64,000 nt of DNA from Sphaerotilus uruguayifluvii (GTDB taxonomy: Bacteria > Pseudomonadota > Gammaproteobacteria > Burkholderiales > Burkholderiaceae_C). The stretch is taken from positions 186,001 to 250,000 of the forward strand of contig NZ_JABSNM010000002.1 of NCBI RefSeq assembly GCF_013294065.1, read 5' to 3'. The position numbers and the translations under genes are program-made. The notes beneath the pieces were generated by a model. The model was not told the origin of the DNA and made no database searches. It saw only the letters and a program-made list of their open reading frames with translations. Shown in pieces: positions 1 to 64,000 of this stretch. Within the stretch, counting starts at the first letter, position 1, and each line of letters starts with the position of its first letter.

Positions 1-1854
1 GCCTACCGTTCGAAGACCTCCACCGCCGGCCGCAACATGGCCGGAGCCCGTTCCCTGTGGCGCGCCACCGGCATGAAGGATGACGACTTCTCGAAGCCGA
101 TCATCGCCATCGCCAACAGCTTCACCCAGTTCGTGCCGGGTCACGTCCACCTGAAGGACCTGGGCCAGCTGGTCGCCCGCGAGATCGAGGCCGCCGGCGG
201 CGTCGCCAAGGAATTCAACACGATCGCCGTGGACGACGGCATCGCGATGGGCCACGACGGCATGCTGTACTCGCTCCCCAGCCGCGACCTGATCGCCGAC
301 TCGGTCGAGTTCATGGTCAACGCCCACTGCGCCGACGCGCTGGTGTGCATCAGCAACTGCGACAAGATCACCCCCGGAATGCTGATGGCCGCGATGCGCC
401 TGAACATCCCGGTCGTCTTCGTCTCGGGCGGCCCGATGGAGGCCGGCAAGGTGCGCCTGGCCGTGCCGGGCACCCAGACCGTGCAGATCAAGAAGCTGGA
501 CCTGGTCGATGCCATGGTCATGGCCGTCGACAGCAAGGTCTCGGACGCCGATCTGGCCGAGGTCGAGCGCTCGGCCTGCCCGACCTGCGGCTCGTGCTCG
601 GGCATGTTCACCGCCAACTCGATGAACTGCCTGACCGAGGCGCTGGGCCTCTCCTTGCCGGGCAACGGCACGGTGGTGGCCACGCACGCCGACCGCGAAC
701 AGCTCTTCAAGCGCGCCGGTCGTCTGGCCGTCGAGCTGTGCAAGCGCTGGTACGAGCAGGACGATGCCAGCGTTCTGCCGCGCTCGATCGGCTTCAAGGC
801 CTTCGAGAACGCGATGACGCTGGACATCGCGATGGGCGGCTCGACCAACACCATCCTGCACCTGCTGGCCATCGCCCAGGAGGCCGGCATCGACTTCACG
901 ATGGCCGACATCGACCGCCTGTCGCGCGTCGTGCCGCAGCTGTGCAAGGTCGCGCCCAACACCAACAAGTACCACATCGAGGACGTGCACCGCGCCGGCG
1001 GCATCATGGCCATCCTGGGCGAGCTGGACCGCGCCGGCAAGCTGCACACCGACGTGCCAACCATCCACGCGCCGACGATGAAGGACGCGCTGGACCAATG
1101 GGACATCGCCCGCGCGCCGTCCGACGAGGTGAAGACCTTCTACATGGCCGGCCCGGCCGGCATCCCGACCCAGGTCGCGTTCAGCCAGGCCACCCGCTGG
1201 CCGAGCCTGGACCTGGACCGCGCCGAGGGCTGCATCCGCTCGAACGAGCACGCCTTCAGCAAGGAAGGCGGCCTGGCGGTGCTGCGCGGCAACATCGCCC
1301 TGGACGGCTGCGTGGTCAAGACCGCGGGCGTGGACGAGTCCATCCTGGTGTTCGAGGGCTCGGCCTACGTGACCGAATCGCAGGACGAGGCGGTGGCCGA
1401 CATCCTGGCCGACAAGGTCAAGGCCGGCGACGTGGTGATCGTGCGCTACGAAGGCCCGAAGGGCGGCCCGGGCATGCAGGAGATGCTCTACCCCACCAGC
1501 TACATCAAGTCCAAGGGTCTGGGCAAGGCCTGCGCGCTGCTGACCGACGGCCGCTTCTCGGGCGGCACCTCGGGCCTGTCCATCGGCCACTGCTCGCCGG
1601 AAGCCGCGGCCGGCGGCGCAATCGGCCTGGTGAAGAACGGCGACCGCATCCGCATCGACATCCCGAACCGCTCGATCAATGTGCTGGTGAGCGACGAAGA
1701 GCTGGCCGCTCGCCGCGCCGAGCAGGACGCCAAGGGCTGGAAGCCGGCCCAGGCGCGTCCGCGCCAGGTCTCGGCCGCGCTGAAGGCCTACGCGCTGCTG
1801 GCCACCAGCGCCGACAAGGGCGCGGTGCGCGACCTGTCGAAGCTGGAAGGCTGA
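1..1854 (+). CDS. ilvD: Dihydroxy-acid dehydratase (5' end cut by window)
   Basis: IlvD converts 2,3-dihydroxy-isovalerate and its methylvalerate homologue to 2-keto acids in valine and isoleucine synthesis, using an Fe-S cluster in the cytoplasm. The frame is open from base 1 and reads [17 protein letters not shown], which lines up with the E. coli N-terminus ([14 protein letters not shown]), so only about two codons are missing. The ATG at 37 is internal. Cluster-binding motifs [12 protein letters not shown] and [17 protein letters not shown] are present, as are GGSTNT and the C-terminal [10 protein letters not shown]. The protein runs full length to [20 protein letters not shown]-rich stem-loop follows the stop. 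No promoter is visible because the 5' flank lies outside the window. Identity is near certain. Confidence 0.98.
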
Positions 1855-1883
1855 GGCTCAGCGCGGTCAGTCTTCCCGCCGGT

Positions 1884-1904
1884 GCCCGGGCAATCTGCCC
1901 GGGC
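1884..1904 (+). terminator. Stem-loop downstream of ilvD
   Basis: Perfect inverted repeat GCCCGGGCA / TGCCCGGGC around a 3-nt ATC loop, 30 nt after the ilvD stop. There is no T-tract, so this is a candidate terminator or mRNA 3'-end stabiliser rather than a textbook intrinsic terminator. Confidence 0.5.
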
Positions 1905-1965
1905 GCGCGCACGGGTCGCACGCCTAGGATCGACCTCGTCCACATTCCACGACGAGGAGACCTCC

Positions 1966-2502
1966 ATGAGCCCTGCTCTTTCCCTTGCCCGCTCGGCCCG
2001 ACCCTGGGCAGCCGCCCTGCTGGGCGCCGCCGCGCTGCTGACGGCCATGCAGGCCCGCGCCGCGCTGCATGTCGAGGAAAGCACCGAGCTGGCCGCGCCG
2101 CCCGAGAAGGTCTGGGCGCTTGTCGGCCAGTTCGGCTCGCTGGCCTGGCACCCGGTGGTCGCCGAGACCCGCACCGACGGCGCCGACCCGAACCGCCCGG
2201 GCTGCCAGCGCACCATCACGACCCGCGACGGCGCACGGCTGGTCGAGGCGCTGCAGGACTACCGCGCCGACGAGCGCCTGCTGAGCTACCGCATCGTCGA
2301 GTCGCCGCTGCCGGTCAGCGGCTACCGCTCGACGCTGCGGGTTCTGCCGGCGCCCGGGGGCTCGCGGGTGGTCTGGAGCAGCGACTTCGAGCGCGATCCG
2401 GCCGCCGCCGGCGTCAGCGACGAGCAGGCGCGCGAGATCGTCGCGGGCATCTACCGCAGCGGCTTCGAGGGGCTGCGCGGCGCCCTGGGCGCACCGCGCT
2501 GA
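1966..2502 (+). CDS. Secreted SRPBCC (polyketide cyclase/MxaD-like) protein
   Basis: 178-aa protein with an N-terminal signal peptide (hydrophobic run LLGAAALLTAM followed by QARA, probable cleavage near residue 33). The mature part resembles the START/SRPBCC ligand-binding fold: STELAAPPEKVWALVGQF opens the domain, W-H-P follows, and RSGFEGL closes the C-terminal helix. This fold binds small hydrophobic ligands; the ligand here is unknown. The ATG at 1966 was chosen over upstream starts because GAGGAGA sits 6 nt before it and it gives the signal peptide. It is monocistronic and convergent with the next gene. The family call is fairly sure, the function is not. Confidence 0.75.
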   Translation: MSPALSLARSARPWAAALLGAAALLTAMQARAALHVEESTELAAPPEKVWALVGQFGSLAWHPVVAETRTDGADPNRPGCQRTITTRDGARLVEALQDYRADERLLSYRIVESPLPVSGYRSTLRVLPAPGGSRVVWSSDFERDPAAAGVSDEQAREIVAGIYRSGFEGLRGALGAPR

Positions 2503-2533
2503 AGGCCGGCCGGCACGCCCCCCGCGCACAGGC

Positions 2534-2959
2534 TCAGCGCCTGAGCAGCACCGTCATGCCCGGCTTCAGGTCGGCCACCTCGCAGTAGCCGATCGCGCCG
2601 GGCGTGCGCTGCACATGCGCCACCATGTCCGCCGGCGTGGCCAGCTCGCGCGGCGGCGTGCCCTTGCCGATGTAGCGGCGCACCGTCCAGTAGGCGACAT
2701 AGTCCTCGTCGCGCTGCTGCAGCACGCTGCCCAGGAAGCGCTGGCGCAGCGGCTGGCCCGGCGCGAGCTGCGCCGGAAATACCGGCTGGCCGTCGACCTC
2801 GATCATGCGGCCGGTGTAGATGCGCCGCAGCGACTCGGCGTCGAGGGCGCGCAGCGAGGCGTTGGCCACCACCACCAGGCCTTCGTCGGCCCGCACCGCG
2901 GCGCCCGAGGCCAGCAGCAGCGCCGCCGGGGTCCCGAGGAGGAATGCACGTCGTTTCAT
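2534..2959 (-). CDS. Small PstS-like periplasmic substrate-binding protein
   Basis: 141 aa with signal peptide MKRRAFLLGTPAALLLASG ending at AVRA. The RRAFLL run could also be read as a weak Tat motif. The mature part has the PBP-like signature seen in short phosphate-ABC binding-protein relatives: LRRIYTGR, a Q/R-rich middle, and a terminal TPGAIGYCEVADLKPGM. At about 120 mature residues it is far shorter than a two-lobed PstS (about 320), so it corresponds to roughly one lobe and need not be a transport component. It is the last gene of an operon, 10 nt after the porin, with a hybrid kinase and HD-GYP regulator upstream. I infer a periplasmic sensing or accessory role; no ABC permease or ATPase is nearby. 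Confidence 0.7.
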   Translation of the reverse strand: MKRRAFLLGTPAALLLASGAAVRADEGLVVVANASLRALDAESLRRIYTGRMIEVDGQPVFPAQLAPGQPLRQRFLGSVLQQRDEDYVAYWTVRRYIGKGTPPRELATPADMVAHVQRTPGAIGYCEVADLKPGMTVLLRR

Positions 2960-2969
2960 CGCGGCCTCC

Positions 2970-4319
2970 TCAGAACACGAAGCTGTAGTTGACCGACAGC
3001 ACGTCGACGCTGCGCGGCTTCAGCAGGCTTTCGCCGGCCGGCACGTCGATCATCGCCGAGCGCTTCGCGCGGGTGTGCGACCACTCGGCCTTGAGCTTGC
3101 TCGTCGGCGTCAGCGCCCAGGCCAGGCCCAGCGCCACCGAGTTCTGCCGGTAGCTCGGCACGCGATCGGCGGCCAGGCGCATCGTCGCGTTCAGCATGGC
3201 GCTGCCGGGCACCATCGCCGGCACCTGCGTGCTCTCGAGCTGCTCGCCGATCTCGTAGGACGAGCCGGTCGAGTGCAGCCAGGCCAGGCTGACATAGGGC
3301 GTCAGCCGGCCCATGCTGCGCGAGACCGTCAGCGCACCGGCCCAGGCGTCCATGCCCATGTGCGTGTCGGCCTGGACCAGGCGCACCAGCTCGGGAGAGA
3401 CGCGCCAGCCCTGCGGCAGGCCGAACTCGCCGCCCAGCACGAACAGGTAGTTCCGGAACGAGTCCACCGACTCGACGCCCGGCCCGGGCAGCGCGTTGCT
3501 GGTCTGCCAGTAGCCCACCCCCGGCCCGAGCGGAGCCCAGGTCGGCCGCACCAGGATGCCGCTCTGGTCGTTCATGCGGGTGCGCACGGCGTGCGCGCCG
3601 GCGCGGATCTTGGTGCGCTCGTCCGACCAGGTCAGCACGATCCCGGTGGCACGGGTGGTCACCCGGCTGATCCCCTCGCCGGCCGGCACCAGCGGCGGCA
3701 GGCCCTCGCGGGTCCAGCTTCGCCGCTTCACTCCGGTCGAGCCGCTGTAGACATCGACGCTCAGCTCGCCGCCGCCGAGGTCCATGCTGTGCGAGACATG
3801 GGCGCCGGAGAGATCGCTGGTCGGCGCGATGGTGTAGAGCTCGGCCGGCAGCCGCGCCTCGTCGTAGGTCTGGCCGACGTCGAGCTGCTCGGAGCGCAGG
3901 AAGAAAGGCACGCGCAGCTTGCCGCCACGCACCAGCCAGTTGTTGTCGGGCCGCCAGGCGACGAAGGCCCAGGACGGCCGCAGCGACCAGGCCGAGCCGT
4001 TCTCGTCGGACGGGGCCAGCCGCGCCTGCAGCGTCGCCGACCATTCCGGCGAGAACTGCGCGTCGAGCTGCGCGCCCAGCACGCTGTCGCGCCGGACCGT
4101 GCCGTCGTCGTCGATGTGGCGCTGGTAGCGCCAGGCGCGGTTCGACTGCGCCCAGCCGAGCGTGCCGAAGGCCGACCAGCCCAGCACCGGATGCGCCGGC
4201 GCGGGCACGGCGGCGGCCTCGGGCGGCAGGTCGGGCGGCTCGGCCTGGGCCGCAGCCGCCCCGGCCCAGGCGGCCAGCAGCGCCGCCAGCAGCCGGGCCA
4301 CGGGAAATGTCCTGATCAT
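2970..4319 (-). CDS. Outer-membrane porin-like beta-barrel protein
   Basis: 449 aa. The ATG at 4319 gives MIRTFPVARLLAALLAAWAG with a signal peptide ending at AAAAQA, and starts 4 nt after the HD-GYP stop. The mature chain has alternating, aromatic-rich strands (GWSAFGTLGWAQ, SWAFVAWRPDNNWLVRGGK, YVSLAWLHSTGSSYEIGE) and ends in SVNYSFVF, with the terminal Phe typical of BAM-assembled barrels. The length suits a 16-18 strand porin. Its place in an operon with a kinase, an HD-GYP protein and a small PstS-like protein suggests expression tied to a sensed solute. The solute cannot be read from sequence. Confidence 0.75.
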   Translation of the reverse strand: MIRTFPVARLLAALLAAWAGAAAAQAEPPDLPPEAAAVPAPAHPVLGWSAFGTLGWAQSNRAWRYQRHIDDDGTVRRDSVLGAQLDAQFSPEWSATLQARLAPSDENGSAWSLRPSWAFVAWRPDNNWLVRGGKLRVPFFLRSEQLDVGQTYDEARLPAELYTIAPTSDLSGAHVSHSMDLGGGELSVDVYSGSTGVKRRSWTREGLPPLVPAGEGISRVTTRATGIVLTWSDERTKIRAGAHAVRTRMNDQSGILVRPTWAPLGPGVGYWQTSNALPGPGVESVDSFRNYLFVLGGEFGLPQGWRVSPELVRLVQADTHMGMDAWAGALTVSRSMGRLTPYVSLAWLHSTGSSYEIGEQLESTQVPAMVPGSAMLNATMRLAADRVPSYRQNSVALGLAWALTPTSKLKAEWSHTRAKRSAMIDVPAGESLLKPRSVDVLSVNYSFVF

Positions 4320-4323
4320 CGCT

Positions 4324-5439
4324 TCAGTCCCTCCAGGTCGCGGCGATCTCGAGAAAGCGGGGCTCGAGCGCCTGCAGCGCACGCACGATGTCCGGATCGA
4401 AGTGCGTGCCGGACGCGGCAGCGATGCGCTGCATCGCGTCCTCGTGCGGGAAGGGCTCCTTGTACGGCCGGCGGCTGATCAGCGCGTCGTAGACATCGGC
4501 CACCGCCATCAGCCGTGCCGCCAGCGGAATGTCCGTGCCGGCCAGGCCGTCCGGATAGCCGCTGCCGTCCCAGCGCTCGTGGTGGTGGCGCGCGATCTGC
4601 ATCGCGTAGCCCAGGAAGGTCTGCTCGCCGCCCAGCCGCTGCGCGGCGCGGTGCAGGATCTCCCAGCCGTGGATCGTGTGGCCCTTCATCACCGCGAATT
4701 CTTCGGTGCTCAGCGGCCCGCGCTTGAGCAGGATATGGTCCGGAATCGCCACCTTGCCGATGTCATGCAGCGGCGCCGACTTCGCCAGCAGCTCGATGCG
4801 GCCGGCGTCGAGCGGCTCGGCGCGGCCGGGCCGGGCCTGCGGATGCGCCGCGATGTGCTCGGCCAGCACCCGCACGTATTCCTGCGTGCGCTTGACATGG
4901 TTGCCGGTGTCCTCGTCGCGGAACTCGGCCAGCGAGACCATCACGAACAGCGTCGTGTCGCGCAGCCGCTCGACGTCGAGCAGGCGCTGGCGCAGCTCGC
5001 TCTCCAGGCCGTCGCCGCGCGCCTGCAGCGTGTCGTGCCAGGCCTTGAGCTGCAGGTGGGTGCGCACCCGCGCGCGCACGATCGGCGGGCTGATCGGCTT
5101 GTGGATGAAGTCGACCGCGCCGGCCTCGAAGCCGCGCGCCTCGTCCTCGGGCTGGCACAGCGCGGTGACGAAGACGACCGGGACATGGCGGGTGCGCGGA
5201 TCGGCCTTGAGCTGGCGGCAGACCGCGTAGCCGTCCATCTCCGGCATCATCACGTCGAGCAGGATCAGGTCCGGGCACTCGCGGCGCACCAGCTCGAGCG
5301 CACGCGCGCCGGAGTTGGCCAGGCGCACCTGGTAGTCGCGGTTGAGCAGGCCGGCCATCAGGCTCAGGTTGGCCGGCGTGTCGTCGACGACCAGCAGCAC
5401 CGGCATCGCGGACGGAGAGGCTTCGGGGCTGGACGTCAC
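4324..5439 (-). CDS. Response regulator with HD-GYP output domain
   Basis: 371 aa counted from GTG at 5439, which overlaps the kinase stop by 4 nt (GTGA). ATG at 5403 is the alternative start. Receiver domain at residues 12-130: acidic pair D19-D20, phospho-acceptor D62 in [13 protein letters not shown], and K114 in FIHKP. HD-GYP domain from about residue 160: [12 protein letters not shown] (H225-D226), HTIHGWEIL, and the [12 protein letters not shown] signature (285-296) that defines the family. Such proteins hydrolyse cyclic di-GMP to GMP when the HHExxDGxGYP residues are intact, as they are here. Translational coupling to the hybrid kinase marks that kinase as its partner. The porin and PstS-like gene follow in the same operon. 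Confidence 0.93.
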
Positions 5440-8400
5440 GGCGTCGTCTCCTGGGGCAGCGGGGGCGCGGGGGGCGCGGGCAGGCACTCGAGCGCACGCT
5501 CGAAGTCGCAATGGCGGATCGCCTCGTCGAGCGCGCGCGCCGACGGCGGCGGCAGCGCGGCGCGCAGCGCCTCGCCCTGCTCGGTCCACAGCACCAGCGC
5601 CTGGCTGTCGCCGACGCCGAGCAGCTCGCGCAGCCGCTCCCAGCGCGCCTCGATCTCGCCGGCGCCGCCACGCTGCGCCGCGTCCTCGGGCAGGACCGCC
5701 GCGTCGACCGCGCCGCCCTCGGCGTCACGGCCGCCGGCGCCCGCAGGCCGCACGGGCGGGCAGTGCGCCAGCTGTTCGAGCACCTGCGCCAGCGCCGCAT
5801 CGAGCCGCCAGGCGGCGGCCTGCAGCCCGTCGCGGCCGGCCTGAGACTGCAGGCGGCGCTCGAGCTCGACCGACGCGGTGCAGACCTCCTCCATGCCGAG
5901 CTGGCGGCCCAGCCCCTTGAGCGTGTGCGCCTCGCGGCCGAGCTCGGCCAGCGCGTCGCGGGCCAGCAGCGCCCGGAACCCGCCCTCGGCGTCCAGCGGG
6001 GCGTAATGCAGGGCGAACTGCTCCAGGCAGGTGCGGGCCAGCGTCTCGGACAGGCACTGGCGCGTCGCCGCGGCCAGGTCGATGTCGCGCCAGGGCGAGG
6101 CCGGCGCGGCCGCCGCCACGGCGGGCGGCGCAGCCGGCGGCCCGGACGGCTGCGGCGAGGGCAGCGCCTGCGCGCCGGCCGGCCGGTAGGCCTTCAGCGT
6201 CTCGACCAGGCCGGCCGGATCGATCGGCTTGGCGATGTGGCCGCGCATGCCCAGCGCCAGGCAGCGATCGCGCTCCTCCACCATCGCGTGCGCGGTCATC
6301 GCCAGGATCGGCAGCTCGCGCCACTCGGCGCGCTCGCGGATCGCGCGGGTGGCCTCGTAGCCGTCCATCACCGGCATCTGCAGGTCCATCAGCACCACGT
6401 CGAAGGCGCCGGCGCCGGCCTGCTCCAGGCGCTCGATCGCCTCCGCGCCATGCACGGCCACCTCGACCTGCGCGCCCGAGCGCGCCAGCAGCTCGCAGGC
6501 GAGCTGGCGGTTGACCGGGTTGTCCTCGACCAGCAGCACGCGCAGGCCCTGCAGCGCCCGGGCACCGGCGTCGTCATCGGCCGGCGGCGGCCCCTGCACC
6601 GGCACGCTCCCCGGGGCGAGCAGCCGGCGCAGCGCCTCCGGCACGATCGGCTTGGGCAGGAAGCCCAGCGCGCCGGCCTGCAGCGCGCTGGCGCGCAGGC
6701 TGTCCCAGCCATAGGCGGAGATCACCATCACCCGCGCCGGACGCACCGGCAGGTCGCGCAGCGCCCGCAGCACGCCGCCGCCGTCGATGTCGGGCAGCAC
6801 CCAGTCGAGCAGCACCAGGTCGAAGGGCGCACCGGCCGCGGCGCTGGCCTCGACGCGCTCGATCACCTGCGCGCCGCAGCCGACCGCCTCGATCATGCCG
6901 CCCGCGCCGGCGCCCACGCCCAGCGCGCGCAGCTGGCTGACCAGCGCGGTGCGGCTCTCGGCATGATCGTCGGCGACCAGCACCCGCATCGCACCGATCT
7001 GCTGCAGCGGCAGCACCGCGGCCGCCGCCGAGGCCGGCACCGGCTGCACCGGCAGCGTCAGCGTGAAGCGCGAACCCCGCCCGGCCTCGCTGTCGACCGT
7101 CAGGCTGCCGCCCATCAGCTCGGCGAGCCGGCGCGCGATCGTCAGCCCGAGGCCGGTGCCGCCGTAGCGGCGCGTCGTCGAACCGTCGGCCTGGGTGAAC
7201 TCGTGGAACAGCCGCGCGCGCTGCTCCGGCGTCAGGCCGATGCCGGTGTCCTCGACCGAGAAGACCAGCTCGGCGCGGTCCGTGCCCGGCAGCGGCCGGC
7301 GGTCGACACGCAGCCGCACATGCCCCTGGCGGGTGAACTTGACCGCGTTCGACATCAGGTTGTTGAGGATCTGTCCGATGCGCAGCGGATCGCCGCGGAA
7401 GCCGCCCTGCTCGCCCAGCAGCGCCGGGTCGGCGTATTCGCACAGCAGCTCGATGCCCTTGTCCTGCGCCTGGTCGCGCAGCAGCATCAGCGGCGCGTCG
7501 ACCAGCTCCTCGACGCGGCAGGGCACCGACTCGATCGCCAGCTTGCCGGCCTCGATCTTCGAGAAGTCGAGGATGTCGTTGAGGATGCCCAGCAGCATCG
7601 TCGAGGCGCGGTGGACCTTGTTCAGGTAGTCGCGCTGCTGGGCGTCGAGCGTCGTGCCCAGCGCCAGATGCGTCATGCCGATGATCGCGTTCATCGGCGT
7701 GCGGATCTCGTGGCTCATGTTGGCGAGAAAGCGCGACTTGGCCTGCGTGGCGTCCTCGGCCTGGCGGCGCGCCGCCTCCAGGTCGCGCTGATGGCGCTCG
7801 CGGTGGGCCAGGTCCTCCTCGATCGAGGCGGCCATGCGGTCGAGCGTCGTGGCCAGCGCGTCGATCTCGGCCATGCGCGGGCCCTCGTCGCGGCGGCTGC
7901 GCTCGCGGTACTGGCCGGCGGCGTAGGCCTGCGCGATCTCCGCCAGATGGTCGATCGGCCGCAGCACGCGCCGCTGCACCACCACCAGCGCGCCCAGCAC
8001 CGCGGCGATCAGCACCAGGTCAACGCTCTGCGCCGCATCCGAGAAGCGACCGAGCCGGCGCCCGGCCGCACGCACCTCGGCCAGCGTGCGCTCGTCGGTG
8101 CGCCGCGCCAGCAGCGCCACCGCGTCGGCCAGACCGGCCCCCAGCGCGGTGTAGTCGCGGCCATGCACCAGCGCACGGGCGAACTCCGGCTCCGGACGGT
8201 GATCGGAGGTGAAGTCGCGCGCGGCGACGTCGTAGAGGCCCTGGGTCGCGGCGAAGGCGATCTGCTCGATGCCGCGCAGCCGGCCGGTGGCCTGCAGCAC
8301 CGCCTGCATGCCCTGCAGCTCGGCGTCGGTGAAGTCCAGCTCGCGCATGCGCTGCTGCAGCGAGCGCGGCGGCAGCGTGGCCGACAGCCGGTGCTCGCGC

Positions 8401-8825
8401 CGCCCGGCCAGCACATGCTCCCAGTACAGCCCCGGCTCGCCGTCGGGCGGCGGCTTCTCGCCGGCGCGCACCGCCAGGATGTCGTAGTAGAGCATCAGGT
8501 AGCGCGGCTCGGCGGTGGCCACGTAGGCCCGCACCAGCCGCCCCAGGCGCTGCGTCTCCTGCTCGAGCTCGCCGACCAGGCGCTGCGAGGCATCGCGCCG
8601 CTGCGCGGCCTGCTGCGCGGCCTGGTAGGCCTGGCCGATCGCGTACAGGAAGCCGAAGTGGATCGCCAGCGCGACGATGACCAGCGCGAAGAAGCCGTGC
8701 GAGACGGTGCGCAGCCTCAGGCCCTGCCCGCGCATCGCGCAGGCCCCCGCGGGGCCGGGGCCGGACGGCGGAACGGAAATCGGATCGGGCTCGGGAGTCG
8801 TCACGGCGGGAAAGTCGGTGGTCAT
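5436..8825 (-). CDS. Hybrid sensor histidine kinase (HAMP-HisKA-HATPase-REC-REC-HPt)
   Basis: 1129 aa, a BarA-like complex sensor. TM1 about residues 41-62, a periplasmic region rich in helices (about 65-265), TM2 about 268-284, HAMP, then HisKA with phospho-His H372 in [14 protein letters not shown]. The N box ([12 protein letters not shown]), G1 (VEDTGIGL) and G2 (GGTGLGL) are intact. Two receivers follow: [20 protein letters not shown] and [21 protein letters not shown]. An HPt domain carries [13 protein letters not shown] near the C-terminus. It is the first gene of a four-gene operon (kinase, HD-GYP, porin, PstS-like). The periplasmic domain is not one I recognise, so the signal is unknown. 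A strong hairpin overlaps its start codon. Confidence 0.93.
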
Positions 8826-8844
8826 CGCGGCGGACGCGCCGCGA
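8825..8844 (-). terminator. Stem-loop between vanB and the kinase operon
   Basis: Perfect 8-bp inverted repeat TCGCGGCG / CGCCGCGA with loop GACG. It lies 71 nt after the vanB stop and its last base is the A of the kinase ATG. It may end vanAB transcription, or it may fold over the kinase start and limit translation. No T-tract. Confidence 0.45.
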
Positions 8845-8914
8845 CAGGACGTCGACTTCCCTTATCGGCCAACCCGGACGACGCCTGAACCGCGCTCCCG
8901 CCGCGCGGCCCGCC

Positions 8915-9916
8915 TCAAAGATCCAGCACCAGCCGCGACGACTTCGCCCGCGAGCAGCACGGCAGGAACTGGTCGCCAGCGGCCTGCTCCTCGGGCGTCA
9001 GGTACTGGTCGCGGTGGTCGGGCTCGCCGGCGATCACCCGGGTCAGGCAGGTGCCGCAGACGCCCTCGCCGCAGGAGGAGAGGATCTCGATGCCCCCGGC
9101 GCCGAGCGCCTCGACCACCGTCTGGTCGGCGCGCACGCTGATGACGCGGCCGCTGTGCGCCAGCTCCACCTCGAAGGCCTCGTCCTCCTCGACCGGTCCG
9201 CCGTCGCCGCCTTCCAGCGCCGGATCGGCGGCGAAGCGCTCCCAGTGCAGGCGCGACTCGGCCCAGCCCTGGCGGCGCGCCTCGGCCAGCGCCGCGTCGA
9301 TCAGGCCGGCCGGGCCGCAGACCTGCAGCGCGGTGCCCGGCGGCTGGGCGGCCAGCAGCGCGGGCAGGTCCAGGCGCTGCGCCGGGTCGCCGTCGTCCAG
9401 GTGCACGACCGCGTCGCCCGCGCCCGGCAGATCGCGCAGGCCGGCGCCGAAGGGCACCCGCGCCGCCGTGCGGCAGGCCAGGTGCAGCGCGAACGGCCGC
9501 GCGCCCCGCGCCAGCACCGCGGCCATCGACAGCAGCGGCGTCAGCCCGATGCCGCCGGCCAGCAGCAGCACCTTCGGCGCCTGCGCGTCCAGCGGGAAGC
9601 GCGCCTTGGGCGGGCCGATCTGCAGCCGGGTCCACGGCAGCAGCAGCTCGTGCACGGCCACCGAGCCGCCGCGCGACGCCGGCTCGCGCAGCACCGCGAT
9701 GCGGTAGCGGCGCCGGTCGCTCGGGTCGCCGTAGAGCGAGTACGGCCGGATCATGCCGCCGGGCAGGAAGAGCTCGATGTGCGCGCCGGCCTCGAAGGCG
9801 GGCAGCTCGCCGCCCTCGTCGTCGACCAGATCGAGCGCGACGATGTCCTGGGCCACGCGCTCGCGGCGCTCGACCCGCACCCAGCGGCGCGCGGGCAGGT
9901 TCATCGCGCCGCTCAT
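8915..9916 (-). CDS. vanB: Vanillate O-demethylase reductase subunit
   Basis: 333 aa. Passes electrons from NAD(P)H to the VanA oxygenase for demethylation of vanillate (or a related methoxylated aromatic acid) to a catechol with release of formaldehyde. Flavin-binding part: RPYSLYGDPSDRRRY; nucleotide-binding part: LLLAGGIGLTPLLSM and CGPAGLI. A C-terminal plant-type [2Fe-2S] domain has CGEGVCGTCLTRV plus a later CC pair. The start ATG overlaps the vanA stop (ATGA), showing translational coupling. An acidic linker (GGDGGPVEEDEAFEVE) joins the NAD and ferredoxin domains. Phthalate or carnitine oxygenase reductases share this layout; the VanA partner supports vanillate. Confidence 0.87.
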   Translation of the reverse strand: MSGAMNLPARRWVRVERRERVAQDIVALDLVDDEGGELPAFEAGAHIELFLPGGMIRPYSLYGDPSDRRRYRIAVLREPASRGGSVAVHELLLPWTRLQIGPPKARFPLDAQAPKVLLLAGGIGLTPLLSMAAVLARGARPFALHLACRTAARVPFGAGLRDLPGAGDAVVHLDDGDPAQRLDLPALLAAQPPGTALQVCGPAGLIDAALAEARRQGWAESRLHWERFAADPALEGGDGGPVEEDEAFEVELAHSGRVISVRADQTVVEALGAGGIEILSSCGEGVCGTCLTRVIAGEPDHRDQYLTPEEQAAGDQFLPCCSRAKSSRLVLDL

Positions 9917-10941
9917 GCGCGCTCCGCCGCGACCAGGCGATCGATCACGCGCCGGGCCTGCACGCCGCCGGCGTCGATGTTGAGCATCAGCAGGCGCCGC
10001 TCGGGATGCTGCTGCAGGTTGAGCTGCTGACGCTCGAGCATCTCGCGGTCCTCGGCGAAGATGCGGCCCTGGCCCTCGCGGATGGAGGCGGTCAGCTCGG
10101 CGTCCTCGCTGCGGAAGCGCCGCGCCATGCCCCAGAAGTACCAGATGCTGGTCTCGGTCTCGGGCGTGATGAAGTCGGTCACCACCGAGGAGGCCTTGGC
10201 CTCGGCCGGCGCGTCGAAGCCGCCCTGGCCCGCCAGCGCCACGCCGACGTCGATCAGGATCTGGCTCGGCGGCAGGAAGCGGCAGATCTGCCAGCGGTCC
10301 ACCGTCGCGCTGTCGTCCAGGCCGTTGGCGCGCATGGCCATCTTCCAGAACGGCGGCGCCTGGATGCCGTTCATGAAGCGGCTGGTGACGACCTGGTCGC
10401 CCTCGGTGCGGGTGCTGCACGGCGTCTCGTCGATCTCGGGCTGGCCGATGCTGGTGGCGTGCACATAGGTCTCGTGCGTCAGGTCCATCAGGTTGTCGAT
10501 CATCAGCCGGTAGTCGCAGGCGATGTGATAGAGGCCGCCGCCGTGCGCCCAGCCGGGCTCGTCGACCCAGGGCAGGCGCGGCAGCGGCGCATCCTCGGCC
10601 TGCGCGGCCTCGCCCGGCCAGACCCAGATGTAGCCGCCGTGCTCGCGCACCGCGAAGCGCTTCAGGCAGGGGAAGCCGCGCACCCGCTGACCCGGCATCG
10701 CCACCGTGCGGCCGTCCCCGCCCATCTCCAGGCCGTGGTAGCCGCAGACCAGCCGGCCGTCGCAGACCCGGCCCAGCGACAGCGGCGCGCCGCGGTGCGG
10801 GCAGAAGTCCTCGACCGCCGCGACCCGGCCGTCGGCCTCGCGCCAGAAGACCAGGGCCTCGCCGCAGATGCGGCGTCCCAGCGGCCGGCCCTCGATCTCG
10901 TCGGGCGTGGCGGCCACATACCAGGCGTTCTTCGGAAACAT
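9913..10941 (-). CDS. vanA: Vanillate O-demethylase oxygenase subunit (Rieske)
   Basis: 342 aa from ATG 10941, which has AGGAG 9 nt upstream. The upstream ATG at 10971 lacks a ribosome-binding site and would add ten residues. Rieske [2Fe-2S] ligands C47-x-H49 and C66-x2-H69 lie in FCPHRGAPLSLG and VCGYHGLE. The mononuclear iron motif NLMDLTHETYVH follows. The protein opens FPKNAWYVAA, as VanA proteins do. It transfers oxygen to the methoxy group of vanillate together with VanB. It is first gene of vanAB, with a palindromic operator 35 nt upstream and a MarR regulator beyond. Substrate range among methoxybenzoates cannot be fixed from sequence. Confidence 0.88.
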   Translation of the reverse strand: MFPKNAWYVAATPDEIEGRPLGRRICGEALVFWREADGRVAAVEDFCPHRGAPLSLGRVCDGRLVCGYHGLEMGGDGRTVAMPGQRVRGFPCLKRFAVREHGGYIWVWPGEAAQAEDAPLPRLPWVDEPGWAHGGGLYHIACDYRLMIDNLMDLTHETYVHATSIGQPEIDETPCSTRTEGDQVVTSRFMNGIQAPPFWKMAMRANGLDDSATVDRWQICRFLPPSQILIDVGVALAGQGGFDAPAEAKASSVVTDFITPETETSIWYFWGMARRFRSEDAELTASIREGQGRIFAEDREMLERQQLNLQQHPERRLLMLNIDAGGVQARRVIDRLVAAERA

Positions 10942-10975
10942 CGTGCTGCGCTCCTGATCCTTGTCGGTCATCTTG

Positions 10976-10991
10976 ATTCAGTATGCTGAAT
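10976..10991. promoter_or_regulatory. Palindromic operator upstream of vanAB
   Basis: ATTCAGTATGCTGAAT: perfect 6-bp arms ATTCAG/CTGAAT around TATG, in an AT-rich pocket 35 nt upstream of the vanA start and 51 nt from the end of the MarR gene. Its size and position fit a MarR-dimer repressor site; binding is inferred. Confidence 0.6.
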
Positions 10992-11041
10992 GATGATCCT
11001 GAGCCGGGCCGGGACCGATCGTGGTTTACCCCGACGGCAAT

Positions 11042-11551
11042 TCAGTCGGACGGCGGGAATTCCGGCATCGGCTCCTGCACCGGCGCCGCGCCGGCCAGCA
11101 GCTTGCGCAGCAGCCGCATCAGCTCCTGCTGCTCGCCGGGCTCGAGCACGTCCATCAGCGTCGCCTGCATCGTCACCATCGGCGCGCGCAGGCCGGCCAG
11201 CAGCGCCTGGCCCTCGGGCGTCAGGTAGAGCGCACGCTGGCGCCGCGCCAGCAGCTCGCGCACGATCCAGCCCTTGCGCTCCAGGCGCACCGCGGTCTCG
11301 GCGGTGGTCGAGGTGTCGAGCGCGATCTCGGCCGCCAGCGTCACCTGGTCGATGCCGGGCCGGGCCTCGAGCGCGCGCAGCACCGCGTACTGCACCGGCG
11401 TGACATCGCGGCCGAGGTTCTCGTGGAACAGCGCCACCGCGAGCTGATGCGCGCGGCGGATCAGATGGCCGGCCTGGTCGGTCAGCGCGATGTCGTCGGC
11501 AGGACCGGCAGCAGGGAAATCGGAGGTCGGGATCGTCATGGCGGCCGACAC
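11042..11551 (-). CDS. MarR-family regulator, probable repressor of vanAB
   Basis: 169 aa winged-helix protein. MarR features: LALFHENLGRDVTPVQYAVL-like first helices, the recognition region DQVTLAAEIALDTSTTAETAVRL, and the wing LLARRQRALYLTPEGQALL. It lies just upstream of vanAB on the same strand with the palindrome between them, so it most likely senses vanillate or a breakdown product and releases the operator. Known Pseudomonas VanR is GntR-type, so I leave the symbol blank. ATG 11551 is 2 nt from the HxlR stop; ATG 11539 is an alternative start. Confidence 0.83.
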   Translation of the reverse strand: MSAAMTIPTSDFPAAGPADDIALTDQAGHLIRRAHQLAVALFHENLGRDVTPVQYAVLRALEARPGIDQVTLAAEIALDTSTTAETAVRLERKGWIVRELLARRQRALYLTPEGQALLAGLRAPMVTMQATLMDVLEPGEQQELMRLLRKLLAGAAPVQEPMPEFPPSD

Positions 11552-11552
11552 T

Positions 11553-11951
11553 CTAGCCCAGCCGCGCCGGCTGCGCCCCCGACTTCCGCCTGGCCTGCTC
11601 GATCACCGGCATGCTGCCCTCGATCCAGTCCGCGAGATCCTGCACACGTTCGGCCACCTCGCGGCCCAGCGGCGTCAGGCTGTACTCGACATGCGGCGGC
11701 ACCACCGGATGCGCCACGCGCAGCACGATCGCGTCGGCCTCCAGCGCCTGCAGCGTCTGCGCCAGCATCTTCTCGCTGACGCCGCCGATGACCCGGCGCA
11801 GGTCGCTGAAGCGGTGCGTGCCCCGGCGCAGCGCCACCAGCACCAGCACGCCCCAGCGGCTGGTCACATGGCGCAGCACCTCGCGCGAGGGGCAGGCCTC
11901 GGCGAACAGGTCGCCGCGCAGCAGCGGCTCGTCGCTTGTCGACATCGTCAC
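11553..11951 (-). CDS. HxlR-family regulator (QorR-like)
   Basis: 132 aa with the HxlR signature: CPSREVLRHVTSRWGVLVLVAL, then HRFSDLRRVIGGVSEKMLAQTLQALEAD in part, and a wing ending VEYSLTPLGREV. It carries the conserved early Cys of the family (in EACPSRE). In E. coli relatives (YtfH/QorR) the gene is divergent from a quinone oxidoreductase and controls it through thiol redox state; the same layout is seen here. A 9-bp-arm palindrome sits directly before its start. ATG 11945 is an alternative start. The downstream MarR gene starts 2 nt after the stop and may be partly co-transcribed. Confidence 0.85.
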   Translation of the reverse strand: MTMSTSDEPLLRGDLFAEACPSREVLRHVTSRWGVLVLVALRRGTHRFSDLRRVIGGVSEKMLAQTLQALEADAIVLRVAHPVVPPHVEYSLTPLGREVAERVQDLADWIEGSMPVIEQARRKSGAQPARLG

Positions 11952-11955
11952 TTAC

Positions 11956-11979
11956 CTTTCCGTATGTACTTACGGAAAG
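11956..11979. promoter_or_regulatory. HxlR operator in the divergent promoter region
   Basis: Perfect inverted repeat CTTTCCGTA / TACGGAAAG with spacer TGTACT, between the divergent HxlR and QorB-like genes. It is AT-rich against a GC-rich background. I infer autoregulation plus control of the reductase from one site. Confidence 0.7.
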
Positions 11980-12045
11980 TTAGCCTGAAAGGCAGCATGG
12001 CGTCCATCGATTCCCGATGCCCCTGCCCTGTTTCTGGAGAAGCTC

Positions 12046-12881
<836 letters not shown>

Positions 12882-12909
<28 letters not shown>

Positions 12910-14336
12910 TCGGGCCGGGCCAGCACCTTGCCAGGGTTGAGCAGGCCCTGCGGGTCGAGCGCGGCCTTGAGGCGCGCCATCAGCCGCAGCTCGTGGGCGC
13001 TCTTGTAGCGCGCGACCTCCGCGACCTTGAGCTGGCCGACGCCGTGCTCGGCGCTGACCGAGCCGCCCAGCGCATGCACCGCGTCATGCACGCAGGCGTA
13101 GATCTCGTCCTGCCGCGCGACCAGGGCCTCGGCATCGAAGCCGGGGCCGCTCAGCACGTTGTAGTGCAGGTTGCCGTCGCCCAGGTGCCCGAAGGGCATG
13201 ATGCGCAGGCCGGGAAAGCGCGCGGCCAGCCGCGCGCCGGTCTCGCGCATGAACGGCGGGATGCGCGAGATCGGCAGCGCCACGTCGTGCTTCAGGCTGC
13301 GACCGGCCTGGGCCTGCGCCAGCGTGATGCTCTCGCGCAGGTGCCAGAGCGCGCGCCCGTGCGCCAGGCTCTCGGCGATGACCGCGTCCAGCACCTCGCC
13401 CGCCTCCAGCGCCGCGCCCAGCACCGCCTCGAAGCGCTCGCGGCCGTGCTGCTCGCTCTCGGCATCCGACATCTCCAGCAGCGCGAACCAGGGCGCCTGC
13501 GCGCCCTCGCCGGCGAAGGGCAGGCGCTGCGTCGGGAAGGTCGCGGTGACCAGGGCCAGGCAGTCGGCCGACATCAGCTCGAAGCCGGTCAGCGCCGCGC
13601 CGAAGCCCGAGCGCGCGCGCGACAGCAGGGCCAGCGCCGACTCGAGGTCCGGCACCGCCAGCATCGCGGTGCAGCGCGCCGCCGGCAGCGGATGCAGCTT
13701 CAGCGTCGCCGCGGTGATGAGGCCCAGCGTGCCCTCGCTGCCGATGTAGAGATCGCGCAGGTCGTAGCCGGTGTTGTCCTTGCGCAGCGCGCGCAGGCCG
13801 TGCCAGACCTCGCCCTCGGCGTCGACCACCTCCAGGCCCAGGCAGAGCTCGCGCATGTTGCCGTAGCGCAGCACCTGGGTGCCGCCGGCGTTGGTCGCCA
13901 GGTTGCCGCCGATGGTGCAGCTGCCTTCGGCCGCCAGGCTCAAGGGAAATAGGCGCCCGGCCGCCTGCGCGGCCTGCTGCACCGTCTGCAGCAGACAGCC
14001 GGCCTCGACCGTCATCGAGTCGTTGTCGGTGTCGATCTCGCGGATGCGGTCGAGCCTCGTCAGCAGCAGCACGATCGCGCGGCCGCTGGCGTCGGGCGTG
14101 GCGCCGCCGCACAGGCCGGTGTTGCCGCCCTGCGGCACGATCGGCACGCCGGCGGCGGCGCAGCAGCGCACCACCGCCGCCACCTCGGCCGTGCTGCCCG
14201 GGCGCACCACCGCGCGCGCGGCGCCGCGGAAATGGCCGCGCCAGTCGACCAGAAAGGGCGCGGCCTGCTCGCCGCCCAGCACATGGGCGGCGCCGACGAG
14301 GGCGCGCAGGCTCTGCAGGAAGTCGTCGTGGCTCAT
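12882..14336 (-). CDS. FAD-linked 2-hydroxyacid dehydrogenase (GlcD / D-2-HG dehydrogenase family)
   Basis: 484 aa. FAD_binding_4 domain: VVRPGSTAEVAAVVR, VPQGGNTGLCGGATPD and GGNLATNAGGTQVLRYGN. The C-terminal FAD-oxidase domain has FGHLGDGNLHYN and SAEHGVGQLK, which coordinate a metal and bind the substrate carboxylate in this family. It oxidises a D-2-hydroxyacid (lactate, glycolate or 2-hydroxyglutarate type) to a 2-keto acid and passes electrons to the chain. It follows an SDR (30 nt) and a TctC-type binding protein in the same direction, suggesting a catabolic unit for an imported organic acid. The exact substrate is open. Confidence 0.87.
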
Positions 14337-14366
14337 CGGCTCGGTCGGGTGGGATTTGTATTGGTT

Positions 14367-15152
14367 TCAGTGGCTGGCGATCAGGCCGCCGTCGACCCGC
14401 AGCTGCGAGCCGGTGATGTAGGAGGCGCCGGCGCTGGCCAGGAAGGCCACCGCGTGGGCGAATTCGGCCGGCGTGCCGGTGCGTCCGGCCGGAATCGTGG
14501 CGCGGCTGGCCGCCTCGACCTCGGCCAGCGTGCGGCCCTCGCGCTGCGCCTTCGCGCCGTCGAGCACCGTCAGCCGCGGCGTGGCGATGCGCCCGGGAAT
14601 GACGATGTTGACCGTCACGCCCTCGGCGGCGACCTCGCGCGCCAGCGTCTTCGACCAGCCCACCAGCGCCATGCGCAGCGCGTTCGACAGCGCCAGATTC
14701 GGGATCGGCGCCACCGTGCCGGACGAGGTGCTGGTGATGATGCGGCCCCAGCCGCGTGCGCGCATGCCCGGCAGCACGCCCGCGCTGATCGCCATCACCG
14801 AGGCCACCATCGCGCGGAACTGCGCCTCGAGCTGCGCGGCATCGAAATGGCTCGCCGGCGTCGGCGGCGGCCCGCCGGTGTTGTTGAACAGGATGTCGAC
14901 CGGGCCGGCTTCGGCCTCGATCGCGGCCAGATGGCCGGGCACCGCGTCCAGATCGCCGAGATCCCAGACGCGGGCGGTGGCGGTGGCGCCGATCGCCTGC
15001 AGCCGCGCGAGCGTGGCCTGCAGCGGGCCGGCGCTGCGCCCGGCCGCGACGATGCGCACGCCCTCGCGCGCCAGCGCCTCGCAGACCGCCGAGCCCAGGC
15101 CGCCGCCTGCGCCGAGAACGAGCGCGGTGCGCCCGGAAATGCCGTAGTCCAT
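14367..15152 (-). CDS. Short-chain dehydrogenase/reductase
   Basis: 261 aa classical SDR. Cofactor motif GAGGGLGSA near residue 15, NNTGG at about 90, and a C-terminal GSQLRVDGGLIAS that is typical of FabG-like proteins. The usual active-site Y-x3-K appears altered: after the TSTSSGTVAPIPN strand, where Ser is expected, the segment reads LALSNALRMALVGWSKTLAR, so a Ser occupies the usual Tyr place. That pattern occurs in some 3-oxoacyl-ACP-reductase-like SDRs and may mean low or altered activity. The start at 15152 lies 32 nt after the TctC stop, so it is co-transcribed with it. Substrate unknown. Confidence 0.85.
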   Translation of the reverse strand: MDYGISGRTALVLGAGGGLGSAVCEALAREGVRIVAAGRSAGPLQATLARLQAIGATATARVWDLGDLDAVPGHLAAIEAEAGPVDILFNNTGGPPPTPASHFDAAQLEAQFRAMVASVMAISAGVLPGMRARGWGRIITSTSSGTVAPIPNLALSNALRMALVGWSKTLAREVAAEGVTVNIVIPGRIATPRLTVLDGAKAQREGRTLAEVEAASRATIPAGRTGTPAEFAHAVAFLASAGASYITGSQLRVDGGLIASH

Positions 15153-15184
15153 GGTGTGTGGAGCGCCGAGGCGCCGTGCGTGTC

Positions 15185-16213
15185 TCAGTCCGGCATGATG
15201 CCTGCATCGCGCACCAGCTTCTGCCAGCGCACGATCTCGCGCGCCATCAGCTGCGCGTGCGCCTCGGCGCCGGCCGGTGGCAGCGTCAGGCCCTCGGCCT
15301 GCATCGCGCGCTGCATCTCGGTCGAGGCCATCACCCGGCGCAGCGCCGCCTCCAGCCGCTCGACGATCGGCGCCGGCGTGCCGCGCGCCACCATCAGGCC
15401 GGACCAGCTCAGCACCTCGAAGCCGGGCAGACCGCTCTCGGCCAGCGTCGGCACCTCGGGCAGCAGTGGGTGGCGCCGCGCGCTGCTGACCGCCAGCGCA
15501 CGCACGCGGCCGGCACGCAGATCGGCCAGCGCGGTGTCGAGGTTGACGAACAGCAGCGACACCCGCCCGTCGACCAGGTCCTGCAGCAGCCGGCCGCCGC
15601 CGCGGTAGGGCAGGCCGGTGATCGGCAGCGGCAGGCAGGCCGGCGGCACCGGACCGCAGCCCGCCGCCTCGCGCCGCAGCAGCTCCATCGCCATGTGCCC
15701 CGAGGAGGCGGGCGTGTAGGCGTACTGCAGCTGTCCGGGCCGGCGCCGGGCCTCGGCGACCAGATCGCGCAGGCGCCGCAGCGGCGAGTCCGCACGCACC
15801 AGCAGCACGTTGGCACCGACATGCAGCAGCCCCAGCGCGATCAGGTCCTGGCGCGAGTCGTAGGGCGCCGCCGGGGGCAGCGCATGCACCACAGCGTTCT
15901 GGCCGATCCCGCCGAGGATCAGGGTGTAGCCGTCGGCCGGCTGGCGCAGCGCCTGCGCGACGCCGACCGCGCCGCCCGCCCCGCCGATGTTCTCGACGTC
16001 GATGCCCTGGCCGATCTCCTGAGCCAGCATCCGGGCAGCACGCCGGCCGATGCGGTCGCTGGCCCCGCCGACGGGAAAGGGAACGACCAGGCGCAGCGAC
16101 CCGCGCTCGGGCCAGGCCGCCTCGCTGCCCTGGGGCTGCGCGCGCACCGGCCCCGTCGCCAGGGGCGACAGCAGCGACAGCGCAAGCAGCTTCAGGCAGG
16201 GACGACGGCGCAC
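15185..16213 (-). CDS. Tripartite tricarboxylate transporter substrate-binding protein (Bug/TctC)
   Basis: 342 aa with signal peptide (LLALSLLSPLATGPVRAQ). Bug-family landmarks are all present: LRLVVPFPVGGASDRIGR, VENIGGAGGAVGVAQALRQPADGYTLILG, YRGGGRLLQDLVDGRVSLLF, VRALAVSSARRHPLLPEVPTLAESG (each only in part conserved). These periplasmic receptors bind carboxylates. No TctA/TctB membrane genes are in the window, as usual for the many orphan Bug proteins of Burkholderiales. It heads a unit with the SDR and the FAD-linked hydroxyacid dehydrogenase, so the ligand is plausibly a hydroxy- or dicarboxylate. Confidence 0.92.
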   Translation of the reverse strand: MRRRPCLKLLALSLLSPLATGPVRAQPQGSEAAWPERGSLRLVVPFPVGGASDRIGRRAARMLAQEIGQGIDVENIGGAGGAVGVAQALRQPADGYTLILGGIGQNAVVHALPPAAPYDSRQDLIALGLLHVGANVLLVRADSPLRRLRDLVAEARRRPGQLQYAYTPASSGHMAMELLRREAAGCGPVPPACLPLPITGLPYRGGGRLLQDLVDGRVSLLFVNLDTALADLRAGRVRALAVSSARRHPLLPEVPTLAESGLPGFEVLSWSGLMVARGTPAPIVERLEAALRRVMASTEMQRAMQAEGLTLPPAGAEAHAQLMAREIVRWQKLVRDAGIMPD

Positions 16214-16322
16214 GCACAGGGCTCCGGCAGGACAGGCTGCCGATGCTAGTGCGAACCGGAGGGGACCGATTCGACCATCCGGGGGACACGCCGCAAGGAG
16301 GGCGATCCAGGCCGGAGGCGCG

Positions 16323-17363
16323 TCAGACCGCTTCGGGCAGGCCGCTGCGCAGCGAGCGGGTGATCGCCAGGCCGATGCGGGTGGCCTCCAGCGCGTCCGA
16401 CAGCGTGAGCGTCAGCGCCTTGTCTCCACGGCAGGCCGCCACGAAGTCGACCATCTCGTGCGCGAAGGCCTCGCGGAAGCGCTCGAAGAAGTCGGGCAGC
16501 ACGTCGTGGTGCACGCCGACGGCGCTGCGGCGCTCGATGCGGTCGCGCGCCGCGCCGAAGCCGACCTGCAGCGTGCCCTCGGTGCCGATCACCTCGGTGG
16601 TGGTCTCGTGGCCGTGCGGCAGCGTGCGGCTGGCGTAGAAGACGGCGCGGGCGCCGCCCTCGAACTCGACGATGGCCAGGCCGTTGTCGACGTCGCCGCA
16701 GTCGGCCAGACCCGGGTGCAGCGCGATGGTGCCGCTGGCGAAGGCCCGCAGCGCCTTCGGCCGGCCCAGCATCCAGCGCGCCAGGTCGATGTCATGGACG
16801 CTGCAGTCCATGAAGATGCCGCCCGAGGTCGGCGCGAAGCGCACGAAGAAGCCCTGCGGATCGTTCTGGTCGCAGGTCTGCGAGCGCACCAGGAAGGGAC
16901 GACCGATGCGGCCCGCCTCGATGTCCTCGGCGGCCCGGCGGTAGCTCGGATCGAAGCGGCGCACGAAGCCGACCATCGCGACCTGCTGCGGGTGCTCGGC
17001 GGCGACCGCCAGCACGCGCTCGCAGTCCTCGACGTTCAGGGCCAGCGGCTTCTCGACGAAGACATGCTTGCCGGCGCGCAGGGCGGCGATGGTCTGGTCG
17101 GCGTGCAGCGAGGTGGGCGTGACCAGCACGACCGCGTCGATGCCGGGGTCGTTGACGAAGGCCTCGAAGTCGGCATGCAGGTGCTCGGGCGCGATGCCGA
17201 ACTCGGCGGCGGCCAGCTCCAGCTCGGCGGCGACCGGGCTGCAGGCGGCCACCAGCTCGACATGGCGGGTCGAGAAGGCCAGCGCCTCGGCGTGGCGGCG
17301 GCCCAGCCGGCCCAGGCCGGCGATGCCGACGCGCAGCCTGGCTGCGGATGCGGGGGTGCTCAT
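16323..17363 (-). CDS. Gfo/Idh/MocA oxidoreductase, inositol-dehydrogenase-like (1)
   Basis: 346 aa. Rossmann motif GIAGLGRLGRRHAEAL, the family EKP motif (VFVEKPLALNVEDCERV), and the catalytic region FMDCSVHDIDLARWMLG with the conserved Asp-His area. MVGFVRRFDPSY matches myo-inositol 2-dehydrogenases. It oxidises a cyclitol or sugar hydroxyl with NAD(P)+. It follows the IolG-like gene by 31 nt on the same strand, so both are probably driven from the operator region at 18.5 kb. Two paralogues side by side suggest different inositol stereoisomers (myo, scyllo, chiro); this is inference. Confidence 0.85.
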   Translation of the reverse strand: MSTPASAARLRVGIAGLGRLGRRHAEALAFSTRHVELVAACSPVAAELELAAAEFGIAPEHLHADFEAFVNDPGIDAVVLVTPTSLHADQTIAALRAGKHVFVEKPLALNVEDCERVLAVAAEHPQQVAMVGFVRRFDPSYRRAAEDIEAGRIGRPFLVRSQTCDQNDPQGFFVRFAPTSGGIFMDCSVHDIDLARWMLGRPKALRAFASGTIALHPGLADCGDVDNGLAIVEFEGGARAVFYASRTLPHGHETTTEVIGTEGTLQVGFGAARDRIERRSAVGVHHDVLPDFFERFREAFAHEMVDFVAACRGDKALTLTLSDALEATRIGLAITRSLRSGLPEAV

Positions 17364-17394
17364 CGGTGTGCGCTCCAGGGGGCGTCCGTGGGGA

Positions 17395-18390
17395 TCAGAG
17401 CTTGACCGGCTGGCCGCTCCTGGCGCTCTCGGCGGCGGCGTCGGCCAGGATCTGCGCCTTCACGCCGTCATGCACCGTGGTGCGGAAGGCGGCGCCGGTC
17501 TGCAGGCACTCGAAGAAGTGCTCGATCTCCAGGCGGTAGGCGGCGGCATAGCGCTGCAGGAAGAAGGCTTCCGGCTTGTCGGCCTTGATGCCATTCGCGT
17601 CCCACTGGCGCACTTCGCTCGGGGCGTGGTTGCCGGCCTGCAGCATGCCGGCGGAGCCCAGCACCTCGAAGCGCTGGTCGTAGCCGTAGGCGGCGCGGCG
17701 CGTCGTGTTGATCTGGCACAGGCGGCCCTGCTTCGTGCGGATCGTCACGGCGGTCGAGTCGAAGTCGCCGGCCTCGCCGACGGCCGGGTCGGTCAGCACC
17801 GAGCCGGTGGCGCTCAGCCACTCGGCCTCGTCGCCGTCGCCACAGAGAATCCAGCGGAACACGTCGAAGTCGTGGATCAGCATGTCGCGGAAGATGCCGC
17901 CCGAGGCCTTGATGTACTCGACCGGCGGCGCGCCCGGGTCGCGGCTGGTGATGACCAGCATCTCGGGGTTGCCGATCTGGCCGGCGTCGATGCGGCTGCG
18001 CACCTCGTTGAAGGTCGGATCGAAGCGGCGCTGGAAGCCGATCATGCAGGCCACGCCGGCGGCGCGGACCTTCTCGCCGCACTCGACGGCGCGCGGCACC
18101 GACAGGTCGACCGGCTTCTCGCAGAAGATGTGCTTGCCGGCGGCGGCCGCGCGGGTGATCAGGTCCGAGTGGGTCGTGGTCGGCGAGCCGATGACGACCG
18201 CGTCGATCGACTTGTCGAGCAGCGCGTCGTCCATCGTGGCGACCTGCGCGCCGAGCTGCTGCGCGAGCTGCGCGGCGCTGTCGCCGAACGGATCGCAGAC
18301 GTACTTGAGGTTCACGCCCGGCAGACGGGCGAGGTTGCCGGCGTGAATGCGGCCGATGCGGCCGGCGCCGAAGACGGCGACGTTCTTCAT
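17395..18390 (-). CDS. iolG: Inositol 2-dehydrogenase
   Basis: 331 aa. NAD-binding FGAGRIGRIHAGNLA, CEKPVDLSV, and the catalytic stretch FRDMLIHDFDVFRWIL. IGFQRRFDPTF and TRRAAYGYDQRFEV are strongly IolG-like, and length matches B. subtilis IolG closely. It oxidises myo-inositol to scyllo-inosose (2-keto-myo-inositol), the first catabolic step. ATG at 18390 begins MKNVAVFG; upstream in-frame starts would run into the operator DNA. It is divergent from the IolI-like gene with two palindromic sites between. Of the three Gfo/Idh proteins here this is the best IolG match. Confidence 0.88.
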   Translation of the reverse strand: MKNVAVFGAGRIGRIHAGNLARLPGVNLKYVCDPFGDSAAQLAQQLGAQVATMDDALLDKSIDAVVIGSPTTTHSDLITRAAAAGKHIFCEKPVDLSVPRAVECGEKVRAAGVACMIGFQRRFDPTFNEVRSRIDAGQIGNPEMLVITSRDPGAPPVEYIKASGGIFRDMLIHDFDVFRWILCGDGDEAEWLSATGSVLTDPAVGEAGDFDSTAVTIRTKQGRLCQINTTRRAAYGYDQRFEVLGSAGMLQAGNHAPSEVRQWDANGIKADKPEAFFLQRYAAAYRLEIEHFFECLQTGAAFRTTVHDGVKAQILADAAAESARSGQPVKL

Positions 18391-18493
18391 GGATGGATCT
18401 CCGGGGGCGGAACGGGGTGGGGCAAGGCGGGTCGCCGTGGCGGATGGCTCGGGGCCGCGTGCGTTGCGGGTGACTATAGCGGCGAACCCTCGA

Positions 18494-18541
18494 CAATGAA
18501 AATGAATTTTCATTGGTGTTTTCCACTGGAAAAGTGTTTCG
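18494..18541. promoter_or_regulatory. Operator cluster in the iol divergent region
   Basis: First site 18494-18515: perfect arms CAATGAAAAT / ATTTTCATTG around GA. Second site 18519-18533: TTTTCCA-C-TGGAAAA. This overlaps a further motif at 18528-18541, GGAAA-AGTG-TTTCG. The motifs resemble the RpiR-type IolR pattern GGAA-N6-TTCC and related sites at 21620 and 29058. The pocket is AT-rich and lies between the leftward iolG and the rightward IolI-like gene. Confidence 0.65.
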
Positions 18542-18670
18542 TGTTCGTTGCTCTGACCATTTCCGGTCAATGCAGCGGCCCCGCGCGGCGATCGCGGCTT
18601 CTAGAGTCCGTTCCGTCACGCCGATCCCCGGCCCGCCCCGGCCGCCCTTCACGACGCAAGGAGACTGTCC

Positions 18671-19510
18671 ATGAGCACCCCGATCCACTTCGCCATCAAC
18701 CGCATCAGCGCGCCGCGCCTGGGCCTGGCCGAGTTCGCCGCGATGTCGCGCCGCCTGGGCGTGAGCGCCATCGAGATCCGCAACGACCTGCCGGGCGTCG
18801 AGCTGCGCGACGGCATGCCCGCCAGCGACGTCGGCGCCATCGCCCGGGCGCACGGCCTGACGATCCGCTCGATCAACGCGCTCTACCCCTTCGACGTCTT
18901 CAACGCCGAGCACGCCGCCCAGGCCACCGAGCTGGCCCGCTACGCCCAGGCCTGCGGCGCCGAAGCGCTGGTGATGTGCCCGCTCAACAGCCTGGACGAC
19001 CGCCGCAGCACCGAGGAGCGCTACGCCGATCTGGTCGCCGCGCTGCGCGGCCTGCGCCCGATCCTGCAGGCGCACGGCCTGGTCGGCCTGGTCGAGCCGC
19101 TGGGCTTCGAGGAATGCTCGCTGCGCCACAAGTCGGTGGCGGTGCGCGCCATCGAGGAAGTCGGCCATGACGGCACCTTCCTGCTGGTGCACGACACCTT
19201 CCACCACCACCTGGCCGGCGAGGACGCCTTCTATCCCGAGTACACCGGCCTGGTGCATGTCTCCGGCGTCGAGGACGCGGGCCTGGGCGTGAACCAGATG
19301 CGCGACGGCCACCGCGTGCTGGTCGGCCAGGACGACCGCCTGGGCAACCTGCCGCAGCTGCGCCGCCTGCTCGACCTGGGCTACACCGGCTTCGTCTCCT
19401 TCGAGCCCTTCGCCGAGTCGGTCGCCGCCGCCACCGACATCGAGGCCCAGCTGGCCGCCAGCATGGCGCACCTGCGCGAGGGCGTCGCCGCGCTTGCCGC
19501 GCAGGCCTGA
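18671..19510 (+). CDS. TIM-barrel isomerase, IolI-like (2-keto-myo-inositol isomerase family)
   Basis: 279 aa xylose-isomerase-like (AP endonuclease family 2) barrel. Metal and substrate features: IEIRNDLPGVEL, INALYPFDVFN, LVEPLGFEECSLRHKS, FLLVHDTFHHHLAG and the late VSFEPFAES. The INAL...FN, HDTFHHH and E/D pattern matches IolI, which interconverts inosose isomers. AAGGAGAC lies 5 nt before the ATG. It is followed by a LacI regulator 19 nt downstream. Another epimerase of the same fold (hydroxypyruvate isomerase, IolE) is possible; IolI fits better by motif and context. Confidence 0.75.
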   Translation: MSTPIHFAINRISAPRLGLAEFAAMSRRLGVSAIEIRNDLPGVELRDGMPASDVGAIARAHGLTIRSINALYPFDVFNAEHAAQATELARYAQACGAEALVMCPLNSLDDRRSTEERYADLVAALRGLRPILQAHGLVGLVEPLGFEECSLRHKSVAVRAIEEVGHDGTFLLVHDTFHHHLAGEDAFYPEYTGLVHVSGVEDAGLGVNQMRDGHRVLVGQDDRLGNLPQLRRLLDLGYTGFVSFEPFAESVAAATDIEAQLAASMAHLREGVAALAAQA

Positions 19511-19529
19511 GTCGTGGCATGAAGGCGGG

Positions 19530-20657
19530 ATGAGCGTGCCCCTCCCCTTTCCCGCCCCGGTGGCGCCACGGCGCAAGCGCAGCGCGCGCTTCGTCGAGAT
19601 CGCCGCGGCCGCCGGCGTCAGCGAGACCACCGTCAACCGCGTGCTCAACGAGCGCGGCAGCGTCTCGCCCGAGACGCGCGCGCGCGTCATCGCTGCGGCG
19701 CGCCAGCTCGGCGTGCCGCGGGTGCTGCCCGACCCGCGCCACGGCCTGACCCGCTTCGACGTGGTGATGGCGCGCAGCACCACGCCCTACGCGCACCGGC
19801 TGGACCTGGCGCTGCAGCGCATCCAGCAGATGCTCGATCCGCGCATCCTCATCCACCGCCACGTCGTCGACGGCGACGACGAGCGCCGGGTGCTGGAGCT
19901 GCTGGCCGGCAGCGCGCACCGGCGCGACGGCCTGATCGTGGCGCTGCGCGACAGCCCGGCGGTGCGCGTGGCGCTGCAGCAGCAGCTCGCGCGCGGCGTG
20001 CCGGTGGTGGCGCTGATGAGCGGCATCGGCGCCCTCGAGGGCGTGCGCTATGCCGGCATCGACAATGTCGCGGCCGGGCGCACCGCCGGGCATTTCCTGG
20101 CCCGCCTGGCGCGGCGCCTGCCCGGGCGGGTGCTGATCCTGACCCACCGGCTGGACTTCCGCGCCCACGCCGAGCGGGTGCGCGGCTGCCAGCAGGCGCT
20201 GGCCGAGCGCCAGCCACAGCTGCAGGCGCTGGCGCCGGTGGAGTGCGGCGACGATCCCGCGCTGGCACGCATCGCGCTGGAGGCGGCGCTGCAGGACGCG
20301 CGCCGCGATGGCGTGCCGCTGGTCGGGCTTTACCACAGCGGCGCCGGCTCCGACGGGCTGGCGCGGGTGCTGCGCCAGCTCACGCCCCCTGAGCGCCCGG
20401 TCTGGATCGGCCACGAGCTCAGCGACGAGCACCGCCCGCTGCTGCGCCTGGGGCTGATGGATCTGGTGATCGACCAGGACCCGGACGGCCAGGTCGCCGC
20501 CAGCCTGCACCACCTGCTGCACGCCACCGGCCATGTCGAGCAGCCCGGGCCCGGTGCGCCCAACGAGTTCCGCCTGTTCGGCCCGGAGAACCTGCCCGGC
20601 GAGGGCTCCTACCTGGACGCGCCGCTGAAGGCGCCGGTCGAGCGGCTCAGGCGCTGA
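19530..20657 (+). CDS. LacI-family transcriptional regulator
   Basis: 375 aa from ATG 19530, chosen because the upstream in-frame start at 19494 lies inside the isomerase gene. N-terminal LacI HTH: FVEIAAAAGVSETTVNRVLNE-like recognition helix about residues 20-42, then a hinge helix (PETRARVIAAARQLG). The ligand domain resembles periplasmic sugar-binding proteins (DGLIVALRDSP, VRYAGIDNVAAGRTAGHFL, LIDQDPDGQ-like end). It is co-oriented with the IolI-like gene and probably senses an inositol or sugar. Its 3' end overlaps the convergent RpiR gene by 11 nt. Confidence 0.88.
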   Translation: MSVPLPFPAPVAPRRKRSARFVEIAAAAGVSETTVNRVLNERGSVSPETRARVIAAARQLGVPRVLPDPRHGLTRFDVVMARSTTPYAHRLDLALQRIQQMLDPRILIHRHVVDGDDERRVLELLAGSAHRRDGLIVALRDSPAVRVALQQQLARGVPVVALMSGIGALEGVRYAGIDNVAAGRTAGHFLARLARRLPGRVLILTHRLDFRAHAERVRGCQQALAERQPQLQALAPVECGDDPALARIALEAALQDARRDGVPLVGLYHSGAGSDGLARVLRQLTPPERPVWIGHELSDEHRPLLRLGLMDLVIDQDPDGQVAASLHHLLHATGHVEQPGPGAPNEFRLFGPENLPGEGSYLDAPLKAPVERLRR

Positions 20658-21555
20658 CGCCCGGCGCCGTCGTCGGCCGGTAGGACAGCTCCAGCCGGAA
20701 GGCCAGCGCGACGAACAGGCTCTGCGCCAGGCCCATCGTCGCGGTCAGCGAGCGGAAGCCGAAGGTGGCGCTGTCCTGCACCAGCAGCGTCGCGGCGGCC
20801 TCGCGCGCCAGCGGGCTCATGCGGCTGTCGGTGATGGCGATCAGCCGCGCGCCGCGCTCGACGGCCCGCTGCGCCACCTGCACCGTCTCCTCGGCGTAGG
20901 GCGCATAGGAGATCGCGATCATCACGTCGCCCGGGCGCACCGAGCGCATCTGGCCCTCGTGCATGCTGCCCAGCGCGGTGACCAGGCCGATGCGCTTGTC
21001 GGTGTGCTGCAGCGCGTAGTCGAGGTAGACCGCCGCCGGGAAGGAGCGCCGCGAGCCCGCGATCCAGATCGCGTCGGCCTGCACCATCAGGTCGACCGCA
21101 CGCGAGAAGGCCTCCTCGTCGAGCGACTGCTGCAGCTCCTGCATGCCGGCGATGCTGCCGCGCAGGAACTCGTGCGCGATCTCCGCCTCGCTCAGGCTGC
21201 CCGAGCCGGACTCGATGACGTCGCGCAGCCGGCGGCTGTAGTTGCGGCTGGGCGCGATCTGCTCCGACAGGCCCTGGCGGAAGAGCCGCTGCATCTCGGT
21301 GAAGCCGCTGAAGCCGAAGTGCTTGGCGAAGCGCACCACCGCCGAGGGCTGCACCCCGCACTGCGCCGCCACATCCTGGATGCCTTCGAGCCCCAGGTGG
21401 TCGCGGTGCGCCTCGACATGGCGCGCGATCAGCTTGAGCTGGCGGCTGAGGTTCTCGTACTCGGCGGTGATGCGGTGCAGGAAGGCGGCCACGTCGGTCG
21501 GCATCGGGGGCGTGGAGGTCATCGTCGGTGTCGGGGCGGAAGTGGGACGGGGCAT
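20647..21555 (-). CDS. RpiR-family regulator with SIS domain (IolR-like)
   Basis: 302 aa. N-terminal HTH_6 domain: YENLSRQLKLIARHV, IQDVAAQCGVQPSAVVRFAKHFGFSGFTEMQ in outline. C-terminal SIS domain: AIWIAGSRRSFPAAVYLDYAL, VRPGDVMIAISYAPYAEETV, IAITDSRMSPLA. RpiR proteins repress sugar-phosphate or inositol genes; in rhizobia IolR is of this family and binds GGAA-N6-TTCC, a motif found at 18.5, 21.6 and 29.06 kb here. I infer it is the shared repressor of the split inositol regulon and autoregulates. ATGs at 21522 and 21504 are alternative starts within a Thr/Pro-rich leader. Confidence 0.85.
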   Translation of the reverse strand: MPRPTSAPTPTMTSTPPMPTDVAAFLHRITAEYENLSRQLKLIARHVEAHRDHLGLEGIQDVAAQCGVQPSAVVRFAKHFGFSGFTEMQRLFRQGLSEQIAPSRNYSRRLRDVIESGSGSLSEAEIAHEFLRGSIAGMQELQQSLDEEAFSRAVDLMVQADAIWIAGSRRSFPAAVYLDYALQHTDKRIGLVTALGSMHEGQMRSVRPGDVMIAISYAPYAEETVQVAQRAVERGARLIAITDSRMSPLAREAAATLLVQDSATFGFRSLTATMGLAQSLFVALAFRLELSYRPTTAPGVSA

Positions 21556-21619
21556 GGCCTGGCCATCGTGCGGGATTCTCGCCGAGTCAGGAACAAGGAT
21601 TTCCCGCGTATCGCCATTA

Positions 21620-21635
21620 TGGAAACGGTTTTCGA
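21620..21635. promoter_or_regulatory. IolR-type site upstream of the rpiR gene
   Basis: TGGAAACGGTTTTCGA fits GGAAA-N4-TTTC(G/C), 65 nt upstream of the RpiR start. It agrees with the motifs near 18.53 and 29.06 kb and suggests autoregulation. Confidence 0.5.
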
Positions 21636-21678
21636 CATCAGGCCGATCCCGGAGCGAGCATGCCCGCCGCAGCTGACG

Positions 21679-22326
21679 TCAGGCTGCACGCGCCGGCGCG
21701 CTCAGCAGCCCGCGCAGCATGTCCACATGGGCCTGCCGTGCCTGCGCGAGCGCCTGCGGCGCCTGCTCGCCCAGCACCAGCTGGGCCGTCAGCAGGTGCA
21801 CCGCCGGCGCGATCGCCAGCCAGGGCTCGCGGCCGAGCAGGTGATCCGGACCGGCCAGGCTGGCCAGCAGCTCGCCCAGCAGCTCCAGCCAGGGCCGCAC
21901 CAGCGCCTGGTGCCACTGCGCCACCCTCTGCGGCACCCGCTCGCGCTCGGCCACCAGCAGGCGCAGCACCGCGACGACCGACGGCCGCATCAGCTGCCGG
22001 TGCAGCTCGTCGACCAGCGCCTCGGCGAGCCGGTCGGCCTCGCCCGACTCGCCACGCTGCGCCAGCGCGTGCAGCGGCGCCAGGTCCGGCGGCACGAGCT
22101 CGCGCTGCATCAGCGCGTCGAACAGCGCCTCCTTCGCGCCGAAATGCGCGTAGAGGCCGCCCTTGGACAGGCCGCAGCGCGCGGCGATGTCGTCCATGCG
22201 CGCGGCAGCGAAGCCGCAGCGGGTGAACTCCGCCAGCGCGGCGTCGAGGATCTGCGGAATGCGCTCGTCCGGGCTGAGCCGCTGCCGGGTGCGCACTTTC
22301 TCCAGGGTCGTCAAGTCCGTCTCCAT
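21679..22326 (-). CDS. TetR-family regulator of the adjacent efflux operon
   Basis: 215 aa from ATG 22326 (METDLTTLEK). TetR_N HTH: PQILDAALAEFTRCGF, MDDIAARCGLSKGGLYAHFGAKEALFDAL in outline. The C-terminal region is helical with RLLVAERERVPQ, typical of a ligand-binding domain. It is divergent from a four-gene efflux operon, with a 26-bp palindrome 40 nt upstream of its start. By position it represses both itself and the pump until a toxic ligand binds. An upstream start at 22365 would run to the edge of the operator and is less likely. Confidence 0.9.
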   Translation of the reverse strand: METDLTTLEKVRTRQRLSPDERIPQILDAALAEFTRCGFAAARMDDIAARCGLSKGGLYAHFGAKEALFDALMQRELVPPDLAPLHALAQRGESGEADRLAEALVDELHRQLMRPSVVAVLRLLVAERERVPQRVAQWHQALVRPWLELLGELLASLAGPDHLLGREPWLAIAPAVHLLTAQLVLGEQAPQALAQARQAHVDMLRGLLSAPARAA

Positions 22327-22366
22327 GTCGTGTCTCGGCGAGTCGTGCCGCCTGTCGGGCGCCACT

Positions 22367-22392
22367 ACATACCGACTGGTCAGTCGGTATGT
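22367..22392. promoter_or_regulatory. TetR operator between regulator and efflux operon
   Basis: Perfect 12-bp inverted repeat ACATACCGACTG / CAGTCGGTATGT with GT at the centre. The core ACCGAC..GTCGGT is a common TetR-type site. It is placed so that one dimer or dimer pair would block both divergent promoters. Confidence 0.8.
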
Positions 22393-22467
22393 TGCGCTGC
22401 ATCAAGGCTGTCCACCGCCGGGTGAGCCGATGATGCTCGCATCGCAGGCCCCCGTGACGCTCGACGC

Positions 22468-23916
22468 ATGACCCTGATCCCTTTTCCCCGCCTCGCACCG
22501 GCCGCCGGGCTGGCGATGCTGCTGGCCGGCTGCACCTCGCTGGCGCCGCCGCCCGCGACGCCGGATCCGGCCCTGCCGGCGCATTTCGACGCGGCGCCCT
22601 CCGAGCCGGCCGGCCCCGCGGTCGGCGACGACTGGCCGGCCTTCTTCACCGATGCCCGGCTGCAGGCGCGCATCCGCCAGGCGCTGGCCTTCAACCGCGA
22701 CCTGCGCGGCGCGATGCTGCAGGTCGCCGAGGCCCGCGCGGCCTACGGCATCCGCCGCGGCGAGCCACTGCCGGCCGTCGGCCTCGGGGCCGGCGGCATG
22801 CGCGAGCGCGTGCCGGCCGACCTGAGCCTGACCCGGCACACCAGCTACGGCACGCAGTACCAGGCCGGCCTGGGCATCGCGAGCTGGGAGCTCGACTTCT
22901 GGGGCCGCATGGCCAGCCTCGAGGAGGCGGCGCTGCAGCAGTACTTCGCCAGCGTCGAGGTCCGGCAGGCCGCGACGCTGTCGCTGATCGCGCAGGTGGC
23001 GCAGACGCACCTGCTGCTGCAGGAGCTCGACGAGCGCCTGCGGCTGGCGCGGCGCACCGTCGCCAGCCGCGCCGAGAGCCGGCGCATCGTCGCGCGCCGG
23101 GTCGAGGTCGGTGCGGCCTCGCGGCTGAGCCTGACCCAGGTCGATACGCTGCTGAACCAGGCCGAGGTGCTCGCCGCCCAGCTCGAGCAGGCGCGCGCGC
23201 AGCAGGCGCACGCGATGCGGCTGCTGACCGGCGAGACCGAGCCGGCCGCCAGCGACACGCCCGAGGCGCCGCTGCAGCTCGGATCCGCGCCGCGTGCCGG
23301 GCTGCCCTCGGAGCTGCTTCTGCGCCGGCCGGACCTGCTCGCGGCCGAGCACCGCCTGCGCGCGGCGCAGGCCCAGATCGGCGCGGCGCGCGCGGCCTTC
23401 TTCCCGAGCATCTCGCTGACGGCGCTGGCCGGCACCGCCAGCACCGACCTGTCGCGTCTGCTCGGCGCCAGCGCCGGCGGCTGGGCCTTCATGCCCTCGC
23501 TGACGCTGCCGCTGTTCGACGGCCAGCGCCGGCGCAACAGCCTGACGCTGGCCGAGGCCCGCCGCGACGAGGCGGTCGCCGCCTACGAGAAGGCGGTGCA
23601 GAACGCCTTCCGCGAGGTCAGCGACGCGCTGTCGACGCGGCACTGGCTGGGCGAGCAGCTCGCGCTGGCGCGCGACGCGGTGCGCATCCAGCGCGAGCGC
23701 ACCCGGCTGTCGGAGCGGCGGCTCGACGTCGGCGCGACCACCTCGCTCGAGCTGCTCGACGCGCAGCGCGACCTGCTCGCCGCCGAGCAGCAGGAGGTGC
23801 AGCTGCGCCGCGCGCTGGCCTCCAGCGAGGTGGCGCTGTACGCCGCGCTCGGCGGCGGCGTGCCCCGCCAGGACACCGCCGGCCCCGCCGCCCCCCGAGA
23901 TTCCCGAGGAGAATGA
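22468..23916 (+). CDS. Outer-membrane efflux lipoprotein (NodT/OprM family)
   Basis: 482 aa TolC-like channel. Lipoprotein signal with lipobox LLAGC, Cys at about residue 22. NodT landmarks: a first repeat [31 protein letters not shown], and a second-half [32 protein letters not shown] in outline, ending [14 protein letters not shown]. It forms the outer-membrane exit duct for the pump encoded next. Its stop overlaps the HlyD-type gene start by 4 nt. It is the first gene after the TetR operator. Confidence 0.93.
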
Positions 23917-25001
23917 CCGTGTCGAACACGAACAGGACGATCGTGCGCGCCGTCGCGGCGCTGCTGGCCGCCGGCGCGCTGGCCGGCGGCGGCTACTGGA
24001 CCTGGCAGGCGATGCATCGCGACACGCTGCCGCCGGGCCTGATGCGCGGCAACGGCCGCATCGAGGCCGCCGACATCGACGTCGCGACCAAGCTGCCCGG
24101 ACGGGTGCGCGACCTGCTGGTCGACGAGGGCGACAGCGTCGGCGCCGGCCAGGTGCTGGGGCACATGGACGTGCAGTCGCTGCAGGCGCAGCGCGACGAG
24201 GCGCTGGCGCGCCAGCGCCAGGCCGCCAGCGCGATCGACACCGCGCTGGCCCAGGTCACGCTGCGCGAGAGCGACCGGCGCGCGGTGCAGGCGCTGGTCA
24301 GCCAGCGCGAGAGCGACGTCGACGCCAGCGCGCGCCGGCTGGCGCGCTCGGAGGCGCTGGCGCGCGACGGCGCCTCGGCCGAGCAGGAGCTCGACGACGA
24401 CCGCGCCCGGGTGCGCAGCGCGCGCGCCGCGCTGGCCGCGGCACGCGCCCAGGACGAGGCCGCGGTCGCGGCGATCGGCGCCGCGCGCACCCAGGTCGAG
24501 GGCGCGCGGGCGACCGCCGCGGCCGCGGCCGCGACGCTGGCGCGCATCGACAGCGAGATCGCCGATGCCTCGCTGGTGGCGCCGCGCGCCGGCCGGGTGC
24601 AGTACCGCATCGCCGAGCCGGGCGAGGTGCTCGGCGCCGGCGGCCGGGTGCTCAGCCTGGTCGACCTGTCCGACGTGCACATGACCTTCTTCGTGCCGGA
24701 GGCGGTGGCCGGGCGGCTGGCGATCGGCAGCGAGGTGCGCCTGGTGCTCGACGCCGCGCCGCAGTACGTGCTGCCGGCGACCGTCTCCTATGTCGCCAGC
24801 ACCGCGCAGTTCACGCCGAAGACGGTCGAGACCGCCGACGAGCGCCAGAAGATGATGTTCCGGGTCAAGGCCCGGCTCGACCGCGCGCTGCTCGAGCGCC
24901 ACCTCGCGCAGGTCAAGACCGGCCTGCCCGGCGTGGCCTGGGTGCGCAGCGACCCCGGCGCGAGCTGGCCGGCGACCCTGGCGGTGAAGGTGCCGCAGTG
25001 A
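23913..25001 (+). CDS. HlyD-family periplasmic adaptor (YhiI-like)
   Basis: 362 aa. One N-terminal TM anchor (about residues 10-30), then lipoyl half [19 protein letters not shown], a long Ala-rich alpha-hairpin (about 85-215) and the second lipoyl half [22 protein letters not shown]. The C-terminal beta-barrel ends [14 protein letters not shown]. It links the inner-membrane ABC pump to the NodT channel. Order and overlap (4 nt on both sides) match the yhiI-rbbA-yhhJ arrangement of E. coli. Confidence 0.92.
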
Positions 25002-27784
25002 CTGCGGCCGACCGCACCCGCGGGCCGGCCCCGGTCGTGCGCCTCGAGCAGGTCACGCTGCGCCACGGCGCGGTGCGGGCGCTCGACGCGCTGACGCTGG
25101 ACCTGCCCGCCGGCCGCATGGTCGGCCTGATCGGGCCGGACGGCGTGGGCAAGTCCAGCCTGCTGTCGCTGGCGGCCGGCGCACGCGCGATGCAGCAGGG
25201 CCGGGTCGAGGTGCTCGGCGGCGACATCGGCCGGGCCGGGCACCGCGACGCGGTCTGCCCGCGCATCGCCTACATGCCGCAGGGCCTGGGCCGCAACCTC
25301 TACCCGACGCTGTCGGTCGAGGAGAACCTGCAGTTCTTCGGCCGCCTGTTCGGCCATGACCGCGCCGAGCGGCGCCGGCGCATCGACGCGCTGACCGCCA
25401 GCACCGGCCTGAAGCCTTTCCTCGACCGCCCGGCCGGCAAGCTCTCCGGCGGCATGAAGCAGAAGCTCGGGCTGTGCTGCGCGCTGATCCACGATCCGGA
25501 CCTGCTGATCCTCGACGAGCCGACCACCGGCGTCGATCCGCTCTCGCGCAGCCAGTTCTGGGACCTGATCGACCGCATCCGCGCCGAGCGCGGCCGCCAG
25601 GGCCAGCCGCTGAGCGTGCTGGTGGCCACCGCCTACATGGACGAGGCCGGCCGCTTCGACTGGCTGGTGGCGATGGACGCCGGCCGGGTGCTGGCCGCCG
25701 ACACGCCCGCCGGCCTGCTCGGGCGCACCGGCTGCACCAGCCTGGAGGCGGCCTTCATCGCGCTGCTGCCCGAGGAGCGCCGGCGCGGCCACCGCGAGGT
25801 GCAGGTCACGCCGCTCCAGGACGACGACGCCGGAGCCGCAATCGCCATCGAGGCCGAGGGCCTGACGATGCGCTTCGGCGACTTCGTCGCGGTCGACCGC
25901 ATCGACCTGCGCATCCGCCGCGGCGAGATCTTCGGCTTTCTCGGCTCGAACGGCTGCGGCAAGTCCACGACGATGAAGATGCTCACCGGGCTGCTGCCGC
26001 CGACGGCCGGCCAGTGCCGGCTGTTCGGCCGCCCGACCGAGGCGGACGACCTGGCGGTGCGCCGGCGCGTGGGCTACATGTCGCAGGCCTTCTCGCTGTA
26101 CGGCGAGCTGACGGTGCGCCAGAACCTGGTGCTGCACGCGCAGCTCTTCCACCTGCCCGCGGCCGAGGTGCCGGCGCGGGTGGCCGAGATGGCCGCGCGC
26201 TTCGGGCTCGACGAGGTGCTCGACCAGCTGCCCGAGCAGCTGCCGCTGGGCATGCGCCAGCGCATGTCGCTGGCGGTGGCGATGGTGCACCGGCCCGAGC
26301 TGCTGATCCTCGACGAGCCGACCTCCGGCGTCGATCCGGTCGCGCGCGACCGCTTCTGGGAGCTGCTGATCGAGCTGTCGCGGCGCGACCGGGTGACGAT
26401 CTTCATCTCGACGCACTTCATGAACGAGGCCGAGCGCTGCGACCGCATCTCGCTGATGCACGCCGGGCGCGTGCTGGTGACCGACGCGCCGCAGGCGCTG
26501 GTGCACGCACGCGGCGCCGACACGCTCGAGCAGGCCTTCATCGGCTGCCTGCGCGAGGCCGCCGGCGACGCCGCGGAAACGACCGTGCTCGAGCCCGCGC
26601 CGCCCGCCGCGCCGGGACCGTCTGCGCAGGCCGCCCCGCCGCCCGCGCCCCGGCCGTCGCGCTTCAGCCTGGCGCGGGCCTGGAGCTACGCGCTGCGCGA
26701 GGCGCTGGAGCTGCAGCGCGATCCAGTGCGCGCCGCGCTTGCGCTGCTGGGCTCGGCGCTGCTGCTGTTCGTGATCGGCTACGGCATCAGCCTGGACGTC
26801 GACCACCTGCGCTTCGCGGTGCTCGACCGCGACCAGACGGTGCTGAGCCGCGACTACGCGACCCGGCTGGCGGGCTCGCGCTATTTCGTCGAGCAGCCGG
26901 CGATCGCGGACCATGCGGAGATGGACCGGCGCCTGCGCAGCGGCGAGCTCGCCGTCGCGGTCGAGATCCCGCCGGGCTTCGGCCGCGACCTCGAGCGCGG
27001 CCGCGCGGTCGAGATCGGCGCCTGGGTCGACGGCGCGATGCCTCTGCGCGCCGAGACCGCCAGCGGCTACCTTCAGGCGATGCACCAGGGCTGGCTGGCC
27101 GAGATCGTGCGCGAGCGCACCGGGCAGAGTCCGGCCGCGCCGGCCGTCATCGAGACCCGCTACCGCTACAACCCGGACGTGCGCAGCCTGCCGGCGATGG
27201 TGCCGGCGGTGATCCCGCTGCTGCTGATGCTGTTCCCGGCGATGCTGACGGCACTGTCGGTGGTGCGCGAGAAGGAGCTCGGCTCGATCCTGAACCTGTA
27301 CGTCACCCCGGTGCGGCGCAGCGAGTTCCTGCTGGGCAAGCAGCTGCCCTACGTGCTGCTGGCGATGGTGAACTTCGCGCTGATGGTCGCGCTGGCGGTC
27401 ACCGCCTTCGGCGTGCCGCTCAAGGGCAGCCTGGCGACGCTGACGCTGGGCGCGCTGGTGTGCGTGCTGGGCTCGACCGGCATCGGCCTGCTGGCCTCGG
27501 CGCTGACGCGCAGCCAGGTCGCGGCGGTCTTCGTGACGGTGATCGGCACGCTGATCCCGTGCATCAAGTTCGCCGGCCTGATCGACCCGGTGTCCTCGCT
27601 CGACGGCGTGGGCGCGCTGGTCGGGCAGGTCTATCCGGCCTCGCATTTCCTGACGATCAGCCGCGGCGTCTTCGCCAAGGCGCTGGACCTGCCGGCGCTG
27701 GCCTCGTCCTTCCAGGCGATGGCGCTGGCGGTGCCGGTCATTCTCGGGCTGGCCCTGTGGTGCCTGCCCAAGCAGGAGCGCTGA
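24998..27784 (+). CDS. rbbA: Double-ATPase ABC transporter with fused permease (RbbA-like)
   Basis: 928 aa from GTG 24998, overlapping the HlyD stop. NBD1 (about residues 10-240): Walker [10 protein letters not shown], signature [11 protein letters not shown], Walker [17 protein letters not shown]2 (about 285-520): Walker [10 protein letters not shown], a degenerate signature [11 protein letters not shown], Walker [15 protein letters not shown] Pro/Ala-rich linker (about 525-550) leads to an ABC-2 permease with one N-terminal TM and five C-terminal TMs. The architecture is that of RbbA/YhiH. Despite the ribosome-associated name, the operon with a NodT channel, HlyD adaptor and second permease argues for drug or toxin export. 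Confidence 0.9.
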
Positions 27785-27830
27785 GACGCGGCCCGCGCCG
27801 CGTCCGGCCCCGTTCACGGAGACAGTCCCG

Positions 27831-28955
27831 ATGGCCTCGCTGTCGAACATCCGCCGCCTCGGCATCAAGGAGCTGTGGAGCCTGGCGCGCGATCCGATGA
27901 TGATCGTGCTGATCCTCTACACCTTCACCGTGTCGATCTACGTCGCCGCCACCGCGATGCCCGAGACGCTGCACCACGCCGCGATCGCGGTGGTCGACGA
28001 GGACAGCTCGGCGCTGTCGGCGCGCATCGTCTCGGCCTTCCGGCCGCCCTGGTTCACGGTGCCGGCGCTGATCGACCCGGCCGAGGCGGACGCGCGCATG
28101 GACCGCGGCGAGAGCACCTTCGTGCTCGACCTGCCCCCGGGCCTGCAGCGCGACGTGCTGGCCGGCCGCAGCCCGACGATCCAGCTCTCCATCGACGCGA
28201 CCCGCATGAGCCAGGCCTTCACCGGCAACGTGCAGATCCAGCGCATCCTCGCCACCGAGATCGCCGGCTTCGTGCGGCGCGACGAGGGCGTGACGCGGCT
28301 GCCGGTCGGGCTGGACCTGCGCATGCGCTTCAATCCGAACCTGGAGCAGGCCTGGTTCGGCGCGCTGATGGAGATCATCAACAACGTCACGCTGCTGTCG
28401 CTGATCCTGACCGGCGCGGCGCTGATCCGCGAGCGCGAGCACGGCACGATCGAGCACCTGCTGGTCATGCCGGTCAGCCCGGCCGAGATCATGCTCGGCA
28501 AGGTCTGGTCGATGGGCCTGGTGGTGCTGCTGGCGGCGCTGGGCTCGCTGGCGGGCGTGGTGCAGATCGCGCTGCAGGTGCCGGTGCAGGGCTCGGTCGC
28601 GCTGTTCCTCGCGCTGGTGGCGCTGCACCTGTTCGCCACCACCTCGATGGGCATCTTCCTGGCGACGCTGGCGCGCTCGATGCCGCAGTTCGCGCTGCTG
28701 CTGGTGCTGGTGCTGCTGCCGCTGCAGCTGCTCTCGGGCGGAGTGACGCCGCGCGAGAGCATGCCGCAGGCGGTGCAGCAGCTGATGCTGGCCGCGCCGA
28801 CCACGCACTTCGTCGCCGCCGCACAGGCCGTGCTCTACCGCGGCGCCGGCCTGGAGGTGATCTGGCCGCAGGCGCTGGCCCTGCTGGCGATCGGCAGCGC
28901 GCTGTTCGCCTTCTCGCTGTCGCGCTTCCGGCGCACGCTGGGGCAGATGGGCTGA
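27831..28955 (+). CDS. ABC-2 type permease (YhhJ-like)
   Basis: 374 aa. One N-terminal TM (MMIVLILYTFTVSIYVAAT), a large periplasmic domain (residues about 45-170), then a bundle of five TMs with IREREHGTIEHLLVMPVSPAEIMLGKVWS, the conserved ABC-2 loop. It is the last gene of the efflux operon and pairs with the permease half of the RbbA-like protein. A strong hairpin follows 8 nt after the stop. Confidence 0.92.
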   Translation: MASLSNIRRLGIKELWSLARDPMMIVLILYTFTVSIYVAATAMPETLHHAAIAVVDEDSSALSARIVSAFRPPWFTVPALIDPAEADARMDRGESTFVLDLPPGLQRDVLAGRSPTIQLSIDATRMSQAFTGNVQIQRILATEIAGFVRRDEGVTRLPVGLDLRMRFNPNLEQAWFGALMEIINNVTLLSLILTGAALIREREHGTIEHLLVMPVSPAEIMLGKVWSMGLVVLLAALGSLAGVVQIALQVPVQGSVALFLALVALHLFATTSMGIFLATLARSMPQFALLLVLVLLPLQLLSGGVTPRESMPQAVQQLMLAAPTTHFVAAAQAVLYRGAGLEVIWPQALALLAIGSALFAFSLSRFRRTLGQMG

Positions 28956-28963
28956 GCCGGCGC

Positions 28964-28981
28964 GGCGGCCCGAGGGCCGCC
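28964..28981 (+). terminator. Terminator-like hairpin after the efflux operon
   Basis: Perfect 8-bp inverted repeat GGCGGCCC / GGGCCGCC with two bases between (in practice a 7-bp stem and 4-nt CGAG loop), 8 nt after the permease stop. No T-tract. Confidence 0.55.
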
Positions 28982-29057
28982 CGATGCAGGGTGCGGGGTG
29001 CACCGGAAGGACTGAAGCAGCAGCCGCGACCGGAGTGACCAGATCTGGTCCACGCTG

Positions 29058-29079
29058 GAATGGAAATCCATTTCCATTC
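29058..29079. promoter_or_regulatory. IolR-type operator upstream of the second iol locus
   Basis: Perfect arms GAATGGAAAT / ATTTCCATTC around CC. Contains GGAA-ATCCAT-TTCC, an exact match to the GGAA-N6-TTCC pattern of RpiR-type IolR proteins. It lies 56 nt before the dehydrogenase start, where a promoter is expected. Confidence 0.7.
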
Positions 29080-29134
29080 TGGCGATGCTGGGCGCCCACG
29101 CTTCATCCACCGAAGCACCCCCCAAGGAGACATC

Positions 29135-30154
29135 ATGACCCTGCGTATCGGCATCATCGGCTGCGGCGGCATCGGCCAGGAACACGCCCGTCGTCTGCAC
29201 TTCAAGCTGGGCGGCGCCCAGGTCGTCGCCATCAACGACATCGACGTCGCCGCGGCGACGCAGTTCTCGGAGATGTCGGGCATCAAGGCCCGCGTGCTCG
29301 ACAGCGATCAGGCCGTCATCGACGCGCCGGACGTGGACGCGCTGGTCGTGGCCTCCTGGGGCCCGGCGCACGAGGAGCAGGTGCTGGCCTGCATCAAGGC
29401 CGGCAAGCCGGTCTTCTGCGAGAAGCCGCTGGCGGTCACCGCCGAGGGCGCGCGCCGCATCGTCGACGCCGAGGTCCAGGCCGGACGCAAGCTGGTGCAG
29501 GTCGGCTTCATGCGCCGCTATGACGCCGGCTACCGCGCCCTCAAACAGACGCTGGACGCCGGCACCGTCGGCGACGCGCTGCTGGTGCACGCCGCCCACC
29601 GCAACCCGGCCGTACCGGAGATGTACGTCGGCGACATGAGCATCACCGACACCTTCATCCACGAGATCGACGTCTTCCGCTGGCTGCTGAACGACGACTA
29701 CGTCTCGGTGCAGGTCATCGAGGGCCGCAAGACCCGCAACGCCCACGCCGGCCTGCACGACCCGATCACCGTGCTGCTGGAGACCCGCCAGGGCGTGCGC
29801 ATCGACACCGAGATCTTCGTCGCCTGCCGCTTCGGCTACGACATCCAGTGCCATGTCGTCGGCGAGACCGGCGTGGCCAGCCTGCCCGAGCCGATGAGCG
29901 TGCCGCTGCGCTCGAACGCGCGCCAGGGCACCGGCATCCTGATGGACTGGAAGCTGCGCTTCATCGAGAGCTACGACGTCGAGCTGCAGGACTGGATCGA
30001 CGCCACCGTGCGTGGCGAGGTCGCCGGCCCGGACGCCTGGGACGGCTATGTCGCCAGCGTCACCGCCGAGGCCTGCATCGAGGCCCGCAGGACGAAGCAG
30101 ATCCTGCCGATCGCGCTGCCCGAGCGCCCGGCCTTCTACGCGCGCCAGGGCTGA
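29135..30154 (+). CDS. Gfo/Idh/MocA oxidoreductase, inositol-dehydrogenase-like (2)
   Basis: 339 aa from ATG 29135, with AAGGAGA 4 nt upstream. NAD motif [31 protein letters not shown], catalytic region [17 protein letters not shown], and [11 protein letters not shown]. It is an IolG-type protein and the third such paralogue in the window. It is transcribed with iolH 11 nt downstream, under the perfect IolR-type palindrome. Likely substrate: an inositol isomer or related polyol with NAD+. The specific isomer cannot be told from sequence. Confidence 0.87.
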
Positions 30155-30165
30155 GGGTGTCCACC

Positions 30166-31083
30166 ATGAAGATCGCCCTCGACCCCTACATGATCCGCCA
30201 CCTGTCGCTGGCCGAGCTGCCCGCGGCGGTGGCCGAGCTCGGCTACGACCAGATCGAGCTGTCGCCGCGCAGCGACTTCCTCGACTGGTGGGTGATGCCG
30301 CGCGCGACGAAGCCGCGCATGAGCGAGTTCAAGGCCGCGATGCGCTCGGCGGGCGTGTCCCTGGGCTCGCTGCAGCCGATGTACCGCTGGGCCAGCCCCT
30401 TCGAGGACGAGCGCCAGTGGGCGGTGCGCTGCTGGAAGAAGGCCATTGAAGTGGCGGTCGAGATGGACTGCCGGCTGATGGTCAGCGAGTTCGGCCGCGG
30501 CGCCTCGCCCGAGCGCACGGTGGCCGAGCGCAACGGCCTGGCCACCAACCTCAACACCAAGGAAGCCTGCGAGGCGGCCTGGTTCCGCTCGATGGACGAG
30601 CTGCTGCCCATCCTCGAGCGCGAAGGCGTGACCCTCAGCGTCGAGCCGCACCCCGAGGACTGGATCGAGCAGTACCAGCCGGCCTGCGACATCGTGCGCA
30701 ACATCGGCTCGAAGGCGCTGAAGCTCAGCTTCATCGCGCCGCACACCTTCTACTACGGCCGCGACATCGGCGCGATGGTGCGCGAGGCCGGCGACCTGCT
30801 GGCCCATGTGCGCGTGGCCGACACCTTCGACCACACCAGGAGCAGCCAGCTGCGCTACATCGTCAACCCGCCGGGCTCGAGCCAGGTGCGGGTGCACCAG
30901 CACCTCGACATCGGCCAGGGCGAGGTCGACTTCGACGGCCTGTTCAAGGCGATGGCCGACATCGGCTTCGACGGGCTGGTCTCGGCCTGCGTGTTCGCGT
31001 GGGAAGAGCGCGCGAAGGCGTCGAGCCAGATGATGCGCCAGGGCATCGACCAGCTCATCCAGCGGCACTTCGGCGCACGCTGA
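30166..31083 (+). CDS. iolH: IolH-like TIM-barrel protein of inositol catabolism
   Basis: 305 aa. The N-terminus MKIALDPYMIRHLSLAELP and the segments ELGYDQIELSPRSDF, WAVRCWKKAIEVAVEM, SFIAPHTFYYGRDIG and RYIVNPPGSSQVRVHQHLDI (in part) match B. subtilis IolH along the length. It has the AP-endonuclease-2/xylose-isomerase fold. IolH has no firmly assigned reaction; it always sits in iol operons. ATG 30166 is preferred to GTG 30157. The 3' end overlaps the convergent truC by 29 nt. Confidence 0.82.
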   Translation: MKIALDPYMIRHLSLAELPAAVAELGYDQIELSPRSDFLDWWVMPRATKPRMSEFKAAMRSAGVSLGSLQPMYRWASPFEDERQWAVRCWKKAIEVAVEMDCRLMVSEFGRGASPERTVAERNGLATNLNTKEACEAAWFRSMDELLPILEREGVTLSVEPHPEDWIEQYQPACDIVRNIGSKALKLSFIAPHTFYYGRDIGAMVREAGDLLAHVRVADTFDHTRSSQLRYIVNPPGSSQVRVHQHLDIGQGEVDFDGLFKAMADIGFDGLVSACVFAWEERAKASSQMMRQGIDQLIQRHFGAR

Positions 31084-31882
31084 GCCGCTCCGGCAGCCGG
31101 CACCAGCCGGCCAGATCGCCGAAGGTGTCGGCCGGTGCGCCGGCAGACACCGCGAAGGCCCCCGCCTGCGCCTGCCACGCCAGCCCGCTGTGCAGCCGCA
31201 GCGGCTCGTGCGTGAAGGGATGCACCAGCTCCAGCGCCTGCGCGTGCAGCCACAGGCGCTGCCGGCCCAGGCGCTCGGCCCACCAGCGGTTCAGCGGGCC
31301 CTTGCCGTGGGTGGCATCGCCGATGATCGGGTGCGCCAGGTGCTTGAGGTGGCGGCGGATCTGGTGGCGCCGACCGGTCAGCGGCTCGGCCTCGACCAGC
31401 GACACCCGCGTCGTGGGAAATCGCCCGTCGCTCGACTCCAGGCGCTCGAAGCTGGCCAGCCGGCGCAGCCGGGTCTGCGCGGGCTGGGCCGGCGCGTCGG
31501 GCGGCGCATCGTCCGGGCGCAGCGCGTGGTCGACCCAGGCCTCGGCGGGTGCCCAGCCGCGCACCAGCGCCAGGTAGCGCTTGCGCACCTCGCCGGTGGC
31601 CATGAAGGCCTGACCGAGGCGGCGCGCGGCTTCCGGGTGCCGGGCCAGCAGCAGCACGCCGCAGGTGCCCTTGTCGAGGCGGTGCACCGGATGCACATGC
31701 GCGCCGCCGAGCTGGTCGCGCAGCGTCTGCACCACGAAGCGGGTCTCGCCGGCGTCCAGCCCGGTGCGGTGCACCAGCCAGCCCGCCGGCTTGTGGATGG
31801 CGATCAGGTGCTCGTCCTGCCAGAGCACCGGCAGAGACACCGGCATCGGCGGCGCATCGGTCGTCGGGTCGTCGTCGTTCAT
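31055..31882 (-). CDS. truC: tRNA pseudouridine(65) synthase
   Basis: 275 aa from ATG 31882. RluA-type synthase: LPVLWQDEHLIAIHKPAGWLVH opens it, the catalytic motif HPVHRLDKGTCGVLLLA carries the active-site Asp, and RRHQIRRHLKHLAHPIIGD follows. The short form with R-R-H-Q-I-R-R-H is typical of TruC, which modifies U65 in certain tRNAs. An N-terminal extension (NDDDPTTDAPP) is not conserved. It is monocistronic, convergent with iolH. RluA family members differ in target, so TruC is a strong but not absolute call. Confidence 0.87.
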   Translation of the reverse strand: MNDDDPTTDAPPMPVSLPVLWQDEHLIAIHKPAGWLVHRTGLDAGETRFVVQTLRDQLGGAHVHPVHRLDKGTCGVLLLARHPEAARRLGQAFMATGEVRKRYLALVRGWAPAEAWVDHALRPDDAPPDAPAQPAQTRLRRLASFERLESSDGRFPTTRVSLVEAEPLTGRRHQIRRHLKHLAHPIIGDATHGKGPLNRWWAERLGRQRLWLHAQALELVHPFTHEPLRLHSGLAWQAQAGAFAVSAGAPADTFGDLAGWCRLPERLSVRRSAAG

Positions 31883-31964
31883 GCGCCGATCATCGCGCAC
31901 CCGAGCGGTACCCGATCGGCGCCCGCCACGCACCAGGGCGGTGCCCGTGACGCCCTTTGAGGCA

Positions 31965-31979
31965 TGGCACCAGGATTGC
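31965..31979 (+). promoter_or_regulatory. Sigma-54-type promoter before the partner-switch operon
   Basis: TGGCAC-CAGGA-TTGC matches the -24/-12 consensus with exact GG-to-GC spacing. It is 157 nt upstream of the PP2C gene start. It predicts RpoN control needing an enhancer-binding protein; no such activator gene is adjacent. Confidence 0.6.
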
Positions 31980-31983
31980 GCTC

Positions 31984-32000
31984 TTGATTTGTGAAATCAA
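31984..32000. promoter_or_regulatory. Inverted repeat overlapping the predicted start site
   Basis: TTGATTT-GTG-AAATCAA, perfect 7-bp arms. It begins 5 nt after the -12 element of the sigma-54-type promoter and so covers the expected transcription start. It could be a repressor site; no candidate binder is evident. Confidence 0.4.
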
Positions 32001-32136
32001 TCACGAAGCCAGGCCGACATGCACGAAGGAAAGCCGCTGGCATGGCCGTTGCTGCACAGGGATCGAGCGCGCGACCCGCAGCTCGACGCTTCGCCGGCCA
32101 CGCGGCCGGTCCGATTCCCGCCGCAACGACCTGTCC

Positions 32137-34896
32137 ATGGCCGCCCTACCCTCCGACGCCGCCTCCGCTCCACCCGACCGCGGCGCCACCGCCCCCGATG
32201 CCGCGGCCACCGCGATCGCCGACCGCAATGTCGCGCAGCTCACCCGCGGCATCTGGCTGCGCTCGATCACCGGCCTGGTGCTGATCGCGATCCTGGCGAC
32301 CGCGACCTTCCTGATCCTGCACGACGTGCTGAGCATCAACCGCAGCGCGGCGACCATCGTCAACATCAGCGGCCGCCAGCGCATGCTGTCGCAGCGCGCG
32401 GCGCTGTTCGCCACCCGGCTGGTGGCCAGCCGCGACGAGGCCGAGCGGCGCACGCTGCGCACCGAGCTCGACCGGGTGGCCGGCCTGCTGCTGAGCTCGC
32501 ACGAGGGCCTGACCCGCGGCAGCGCCGCGCTGGGCCTGCCGGCGACGATGTCGGCGACGATGAACACGCTCTATTTCGGCGAGCCGCAGCACCTGGACCG
32601 CCAGGTGCGCGACTATGTCGAGCAGCTGCGCGCGCTGATGCGCCGCATCGACCAGGAGCCCGGCGCGGTGCCGCCCGAGCTGCGCGCGATCACCGCCGCG
32701 GCCTCCGGCCCGCTGCTGGCCACGCTGAACCAGGCGGTGCAGCAGTACGAGAAGGAGAGCGAGGCCGAGGTGGCCCGCGCCATTCTCTATGAGCGCATCG
32801 TCTACGGCGTGACGCTGCTGGCCCTGCTGCTGGAGGCCGCGCTGATCTACCGCCCGCTGGTCGACCGGGTGCGCCGCGCCACCGAGCGGCTGGTGCGCCA
32901 GCAGCAGTTCAGCGACCGGGTGGTCGACACCTCGCAGGCGCTGATCATCGGCCTGGACAGCGCCGGGCGCATCGCGCTGTTCAACCAGCACAGCCAGAAG
33001 GTCACCGGCCATGCCGAGGCCGAGGTGCAGGGCCGCGACTTCCTGTCGACCTTCCTGCCGCCGGACATGGCGGCCGATCCGGCGATGGAGAAGCTCTTCC
33101 TGGGCGGGGCCGGCCGGGGCCGCACCGAGACGCCGCTGCGCACCCGCGACGGCCGCACGCTGACGGTCGAGTGGTCGAACGCCGAGCTGCGCGACCCGGC
33201 CAGCGGCCGCACGCTGCTGCACCTGGCCACCGGCGTCGACATCACCCAGCGCAAGCAGGCCGAGCAGGAGCTGCAGCAGGCGCTCGAGCGCACCGAGGCG
33301 CTGGGCAGCCGGCTGCGCCAGGAGGTCGCGCATGCGGCGGTGCTGCAGCGCGCGATGCTGCCGCCGCCGGAGATCGAGCTGCCCGGCCTGCAGGGCCTGG
33401 CGCGGCTGACCACCTCGACCGAGGTCGGCGGCGACTACTACGACCACTACGCGGTCGACGGCCGCCATGCGATCTTCCTGATCGGCGACGTCAGCGGCCA
33501 CGGCGTGGCCTCGGGCACGCTGGTCAGCGCCGCGAAGATGGCGGTGCACCAGCTCGCCAGCCAGGGCGAGACCGACCCGGCGGCGATGCTCGAGCACCTG
33601 AACGAGGCGCTGCTGGCCTCCAGCCACGACAGCATGTTCATGACCCTGCTGTGCTGCAGCCTCGACGCCCGCACCGGGCGGCTGCGCATCGCCAACGCCG
33701 GCCACGCCTTCCCCTACTACTGGCTCGACGCCGAGCAGGGCTGGGGCATGATCGAGGTCGAGGGCCTGCCGCTGGGCCGGGTGCGCGAGCCGGCCTATGC
33801 CTCGATCGCCTTCGACATCCAGCCCGGCGACCGCCTCTTCCTCTACACCGACGGCCTGGTCGAGCAGGAGGACGGCCAGCGCCGCGCCTTCGGCCACGAG
33901 GGGCTGGAGAACCTGCTCTACGACCATGCCGCCGCGGCCGCCGACACGCTGCTCGACCGGGTGTTCGGCGCGCTGGCCGCGCATGCCGGCCGCGAGGGCT
34001 TCGACGACGATGTCACCGCGATGTGCGTGACCCACATGGCCCGGGTCGAGGGCGCGCCCGCCCTGCCCGGACGGCTGGCCGCGGCGCGCGATCTGCTGCA
34101 GGTCGAGGCGGCGGCGGTGGTCGAGGCCGGCGGCCTGCCGGCGCCGGTGGCGCGCCAGCGCGTCGTCGCCACCCATGCCTCGGGTGCGCTGCTGCCGATG
34201 CTGCCGGCGCTGTGCGAGGCCGGCATCCGCCGCGTGCTGCCCGACGACCAGCCCTTCCTGCGCGAGCTGGGCTGGCAGGCGCTGCTCGACCAGCACCATC
34301 TCGACGGCGTCGACGACCTGGCGCGCTGGATCGCCGCGCCCGTCGACGAGGCGGTCTGGACCTTCGAGCACAGCAGCGACAAGGCCCGCGCGATGGCCGG
34401 CCTGGCCGACTGGCTCGACACCCAGCCGGACCTGCCCGAGGGCCTGCGCGACATCGTCGTGCTGATGAGCGACGAGCTGATCGAGAACGGCCTGTACGGT
34501 GCGCCGGTCGATGCCACCGGCGGCAAGCTGCACCACAAGGGCGAGGTACGCGAGGTGCAGCCTCAGGAGGGCCTGCGGCTGCAGCTGCGCCGCGACGGCG
34601 GCCGCCTGGGCCTGTCGATGAGCGACCGCTGGGGCACCTTCACGCCGTCGATCTTCCTGCGCCGGCTGGCCCTGAACGCCGGCCAGCAGGGGCTGGAGGC
34701 CGGCGTCGGCGGGGCCGGCCTCTACCTGATGTGGCGCATGAGCGACTACATGCAGGTCCGGGTGCAGCCGCAGCGCCTCACCCAGATCACGCTGCTGTGG
34801 TCGCTGCAGCAGCCGCCCGACCCCGAGCGCGACGCCGGCTTCCAGTTCCTGTACCACCACGAGCTCGGCGAGCTGCCGGGCTCCAGCACCGCATGA
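32137..34896 (+). CDS. Membrane-bound PP2C phosphatase / anti-sigma-type kinase fusion (PilJ-PAS-SpoIIE-HATPase)
   Basis: 919 aa from ATG 32137. TM1 43-62, then a PilJ-type sensor region with NISGRQRMLSQRA (76-88), TM2 about 220-240. PAS about 260-370, coiled-coil linker about 372-400. SpoIIE/PP2C domain from about 405: TEVGGDYYD with D433, GDVSGHG with D451, and FLYTDGLVE. The C-terminal part (about 680-905) is HATPase-like: LMSDELIENGLYGAP supplies the N-box Asn, and GGAGLYLMW a late glycine motif. So an RsbU-like phosphatase and an RsbW-like kinase share one chain. The next gene, overlapping by 4 nt, encodes the STAS partner. It is membrane-anchored and likely senses an external ligand. 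Confidence 0.85.
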   Translation: MAALPSDAASAPPDRGATAPDAAATAIADRNVAQLTRGIWLRSITGLVLIAILATATFLILHDVLSINRSAATIVNISGRQRMLSQRAALFATRLVASRDEAERRTLRTELDRVAGLLLSSHEGLTRGSAALGLPATMSATMNTLYFGEPQHLDRQVRDYVEQLRALMRRIDQEPGAVPPELRAITAAASGPLLATLNQAVQQYEKESEAEVARAILYERIVYGVTLLALLLEAALIYRPLVDRVRRATERLVRQQQFSDRVVDTSQALIIGLDSAGRIALFNQHSQKVTGHAEAEVQGRDFLSTFLPPDMAADPAMEKLFLGGAGRGRTETPLRTRDGRTLTVEWSNAELRDPASGRTLLHLATGVDITQRKQAEQELQQALERTEALGSRLRQEVAHAAVLQRAMLPPPEIELPGLQGLARLTTSTEVGGDYYDHYAVDGRHAIFLIGDVSGHGVASGTLVSAAKMAVHQLASQGETDPAAMLEHLNEALLASSHDSMFMTLLCCSLDARTGRLRIANAGHAFPYYWLDAEQGWGMIEVEGLPLGRVREPAYASIAFDIQPGDRLFLYTDGLVEQEDGQRRAFGHEGLENLLYDHAAAAADTLLDRVFGALAAHAGREGFDDDVTAMCVTHMARVEGAPALPGRLAAARDLLQVEAAAVVEAGGLPAPVARQRVVATHASGALLPMLPALCEAGIRRVLPDDQPFLRELGWQALLDQHHLDGVDDLARWIAAPVDEAVWTFEHSSDKARAMAGLADWLDTQPDLPEGLRDIVVLMSDELIENGLYGAPVDATGGKLHHKGEVREVQPQEGLRLQLRRDGGRLGLSMSDRWGTFTPSIFLRRLALNAGQQGLEAGVGGAGLYLMWRMSDYMQVRVQPQRLTQITLLWSLQQPPDPERDAGFQFLYHHELGELPGSSTA

Positions 34897-36182
34897 CCGA
34901 TTCCCCGACGACGCTGCACATCGACGCGACCCGCGACGAGGCCACCCGCACCACGCTGCTGCGCCTGAGCGGCGAGATCGACGTGAGCGCGGCGGCCGCC
35001 TTCGAGCCGCTGCACCGCCAGCCGCCCGCCAGCCGCCATGTGGTGCTGGACTTCGCCGCGGTGGCGCGCATCAACTCGATGGGTCTGGCGCAGCTGCTGC
35101 GACTGCTCGAGCACTGGCGCGGCCAGGGCCTGCTGCTGGAGGCGCGCAGCCTGAACCGCACGCTGAGCATGCTGTTCAAGATGACCGGGCTGATGCGCTA
35201 CTTCGCCGGGCCGGACGGCGCGGCGGCGGTGGTGGCCGCGGCCAGCGCACCGGCCGCGGGCGCGATGCCGCCGGGCGTGCGTCCGGTCGCCGCCCGACCG
35301 GCCGGACCGCCGCAGATGCGCCGCATCGTGCGCCCGGGCGCGGCCGCGCCGACGCCCGAGACCACGCCCGCGGCTCCCCCCGCACCTTCCGCGGGCACGC
35401 CCGCGCCGGCCATCGCCGCGGCGCCGCCGCCGGGCGATCGGCTCGACTTCGTCGTCAGCCAGCAGAACAGCCAGCAGCTCACCGGCTGGTACTACCTCAA
35501 CACGCTGCTGCAGCGCACGCTCGGGCGCACGGTGTCGCTGTCGGTCGAGGACTTCGAGGACGGCGCCGCGGCCGGCCGCACGCGTGCCCACGCACCGGCG
35601 CTGGTCTTCGCCCGGCCCTTCGACGCCTGCGCGCTGATGCAGCAGCACGGCTACCTGCCGGTGGCGCGGCCGCAGGACGACTGCGACGAGGTCAGCCTGA
35701 TCGTGCGCCATGACGACGCCCGCGCCGCGCTGGCCGACTTCGCCGGCGCGCAGGTGGCGACGGCGCTGGAGCGCAGCTTCGTCTTCGTGCTCGGACGCTT
35801 CTTCTGCGACGAGTGCGGGCTGGACTCCGCCGGCCTGCCGCGCCGTTTCGCCGGCAGCGAGATCGCCGCGCTGAAGATGCTGCTGTCGGGTCAGGCCGAG
35901 CTGCTGTTCATGTCGAGCCGCGGCCACGAGCGGCTGTCGGCGCTGGCGCGCGCCGGCACCCGGGTGCTCGAGCGCAGCGAGACGCGGGTGGCCTCGCACC
36001 TGCTGCTGCTGCACCCGTCCTGCCAGGCGCTGGTGCAGCCGCTGCGCGAGGCCCTGACCGGCCTGCCCCAGCACGACAAGGGCCGCCAGGCGCTGCAGGA
36101 CCTCGGCATGAACGGCTGGGACGTGCCGGCGCCCGAGGAGGTGGAGATGCTGCTGATGCTGTACCGGCGCTACGCGGGCTGA
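34893..36182 (+). CDS. STAS-domain protein fused to a PhnD-like solute-binding domain
   Basis: 429 aa, start overlapping the phosphatase stop (ATGA). N-terminal STAS domain (residues about 7-110): LRLSGEIDVSAAAAFEPL, then VVLDFAAVARINSMGLAQLL, where S62 is the position phosphorylated in SpoIIAA/RsbV. A Pro/Ala-rich linker (about 113-180) follows. The C-terminal part (about 185-429) resembles phosphonate/phosphite ABC-type binding proteins: DFVVSQQNSQQLTGWYYLNTL, PALVFARPFDACALM, and a late PLREALTGLPQHDKGRQALQDLGMNGW in part. There is no signal peptide or TM, so this binding domain should be cytoplasmic, which is unusual. It is the obvious substrate of the kinase and phosphatase next door. 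Confidence 0.72.
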   Translation: MTDSPTTLHIDATRDEATRTTLLRLSGEIDVSAAAAFEPLHRQPPASRHVVLDFAAVARINSMGLAQLLRLLEHWRGQGLLLEARSLNRTLSMLFKMTGLMRYFAGPDGAAAVVAAASAPAAGAMPPGVRPVAARPAGPPQMRRIVRPGAAAPTPETTPAAPPAPSAGTPAPAIAAAPPPGDRLDFVVSQQNSQQLTGWYYLNTLLQRTLGRTVSLSVEDFEDGAAAGRTRAHAPALVFARPFDACALMQQHGYLPVARPQDDCDEVSLIVRHDDARAALADFAGAQVATALERSFVFVLGRFFCDECGLDSAGLPRRFAGSEIAALKMLLSGQAELLFMSSRGHERLSALARAGTRVLERSETRVASHLLLLHPSCQALVQPLREALTGLPQHDKGRQALQDLGMNGWDVPAPEEVEMLLMLYRRYAG

Positions 36183-37639
36183 AGGGCGGCAAGCGCGTCG
36201 GCCAGCCGACGCAGGCCCTCGTCGATCTGCGCGGCCTCCAGACTGGCGTAGCCGAGCACCAGCCCGGCCGGGCGCTCGCTCGGCCGGCCGCCCTCCTGCG
36301 GCGTGGCATGCAGCGGCGAGACCGGATGCACGATCAGCCGCCGGGCCCGGGCGGCGGCGATCAGGGTCGGCTCGCACGCCGCCGGCAGGCCGGGCAGCCA
36401 CAGCACCACATGCAGGCCGGCCGCATCGCCCGCCACCCGGGCGCGTGTACCCAGATGGCGTGCGACTGCTTCCAGCAGCGCGGCACGGCGACGCTCGTGG
36501 CGGCGGCGCTGGCGGCGCACATGACGCTCGTAGGCGCCGCTGTCGATCAGCCGGGCCAGCACCCGCTGCTCGAGCCGTGGTGCATGCCGGTCGCACAGCC
36601 GCTTGGCCTGCACGAACACCGCCACCAGCGCCGGCGGCAGCACCATGTAGCCCAGCCGAAGCTGCGGCGACAGCGTCTTCGAGAAGGTGCCCACATGGAT
36701 CACCCGGCCCTCGGTGTCCATCGCCTGCAGCGCGTCGATCGGGCGCTGGCCGTAGCGGAACTCGCCGTCATAGTCGTCCTCGATGATCCAGGCCTGCTGC
36801 TGGGCGGCCCAGTGCAGCAGCGCCTGGCGCCGGGCCAGCGGCAGCACGCCGCCCAGCGGGAACTGGTGCGAGGGCGTCACATAGGCCAGCCGGACGGGCG
36901 CAGCTCCCTCGGGCAGCCGATCGGTCATCAGCCCGTGGGCATCGACCGGTACCGGCAGCGCGTGTGCGCCGGTGAGCTCGAAGCAGCGTCGCGCCATCAG
37001 ATACGCCGGATCCTCGATGACGAAACGGTCGCCGCCGTCGAGCAGAACACGCGCGCACAGGTCGATCGCCTGCTGCGATCCGTGCACGATCAGGATGCGC
37101 TCGGCATCGCAGTCCAGCCCGCGGGCGCGGCGCAGATGGCCTTGCAGCGCCTGGCGCAGGGCCGGGTCGCCCTGCGGCGGGTCGTAGTAGAGCCGCTGCT
37201 GCGGCTGGCGCAGCTCGGCCTGGCAGGCCTGGAGCCAGAGCCGGGCGGGATGATCGGCCGCCGCGATCGCACCGTAGAGAAAGTCGATGCATTCGGACTG
37301 CGCCACGGTGGGCAGTGCCGGCATCGGCATCGCGGCCAGGCGGTGGCCGAGCGCGGACAGCCGGGGGGCGGCGCGGTCCGCCGGGCGAGGTTCGGCACGG
37401 GTCTGCCCGGCCTGGCCGACCTGCAGTCCCGCCGTCACCCGCGCAGCCCGCCCGGGCGAGGTGTCGATGCAGCCTTCGGCGGCGAGCTGCTCGTAGACCG
37501 TGGTCACCGTGGTGCGCGACACGCCCAGCTCCGCCGCCAGCGCACGGGTGGAGGGCAGCCGGGCTCCGGGCGGCAGGCTGCCATCGGCGATCTGCGCGCG
37601 CAGCATCGCCTCGATGCGGCGTGCGAGGGAAGAATTCAT
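36170..37639 (-). CDS. MocR/PdxR-family regulator (GntR HTH plus aminotransferase-like domain)
   Basis: 489 aa from ATG 37639. N-terminal GntR winged helix (SLARRIEAMLRAQIADGSL, RLPSTRALAAELGVSRTTVT). C-terminal fold-type I aminotransferase-like domain: IVHGSQQAIDLCARVLLD, VIEDPAYLMARRC, WIIEDDYDGEFRY, and HVGTFSKTLSPQLRLGY with the PLP-binding Lys. MocR proteins use PLP as an effector or cofactor. It is divergent from the PaiB-type gene with CTGG repeats between. It overlaps the convergent STAS gene by 13 nt. It most likely controls the PaiB/ABM/LysE operon. Confidence 0.92.
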   Translation of the reverse strand: MNSSLARRIEAMLRAQIADGSLPPGARLPSTRALAAELGVSRTTVTTVYEQLAAEGCIDTSPGRAARVTAGLQVGQAGQTRAEPRPADRAAPRLSALGHRLAAMPMPALPTVAQSECIDFLYGAIAAADHPARLWLQACQAELRQPQQRLYYDPPQGDPALRQALQGHLRRARGLDCDAERILIVHGSQQAIDLCARVLLDGGDRFVIEDPAYLMARRCFELTGAHALPVPVDAHGLMTDRLPEGAAPVRLAYVTPSHQFPLGGVLPLARRQALLHWAAQQQAWIIEDDYDGEFRYGQRPIDALQAMDTEGRVIHVGTFSKTLSPQLRLGYMVLPPALVAVFVQAKRLCDRHAPRLEQRVLARLIDSGAYERHVRRQRRRHERRRAALLEAVARHLGTRARVAGDAAGLHVVLWLPGLPAACEPTLIAAARARRLIVHPVSPLHATPQEGGRPSERPAGLVLGYASLEAAQIDEGLRRLADALAALQPA

Positions 37640-37650
37640 GGCCACGGCTC

Positions 37651-37680
37651 AACTGGTCTGGAAGAAAGTCTGGAAACTGG
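37651..37680. promoter_or_regulatory. CTGG direct-repeat cluster (probable MocR site)
   Basis: Four same-strand CTGG cores start at 37653, 37658, 37670 and 37677. AACTGG recurs 24 bp apart and TCTGGAA 12 bp apart. Direct repeats spaced by about one to two turns in the divergent gap are usual MocR binding sites. Confidence 0.5.
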
Positions 37681-37719
37681 CTCTTGTGATTGTGCCGGTC
37701 GATGCGCGACAGTGGGGCC

Positions 37720-38355
37720 ATGTACCTCCCGCCCCACTTCGCCGAGACGCGGCCCGAAACCCTGCACCACCTCATGCGCACGCACCCGCTGGGCATGCTG
37801 GTCACGCCCGGACCGGACGGTCTGGAGGCCGACCACCTGCCCTTCGAGCTCGATGCGCACCCGGATCGGCCGCTGCGGCTGCTGGCGCATGTCGCACGCG
37901 CCAATCCGCTGTGGCAGCGCTGCCCGGACGGCACGCCGGTGCTGGTGGTCTTTCGCGGCGCCGAAAGCTACATCTCGCCCGGCAGCTACCCGAGCAAGGC
38001 CGAGACCCACCGCCAGGTGCCGACCTGGAACTACGAGGTGGTCCATGCGCGCGGTGTGCTGACGGTGCATGACGACGAGCGCTTCGTGCGCGGCCTGCTG
38101 GCGCGGCTGACGCGCCGGCACGAGGCCGCCGAGCCGGTGCCCTGGAAGATGGGCGAAGCCCCCCCCGACTTTCTCGCGGCCATGCTGAGCGCGGTGGTCG
38201 GCATCGAGATCATCGTGACCGCGCTCGAAGGCAAGCGAAAGCTCGGCCAGAACCGCGAGCCGCGCGACCGCCTCGGCGCGGCCGACTGGCTCGAGCGCCG
38301 TGGCCAGACCGAGCTGGCCGCCGCCATGCGCAACCCCGACAGCCCGACAGCATGA
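37720..38355 (+). CDS. PaiB-type FMN-binding protein
   Basis: 211 aa from ATG 37720 (MYLPPHFAETRPETLHHLM), the standard PaiB opening. Split-barrel flavin fold: LGMLVTPGPDGLEADHLPF, LLAHVARANPLWQ, AYISPGSYPSK-type segment (here SYISPGSYPSK), VPTWNYEVVHARG and a C-terminal VGIEIIVTALEGKRKLGQNR. PaiB-like proteins are annotated as FMN-binding negative regulators of protease genes, but the fold fits a flavoenzyme. It is the first gene of an operon with an ABM protein and a LysE exporter, opposite a MocR regulator. An earlier in-frame start at 37690 lies too near the MocR repeats. Confidence 0.87.
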   Translation: MYLPPHFAETRPETLHHLMRTHPLGMLVTPGPDGLEADHLPFELDAHPDRPLRLLAHVARANPLWQRCPDGTPVLVVFRGAESYISPGSYPSKAETHRQVPTWNYEVVHARGVLTVHDDERFVRGLLARLTRRHEAAEPVPWKMGEAPPDFLAAMLSAVVGIEIIVTALEGKRKLGQNREPRDRLGAADWLERRGQTELAAAMRNPDSPTA

Positions 38356-38699
38356 CCATGCCGCTCTACACCGCGACGTTCACCTTCGCCCCCGGCGACT
38401 ACGACGACACCTTCCATTCACTCGACCAGGCCATCGCCGATGCCGCTCGGGCCCTGCCTGGCTACCTTGGCGAGGAAACCTGGGAGAACCCCGCGACCGG
38501 CCAGCTCTCCAACGTCTACTACTGGGACAGTCTGGAGTCGCTGCAGACCCTGATGCGGCATCCGCAGCATCTGGCGGCCAAGCGCGACCAGGCCCGCTGG
38601 CTGAAGGGCTATCACGTCGTCGTCGCCCAGGTGCTGCACAGCCAGGGCGACGGACGCCTCGCGCATCCCCTGGGCTCTCGCCCGGTGGGGCAGAACTGA
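38352..38699 (+). CDS. Antibiotic biosynthesis monooxygenase (ABM) domain protein
   Basis: 115 aa, start overlapping the PaiB stop by 4 nt (ATGA). Ferredoxin-like alpha/beta fold: LYTATFTFAPGDYDDTF, ALPGYLGEETWENPATGQLSNVYYW, and LQTLMRHPQHLAAKRDQARW, a spacing typical of ABM/YciI-like dimeric barrels. Small proteins of this family act on quinones, heme or are dimeric oxygenases; the substrate is unknown here. Translational coupling implies joint function with the flavoprotein. Confidence 0.7.
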   Translation: MTMPLYTATFTFAPGDYDDTFHSLDQAIADAARALPGYLGEETWENPATGQLSNVYYWDSLESLQTLMRHPQHLAAKRDQARWLKGYHVVVAQVLHSQGDGRLAHPLGSRPVGQN

Positions 38700-38733
38700 T
38701 CCGATCTGATCCTATCCACGACGCTTCCTGCTC

Positions 38734-39354
38734 ATGTCTCTTGTTCCCTTTCTGCTGGCCGCCGTGCTGCTGGCCATCACGCCCGGACCCGGTCTCGCCT
38801 ATGTCATTGCCCGTACCGCCTCGGGCGGGCGGGCCGAGGGTCTGGCTTCATCGCTGGGCACGGCGCTGGGCGGGCTGGTCCATGTGGCGGCCGCTGCACT
38901 GGGCCTGTCGCTGCTGATCGCGCAGTCGGCCCTGGCCTTCGGTCTCCTGAAATGGATCGGCGCGGCCTATCTGATCTGGCTGGGTGTGCAGATGCTTCGC
39001 CGCGATGCGACCGCCTCGGACCCGCTTCAGCCCTTGCCCCGTCAAGGCGCACGGCGTGCGCTGCTCGACGGCATCGCGGTCGAGACGCTCAACGTCAAGA
39101 CGGCGCTGTTCTTTCTGGCTTTCCTGCCGCAATTCACCACGCCGGCCGAGCCGCTGGCGCCTCAGCTGGTGCTGCTGGGCTGCGTGTGCGTGCTGCTCAA
39201 CACCAGCATGGATGTCTTCGCCGTCCTGATGACGCACAGGCTGCTGCGCTCCGGACCGGCACGAATCGCGCGCGAGACATGGATGCGCCGGATCTCGGGT
39301 ACGACGATGCTGGGCCTGGGTGTCTTTCTGGCATTGGCTCGCCGCGAAGCCTGA
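38734..39354 (+). CDS. LysE/RhtB-family amino-acid exporter
   Basis: 206 aa, six predicted TMs. Family signatures: FLLAAVLLAITPGPGLAYVIARTASGG, GTALGGLVHVAAAALGLS, WIGAAYLIWLGVQMLRR, NVKTALFFLAFLPQF. It exports an amino acid or related metabolite across the inner membrane. It lies 34 nt after the ABM gene in the MocR-flanked operon. Confidence 0.92.
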   Translation: MSLVPFLLAAVLLAITPGPGLAYVIARTASGGRAEGLASSLGTALGGLVHVAAAALGLSLLIAQSALAFGLLKWIGAAYLIWLGVQMLRRDATASDPLQPLPRQGARRALLDGIAVETLNVKTALFFLAFLPQFTTPAEPLAPQLVLLGCVCVLLNTSMDVFAVLMTHRLLRSGPARIARETWMRRISGTTMLGLGVFLALARREA

Positions 39355-39480
39355 GCTCAGGGATCAGGTGCCTGCAGGAAACCGGTGCCCGAGGCACCGG
39401 AGTCGTGCCCGGCTCGACACGAATGCACCAGATGAGGGCCATTGGCGCCCGATGGCATGTCCGGATCGAATCCGCAAGGC

Positions 39481-39496
39481 TGGCACACGCATTGCA
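39481..39496 (+). promoter_or_regulatory. Sigma-54-type promoter of the amino-acid ABC operon
   Basis: TGGCAC-ACGCA-TTGCA fits the RpoN consensus exactly in both elements and spacing, 54 nt upstream of the binding-protein ATG. RpoN control is common for glutamate/aspartate-type uptake systems. Confidence 0.75.
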
Positions 39497-39550
39497 CTGA
39501 ATACGAAAGTGCATACAGTTTCTGTCAGCCCCAACGAAGGAATCCGTTCC

Positions 39551-40339
39551 ATGTCCGCTTCCCGCCGTGGCCTTGTCGCCGCCGTCCTGCTCGCCGGTCT
39601 CGGCCTCTCCAGCCTGGCGCAGGCCGATGCGCTGGCCGACATCGGCAGCCGCAAGCAGATCGCCATCGCCATCCCGACCGACTTTCCGCCCTACGGCTTC
39701 GTCGGCACCGACCTGAAGCCGCAGGGGCTGGACATCGACATGGCGCAGCTGATCGCGACCAGGCTGGGCGTCAAGGTCGAGCTGATGCCGGTGACCAGCG
39801 CCAACCGCATTCCCTATCTGCAGACCCGCAAGGTCGACCTGGTGATCTCGACGCTGGGCAAGAACCCGGAGCGCGAGAAGGTGATCGACTTCACCGCGGC
39901 CTACTCGCCCTTCTTCCAGGCGGTCTTCGCCGCCAAGGGCGTGACGATCCGCAGCGCGGCCGACCTGGCCGGCAAGACGGTGGGCGTGACCCGTGGCGCC
40001 ATCGAGGACATCGAGCTCAGCCGCATCGCGCCAGCCGACAGCGAGATCCGCCGCTTCGAGGACAACAACGCCACCGTCTCGGCCTTCGTCTCGGGCCAGG
40101 TCGTGGCGATCGCCACCGGCGCCTCGGTGGCGGGCAACCTGATGGCACGCAACCCGCAGCTCGGCACCGAGTTCAAGTTCGTGCTGAAGGATTCGCCGAA
40201 CTTCATCGGCGTGGCCAAGGGCGAGGACGCGCTGCGCGGCCGCGTCAACGAGATCATCGCCGAGGCCCGCAGCTCGGGCGAGCTGGACCGGCTGGCCAAG
40301 CGCTGGCTGGGACGCCCGGCCGGCAACCTGCCGCAGTGA
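39551..40339 (+). CDS. Polar amino-acid ABC transporter, substrate-binding protein
   Basis: 262 aa from ATG 39551, signal peptide ending at SLAQA. SBP_bac_3 features: IAIAIPTDFPPYGFVGTDL, GLDIDMAQLIATRLGVKVEL, VDLVISTLGKNPEREKVIDFT, LAGKTVGVTRGAIEDIEL. It delivers a polar or charged amino acid to the permeases encoded next. Earlier in-frame start (39320) overlaps lysE and the promoter, so was rejected. Confidence 0.93.
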   Translation: MSASRRGLVAAVLLAGLGLSSLAQADALADIGSRKQIAIAIPTDFPPYGFVGTDLKPQGLDIDMAQLIATRLGVKVELMPVTSANRIPYLQTRKVDLVISTLGKNPEREKVIDFTAAYSPFFQAVFAAKGVTIRSAADLAGKTVGVTRGAIEDIELSRIAPADSEIRRFEDNNATVSAFVSGQVVAIATGASVAGNLMARNPQLGTEFKFVLKDSPNFIGVAKGEDALRGRVNEIIAEARSSGELDRLAKRWLGRPAGNLPQ

Positions 40340-40350
40340 CGGCGAGCACG

Positions 40351-41028
40351 ATGATCTCGCTTGATTTCGCCGCGGTGCTGGAGCAGTGGCCGCTGCTGGT
40401 GCGAGGCGCGGCGCTGACGGTGGCGCTGACCGCGCTCTCGGCCGCGCTGGGCACCGCCGTGGGCGTGGCCTGCGCCTGGATGCGCGTCTGGGGGCCGGCG
40501 GCCTGGCGCTGGCCGGTCGTCGCCTATGTGGAGCTGGTGCGCAACACGCCCTTCATCGTCCAGCTCTTCTTCGTGTTCTTCGGGCTGCCGGCGGCCGGCG
40601 TGAAGCTCTCGCCAGAGACGGCAGCGCTGATCGCGATGACGGTCAACCTGGGCGCCTATGCCGCGGAGATCGTGCGCGCCGGCCTGGAGGCGACGCCGCG
40701 CGGCCAGATCGAGGCCGCGCGCAGCCTGGCACTCGACGAGCGCCAGGTCTTCCTGCGGGTGGTGCTGCCGCCGGCGCTCGGCCGGGTCTGGCCGGCGCTG
40801 GTCGGGCAGATCATCATCGTGATGCTGGGCTCGTCGGTCTGCGGCCAGATCGCCGCGGCCGAGCTGAGCTACCAGGCCAACCTGATCCAGAGCCGCAACT
40901 TCCGCGCCTTCGAGGCCTTCCTGATCGGCGCGGCGATCTACCTCGGGCTGTCGCTGCTGCTGCGCCGGCTGCTCGACGAGATCGGTCCGCGCTGGATCTT
41001 CGGCCGCCGTCCGGCCGCAGGGAGGTGA
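40351..41028 (+). CDS. Amino-acid ABC transporter permease (1)
   Basis: 225 aa with HisM-type architecture: VRGAALTVALTALSAALGT, YVELVRNTPFIVQLFFVFFGLP, and the EAA-loop EAARSLALDERQVFLRVVLPPAL. It has about five TMs. It begins 11 nt after the binding-protein stop and forms a heterodimer with the following permease. Confidence 0.94.
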   Translation: MISLDFAAVLEQWPLLVRGAALTVALTALSAALGTAVGVACAWMRVWGPAAWRWPVVAYVELVRNTPFIVQLFFVFFGLPAAGVKLSPETAALIAMTVNLGAYAAEIVRAGLEATPRGQIEAARSLALDERQVFLRVVLPPALGRVWPALVGQIIIVMLGSSVCGQIAAAELSYQANLIQSRNFRAFEAFLIGAAIYLGLSLLLRRLLDEIGPRWIFGRRPAAGR

Positions 41029-41034
41029 GCCGCC

Positions 41035-41685
41035 ATGGTCGACTTCACCTTGTGGGACATCCTGCGCAACCTGATGCTGGCGGCGCGCTGGACGGTGCTG
41101 CTGTCGCTGGCGGCCTTCGTCGGCGGCGGGCTGCTGGGCCTGGGCCTGCTGCTGCTGCGGCTGGCGCGACCGCGCCTGGCGCCGCTGGTGGCGCTGCATG
41201 TGCGCCTGTTCCAGGGCACGCCGCTGCTGATGCAGCTCTTTCTCGCCTACTTCGGCCTGGCGCTGCTGGGGCTGGACGTGCCGGCCTGGGCGGCGGCGGC
41301 CCTGGCGCTGACGCTCTACGCCTCGGCCTTCCTGTGCGAGATCTGGCGCGGCAGCGTCGAGGCGGTGCCGCGAGGCCAGTGGGAAGCCGCCGGCAGCCTG
41401 GCGCTGTCCTTCGGCGAGACGATGCGCCATGTGATCGGCCCGCAGGCGCTGCGCATCGCGGTGGCGCCGACGGTCGGCTTCCTGGTGCAGGTCATCAAGG
41501 GCACCGCGCTGGCCTCGGTGATCGGCTTCGTCGAGCTGACCCGCGCCGGCACGATGATCGTCAACGCCACCTTCCAGCCGCTGGCCGTCTATGGCTGCGT
41601 CGCGCTGATGTACTTCCTGCTCTGCTGGCCGGTGTCGGCCTGGAGCCTGCATCTCGAGAGGAGACTGCGTCGTGAACGCGTCTGA
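41035..41685 (+). CDS. Amino-acid ABC transporter permease (2)
   Basis: 216 aa. HisQ/GlnP-type: LMLAARWTVLLSLAAFVGG, RLFQGTPLLMQLFLAYFGL, EIWRGSVEAVPRGQWEAAGSL with the EAA loop, and QALRIAVAPTVGFLVQVIKGTALASV. It starts 6 nt after permease 1 and overlaps the ATPase gene by 14 nt. Confidence 0.94.
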   Translation: MVDFTLWDILRNLMLAARWTVLLSLAAFVGGGLLGLGLLLLRLARPRLAPLVALHVRLFQGTPLLMQLFLAYFGLALLGLDVPAWAAAALALTLYASAFLCEIWRGSVEAVPRGQWEAAGSLALSFGETMRHVIGPQALRIAVAPTVGFLVQVIKGTALASVIGFVELTRAGTMIVNATFQPLAVYGCVALMYFLLCWPVSAWSLHLERRLRRERV

Positions 41686-42451
41686 GAATCTGTCCGGCCC
41701 GTCGGCCGATCCGGTGAGTGATCCGGTCGTGCGCGTGCAGGGCCTGCGCAAGCGCTTCGGCGTCAACGAGGTGCTCAAGGGCATCGACCTGGAGGTCGGC
41801 CGCGGCGAGGTGGTGACCATCATCGGCCGCAGCGGCTCGGGCAAGAGCACGCTGCTGCGCTGCGTCAACGGCCTGGAGACCTTCGAGGACGGCGCGCTGT
41901 CGGTCGACGGCCGGCCGCTGCGCCACGGCGACGCGGCAGCGATGCGCGCGCTGCGCCAGCGGGTCGGCATGATCTTCCAGGGCTTCAACCTGTTCCCGCA
42001 CCTGTCGGTCGGGCGCAACGTGATGCTGGCGCCGTCGCTGGTGCACCGCCGCCCGGGCCGCGACGGCGAGGCGGTCGCGCGCCGGCTGCTCGAGCGGGTC
42101 GGCCTGGCCGAGAAGTTCGATGCCTGGCCGGACCAGCTCTCCGGCGGTCAGCAGCAGCGGGTGGCGATCGCGCGCGCGCTGGCGATGGACCCGGGCGTGC
42201 TGCTGTGCGACGAGATCACCTCGGCGCTCGACCCGGAGCTGGTCGGCGAGGTGCTGCGGGTGGTGGAGTCGCTGGCGGCCGAGGGCATGACGCTGATGAT
42301 GGTCACGCACGAGATGGGCTTCGCGCGCAAGGTCAGCGACCGGGTGGTGTTCATGCACGCCGGCCGCATCCATGAGGTCGGCCCGCCCGAGCAGATCTTC
42401 GGGGCGCCGCAGACGCCGGAGCTGCGCCAGTTCCTCGCCGCGCTGCACTGA
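41672..42451 (+). CDS. Amino-acid ABC transporter ATP-binding protein
   Basis: 259 aa from GTG 41672, inside the end of permease 2. Walker A GRSGSGKST, Q-loop MIFQGFNLFPHLSV, signature LSGGQQQRVAIARALAM, Walker B VLLCDEITSALDPELV, His-switch VTHEMGF. Equivalent to GlnQ/HisP. It ends the four-gene RpoN-type operon. Substrate specificity is set by the binding protein. Confidence 0.96.
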   Translation: MNASENLSGPSADPVSDPVVRVQGLRKRFGVNEVLKGIDLEVGRGEVVTIIGRSGSGKSTLLRCVNGLETFEDGALSVDGRPLRHGDAAAMRALRQRVGMIFQGFNLFPHLSVGRNVMLAPSLVHRRPGRDGEAVARRLLERVGLAEKFDAWPDQLSGGQQQRVAIARALAMDPGVLLCDEITSALDPELVGEVLRVVESLAAEGMTLMMVTHEMGFARKVSDRVVFMHAGRIHEVGPPEQIFGAPQTPELRQFLAALH

Positions 42452-42485
42452 CGGAACAGACCGGAGCCGTGCCGGCGGCCCCGGC

Positions 42486-42935
42486 TCAGCCCCCAGGCTG
42501 TGGCCGCAGCAGCCGCTCCAGCACTGCGCGGATCGACGCAGGAATGTCGGTCGGTCTGCCGGTCGCGGTGTCGACGAAGACATGGACCATGCGGCCGATC
42601 GCGGCCGGCCGGTCCTCGCCCGGGCGCAGCAGCGCGGTCTCGTAGGTGACCGAGGAGCGGCCGAGCCGGCGCACCACCACCCCGACCTCCAGCAGGCCGG
42701 GATAGGCGACCGGCGCGAGAAAGTCGCACTCCGAGCGCACGATGAAGCCGACCACCTCGCCGCGGTGGATGTCCAGGCCGCCCTGGTGGATCAGCACCTC
42801 GTTGATGACGCTGTCGAAGTACTGGTAGTAGACGGCGTTGTTGACATGGCCGTAGCGGTCGTTGTCGTTCCAGCGGGTGCTGACGCTGCCGACATGCGGA
42901 TAGTCGGCGCGGGTCGTCGGGGGCAGCGTGCTCAC
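42486..42935 (-). CDS. Acyl-CoA thioesterase (4-hydroxybenzoyl-CoA thioesterase family)
   Basis: 149 aa single hot-dog domain. STRWNDNDRYGHVNNAVYYQYF holds the 4HBT-type catalytic Asp region, then SECDFLAPVAYPGLLEVGVVV. It hydrolyses a fatty or aromatic acyl-CoA. Its start overlaps the alcohol dehydrogenase stop by 4 nt (ATGA), so the two act as one unit. Substrate unknown. Confidence 0.88.
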   Translation of the reverse strand: MSTLPPTTRADYPHVGSVSTRWNDNDRYGHVNNAVYYQYFDSVINEVLIHQGGLDIHRGEVVGFIVRSECDFLAPVAYPGLLEVGVVVRRLGRSSVTYETALLRPGEDRPAAIGRMVHVFVDTATGRPTDIPASIRAVLERLLRPQPGG

Positions 42936-44128
42936 CAGGCCTCCTCGTAGATCGCCAGGGCGTCGGCCTCGGACAGCGGACGCGGGTTGTTCTGCAGCAG
43001 GCGCTGCTGCTGCATCGCGGCGGCGGCCAGCCCGGGCAGCGCGTCGCGCGGGATGCCGCAGTCGCGCAGCCGCTGCGCCAGGCCGCAGGCCGCGCAGTCG
43101 GCCACCCGCTGCGCCACATGCGCGATGAAGGCCTCGCAGCGCTGCGCCTCGTCCAGGCGGGCGCTCGCCTCGGGCAGCAGCTGCGCGGCCAGCGCGGCGT
43201 AGCGCGCCTGCGCTGCCGGCCGGTTGAAGCGCAGCACCGGCGTCAGCACCAGCGCGTTGCTCAGCCCGTGCGGCAGATGGAACTGCCCGCCCAGCGGATA
43301 GGCCAGCGCATGCACCGCCGCGACCGGCGCGTTCTCGAAGGCCATGCCGGCCAGCATCGCGCCGAGCAGCATCTGCTCGCGCGCGGCCAGGTCGCAGCCG
43401 TCGGCGATGGCCGCCATCAGGTACCGGTCGAGCCGGCGCAGCGCGTCGACGGCCAGCAGGTCGGAGAGCGGATTGGCGCGCAGCCGACTGGTGAAGGCCT
43501 CGATCGCGTGCACCATCGCGTCGATGCCGGTCGCGGCGGTGACCGCCGGCGGCAGCCCGACGGTGAGCTCGGCGTCGAGCAGCACCAGATCGGCCAGCAG
43601 CGCACGGTTGACCACGCCGGCCTTGGTGTCGGCACCGGTGGTGACGATGGCGATGCGGGTGACTTCGGAGCCGGTGCCGGCGGTGGTCGGCACCTGCACC
43701 AGCGGCAGGCGCGCGACCCCGCGGGTGTCGATGCCGTAGAGCTCGGCCAGCGCCGGCGCCTCGGGCCGCGCCAGGCAGGCCACCAGCTTGGCCACATCCA
43801 TGCTGCTGCCGCCGCCGAAGCCGATGACCAGCCCGGCGCCATGCGCCAGCGCGGCCTGGCGGGCCGCCTCGACCACCGCCTCGGACGGATCGGGCGTGAC
43901 CGCGTCGAAGACGGCCACCTGCCAGCCGGCCGCCTCCAGCGAGGCGCGGGCCGGCGCGATCAGGCCGCTGGACGCGAGAAAGGCATCGGTGACGATCAGC
44001 GCGCTGCGCCCCGGGGCATCGAGGCTGCGGACCAGTTCGCCCAGGCGACGGGCCAGCCCGGGCGCACTCTCGATGCGGCGCACCGTCTGGAACACGAAGG
44101 CGGGCAGCGGCTCGGCGGACATCGGCAT
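42932..44128 (-). CDS. Iron-containing alcohol dehydrogenase
   Basis: 398 aa group III ADH / dehydroquinate-synthase-like fold. NAD motif GFGGGSSMDVAKLVA, PLVQVPTTAGTGSEVTRIAI, and metal ligands in GIDAMVHAIEAFTS, AVHALAYPLGGQFHLPHGLSNA. It interconverts an alcohol and aldehyde or ketone. It is translationally coupled to the thioesterase. ATG 44122 (third codon) is an alternative start. The substrate is not clear from context. Confidence 0.92.
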   Translation of the reverse strand: MPMSAEPLPAFVFQTVRRIESAPGLARRLGELVRSLDAPGRSALIVTDAFLASSGLIAPARASLEAAGWQVAVFDAVTPDPSEAVVEAARQAALAHGAGLVIGFGGGSSMDVAKLVACLARPEAPALAELYGIDTRGVARLPLVQVPTTAGTGSEVTRIAIVTTGADTKAGVVNRALLADLVLLDAELTVGLPPAVTAATGIDAMVHAIEAFTSRLRANPLSDLLAVDALRRLDRYLMAAIADGCDLAAREQMLLGAMLAGMAFENAPVAAVHALAYPLGGQFHLPHGLSNALVLTPVLRFNRPAAQARYAALAAQLLPEASARLDEAQRCEAFIAHVAQRVADCAACGLAQRLRDCGIPRDALPGLAAAAMQQQRLLQNNPRPLSEADALAIYEEAW

Positions 44129-44225
44129 CTCTCCCTGGTCATGTGCGACGAGGGCCGATTGTTCGGAGCCGGCAGGGCGCGGCCGTCACCTGCGCGACAG
44201 GCCGCGGGTAGATCCGGAGGCGAAG

Positions 44226-44245
44226 CCGCCCCCGGACCCGGGCGG
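44226..44245 (-). terminator. GC-rich hairpin after the unknown two-gene unit
   Basis: Inverted repeat CCGCCC / GGGCGG with an 8-nt, itself partly self-complementary loop, immediately beyond the stop of the leftward 328-aa gene. No T-tract. Confidence 0.4.
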
Positions 44246-44248
44246 GCC

Positions 44249-45235
44249 TCACTGCACCCGCACCACCACCATGGTCTGGTTCAGCAGCTGGTAGGCGATC
44301 TCGCCGAAGGTCACCGGGCCCTCGACGCCGCCGATCGCCTTGCCTTCGAGCTCGCCGAACAGGAAGTTCAGGATGCAGTTGCACGAGAACACCGCGCCGG
44401 TGGCGTCGTACTCGGCCAGACGGCGGCGGAACTCGGCCGTGTAGTCGCCGACCGGGCGGGCCAGGCGGTAGTCGATGCCGGTGAAGACCGGGGCGTAGAA
44501 CGCCACCTGGCCCTTGTCGACGTCGATCGACTGGAAGGAGACGTTGATGCAGGCGCCCGCATAGTCGCCCACCAGCGGCAGGCGGCCGTCGGTGGCGCCG
44601 CGCTTTTCCAGGTACTTCGCCAGATTGACGCGCTCGCCGTTGACGGTGCACTCGGTCGCCTCGAAGCCGACCTGGTCGAAGCGCAGCACGTCGCCGTCGT
44701 CCTGCTCGAAGATGTTGACGATCTCGACCGAGGCGAGCTTGTCGTCGGGCAGGCGGATGTGGGCGACGACCGCGCCGTCCTCGACCTCGCGGCCGCTGCG
44801 GCCGTCGAAGACCAGCGCGCGCGCGCGGCCCATGTCGTCGAGGTGGATGCCGGAGATCCAGCCGACCGTCGGCTTCAGGAAGGCGTCGGCCGAGTCGGTG
44901 GCCTCGCGGGCGAAGCGGCCGTGGGCCTGGCCGCCGGCCGGGATGATGGTCAGCGAGAAGCCGTTGTCGAAGGCCTCGGCGGTGATGCGGGACAGCTCGT
45001 CGGGGCCGTAGCAGGCGATGCGGACCTCGGCGCCCACCTTGGACAGGTCGGTGACGAAGACGCGGTCGTCGCCGACGACCACGCCGCCGCCGGAGACCAT
45101 GAAGTAGGGAATCGTGCCGCCGATCCAGTTGCCGGCCGGCAGCGCGCGCAGCGCGCCGGCGGTGCCGGCGATGCTCAGGGCCGTGCCGCGGCGGATCAGC
45201 TCGGCGGCGGCGGTGACGGAAATCAGTTCGTTCAT
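44249..45235 (-). CDS. Conserved protein of unknown function, 328 aa
   Basis: I recognise it as a widely conserved proteobacterial protein without known function (possibly the family catalogued as DUF6976; not verified). ATG at 45235 begins MNELISVTAAAELIRRGTAL. No signal peptide or TM is evident. Notable segments: SIAGTAGALRALPAGNWIGG, GWISGIHLDDMGRARALVFD, SFQSIDVDKGQVAFYAPVF, GAVFSCNCILNFLFGELEGK (CxC motif) and QLLNQTMVVV. The GG..IPYFM and CxC regions loosely recall FIST-type sensory proteins, but I cannot show homology. It follows a 73-aa gene by 47 nt on the same strand. Confidence 0.75.
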   Translation of the reverse strand: MNELISVTAAAELIRRGTALSIAGTAGALRALPAGNWIGGTIPYFMVSGGGVVVGDDRVFVTDLSKVGAEVRIACYGPDELSRITAEAFDNGFSLTIIPAGGQAHGRFAREATDSADAFLKPTVGWISGIHLDDMGRARALVFDGRSGREVEDGAVVAHIRLPDDKLASVEIVNIFEQDDGDVLRFDQVGFEATECTVNGERVNLAKYLEKRGATDGRLPLVGDYAGACINVSFQSIDVDKGQVAFYAPVFTGIDYRLARPVGDYTAEFRRRLAEYDATGAVFSCNCILNFLFGELEGKAIGGVEGPVTFGEIAYQLLNQTMVVVRVQ

Positions 45236-45282
45236 CGCGAAATTCCTCGGTGAGATGCGATTCGGTGCAGCGTGGCCGGGCG

Positions 45283-45504
45283 TCAGATCGTCGTGACCTG
45301 AGCCAGCTCGGCCGCCAGCACCCGCTCCCACTTGGCGAAGAAGGCATGGATCTCGGAGGCCTTGGCCGGCAGCGGATCGGTGCTGCGCTCCAGACGCTTG
45401 GCCAGCATCTGCGTGCCCAGGTGAGTGGTCTTCAGACGGCTCATGCCGCCGCTGGCCATGCGCTGCCAGCAGGGGTGGGACGGCGGGGGAACGGGAATGG
45501 CCAT
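45283..45504 (-). CDS. Small conserved-looking protein, 73 aa, unknown function
   Basis: Begins MAIPVPPPSHPCWQRMASGG and ends AKWERVLAAELAQVTTI. Middle is basic and helical (LKTTHLGTQMLAKRLERS), then PAKASEIHAFFAKWE. Proline-rich start, one Cys, no TM. It is the distal part of a much longer open frame, but only this segment reads as a natural protein, and it precedes the unknown 328-aa gene by 47 nt in the same direction. A perfect TTGTCGACAA palindrome (45584-45593) lies upstream between it and the divergent integrase. Confidence 0.55.
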   Translation of the reverse strand: MAIPVPPPSHPCWQRMASGGMSRLKTTHLGTQMLAKRLERSTDPLPAKASEIHAFFAKWERVLAAELAQVTTI

Positions 45505-45600
45505 GATGCGTCTTCGTTGGAGTGGATGGCCCGCAGGGTATCGACAGGTGGTGTCGTGACTTGAGCCTGCAGCGTTCCCGGTTTTGTCGACAATCCGGGC

Positions 45601-47577
45601 ATGAACCTGTCGCCTGCCCCTGTCTCCCCTGCCCGCCCGCTGTCGCCCCGGCGCCTGCACCTGGGCCATTTCGCCTTCATGCGCGCTGTGGTCCAGGGGC
45701 TGGATCATGGCGAGAGCTGGTGCCGCTACCTGGCCATCGAGGGCGAGGCAGGCGACGCGCGGGTGGTGCGCTCGACCATCCGCTGGATCCGCGAGGCGCT
45801 GGTGCGCATCGCGCTGCAGACCGACCGCTTCCAGCTCGCGCGGCTGCTGCAGCTCGACGTGCAGACGCTGGGCACGCCCGATCCGGCGCTGCCTTCGCTG
45901 GCGGCATTCGCCGAGGCGCAGGGGCTGGAGGACGAGCCCGAGGCGGTGCAGATCGCCGCCTTCGAGGCCGCGCACGGGCACGCCAGCCGGCGCCTGCAGC
46001 GCCGCCAGCGCCTGGTGCGGCGCCAGCTCGATGCGCTGCGCTGGCTGGAGCTGCAGGGCGCGCAGGTGCCGCAGGCGGCCGACGCGGTGCGCGCCTGGTT
46101 CGCGCCGGCGCTGGCCGGGCACCTGGAGGCCGCCGGCCTGCTGCTGCTGGGCCAGCTGGCCGAGCGCATCAACGCGCTCGGGCCGGGCTGGTGGCGCGGG
46201 GTGCGCGCGGTCGGACCGGTCAAGGCCGCGCGCCTGGTCGACTGGCTGCACGAGCATGGCGACAGCCCCGGCCTGCGCCTGGACGAACGCGCCGCGCTGC
46301 CCCGGCGCGCGCTGAATCCGTCGACACGCGGCGAGCTGGTGGCCGCGGCCACCGCGGTCGTGCCGATCGAGCGGCTGATCGTGCCCGCCGGGCTGGACGG
46401 CCGCGACGGGCGCTTCCGCCGGCCGCAGGCGCAGTGCCTGCTGGCCGCCGGGGACGATCTGGCCGCGGTGCAGGCCTGGATCGCCTCGAAGACGCCGGGC
46501 TCGCACACCCAGCGCGCCTACCGCAAGGAGGCCGAGCGCTTCGTGCTGTGGGCGATCGTGCAGCGCGGCCGGGCGCTGTCGTCGATGACGCAGGAGGACT
46601 GCGTGGCCTACCGCGACTTCCTGGCCGATCCGCAGCCGGCCTCGCGCTGGTGCGCGCCGCGCAGCCGCGAGCGCTGGTCGCCGGCCTGGCGGCCCTTCGA
46701 GGGGCCGCTGTCGCCCTCGGCGCAGCGCTATGCGCTGACGGTGCTGAAGAACCTCTACGGCTTCCTGGTCGACCAGAACTACCTGATGGGCAACCCGTGG
46801 AGCGCGGTGAGCGTGCCGCGCTCGATCGCGCCGCGCATCCAGACCGCGCGCAGCCTGTCGCCGGCGCAGTGGCGCCGGCTGGATGCCGAGCTCGATCAGC
46901 TGCCGCCCGGCTCGGCCTCGCACCGGCTGCGGGTGGCGCTGCGGCTGCTCTATGCGACCGGACTGCGACTGTCGGAGATCGTTGCGGCGCGTGCCGGCGA
47001 TCTGGAATGGGTGGAGTTTCCGCCCGAGGGCGACGACGGCCTGCCCGAGCAGGGCTGGATGCTGCGCGTGGTCGGCAAGGGCCGGCGGGTGCGCCAGGTG
47101 CCGGTGCCCGACGACGTGGTGCGCCAGCTCTCCGCCTACCTGGTCTCGCGCGGGCTGCCGGGCGACCTGCAGGATCCGGCGCAGCGCGAGGTCTTCCTGC
47201 TCGGCCGCGCGACCGATCTGGCCGAACGGGCGCCGGGGCTGGCGGCGCATCTGGCCGAGCGCAGCGAGCACGCGGCGTCGGACGCGCGCGGCGGCATCGC
47301 CGGCTCGACGCTCTATGACCAGCTCAAGGCGCATTTCCTCCGCACCGCGGCGGTCTGGCGCGCCCAGGGCGACGAGCGCAGCGCGCTGCGCCTGGAGCGT
47401 GCCAGCACCCACTGGCTGCGCCACAGCCACGCCAGCCACACCATCGCGCGCGGCCTGCCGATCGAGATCGCGCAGCAGAACCTCGGCCACGCCTCGCTGG
47501 CCACCACCACCGTCTATGTCACCACCGAGCAGCGGCAGCGGCTGCGGGCGATGAAGAAGGTCTGGGACCAGGGCTGA
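45601..47577 (+). CDS. Tyrosine recombinase (XerC/phage-integrase family) with extra N-terminal domain
   Basis: 658 aa, roughly twice XerC. The catalytic C-terminal half is intact: R456 in YATGLRLSEI, K493 in VVGKGRRV, H604-x2-R607 in HWLRHSHASH, H630 in LGHASLATT, and nucleophile Y639 in TVYVTTEQ. A SAM-like core-binding domain lies about residues 285-410. The N-terminal 270 residues contain a helix-hairpin-helix-like stretch (about 190-216, INALGPGWWRGVRAVGPVKA). Similar long integrases (DUF3701-type) occur as single chromosomal genes in Burkholderiales, which suggests a resident function rather than a prophage. No phage genes or att repeats were found around it. Confidence 0.87.
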   Translation: MNLSPAPVSPARPLSPRRLHLGHFAFMRAVVQGLDHGESWCRYLAIEGEAGDARVVRSTIRWIREALVRIALQTDRFQLARLLQLDVQTLGTPDPALPSLAAFAEAQGLEDEPEAVQIAAFEAAHGHASRRLQRRQRLVRRQLDALRWLELQGAQVPQAADAVRAWFAPALAGHLEAAGLLLLGQLAERINALGPGWWRGVRAVGPVKAARLVDWLHEHGDSPGLRLDERAALPRRALNPSTRGELVAAATAVVPIERLIVPAGLDGRDGRFRRPQAQCLLAAGDDLAAVQAWIASKTPGSHTQRAYRKEAERFVLWAIVQRGRALSSMTQEDCVAYRDFLADPQPASRWCAPRSRERWSPAWRPFEGPLSPSAQRYALTVLKNLYGFLVDQNYLMGNPWSAVSVPRSIAPRIQTARSLSPAQWRRLDAELDQLPPGSASHRLRVALRLLYATGLRLSEIVAARAGDLEWVEFPPEGDDGLPEQGWMLRVVGKGRRVRQVPVPDDVVRQLSAYLVSRGLPGDLQDPAQREVFLLGRATDLAERAPGLAAHLAERSEHAASDARGGIAGSTLYDQLKAHFLRTAAVWRAQGDERSALRLERASTHWLRHSHASHTIARGLPIEIAQQNLGHASLATTTVYVTTEQRQRLRAMKKVWDQG

Positions 47578-47580
47578 AGA

Positions 47581-47856
47581 TCACTTCAGGTAGGAGCGCA
47601 GCACCGCGATCACCGGGTCGAGATCGGCCTGGCGGCGCTGCGGATCGTCCGCCTCGGCGCCGAGGTGCTCGCGCAGGTGCCCCTCGAGCACCTCGGCCAT
47701 CAGGCCGTTGACCGCGCCGCGGATGGCCGCGATCTGCTGCAGCACGACCGCGCATTCGTCCTTCGCCAGGAGCGCGCGCTCCAGCGCGTCGGCCTGGCCG
47801 CGGATGCGACGCACGCGCGCCAGCAGCTTGTCCTGATCCTTCTGGGTGTGCGACAT
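47581..47856 (-). CDS. rcnR: Nickel/cobalt-responsive repressor RcnR (FrmR/RcnR family)
   Basis: 91 aa from ATG 47856, chosen because it gives MSHT and places the metal ligands at the E. coli RcnR positions: H3, C35, H60 and H64 are all present. GQADALERALLAKDECAVVLQ and IRGAVNGLMAEVLEGH are family hallmarks. RcnR represses rcnA and is released by Ni or Co. It is divergent from rcnA with a TACT...AGTA site between. An upstream ATG at 47889 would add residues and displace H3. Confidence 0.93.
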   Translation of the reverse strand: MSHTQKDQDKLLARVRRIRGQADALERALLAKDECAVVLQQIAAIRGAVNGLMAEVLEGHLREHLGAEADDPQRRQADLDPVIAVLRSYLK

Positions 47857-47897
47857 CGGCGCGACGCTCCTCGTCGGTTTTTCGGTCATCGTTAGGG

Positions 47898-47912
47898 TAC
47901 TGGGGTACAGTA
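47898..47912. promoter_or_regulatory. RcnR operator
   Basis: TACTGGGGTACAGTA. It keeps the ends and length of the E. coli RcnR site (TACT-G6-N-AGTA) with four of the six Gs. It lies between rcnR (42 nt) and rcnA (48 nt). Confidence 0.75.
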
Positions 47913-47960
47913 TATTCCATCGACATCCTTCTGCCCGCCTGCTCTCGAGCGGTCCTTGCC

Positions 47961-48770
<810 letters not shown>

Positions 48771-48805
48771 GCGGCCGGAGCGCGCAGCGCACGACAATCG
48801 CGGGC

Positions 48806-50704
48806 ATGACGACGATGCCCTTTCCGACCGACCGGCGCCGCTGCGCGCGCGCCCTGCTGCCGATGCTGGCCCTGCTGCTGGGCGCCTGCGCCACGCGTGC
48901 CCCCGCCCCGGCGGAGCCGGCCGGCGGCGCGACGACGATGCTGACCATCGCGCATGTCAACGACCACCACTCGCACCTCGAGCCGCAGCCCGGCGCGGAG
49001 CTGCGGCTCGGCGGACTGCCCACGCAGGTCGAGCTCGGCGGCTTCGCGCGGCTGACGGCGCTCTTCGCCGCGCAGCGCGCCGCCACGCCGGCGCTGCTGC
49101 AGCTGCACGCCGGCGACGCGATGACCGGCACGCTGCACCACACGCTGTTCCGCGGCGAGGCCGACGCGCGGCTGATGAACACCGTCTGCTTCGACGCCTT
49201 CGTGCCCGGCAACCACGAGTTCGACGACGGCGACGCGGTGCTGGCCGGCTTCATCGCGCGGCTGCAGGCGCCGGGCGACTGCGCACGGCCGACCGAGGTG
49301 CTGGCCGCCAACATCGCGCCGGCGCCCGGCACGCCGCTGGCGCCCGAGGGCCGCGCGCCGCTGATGAAGCCCTGGACGGTGCGCGAGGTCGGCGGCCTGC
49401 GCGTCGGCCTGGTCGGCATCGACATCGCCGGCAAGACGCGCGACTCCTCGCGCCCGCTGCCGACGACGCGCTTTCTCGACGAGCTCGCCAGCGCGCGCGC
49501 CGCGGTCGACGCGCTGCGCGCGCAGGGCATCCGCCACATCGTGCTGCTGACCCACCAGGGCCTGGAGGCCGACCGGCGCCTGGCCGCGGCGCTGCCCGAG
49601 GTCGACGCGATCATCGGCGGCGACTCGCACACGCTGCTGGGCGACTTCGCCGAGTTCGGCCTGGACTCGGCTGGCGCCTATCCCCAGGTGGCACGCAACC
49701 TCGACGGCGACCCGGTCTGCATCGGCCAGGCCTGGGAATACGGCAAGGTCTTCGCGCGGATGGAGCTTCATTTCGACGCACGCGGCGCGGTGAGCCGCTG
49801 CGCCGGCCAGGCGGCGCTGGTCATCGGCGAGACCTTCGCGCGGCCGGACGCCGCCGGACGGAAGGTGCCGCTCGACGCGGCCGCGCAGGCGGCGCTGCGG
49901 CGCACGCTGGCCGACGATCCGCGCGTGCGCATCGTCGCGCCCGATGCCGAGGCCGAGCGGCGGCTGGCCGGCTACCGCGAGCGCATCGTCGCGCAGAAGG
50001 CGCGGGTGATCGGCCAGGCGGCCGAGCCGCTGTGCCTGGTGCGGGTGCCCGGCGAGGCCACGCCGCGCTCGGGCGGCATCGCCGGCTGCGAGCAGGCCGG
50101 CCGGCTGGCCCGCGGCAGCGACATCGCCCAGGTCGTCGCCGAGGCCTTTCTCGCCGCGAGCCGGCGCGCCGACGTGGCGCTGCAGAACGCCGGCGGCGTG
50201 CGCACGCCGGTGGCGGCCGGCCCGGTGACGATGGACACCGCGTTCACCGTGCTGCCCTATGCCAACACGCTGGTCGAGACCGAGCTGAGCGGCGCCGAGC
50301 TGATCGAGACGCTCGAGGACGCGGTGGCCAACCACCTCGACGCACGCCAGTCCGACGGCGCCCACCCCTACGCCGCCGGCCTGCGCTGGCAGCTCGACAT
50401 GAGCCGCCCGCGCGGCCGGCGCTTCTCGCAGGTCGAGATCCGCGACCGCGCCAGCGGCCGCTGGCAGCCGCTCGATCCGGCGCGTCGCCTGGTGCTGGTC
50501 AGCAGCGACTACCTCGCCGCCGGCAAGGACGGCTACCTGACGCTGGGGCGGCTGCGCGCCCAGGGCCGCTCGACCGACACCTACCTGCTCTACACGCAGA
50601 CCTTCGCCGACCACCTGGCAGCGCTCGGCCGGCTGCAGCGGCCCGCGCCCGAGGCGGTGTCGCACCAGCGGGTCGTCACCGCCGACGGCCGCACGCTCGA
50701 CTGA
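48806..50704 (+). CDS. 5'-nucleotidase/UshA-family lipoprotein
   Basis: 632 aa. Lipobox LLLGAC with Cys 28. Metallophosphoesterase domain: TIAHVNDHHSHLEP, LLQLHAGDAMTG, PGNHEFDDGD, IVLLTHQGLEAD, IIGGDSH. C-terminal nucleotidase domain: VALQNAGGVRTPVAAGPVTMD, VLPYANTLVETELSGAEL. It cleaves 5'-nucleotides or NAD-like compounds in the periplasm or on the outer membrane. It has the NadN/UshA layout. The start is in-frame ATG 48806, with ATG 48815 also possible. Confidence 0.92.
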   Translation: MTTMPFPTDRRRCARALLPMLALLLGACATRAPAPAEPAGGATTMLTIAHVNDHHSHLEPQPGAELRLGGLPTQVELGGFARLTALFAAQRAATPALLQLHAGDAMTGTLHHTLFRGEADARLMNTVCFDAFVPGNHEFDDGDAVLAGFIARLQAPGDCARPTEVLAANIAPAPGTPLAPEGRAPLMKPWTVREVGGLRVGLVGIDIAGKTRDSSRPLPTTRFLDELASARAAVDALRAQGIRHIVLLTHQGLEADRRLAAALPEVDAIIGGDSHTLLGDFAEFGLDSAGAYPQVARNLDGDPVCIGQAWEYGKVFARMELHFDARGAVSRCAGQAALVIGETFARPDAAGRKVPLDAAAQAALRRTLADDPRVRIVAPDAEAERRLAGYRERIVAQKARVIGQAAEPLCLVRVPGEATPRSGGIAGCEQAGRLARGSDIAQVVAEAFLAASRRADVALQNAGGVRTPVAAGPVTMDTAFTVLPYANTLVETELSGAELIETLEDAVANHLDARQSDGAHPYAAGLRWQLDMSRPRGRRFSQVEIRDRASGRWQPLDPARRLVLVSSDYLAAGKDGYLTLGRLRAQGRSTDTYLLYTQTFADHLAALGRLQRPAPEAVSHQRVVTADGRTLD

Positions 50705-50721
50705 CGGCCCCGGCAGCCGTC
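50703..50721. terminator. Hairpin between convergent nucleotidase and hppD genes
   Basis: GACGGC / GCCGTC with 7-nt spacer, overlapping the nucleotidase stop codon and 8 nt before the hppD stop. Could act in both directions; weak. Confidence 0.3.
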
Positions 50722-50728
50722 GCGCCGC

Positions 50729-51865
50729 TCACGCGCCCGCCAGCGTGCCGCGGCGCATCTGGTCGCGCTCGAGCGACTCGAACAGCGCCTTGAAGTTGCC
50801 CTCGCCGAAGCCCTGGTCGGCGCGTCGCTCGATGAACTCGAAGAACACCGGGCCCAGCAGCGGCTGGCTGAAGATCTGCAGCAGCAGCCGCGGCTCGCCG
50901 CCCTCGGTCGAGCCGTCGAGCAGGATGCCGCGCGCCTGCAGCTCGCCCGCCGGCAGGCCGTGGCCGGGCAGGCGCTCGTCGAGCATCTCGTAGTACACGT
51001 CATTGGGCGCGCTCATCAGCGGCACGCCAGCCATCTGCAGCGCGTCGACGGTGGCCATCAGGTCGTCGCTCAGCAGCGCGACGTGCTGGATGCCCTCGCC
51101 GTTGAACTGCATCAGGAACTCCTCGATCTGGCCGCCGCCCTGGCGCGCCTCCTCGTTGAGCGGGATGCGGATCAGGCCGTCGGGCGCGGTCATCGCCTTC
51201 GAGGCCAGGCCGGTGTGCGTGCCCTGGATGTCGAAGTAGCGCAGCTCGCGGAAGCCGAACAGGTGCTCGTAGAAATGCGCCCAGTAGGCCATGCGGCCGC
51301 GGTAGACGTTGTGCGTCAGGTGGTCGATCAGGCGCAGGCCGTGGCCGACGGGGCGGCGGTGCGCGGCGTCCTCGAACTCGGGCAGGAACTCGAAGTCGAT
51401 GTCGTAGATGGACTTGCCGTCCTCGAAGCGGTCGATCAGGTAGAGCGGCGCGCCGCCGATGCCCTTGATGGCGGGCAGGCGCAGCTCCATCGGGCCGGTC
51501 GGGATCTCCACCGGCTGCGCGCCCAGGGCCAGCGCGCGGGCGTAGGCGCGGTGCGCGTCCTTCACCCGGAAGGCCAGGCCGCAGGCGCTGGGCCCGTGCT
51601 CGGCGGCGAAGTAGGCCGCCAGGCTGCGCGGCTCGCGGTTGACGATGAAGTTGATCTCGCCCTGGCGGTAGAGGACGACGTCCTTCGAGCGATGTCGGGC
51701 GACGAGCGAGAAGCCCATCCGCTCGAACAGCGGCTCGAGCACGCCGGCCAGCGGCGCGGCGAACTCGACGAACTCGAAGCCCATCAGGCCCATCGGGTTG
51801 GCCTCGGCGGAAGCGGATGCCGATGCGGGTGCGGAAACGGCGGAAGCGGTGATCGGGGCAGCCAT
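50729..51865 (-). CDS. hppD: 4-hydroxyphenylpyruvate dioxygenase
   Basis: 378 aa from ATG 51865 (GGAG 6-9 nt upstream). Converts 4-hydroxyphenylpyruvate to homogentisate in tyrosine breakdown. Iron ligands: His in [15 protein letters not shown], His in [11 protein letters not shown], Glu in [40 protein letters not shown] is a family hallmark. The N-terminus has an Ala/Ser-rich run ([16 protein letters not shown]) not usual in the enzyme. Homogentisate pathway partners (hmgA, maiA, fahA) are not in the window. Confidence 0.96.
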
Positions 51866-52015
51866 GTCAGGCTCCTTCAGGCAGCAGAGGACGTGCACGC
51901 CCGCGCGGCCGCCGGACAGGAAAGGCGGGCCGCGTCGGTCACGACACGATCCGGAACGGGGGAATGTGCGACAGGGGCGCGGGCAGAAGGCGCGCCGCCG
52001 GGCGAGGCCGGCCAG

Positions 52016-52105
52016 TCAGGCGCTGAAGGGCGGCGAGCACGGCACGCCGCGCACGCTGCGGGCGAGGTGGTCGCCGATGACGAGCTGGAAGCCGGTGTTG
52101 CTCAT
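52016..52105 (-). CDS. Short ORF (29 aa) upstream of hppD
   Basis: Small reading frame starting MSNTGFQLVIGDHLARSV and ending GVPCSPPFSA, 150 nt upstream of hppD on the same strand. It lies in the otherwise gene-free stretch 51866-52298. The composition looks protein-like, but there is only a weak ribosome-binding site. It could be a leader peptide, a gene remnant or chance. I see no other gene or clear repeat in this stretch. Confidence 0.25.
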   Translation of the reverse strand: MSNTGFQLVIGDHLARSVRGVPCSPPFSA

Positions 52106-52298
52106 GCCTGCGACTCTAGCCGCAAGCGCGGGCCGGCACCAGGGAGGTCAACCCGAAGCCATCGCCTCGCGCAGCGGGTGACGGCACGCACGCTGCAACC
52201 GGATCCGGTGCCGTGGTTGATCGCGTCTTGCGGCGTTGGCGGCGAGCGTGAACGCCATCACGGGCCGATCCGCCGAAGAGTGCCTCTATCATCCGGCC

Positions 52299-52928
52299 AT
52301 GCTCACCCTCCCCCAGCTCCTCGCCTTCACGCTGGCCGCGATCCTGATCACCGCCTCGCCGGGCCCGGACAACCTGATGGTGCTCGGCATGGGCATGTCG
52401 CGGGGACGGCGCCAGGGCATCGCCTTCGGCCTGGGCTGCGCGCTGGGCTGTCTGAGCCACACCGTGCTGGCGGTGCTGGGTGTCAGCGCGCTGGTGGCCG
52501 CCTCGCCGGTGGCCTTCACCGCGCTGAAGCTGGTGGGCGGCGCCTATCTGGTCTGGCTGGGCGTGAATGCGCTGCGCCATGCGGGCGCTTCCGCGCCGGT
52601 GCAGGGCGCATCCGCCCCGGCAGAGTCGCCCCGAACGCTCTTCCTCAAGGGACTGCTCGCCAACGCGATCAACCCGAAGGTGGTGCTGTTCTTCCTGTCC
52701 TTCCTGCCGCAGTTCGTCGTGCCGGGACAGGGCAGCGTGCAGCTTCAGCTCGGCCTGCTGGGCGGGGTGTTCACGCTGCAGGCCGCGCTGCTGTTCAGCC
52801 TGCTGGCCTGGTTTGCCGGCACCATCGGCGGCTGGCTGAACCGACGACCTCGCGCCGGCGTCTGGCTCGACCGCATCGCCGGCACCGTGTTCGTCGCGCT
52901 GGGCCTGCGCATCATCGCCGGCCGCTGA
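52299..52928 (+). CDS. LysE/RhtB-family exporter (2)
   Basis: 209 aa from ATG 52299. Family signatures: FTLAAILITASPGPDNLMVLGMG, FGLGCALGCLSHTVLAVLG, LVGGAYLVWLGVNALR, NAINPKVVLFFLSFLPQF. Six TMs. Exports an amino acid or metabolite. It stands alone, convergent with the reductase gene. It is distinct from the LysE protein at 38.7 kb. Confidence 0.92.
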   Translation: MLTLPQLLAFTLAAILITASPGPDNLMVLGMGMSRGRRQGIAFGLGCALGCLSHTVLAVLGVSALVAASPVAFTALKLVGGAYLVWLGVNALRHAGASAPVQGASAPAESPRTLFLKGLLANAINPKVVLFFLSFLPQFVVPGQGSVQLQLGLLGGVFTLQAALLFSLLAWFAGTIGGWLNRRPRAGVWLDRIAGTVFVALGLRIIAGR

Positions 52929-52947
52929 AGCGGCTGACGCAGGAAGC

Positions 52948-54297
52948 TCAGCGCATCTGGAACAGTTCCTGGTGGAAGGCGCGCCGGGGCAGGCCCTGCG
53001 CCACGAAGTCGGCGTGCAGCGCGCGGCCGAAGCCGCCGGGGCCGCAGAACCACAGGCTGGCCTGCGCCCAGTCGGGCACCAGGCGGCGGATGCGCTCGCC
53101 GTCGAGCAGGCCGTCCTCGGCATCGACCAGCACATGCAGGCGGACGCCGGCGGCGTCGGCATCGGCACGCAGCCGCGCCAGCGCCGCCTCGTCACGCTGT
53201 GCGGTGGCATGGAAGAGATCGACGCGTGCCGGCGCCCGACCCTGGCGGGCCAGCTGCTGCATGCGCGCGATGAAGGGCGTGATGCCGATGCCCGCGCCCA
53301 CCCAGATCTGGCGCTCGCGGCCGTCCTCGAAGTCGAAGCGGCCGTAGGGGCCCTCGACCGTGACCTCCAGGCCCGGGCGCAGCAGATCGGGCAGCGCGCG
53401 GGTGTGGTCGCCCAGCGCCTTGGTGACGAAGCTCAGGCGGGGCGTCTTCGGATCCCAGGCGCTGGCGATGGTGTAGGGGTGGGCGCCTTCCTTCGGGTCC
53501 ACGGTGACGAAGGCGAACTGGCCCGCGGCGTGGCCGCTCCAGCCCGGCGACAGCTCGATCACCGTCTCCAGCGAGTCGACGCCGGGATAGCGCTGCGTCT
53601 CGACCACGGTGCCGCGCACCTTGCGCCTGGCCCCGACGCGGCCCGCCAGCACCAGGACGCCCGCGACCGAGCCGCCGGCCATCAGCACCGCCAGCAGCCA
53701 GCCCACCGGCTGGCCCCAGTAGGCGAACTTCACCAGCACCACCGAGTGGAAGACCAGCGCCAGGTAGGCCGCGGCCAGCCACTTGTGGGTCCTGGCGAAC
53801 AGGTGATAGGGGAAGCGCTTGACCAGCGCCAGGATCATCAGGATGGCGGCGGCGTAGAACACCCACTCGCCCACCGTCTCGGCCAGGCCGCGCTGGCTGC
53901 CCAGCAGCGCCTCGAGGTAGGCGCGCTGCTCGCCGGCCGGGCGCGGACCGCGCACCGGGCGCTCCAGCCAGCCCCAGCCCACCATCCACTTCGTGCCCTT
54001 GGCGAACCACCAGTGCAGCACCGAGGTGCTCAGCGCGGTGATGCCCAGCCACTTGTGCAGGCGGTACATCTTGTCCAGCCCGTCGAGGTGCGGCTCGACG
54101 CGGCGCGGGCGCAGCGCGAGCAGCATGGCCACGCTCATCGCGCCGATGGCCAGCACGCCGCTGTACTGCACGAACACCGCGCGGAAGGAGAACCAGGTCA
54201 GCGGCTGCGGCAGCGGATGCGGCTCGGCCAGCAGCCAGCCCAGGCTGAGGGCCACGAGAAGAAAGGCGAGAAAGCGTCGGATGCGATCGGTCTGCAT
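52948..54297 (-). CDS. Ferric-reductase-like transmembrane flavoprotein
   Basis: 449 aa. N-terminal heme-binding membrane domain with about six TMs and paired His in HKWLGITALSTSVLHWWF and HKWLAAAYLALVFHSVVLV. The C-terminal FNR-like domain binds FAD (HPYTIAS region) and NAD(P) (VGAGIGITPFIARMQQLA, LWFCGPGGFGRAL). It moves electrons across the inner membrane, perhaps reducing ferric iron or another periplasmic acceptor. It is divergent from a two-component system, whose regulator may control it. Confidence 0.9.
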   Translation of the reverse strand: MQTDRIRRFLAFLLVALSLGWLLAEPHPLPQPLTWFSFRAVFVQYSGVLAIGAMSVAMLLALRPRRVEPHLDGLDKMYRLHKWLGITALSTSVLHWWFAKGTKWMVGWGWLERPVRGPRPAGEQRAYLEALLGSQRGLAETVGEWVFYAAAILMILALVKRFPYHLFARTHKWLAAAYLALVFHSVVLVKFAYWGQPVGWLLAVLMAGGSVAGVLVLAGRVGARRKVRGTVVETQRYPGVDSLETVIELSPGWSGHAAGQFAFVTVDPKEGAHPYTIASAWDPKTPRLSFVTKALGDHTRALPDLLRPGLEVTVEGPYGRFDFEDGRERQIWVGAGIGITPFIARMQQLARQGRAPARVDLFHATAQRDEAALARLRADADAAGVRLHVLVDAEDGLLDGERIRRLVPDWAQASLWFCGPGGFGRALHADFVAQGLPRRAFHQELFQMR

Positions 54298-54438
54298 GAA
54301 TGTCCAGGCCTGTTCCGGCAGGCCCGCTCCGAAGGAAGGGCGCCAGATTGCGCCGCGAATGTGCAGGAAATTTGGAAGGCCCCGGCCCGCCCGCCTGGAC
54401 AGCGGGCGCGCTTGCCTTCGGGCGGGCGCGGTGCGTCA

Positions 54439-55860
54439 ATGCGCGCCATGAGACGTCCCGGCATCACCGTCCAGCTCTTCCTCGCCGTCCTGGCCACCGC
54501 GGTGCTGGTGGCGGTGCTGATGGGCGGCGCGGCCCGGCACAGCTTCAACCGCGGCTTCATCGGCTTCCTGAACCACCAGGCGGCCAGCCGGATGGAGACG
54601 ATCGTGCCGCGGCTGCAGCAGGCGCATGCCGAGCACGGCGGCTGGGACTTCATCCGGCGCCACCCCGGCTCGTGGTTCCGCATCGTCGAGGGCGATCCCG
54701 GCCGGGGCGACGGCGCGCCGCCCGACCTCGACCCCGACACGATGTCGCCCCACCTGCTCGGCATGGGCCGACGCATGACGCTGCTGGACGCGCAGCGGCA
54801 GCATGTCATCGGCTTCCCCACCATCCTGGCCGACTCGGCCGAGCGCGAGCTGGTGGTCGACGGCGCGACGGTGGGCTGGATCGTGCTGGCCCCGATCCAG
54901 TCGGTGACCGACGCCGCTTCGGTGCGCTTCCAGTCCGACCAGCTGCGCGCGACGCTGGCCGCCGGCGTGCTGGCCCTGCTGCTGGCCGCGCTGGTGGCCT
55001 GGTGGGTGGCACGCGCGCTGCTGGCGCCGGTGCGCGCGGTGGCACGGGCCACCCACCGGCTGGCCGCCGGCCACCACGACACCCGCGTCGAGGTGCGCAG
55101 CCGGGACGAGGTCGGCCAGCTCGCCCAGGACTTCAACCACCTGGCGCTGACGCTCGAGCGCAACGAGCGCATGCGCCGCGAGTACATGGCCGACATCTCG
55201 CACGAGCTGCGCACGCCCCTGGCGGTGCTGCGCGGCGAGATCGAGGCGATGCAGGACGGCATCCACCCGCTCGGCCCCGAGGGCCTGGCGCTGCTGCACG
55301 GCGAGGTCGCGACGCTGGCCAAGCTGGTCGACGACCTGCACGAGCTGGCGATGGCCGACGTCGGCACGCTGCGCTACCGCCGCGAGGACCTGGACCTGAC
55401 GGCGCTGCTGCAGCGCGAGTGCGCCGCCTTCGCCGGCGCCAGCGCCGAGCAGGGCCTGACGCTGGAGACCGCGCTGCCCGAGCGGGCGCTGACGATGCAG
55501 GGCGACGCCGACCGGCTGCGCCAGCTGCTGCACAACCTGCTGGCCAACGCGGTGCGCTACACCGACGCGGGCGGGCGCATCCGCGTGAACCTGGCCGCCA
55601 CGACGCCCCAGGGCCCGGGCGTGATCACGGTCGAGGACACCGCGCCGGGCGTGCCGGCCGAGCTGCTGCCGCGCCTGTTCGAGCGCTTCTTCCGCGTCGA
55701 ATCCTCGCGGGGCCGGGCCAGCGGCGGCTCCGGCCTGGGCCTGGCCATCGGCCGCAGCATCGTCGAGGCCCACGGCGGGCAGATCCAGGCCGAGGCCTCG
55801 CCGCTGGGCGGACTGCGCATCCGCGTGACGCTGCCCCTGGCGGCGAAGCAGCCCCGGTGA
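54439..55860 (+). CDS. Sensor histidine kinase (BaeS-like)
   Basis: 473 aa from ATG 54439 (54448 also possible). TM1 about residues 10-30, a short periplasmic domain, TM2 about 170-192, HAMP, then HisKA with H in MADISHELRTPLAVLRGEIEAM (in part), N box LLHNLLANAVRYT, G1 VEDTAPGVP and G2 GGSGLGLAI. The HELRTPLAVLRGEIEA run matches BaeS. Probable envelope-stress or metabolite sensor. The response regulator gene starts 13 nt downstream. Confidence 0.92.
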   Translation: MRAMRRPGITVQLFLAVLATAVLVAVLMGGAARHSFNRGFIGFLNHQAASRMETIVPRLQQAHAEHGGWDFIRRHPGSWFRIVEGDPGRGDGAPPDLDPDTMSPHLLGMGRRMTLLDAQRQHVIGFPTILADSAERELVVDGATVGWIVLAPIQSVTDAASVRFQSDQLRATLAAGVLALLLAALVAWWVARALLAPVRAVARATHRLAAGHHDTRVEVRSRDEVGQLAQDFNHLALTLERNERMRREYMADISHELRTPLAVLRGEIEAMQDGIHPLGPEGLALLHGEVATLAKLVDDLHELAMADVGTLRYRREDLDLTALLQRECAAFAGASAEQGLTLETALPERALTMQGDADRLRQLLHNLLANAVRYTDAGGRIRVNLAATTPQGPGVITVEDTAPGVPAELLPRLFERFFRVESSRGRASGGSGLGLAIGRSIVEAHGGQIQAEASPLGGLRIRVTLPLAAKQPR

Positions 55861-55873
55861 TCCAATCGCGGGG

Positions 55874-56590
55874 ATGTCCTGCCCCGATCTCATTCTCGTC
55901 GTCGAGGACGAACCCCGGCTGTCGCGGCTGGTGGCCGACTACCTGAAGGCGGCCGGCTACGACACGCGCATCGTCGACAACGGCCTGGACGTGATGCCGG
56001 CGGTGCGCGAGCGCGCACCGGCGCTCGTGCTGCTGGACCTGATGCTGCCCGGCCAGGACGGCCTGGCGGTGTGCCGCGAGCTGCGCGCGCACGGCGACAC
56101 GCCGGTCATCATGCTGACCGCGCGGGTCGAGGAGGTCGACCGGCTGATCGGGCTGGAGAGCGGCGCCGACGACTACATCTGCAAGCCCTTCAGCCCGCGC
56201 GAGGTGGTGGCGCGGGTGCGCACCGTGCTGCGGCGCTGGCGCGCGACGCCGCCGCAGGCGCCGGCCGCAGAGGCGGGTGCCGCGCGGCTGCAGATCGACA
56301 TCGACAGCCACCGGGCGCGCTTCGACGGCCAGGCGCTGGACCTGACGCCGGTGGAGCTGCGGCTGCTGGCGGCGCTGGCCGCCGCGCCCGGGCGGGTGTT
56401 CTCGCGCGACCAGCTGCTCGACCGGCTGCACGACGACCAGCGCGCGCTCAGCGACCGCACCGTCGACAGCCACGTCAAGAACCTGCGCCGCAAGCTCGAG
56501 CAGGCCTGCCCCGGCGCCGAGCCGATCCGCTCGATCTACGGCGTGGGCTACCGCTTCGAGCCGCCGCCCGGCTGGCTGGCCGGCGGCTGA
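55874..56590 (+). CDS. OmpR-family response regulator (BaeR-like)
   Basis: 238 aa. Receiver with ILVVEDEPRLSRLVADYL, phospho-acceptor in VLLDLMLPGQDG, and Lys in YICKPFSPRE. OmpR-type winged helix: LDLTPVELRLLAALA, RVFSRDQLLDRL, SHVKNLRRKLEQ, YGVGYRFE. Partner of the upstream kinase. It ends 12 nt before the convergent transketolase-transaldolase gene. Confidence 0.95.
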   Translation: MSCPDLILVVEDEPRLSRLVADYLKAAGYDTRIVDNGLDVMPAVRERAPALVLLDLMLPGQDGLAVCRELRAHGDTPVIMLTARVEEVDRLIGLESGADDYICKPFSPREVVARVRTVLRRWRATPPQAPAAEAGAARLQIDIDSHRARFDGQALDLTPVELRLLAALAAAPGRVFSRDQLLDRLHDDQRALSDRTVDSHVKNLRRKLEQACPGAEPIRSIYGVGYRFEPPPGWLAGG

Positions 56591-56602
56591 GGCGCGGATC
56601 GC

Positions 56603-59600
56603 TCAGCCCACCGCGGCCATCAGCCGCTCGAAGGCCTGCTCGAACTGCACCAGGCCTTCGGCCTGCAGCTGCTCGCCCAGCCCGTCGAGGTCGATGCCGC
56701 AGCGGGCGGCGGCGGCCAGGGTGGCGCGAGCCTCGGTCAGCGCGGCGTCGAGCGTGCGCGCGGCCTGGCCGTGGTCGGCGAAGGCGGCCATCGTCGCGTC
56801 GGGCACGGTGTCGACGGTGTCGGGGCCGATCAGCGCCTCGACGTAGCGGGTGTCGCGCCAGGCCGGGTTCTTCACGCCGGTGCTGGCCCACAGGCAGGAC
56901 GGCGGACGGGCGCCGGCCGCGCGCAGCCCGGCGAACTCGCTGCCGCCGAAGCGGTCCAGCCACAGCGCATAGGCGTTGCGGGCGTTGGCGATGCCGACCT
57001 CGCCGCGCAGCGCCTCGGATCCGGCCGGCAGCAGGCTGTCGACCCGCGTGTCGACCCGGCTGACGAAGAGGCTGGCCACCGAGCGCACCCGGTCCACCGG
57101 CAGGCCGCGCTCCTGGCGGCGGCGCAGGCCCAGCTCGCAGGCCTCGAAGACCTGCAGCAGCTGGCGCGGCGAGAAGATCAGCGTGACGTTGATGTTGATG
57201 CCGTCGGCGATCGCGTCGGCGATCGCATCCAGGCATTCCGGCGTGGCCGGGATCTTGATCATCGCGTTCGGGCGGCCGATCTCGGCCCACAGGCGGCGTG
57301 CGGCCGCCAGCGTGCCGGCGCCGTCGCGCGACAGCCGCGGCGAGACCTCGAAGCTGACGAAGCCGGCGTCGCCCTCGGTGCGCTCGTGCAGCGGGCGCAG
57401 CACGTCGCAGGCGGCCTGCACGTCGGCCACGGCCAGGCGCTCGAAGCGGCGCTCCGGGTCGGGCTCCTCGGCGCGCAGCTGCGCCAGCGCCGGCGCGTAG
57501 GCCGCGTCCGAGGCGAAGGCCTGCGCGAAGATCGCCGGGTTGCTGGTGACGCCGGCGATGCCGTGCTCGTCGATCCAGCGCTGCAGCGCGCCGCTGGCCA
57601 CCAGTGTGCGCGAGAGCTGGTCGAGCCAGACCTGCTGGCCGTGGCGCGCGACCGCCTTCAGCGGGCTGTCCAGGCCGAGCACGCGCAGACCGGCCGCCGT
57701 GACGGCCTCGGCGGTGATGCCGAAGTGCTTGAAGAGCGCCGGGGCCGGCGCCGATTCGCCAAAGGTGTCCAGGCCGATCACCGCGCCGTCCAGGCCGACG
57801 ATCTCGCGCCAGCCCGAGGTGGCGCCGGCCTCGACCGCCACGCGCGGCACGCCGGCCGGCAGCACCGCTTCGCGCCAGGCGGCGTCCTGCGCCTTGAAGG
57901 CGAACAGCGACGGCAGCGAGACGACGCGGGCGCGCACGCCGCGCGCGGCGAGCTGCTCGCGTGCCTGCACGGCCAGCTGCACCTCGCTGCCGGTGGCGAC
58001 CAGCACGAGCTGCGGGCGCAGGCCCTGGGCTTCGCCCTCGGCCGGCAGCAGCACGTAGCCGCCGCGCTGGACAGCCGCAAGCTGCGCGGCGTCGCGCGGC
58101 TGGTGCGCCAGGTTCTGGCGGCTCAGGATCAGGCAGGTCGGGTGCGCCGTCGACTGCAGTGCGGCGGCCCAGGCGGCGCGCGTCTCGACGGCGTCGCAGG
58201 GGCGCCAGACGTCCATGTTCGGGATCAGGCGCAGCGTGGCGGTCTGCTCGACCGGCTGGTGGGTCGGGCCGTCCTCGCCCAGGCCGATCGAGTCGTGCGT
58301 GAAGACCTGGATGACCGGCTGCTTCATCAGCGCGGCCATGCGCAGCGCGTTGCGGGCGTACTCGCTGAACATCAGGAAGGTGCCGCCGAAGGCGCGGAAG
58401 CCCCCGTGCAGCGACACGCCGTTCATCACCGCGGCCATGCCGAACTCGCGCACGCCGTAGTGCAGGTAGTTGCCGCCCTGGCCGGCGCGCAGGCGCTCCG
58501 GCGTCACCGACACGCAGCCGGGCCAGTTGGTCAGGTTGGAGCCGGTCAGGTCGGCCGAGCCGCCGAGCAGCTCGGGCAGCGCGGGCGCGAAGGCGGCAAT
58601 CGACTCCTGGCTGGCCTTGCGGCTGGCGACGGTGGCGGCGCGCGTGTCGGCCTCCTGCACGGCGCGCTCGGCCAGGGCCGCGAAGCCTTCCGGCAGCCGG
58701 CCGGCCAGACGGCGCTCCAGCTCGACGGCCAGCGCCGGGTGGGCGGCCGCGTAGGCGTCGAAGCGACGCTGCCAGTCGCTGCAGGCGGCCTGGCCCTGTT
58801 CGCGGGCGTCCCAGCCAGCGCGCACGTCGTCGGGGATCTCGAAGGGGCCGTGCGCCCAGCCGAGTGCCGCCTTGGTGGCGGCGATCTCGGCTGCGCCCAG
58901 CGGCGCGCCGTGGCTGTCGTGCGTGCCGGCCTTGTTCGGCGAGCCGAAGCCGATCGTGGTGCGGCAGCAGATCAGCGTCGGGCGGGCGGTCTCGGCCTTG
59001 GCGGCGGCGATGGCCGCATCGAGCGCGGCGCTGTCATGGCCGTCGACGCCGCGCACCACATGCCAGCCGTAGGCCTCGAAACGGCCGGGGATGTCCTCGC
59101 TGAACCAACCCTCGACGTGGCCGTCGATCGAGATGCCGTTGTCGTCCCAGAAGGCGGTCAGCTTGCCCAGGCCCCAGGTGCCGGCCAGCGCGCAGGCCTC
59201 GTGGCTGACGCCTTCCATCAGGCAGCCGTCGCCCAGGAAGGCCCAGGTGCGGTGGTCGACGACCGCGTGGCCGGGGCGGTTGAATTCGGCCGCCAGCAGC
59301 TGCTCGGCCAGCGCCATGCCGACCGCGTTGGCGATGCCCTGACCCAGCGGGCCGGTGGTGGTCTCGACGCCCGGCGCGTAGCCCAGCTCCGGGTGGCCCG
59401 GCGTGCGGCTGTGCAGCTGGCGGAAGCTCTTCAGGTCGTCGATCGAGAGGTCGTAGCCGCTCAGGTGCAGCAGCCCGTAGAGCAGCATCGAGCCGTGGCC
59501 GTTCGAGAGCACGAAGCGGTCGCGGTCGGCCCAGTCGGGCGTGGCCGGGTCGTGCTTCAGGTGATGGCGCCAGAGCGACTCGGCGATGTCGGCCATGCCC

Positions 59601-59698
59601 ATCGGCATGCCGGGGTGGCCGGAGCCGGCCTGCTGGACGGCGTCCATCGCCAGCGCGCGCAGCGCGTGGGCCAGGGTTCGGCGGGAGGGAGAGGTCAT
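56603..59698 (-). CDS. Transketolase-transaldolase fusion protein
   Basis: One uninterrupted 1031-aa frame. Residues 1-about 675 are a complete transketolase (E. coli TktA is 663 aa): [40 protein letters not shown] (thiamine-PP/metal site at 157-169), E418 in [21 protein letters not shown]. Residues about 677-1031 are a complete long-type transaldolase: [25 protein letters not shown], Schiff-base Lys K815 in [36 protein letters not shown]. There is almost no linker. The two activities are consecutive in the non-oxidative pentose phosphate pathway. It is divergent from a SorC-type regulator with twin operators between. No stop or frameshift lies at the junction. Confidence 0.95.
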
Positions 59699-59726
59699 GG
59701 TCGGGAATCCGGCAGAAGGCGTGAAC

Positions 59727-59747
59727 TTGAACCTTGAACCTTGAACA
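59727..59747. repeat. Heptamer tandem repeat in the fusion-gene leader
   Basis: Three copies of TTGAAC(C/A) on the + strand (GGTTCAA on the gene strand), ending 28 nt upstream of the transketolase-transaldolase start. It lies between the start codon and the first operator. Confidence 0.7.
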
Positions 59748-59771
59748 GGTTCGAGCGAATGTAATGCACAA

Positions 59772-59785
59772 TGATCAAAAGATCA
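59772..59785. promoter_or_regulatory. Operator copy 1 (TGATCAAAAGATCA)
   Basis: Arms TGATC/GATCA around AAAA, 74 nt upstream of the fusion-gene start. Identical to the copy at 59921. Confidence 0.75.
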
Positions 59786-59920
59786 AAACATGAGCACCAC
59801 ACCACCTCAGTCAAACCGCGCTACAGGCTTTAACGCTCACCAATCTCACATGAATTCCTCGAAATTCGCACAAGAATCGCCAAAAAATCCATTCCATGAA
59901 CTGATCAAAAAATTTATTGA

Positions 59921-59934
59921 TGATCAAAAGATCA
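59921..59934. promoter_or_regulatory. Operator copy 2 (TGATCAAAAGATCA)
   Basis: Exact repeat of the 14-mer at 59772, 149 bp away and 37 nt before the SorC-type regulator. A related half-site TGATCAAAAAA begins at 59902. The stretch 59760-59940 is AT-rich and holds no gene. Confidence 0.75.
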
Positions 59935-59970
59935 TGCCGTGAGCGAGGCGCATGGTGACGCAGCCGCACA

Positions 59971-61002
59971 ATGGCGGCCATGAGCACCCGCGTCCCCAGT
60001 CCGTCCCCGGCCCCCGGCCCTTCGCCCTCCGCCGCGTCCTCTTCGACCTCGATGAGCACCGAGGAGCTGACCCGCATCGCCACGCTCTACTACGTCGACG
60101 GCCAGACGCAGGAGGAGCTCTCGCGCCGCTTCGGCATCAGCCGCGCCACCGTCGGGCGCATGCTGAAGAAGGCGCAGGATCTCGGCATCGTCGAGATCCG
60201 GGTGCAGCATCACCCTTCGCTCACGGTCGACCTCGAGCGCGAGCTGGTGCGCCGCTTCGGCATCAGCCGCGCGCTGCTGTCGGTCGACCATGCCGATGCC
60301 GAGAAGCAGCGCGCGCTGCTGGCCGCGCTGGTGGCCACCTGGCTGGACCGCAACCTCAGCGACGGCGCGATCGTGGCGGTCGGCATGGGCCGCAATGTCA
60401 GCGCGGTCAGCGAGCACGCCATGCCGGCCACGCGCCGGGCGGCGACCTTCGTCTGCGCCATCGGCGGCAGCTACCGCGGCGGCGAGACCATGAACCCCGA
60501 CCACATCTGCCGCCGGCTGGCCGCGCGCTTCGGCGGCGAGAGCGAGACGCTCTACGCGCCGGCGATGGTCGACGACATCACGCTGCGCGCCGCGCTTCTG
60601 GAGAACGACACCGTGCGCCAGACGCTGGACAAGGCGCGCCGTGCCGACATCGCGCTGGTGGGCATCGGCGACATGAGCGAGGACAGCAACATGGTGCGCA
60701 TGGGCTGGTTCAGCGCCCAGGAGATCACGGAAGCCAAGCGCCAGGGCATCGTCGGCGACGTGATGGGCTACGACTTCATCGACATCCACGGCCGCTCGGC
60801 GATGGGACCGATCCAGGGCCGGGTGGTCGGGCTGAGCACCCGGGACCTGACGCGCATTCCCAACGTCATCGCCATCGCCGGCGAGTCGAGCAAGACCACC
60901 GCGATCCTGGGCGCGCTGCGCACCGGCACCATCGACACGCTGGCCACCACCGCCACCAACGCGATGGCGGTGCTGCACCTGGACGACGCGACCCGGCGCT
61001 GA
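59971..61002 (+). CDS. SorC/DeoR-type sugar-binding transcriptional regulator
   Basis: 343 aa. N-terminal HTH: LTRIATLYYVDGQTQEELSRRFGISRATVGRML in outline (about residues 33-65). C-terminal sugar-phosphate-binding domain: GAIVAVGMGRNVSAV, VCAIGGSY, ADIALVGIGDMSED, GDVMGYDFID. Such regulators sense phosphorylated sugars. It is divergent from the transketolase-transaldolase gene and most likely binds the two TGATCAAAAGATCA sites. The first 30 residues are Ser/Pro-rich, so ATG 60052 may be the true start. Confidence 0.88.
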   Translation: MAAMSTRVPSPSPAPGPSPSAASSSTSMSTEELTRIATLYYVDGQTQEELSRRFGISRATVGRMLKKAQDLGIVEIRVQHHPSLTVDLERELVRRFGISRALLSVDHADAEKQRALLAALVATWLDRNLSDGAIVAVGMGRNVSAVSEHAMPATRRAATFVCAIGGSYRGGETMNPDHICRRLAARFGGESETLYAPAMVDDITLRAALLENDTVRQTLDKARRADIALVGIGDMSEDSNMVRMGWFSAQEITEAKRQGIVGDVMGYDFIDIHGRSAMGPIQGRVVGLSTRDLTRIPNVIAIAGESSKTTAILGALRTGTIDTLATTATNAMAVLHLDDATRR

Positions 61003-61011
61003 CCCCCGGAA

Positions 61012-62397
61012 TCAGGACGCGGCCGCGATCGCCTGCGGCGGCTGGTTCCAGTGCTCGCCGTGGACGGCGGCGGCATACAGCCGCACCACCACCGAGCCCA
61101 GCAGCCCGTGCAGAACGTCGCCCTGCGCGGCACGGCGCACGATGATCGCGCTCAGCGAGCCCTTGGCCGACAGTTCCTGGATCGCCCGGTCGACCCAGAC
61201 CTTGCGCTGCTCCGGCGCCAGCGCGATCAGTTCCTGGCGGATCTCGGCGATGCGGGCGTTGAGCCAGCGCGCCTGGGCCTCGGCATCGGGCTCGGCGCGT
61301 GCGGTCGGCGCATGCACCGCCGGCTCGTGAACCGCCGGAACCGTCGCCTCGACCGGCGCCCGCGCCACCGGCGGGTCCGCGGCGGGTGCGGTCGGCGTCG
61401 CGACGGTCTCGTTGCGCAGCAGCGTGCGCAGATAGGAATAGGCGTTGTCCAGCGGCGCGAGCCGGTTGTTGGCCACCCGGCGCTCGAGCACGTCGAGCTG
61501 GGCGCGCACCCGGTCGTCGCCGAACTCGGTCAGCAGGCCCTCGAGCTTGATCTCGCGGATGCCCAGCGACTCGGCGCGCAGCACCAGGTTGGCATCGACC
61601 GGCGCGGCCAGCCCGGCCGCCGGCCGCGCTGCAGCCAGTCGCCGGCGCACCGCGAACTGCACCTCGACCACCGCCCTGCCCTGCTTGTGCTCGATCAGCT
61701 CGACCTCGAGATCGGTCTCGCGGTTGATCTCGTCGATGGCCGGACGCACCCGCTCGGACTTGAACTTGCGCCACTCGCGCCGGTCGGCACCGCCCGGCGC
61801 CTGATTGAGCGCATCCGACCACCAGGCCGCCGGCTTGCGGCTGGTCAGCCCGGACGGGTTGTCGCGGTAGCGTGCGCAGATCTCGTACAGCGCCACAGCG
61901 GTGTAGGTGCCCAGCCGCGCCAGCACGTCCAGATCGATCGAGGCCCAGCGCTGCGGCTCGCGCAGCACCGTCATGATCGAGGGGGGATAGGACCAGGACA
62001 CCCAGTTCTCGCCGTTCCGGACCTCGATCGCCACCTCCGACAGCATCGAGAAGCCGCGCCACTTCACTCCGTCGCCCGGCGCGGTCGACTCCCAGTCGAC
62101 CTCCAGGCCACGCATCTCGCGCAGATAGCGCTTGGCCGCGGTGCGGTCCTCGCCGCTGGAGCCGGTGGTGCGCAGCAGCGCCGGCAGCGGCGCCTCGAAC
62201 ATGAAGTCGGCCTGAGGCATCGCGTCCATCGCCGCCAGCCGGGCCTGGGCCACCTGCAGCATCGCGTTGTACAGGCGACGGCCGGTCAGCGTGACCCGCT
62301 TCGAGCGCGGGATCATCACGATCATCTCGTGAGGCTTGCGAAGTTCGGGGCCGTCGACCGGATCCCGAGGATCGAGCGAGTTCATGGCGGAGCTCAT
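61012..62397 (-). CDS. Plasmid/chromid replication initiator (Rep_3 family)
   Basis: 461 aa from ATG 62397. Initiator-replication-protein features: an N-terminal KPHEMIVMIPRSKRVTLTGRRLYNAML in outline, a winged helix 1 region (ALLRTTGSSGEDRTAAKRYL), SYPPSIMTVLREPQRWASIDLDVLARLGTYTAVALYEI in outline, and a second winged helix with KFKSERVRPAIDEINRETDLEVELIEHKQGR in part. C-terminal tail is Ala/Pro-rich. It binds iterons and opens the origin. GTG 62436 would lie inside the upstream inverted repeat, so the ATG is preferred; ATG 62385 is also possible. It is convergent with the SorC-type gene (9 nt apart). Confidence 0.87.
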   Translation of the reverse strand: MSSAMNSLDPRDPVDGPELRKPHEMIVMIPRSKRVTLTGRRLYNAMLQVAQARLAAMDAMPQADFMFEAPLPALLRTTGSSGEDRTAAKRYLREMRGLEVDWESTAPGDGVKWRGFSMLSEVAIEVRNGENWVSWSYPPSIMTVLREPQRWASIDLDVLARLGTYTAVALYEICARYRDNPSGLTSRKPAAWWSDALNQAPGGADRREWRKFKSERVRPAIDEINRETDLEVELIEHKQGRAVVEVQFAVRRRLAAARPAAGLAAPVDANLVLRAESLGIREIKLEGLLTEFGDDRVRAQLDVLERRVANNRLAPLDNAYSYLRTLLRNETVATPTAPAADPPVARAPVEATVPAVHEPAVHAPTARAEPDAEAQARWLNARIAEIRQELIALAPEQRKVWVDRAIQELSAKGSLSAIIVRRAAQGDVLHGLLGSVVVRLYAAAVHGEHWNQPPQAIAAAS

Positions 62398-62415
62398 CTG
62401 GGGGTCGCCATGATA

Positions 62416-62435
62416 TGTCCACGCCACCGTGGACA
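62416..62435. promoter_or_regulatory. Inverted repeat before rep (probable autoregulatory site)
   Basis: TGTCCACG-CCAC-CGTGGACA, perfect 8-bp arms, 18 nt upstream of the rep ATG. The CGTGGACA half resembles the iteron ends (CCCGGACA, CCTGGACA), as is usual when Rep dimers repress their own gene. Confidence 0.65.
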
Positions 62436-62481
62436 CAAATCCGCACAGAGCCCCCGGTGTCGGCGCTCCTGATCGAGAGGC

Positions 62482-62776
62482 CGGGTAGTTCCTGGACAGG
62501 CATCGGCGATGGAACCGATGCCAGACCGTGCGACCGCCCGGCTGGAAGGCGGGTAGAACCCGGACATTCGCTCTCCATCCCGCCTCGACAGGCGTCGAGG
62601 CGGGCCCGGGTAGATCCCGGACACATGATGCAGATCATGGTGGGACCCGGCACGGGGCGATCGCGAGCCAACGAGGCCATCCTGGACGGACAGGGCGGTA
62701 AGAACCCGGACATCAGGCGGGAAAAGACCGGACAGAGTCGGGAAAAAGCCGGACGCTTTCGGGTAGAAGCTGGACG
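62482..62776 (+). repeat. Seven iterons of the replication origin
   Basis: 17-bp direct repeats near consensus CGGGTAGAACCCGGACA start at 62482, 62550, 62607, 62696, 62718, 62739 and 62760. The last four are 21-22 bp apart, i.e. two helical turns, and form the compact array. The first three are more distant. Copies 5 and 6 carry AAAA in place of TAGA-type bases. Confidence 0.9.
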
Positions 62777-62880
62777 GACCAGGACAGGATAATCATGCAA
62801 GTCATTGATTATCAATGGATTTTTTTCATGTGGCCGGTGCTTAATCTATTCAAGGATATTTAATTCATCTAAATCTCCCG
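62777..62880. other. AT-rich stretch, probable DNA-unwinding element
   Basis: About 100 bp of low GC directly beside the compact iterons, with runs such as GATATTTAATTCATCTAAAT. It contains palindrome CATTGATTATCAATG (62803-62817) and a near-match to an IHF site (ATCAATGGATTT). No clear DnaA box was found by eye. Confidence 0.65.
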
Positions 62881-63081
62881 GAACAGTCCAGGAGAGATCC
62901 ACGAAGGAGGATCCTGGAGTCAAGAAAGGAGGAAACGTTGCTGCGCGCGCGATTCTTCACGCTCCGCGAATGCTGTCGTGACGCACGCAGCTCAGCACAG
63001 GCGCTGCGATCAGCATGTCATTGATTTTTTGATCGCTGCACGGACAATCGCAGACTCGCCAACACCGATCGCAGAGCGCAG

Positions 63082-64000
63082 ATGAACAGCAAGATCTCAC
63101 CCCCTTCCGATGCGGTGCGCATTCACGGCGCACCGATCAAGCGCCAATCGCTGGCCGACATCGAAATCCAGGCCACCCGCATCGCTGCGATGATGGAGCA
63201 GATCCGGGCGGCGATGCTGCCCCCTGCATCAGCCAAGCAGGCTCCTGCCGTCAGCGCGGCGCAGCTGGCTGAGCTCTGCGGTGTCGACAAGAACCGCATC
63301 GCCTACCGTCTGACGCGAGGCGACCTGCCCTCCGGAACGATGGTCGGCAATCGCAGGGAATGGACGATGGAGGATGCACGGGTGTGGGTGCGCGACTTCC
63401 GGCAGGAGCGCATGCGCCCGAGCGATGCGGCGGGCACCACGATCACGGTGGCGAACTTCAAGGGAGGCGTGGCCAAGACCACCTCGACCGTGACGCTGGC
63501 CCAGGGCCTGGCGATGCGTGGACACCGGGTACTGGTCGTCGACCTCGACCCCCAGGGCTCGGCCACGACGCTGTTCGGCGTGCTGCCCGACGCGGAAGTC
63601 GATCATGAGCACACCGCGATGCTGCTGTTCTCCGGCGAGCAGGAAGACCTGAACTACGCGATCCGGCCGAGCTACTGGCCCGGCATCGATCTGGTGTGTG
63701 CCGCACCGCTGCTCTTCGGCGCGGAGTTCGCGTTGCCGGCCCGCCAGACCCGCGACCCCGGCTTCGAGTTCTGGCGCTGCCTGGATCGCGGACTCGACCG
63801 CGCGCGCATGGACTACGACGTCATCCTGATCGACACGCCGCCGGCCCTGTCGTACGTGACGATCAACGCGCTGATGGCGGCTGACGGCGTGATCATGCCG
63901 CTGCCGCCGTCGGCGCTGGACTTCGCCTCGTCGGCGCAGTTCTGGGACCTCTTCAGCGACCTGTGCAACCAGCTGATCCGCAGCCGAGGCCAGGACAAGA
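63082..64000 (+). CDS. parA: ParA-type partition ATPase (3' end cut by window)
   Basis: At least 306 aa, open to the window edge. N-terminal HTH-like region about residues 58-105 (VSAAQLAELCGVDKNRIAYR, WTMEDARVWVRDF), as in ParA proteins that autoregulate. Deviant Walker A K127GGVAKTT134, Walker A' DLDPQGS (154-160), and Walker B VILIDTPP with D251. It drives segregation of the replicon with a ParB expected just beyond the window. It is divergent from rep across the iteron origin. Confidence 0.93.
   Translation, partial: MNSKISPPSDAVRIHGAPIKRQSLADIEIQATRIAAMMEQIRAAMLPPASAKQAPAVSAAQLAELCGVDKNRIAYRLTRGDLPSGTMVGNRREWTMEDARVWVRDFRQERMRPSDAAGTTITVANFKGGVAKTTSTVTLAQGLAMRGHRVLVVDLDPQGSATTLFGVLPDAEVDHEHTAMLLFSGEQEDLNYAIRPSYWPGIDLVCAAPLLFGAEFALPARQTRDPGFEFWRCLDRGLDRARMDYDVILIDTPPALSYVTINALMAADGVIMPLPPSALDFASSAQFWDLFSDLCNQLIRSRGQDK

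Follow-up and report, generated by a model that had tools for sequence, protein, structure and literature searches.

A transketolase–transaldolase fusion protein encoded beside a divergent SorC-family regulator gene in Sphaerotilus

The 64-kb stretch of DNA analyzed here, which we refer to as the window, belongs to contig C2 (384,654 bases) of the 4.89-Mb genome of Sphaerotilus uruguayifluvii. It carries a single open reading frame in which a transketolase (TKT) is joined to a long-type transaldolase (TAL), and a divergently oriented gene for a SorC-family sugar-binding regulator; two copies of a 14-bp palindrome are found between these genes (Table 1). The regulator gene is adjoined by the gene of a plasmid-type replication initiator (Rep3_C, according to Pfam), and reading of the sequence placed a ParA-like gene next to it, at the edge of the window.

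Table 1. Features of the fusion locus, in window coordinates
Feature	Position	Strand	Basis or remark
TKT-TAL fusion gene, 1031 aa + stop	56603..59698	-	ORF with ATG start; Pfam and NCBIfam; kept in relatives
TKT half, residues 1-673	57680..59698	-	TIGR00232, 917 bits; PDB matches by sequence and fold
Linker, residues 674-678	57665..57679	-	Gap between AlphaFold2 helices; length differs among fusions
Long-type TAL half, residues 679-1031, Schiff-base lysine K815	56606..57664	-	NF002881, TIGR00876
Palindrome TGATCAAAAGATCA, candidate operator 1	59772..59785	.	14 bp, between sorC and fusion
Palindrome TGATCAAAAGATCA, candidate operator 2	59921..59934	.	14 bp, between sorC and fusion
Divergent SorC-family sugar-binding regulator	59971..61002 (start may be 60052)	+	PF04198, 237.6 bits
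Rep3_C plasmid-type replication initiator	61012..62436		Pfam

The profile searches confirmed that the two enzymes encoded in the open reading frame are both complete and truly fused, as the first-pass annotation of this DNA had proposed. Pfam located Transketolase_N at residues 7–336, Transket_pyr at 357–531, Transketolase_C_1 at 546–662 and TAL_FSA at 690–1029; together with NCBIfam, and with scores above the curated cut-offs, these matches delimit a complete TKT (approximately residues 7–668) and a complete TAL (approximately 678–1030). The NCBIfam scores were 917 bits for the transketolase model TIGR00232 (cut-off 682), 436 for the transaldolase model NF002881 (cut-off 367) and 286.5 for TIGR00876 (cut-off 233.75). 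With the talAB-type model, the fused TAL reached 24.5 against a cut-off of 396.2; hence it is not of this type.

The residues E418 of the TKT and K815 of the TAL, which had been reported as intact, are indeed present, as are H28, H68, H102, D157, N187, H260, H263, R360, D383, S387, D476, H480, R527 and D693, all of which we take to be catalytic or ThDP positions by equivalence to E. coli TktA and the Neisseria TAL. Both transferase activities are expected, from the sequence, to reside on one chain. The AlphaFold2 model of the fusion, obtained with an alignment of 36 rows, had a mean pLDDT of 83.6 and a pTM of 0.67, and all the segments with pLDDT below 50 are within the TKT part. In this model the helix 663–673 closes the TKT and the helix 679–686 opens the TAL, which predicts a linker of about five residues and agrees with the earlier description of two enzymes with almost nothing between them. 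The best PDB matches of the TKT half, by sequence as well as by Foldseek, were the transketolases of E. coli, Vibrio and Haemophilus; the 50 Foldseek matches listed for the fusion were all transketolases and included no transaldolase. By sequence, the closest solved structures to the TAL half were 7bbx, 7oey, 3clm and 7bbw, which we take to be Neisseria gonorrhoeae transaldolases; the Neisseria enzyme (3clm, 7bbx), the closest solved relative, is a stand-alone protein. According to the alignment, the positions of its Lys8 and Cys38, which presumably form its NOS redox bridge, are occupied in the fused TAL by Ala684 and Ala715, which predicts that this bridge is absent.

The fusion was detected in 6 of the 13 Sphaerotilus genomes. 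Besides that of the window, these are S. sulfidivorans D-501 (a draft genome; 96% identity to the window fusion), S. natans ATCC 13338 (94%), S. hippei DSM 566 (75%), a single-contig Sphaerotilus genome, G009 (75%), and a Sphaerotilus MAG, G006 (68% complete), in which the end of a contig falls inside the gene. In S. sulfidivorans D-507 the fusion is located on the 303-kb plasmid pSna507_unt10, with 96% identity to the window copy and a sequence identical to that of D-501, and in Ideonella livida the TKT and TAL halves are 82% and 76% identical, respectively, to those of the window. The frame is full length and uninterrupted in both S. sulfidivorans strains, S. natans, S. hippei, G009 and I. 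livida; with the contig-cut MAG sequence, seven other fused sequences (six of full length) exclude the stop or frameshift at about position 57670 of the window that the first-pass annotation had raised as an objection. A pairwise Nei–Gojobori analysis of each half separately yielded dN/dS values of 0.15–0.18 for the TKT and 0.18–0.24 for the TAL when the sequences of the window, S. natans and S. sulfidivorans were compared with one another (0.18 and 0.19, respectively, for window versus S. natans), and of 0.17 and 0.31 between S. hippei and G009. The more distant pairs showed values of 0.26–0.58, for which dS is unreliable because of the high G+C content. Judging from these ratios, purifying selection acts on both halves of the fusion.

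The divergent gene, previously noted as the fusion's own regulator, encodes a protein of the SorC type (PF04198, 237.6 vs. 27 bits), in which the N-terminal HTH is matched by several overlapping models at 30–80 bits. This protein missed the cut-offs of the DeoR model NF053881 (151.6 vs. 420) and of the LsrR model NF011947 (126.9 vs. 486). A SorC gene adjoins the fusion, or the gene module described below, in all six relatives with enough flanking sequence (L029, L031, L033, L035, L036 and L067). When up to one mismatch was allowed, TGATCAAAAGATCA had two matches in the 64 kb, with 0 expected, and both sites are also present in S. natans. A looser related motif, TGAKCRNNTGMKCA, had matches in 11 of 229 loci: it forms spaced pairs in the rpiB//dhaKL intergenic regions of S. 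hippei (L035) and G009 (L036), and of overlapping copies of these two loci, and occurs twice in I. livida (L067), with a single match in L136 and in L042, a copy of that locus. This motif was also found in three unrelated loci (L039, L135 and L158) and was absent from the loci of S. sulfidivorans. The palindromes are candidate operators, and the fusion is probably inducible under the control of a SorC-family regulator.

In the two S. sulfidivorans strains, D-507 (L029) and D-501 (L031), and in S. hippei and G009, the locus is organized as sorC-rpiB // dhaKL-TKT-TAL. I. livida has the same module with a gene for a TRAP binding protein between rpiB and dhaKL, and G012 has sorC-rpiB // dhaKL without the fusion. 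Matches to Dak1 were obtained in 4 of the 13 Sphaerotilus genomes (S. hippei, S. sulfidivorans D-501, G009 and G012), and matches to the RpiB family in the same four. Neither was found in the genomes of the window strain and S. natans, in which the fusion is accompanied by sorC only, nor in G006, whose genome is 68% complete. Its presence in four related loci of three species suggests that the module belongs to a peripheral sugar pathway and not to the general pentose-phosphate flux. According to gene reading, a polyol-type ABC transporter, an FGGY kinase, a class II aldolase and a GlpD-like dehydrogenase are encoded beside the G012 module; naming the substrate from these neighbors was rejected, given that no match above cut-off names a specific sugar. 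An iron-containing alcohol dehydrogenase gene was noticed about 12 kb from the module of D-507. A pathway link to the nearby LysR, SDR, TRAP, TIM-barrel and split-transketolase genes was also considered and dropped, because split transketolases occur too widely in Sphaerotilus to support it.

The RpiB-like proteins of three loci (L031, L036 and L136) were below the cut-offs of the rpiB equivalog TIGR01120 (131.7–133.8 vs. 138.65) and of the D-erythrulose-4-phosphate isomerase (DerI) model NF051858 (166.7–169.1 vs. 240), with the higher scores on the DerI model, and passed the broad ribose-5-phosphate isomerase B subfamily NF004051 (169.8–170.7 vs. 135). Similarly, the DhaKL kinases of L031 and L136 did not reach the cut-off of the glycerone kinase model TIGR02361 (338.8 and 347.6 vs. 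574.95) and passed that of the DhaKL family NF011049 (633.8 and 629.6 vs. 492); no tetrulose-kinase model was among the profile matches of these two kinases.

Since the first-pass annotation had raised the question of separate tkt and tal copies, these were sought in the window genome. Two further full transketolases are encoded on C10 and C12, and a 938-aa frame on C30 has a weak Transketolase_N match. Two further TAL_FSA genes are present: the one on C11 is of the talAB type (432.8 vs. a cut-off of 396.2), and the one on C1 is FSA-like yet below the cut-off (122.2 vs. 246). A TAL_FSA match is present in all 13 Sphaerotilus genomes, and a copy of talB size in 12. As the genome keeps other TKT and TAL_FSA genes, the fusion represents an accessory extra copy.

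The origin of the two halves was examined in phylogenetic trees. Two TAL trees were built, the second of which, with clean rows, comprised 57 TAL domains, six of them from fusions. In both, the fusion TALs formed one clade (100/100), next to a stand-alone TAL from another family of the same order (98/96 in the first tree, 99/93 in the second); this group is nested among further stand-alone TALs in a larger clade. For the TKT, a tree of 32 sequences, also including six from fusions, repeated an earlier one with clean rows and agreed with it: the fusion TKTs formed one clade (100/99) among TKTs from other families of the order, separate from the chromosomal TKTs of Sphaerotilus (100/99). Given that each half forms one clade, a single fusion event is likely. 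An origin from the host's own tkt and tal was rejected, since the TKT tree excludes the TKT and the TAL types differ. The nearest unfused relatives of the two halves are not adjacent in their own assemblies. The TKT of I. livida clusters with that of the S. natans type (100/100), inside the diversity of Sphaerotilus, which hints at horizontal movement; the two TAL trees placed I. livida in different positions with weak support, so that the idea that it accompanies S. natans for both halves holds for the TKT and was withdrawn for the TAL.

To evaluate how widespread the fusion is, we used overlapping samples of family, phylum and order genomes. With E ≤ 1e-40, the TAL half had matches in 24 of 399 family genomes, 34 of 398 phylum genomes and at least 194 of 399 order genomes, and a long-type TAL model gave scores above its cut-off in 106 of 369 class genomes; a frame of 24281 aa in one genome of the class survey (G317) was left out of the classification. 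Among the loci fetched and classified, TKT-first fusions were found only in Sphaerotilus, including the contig-cut MAG, and in I. livida. A scan of 84,980 species with two peptide patterns revealed at least eight loci, namely five fused (one of them cut) and three stand-alone TALs; this is a lower bound because only two patterns were used. The plasmid collection, the only one in which phyla beyond that of the window were sampled, contained 28 records with one place covering at least 80% of the query; six records were inspected besides the Sphaerotilus one, the remaining 21 being left out, and in these six non-Sphaerotilus records (H3, H5, H8, H12, H21 and H23; loci L230–L235) no fusion was found, tkt and tal being in separate frames.

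At many loci tkt directly precedes tal as a separate gene; these neighbors have the same order as the fusion but encode separate proteins. They share one frame with a stop between them in L074, L078 and L095, and are in different frames in L147, L148 and others. The genes for transaldolase and transketolase are often co-localized, as stated in the available text of PMC5702140, and in view of this frequency the fusion is unsurprising. A literature search of the CC-licensed PMC text found no description of a TKT-TAL fusion, nor of one with the TAL in front, in line with the earlier remark that none was known to be characterized. The fusion is a real, rare join and a new combination of known parts.

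Among the classified loci, fusions of TAL with phosphoglucose isomerase (PGI) were frequent. Like the protein described here, they contain a long-type TAL joined to an enzyme of central sugar metabolism; however, PGI is located behind the TAL, whereas in Sphaerotilus the partner is a transketolase located in front. The TAL half scores 409 with the model of the bifunctional TAL/PGI protein (NF007080), below its cut-off of 712, and PF00342 is absent from the fusion. The reverse arrangement, a TAL followed by a short-type TKT, was found in four genomes, on the basis of Pfam in G058 and G459 and of tblastn within one open frame in G122 and G1205. These proteins likewise consist of one frame of about 1000 aa (987–1015) with a short interdomain gap, but their TKT is 28–30% identical to that of the Sphaerotilus fusion and their TAL belongs to a different clade (100/100); regarding a common origin of the four, the two TAL trees disagree. 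Another fusion of the non-oxidative pentose phosphate pathway joins the N-half of a thaumarchaeal transketolase to ribulose-phosphate 3-epimerase, and thus differs in its partner and in its split transketolase (PMC11237513, available text).

We infer the activity, regulation and substrate of the fusion from these sequence data, and we lean toward the view that it is a bifunctional accessory enzyme, probably inducible, that carries out the exit step of a tetrulose/polyol pathway through erythrose 4-phosphate (E4P), or of a related pathway. The chain would begin with a TKT, a ThDP enzyme that presumably forms homodimers, and end with a long-type TAL acting as a Schiff-base enzyme. In the complete locus, the divergent SorC-family regulator would sense a sugar phosphate, the DhaKL-type kinase would phosphorylate an imported ketose, the RpiB-type isomerase would convert the product of the kinase, and the fusion would feed the resulting compound into central metabolism. 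Our best guess for the intermediate is a tetrulose phosphate that would be converted to E4P. By our own stoichiometry, three E4P yield F6P and two GAP only with TAL, TKT and the pentose-phosphate isomerase and epimerase; since both transferases are needed jointly, one chain would supply them in a fixed ratio. That the fusion might channel intermediates, as the first-pass annotation suggested, is a speculation. In the Brucella erythritol pathway, as described in the available text of PMC11508834, E4P enters the pentose phosphate pathway via one Tal and two Tkt reactions, and the accessible part of PMC12780249 considers specific tetrose transporters and kinases unreported. The tetrulose assignment is a lean rather than a match, because the isomerases miss the DerI cut-off and the models passed by isomerase and kinase are broad; other polyols would also be compatible with the genes for an FGGY kinase, an aldolase and a GlpD-like protein that lie close to the G012 module, which lacks the fusion. 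In the window strain and S. natans, which have neither the kinase nor the isomerase, the pathway cannot run in the form of the module, and in the window strain the fusion could only add transferase capacity.

Other explanations of the locus were weighed against this one. A lost stop or a sequencing error could have joined two genes into a non-functional product. The gene table of PLSDB has no protein at the fusion locus of NZ_CP035710.1, where the neighboring locus tags skip one number, an omission that may reflect a pseudogene flag; however, this table describes itself as incomplete, and the frame is open in NZ_CP035710.1 and in the other full-length sequences. The open frames in relatives rule out a sequencing or assembly artefact, and with dN/dS values far under 1 for TKT and TAL alike and retention of the fusion down to about 75% identity, decay of the gene is highly improbable. 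It is conceivable, although we doubt it, that the fusion is no more than an additional inducible enzyme that boosts the pentose phosphate pathway during growth on pentoses or the Calvin cycle, the dhaKL and rpiB genes being incidental. The Calvin cycle does not, to our knowledge, require a transaldolase, and kinase, isomerase and fusion are held together in four Sphaerotilus loci and in I. livida, both of which weaken this explanation. It would account for the window genome and S. natans, where only the regulator and the fusion are kept and the latter is still under purifying selection. The Calvin cycle of Sphaerotilus fixes CO2 and its gene list includes transketolase, according to the available text of PMC13300288, which also fits.

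The same paper bears on a further proposal, that the module serves a dihydroxyacetone (xylulose monophosphate) cycle in methylotrophic Sphaerotilus. The TKT half would then be a dihydroxyacetone synthase that uses formaldehyde, DhaKL would phosphorylate the dihydroxyacetone, and RpiB together with TAL/TKT would regenerate xylulose 5-phosphate. The gene content of the module fits this cycle and, in the accessible text of PMC13300288, Sphaerotilus strains grow on methanol without hxlAB and with an incomplete serine cycle; however, assimilation is ascribed there mainly to the Calvin cycle from expression and enzyme data. In addition, the TKT half is by sequence a standard TktA-like enzyme, no methanol dehydrogenase gene was recognized directly beside the module, and a Dak1 match is absent from the window strain and S. 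natans, all of which make this cycle improbable. We give even less credence to the extended claim that the module is a transferable bacterial dihydroxyacetone cycle, a formaldehyde route absent from the published pathway survey of Sphaerotilus; the main text of PMC13300288, as available, does not mention transaldolase, dihydroxyacetone, xylulose or a fusion. We therefore retain the exit step of a tetrulose/polyol or related pathway as the preferred explanation. The rpiB and dhaKL module, the wider distribution in Sphaerotilus and I. livida, the plasmid copy and the reverse-order fusions did not appear in the first-pass annotation.

If the dihydroxyacetone cycle were nevertheless true, it would be a new route in a genus whose methylotrophy was described only in 2026 (PMC13300288, available text). 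The fusion is a natural experiment on the benefit, if any, of carrying two pentose-phosphate enzymes on a single chain, in which the unfused relatives can serve as controls and the two orders of fusion can be compared. The linked kinase and isomerase provide a concrete lead to the catabolism of tetroses and tetruloses.

The contig that carries the transketolase-transaldolase fusion has plasmid-type Rep and ParA-like genes beside this gene, which suggests that it is, or includes, a secondary replicon. On the Sphaerotilus sulfidivorans D-507 plasmid NZ_CP035710.1, the fusion ORF is intact, yet it has no protein entry in the PLSDB table for this replicon. The locus-tag series of that table lacks RS19635 at this ORF, a gap that may mean the ORF was flagged as a pseudogene.

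Other transaldolase fusions were also observed. An RNase E/G followed by a long-type transaldolase, in one frame of 1214-1249 aa, was present in 3 of the 369 class genomes searched; the transaldolase domains of these proteins retain the catalytic lysine and form a single clade in the tree (support 100/99). The reversed order, transaldolase before a short-type transketolase, was found at four loci. Compared with the transketolase part from the fourth genome, G459, those from G058, G122 and G1205 show 65-66% identity.

In the congeneric genome G012, a locus encodes two SorC regulators, an ABC transporter, an FGGY kinase, a FucA-like aldolase, a GlpD-like dehydrogenase, DhaKL and RpiB, and is apparently related to polyols.

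Coordinates of the features described
Feature	Location	Genome or replicon
Plasmid-type Rep gene	61012-62436	window
ParA-like gene	about 63367 to window end	window
Transaldolase half of fusion	56606-57664	window
Fusion ORF	L029:15001-18096	NZ_CP035710.1
RNase E/G-transaldolase fusions	L106:1826-5551; L107:4583-8332; L108:2228-5872	G297, G409, G503
Transaldolase-transketolase fusions	L104:2900-5896 (-); L137:9648-12611 (-); L203; L204	
Polyol-type locus (apparent)	L136:1536-13070; L142:8017-14868	G012

The closest solved relative of the transaldolase half possesses a Lys-Cys NOS redox bridge. Since the alignment with this relative places Ala at both bridge positions, the NOS redox switch should not operate in the transaldolase half.
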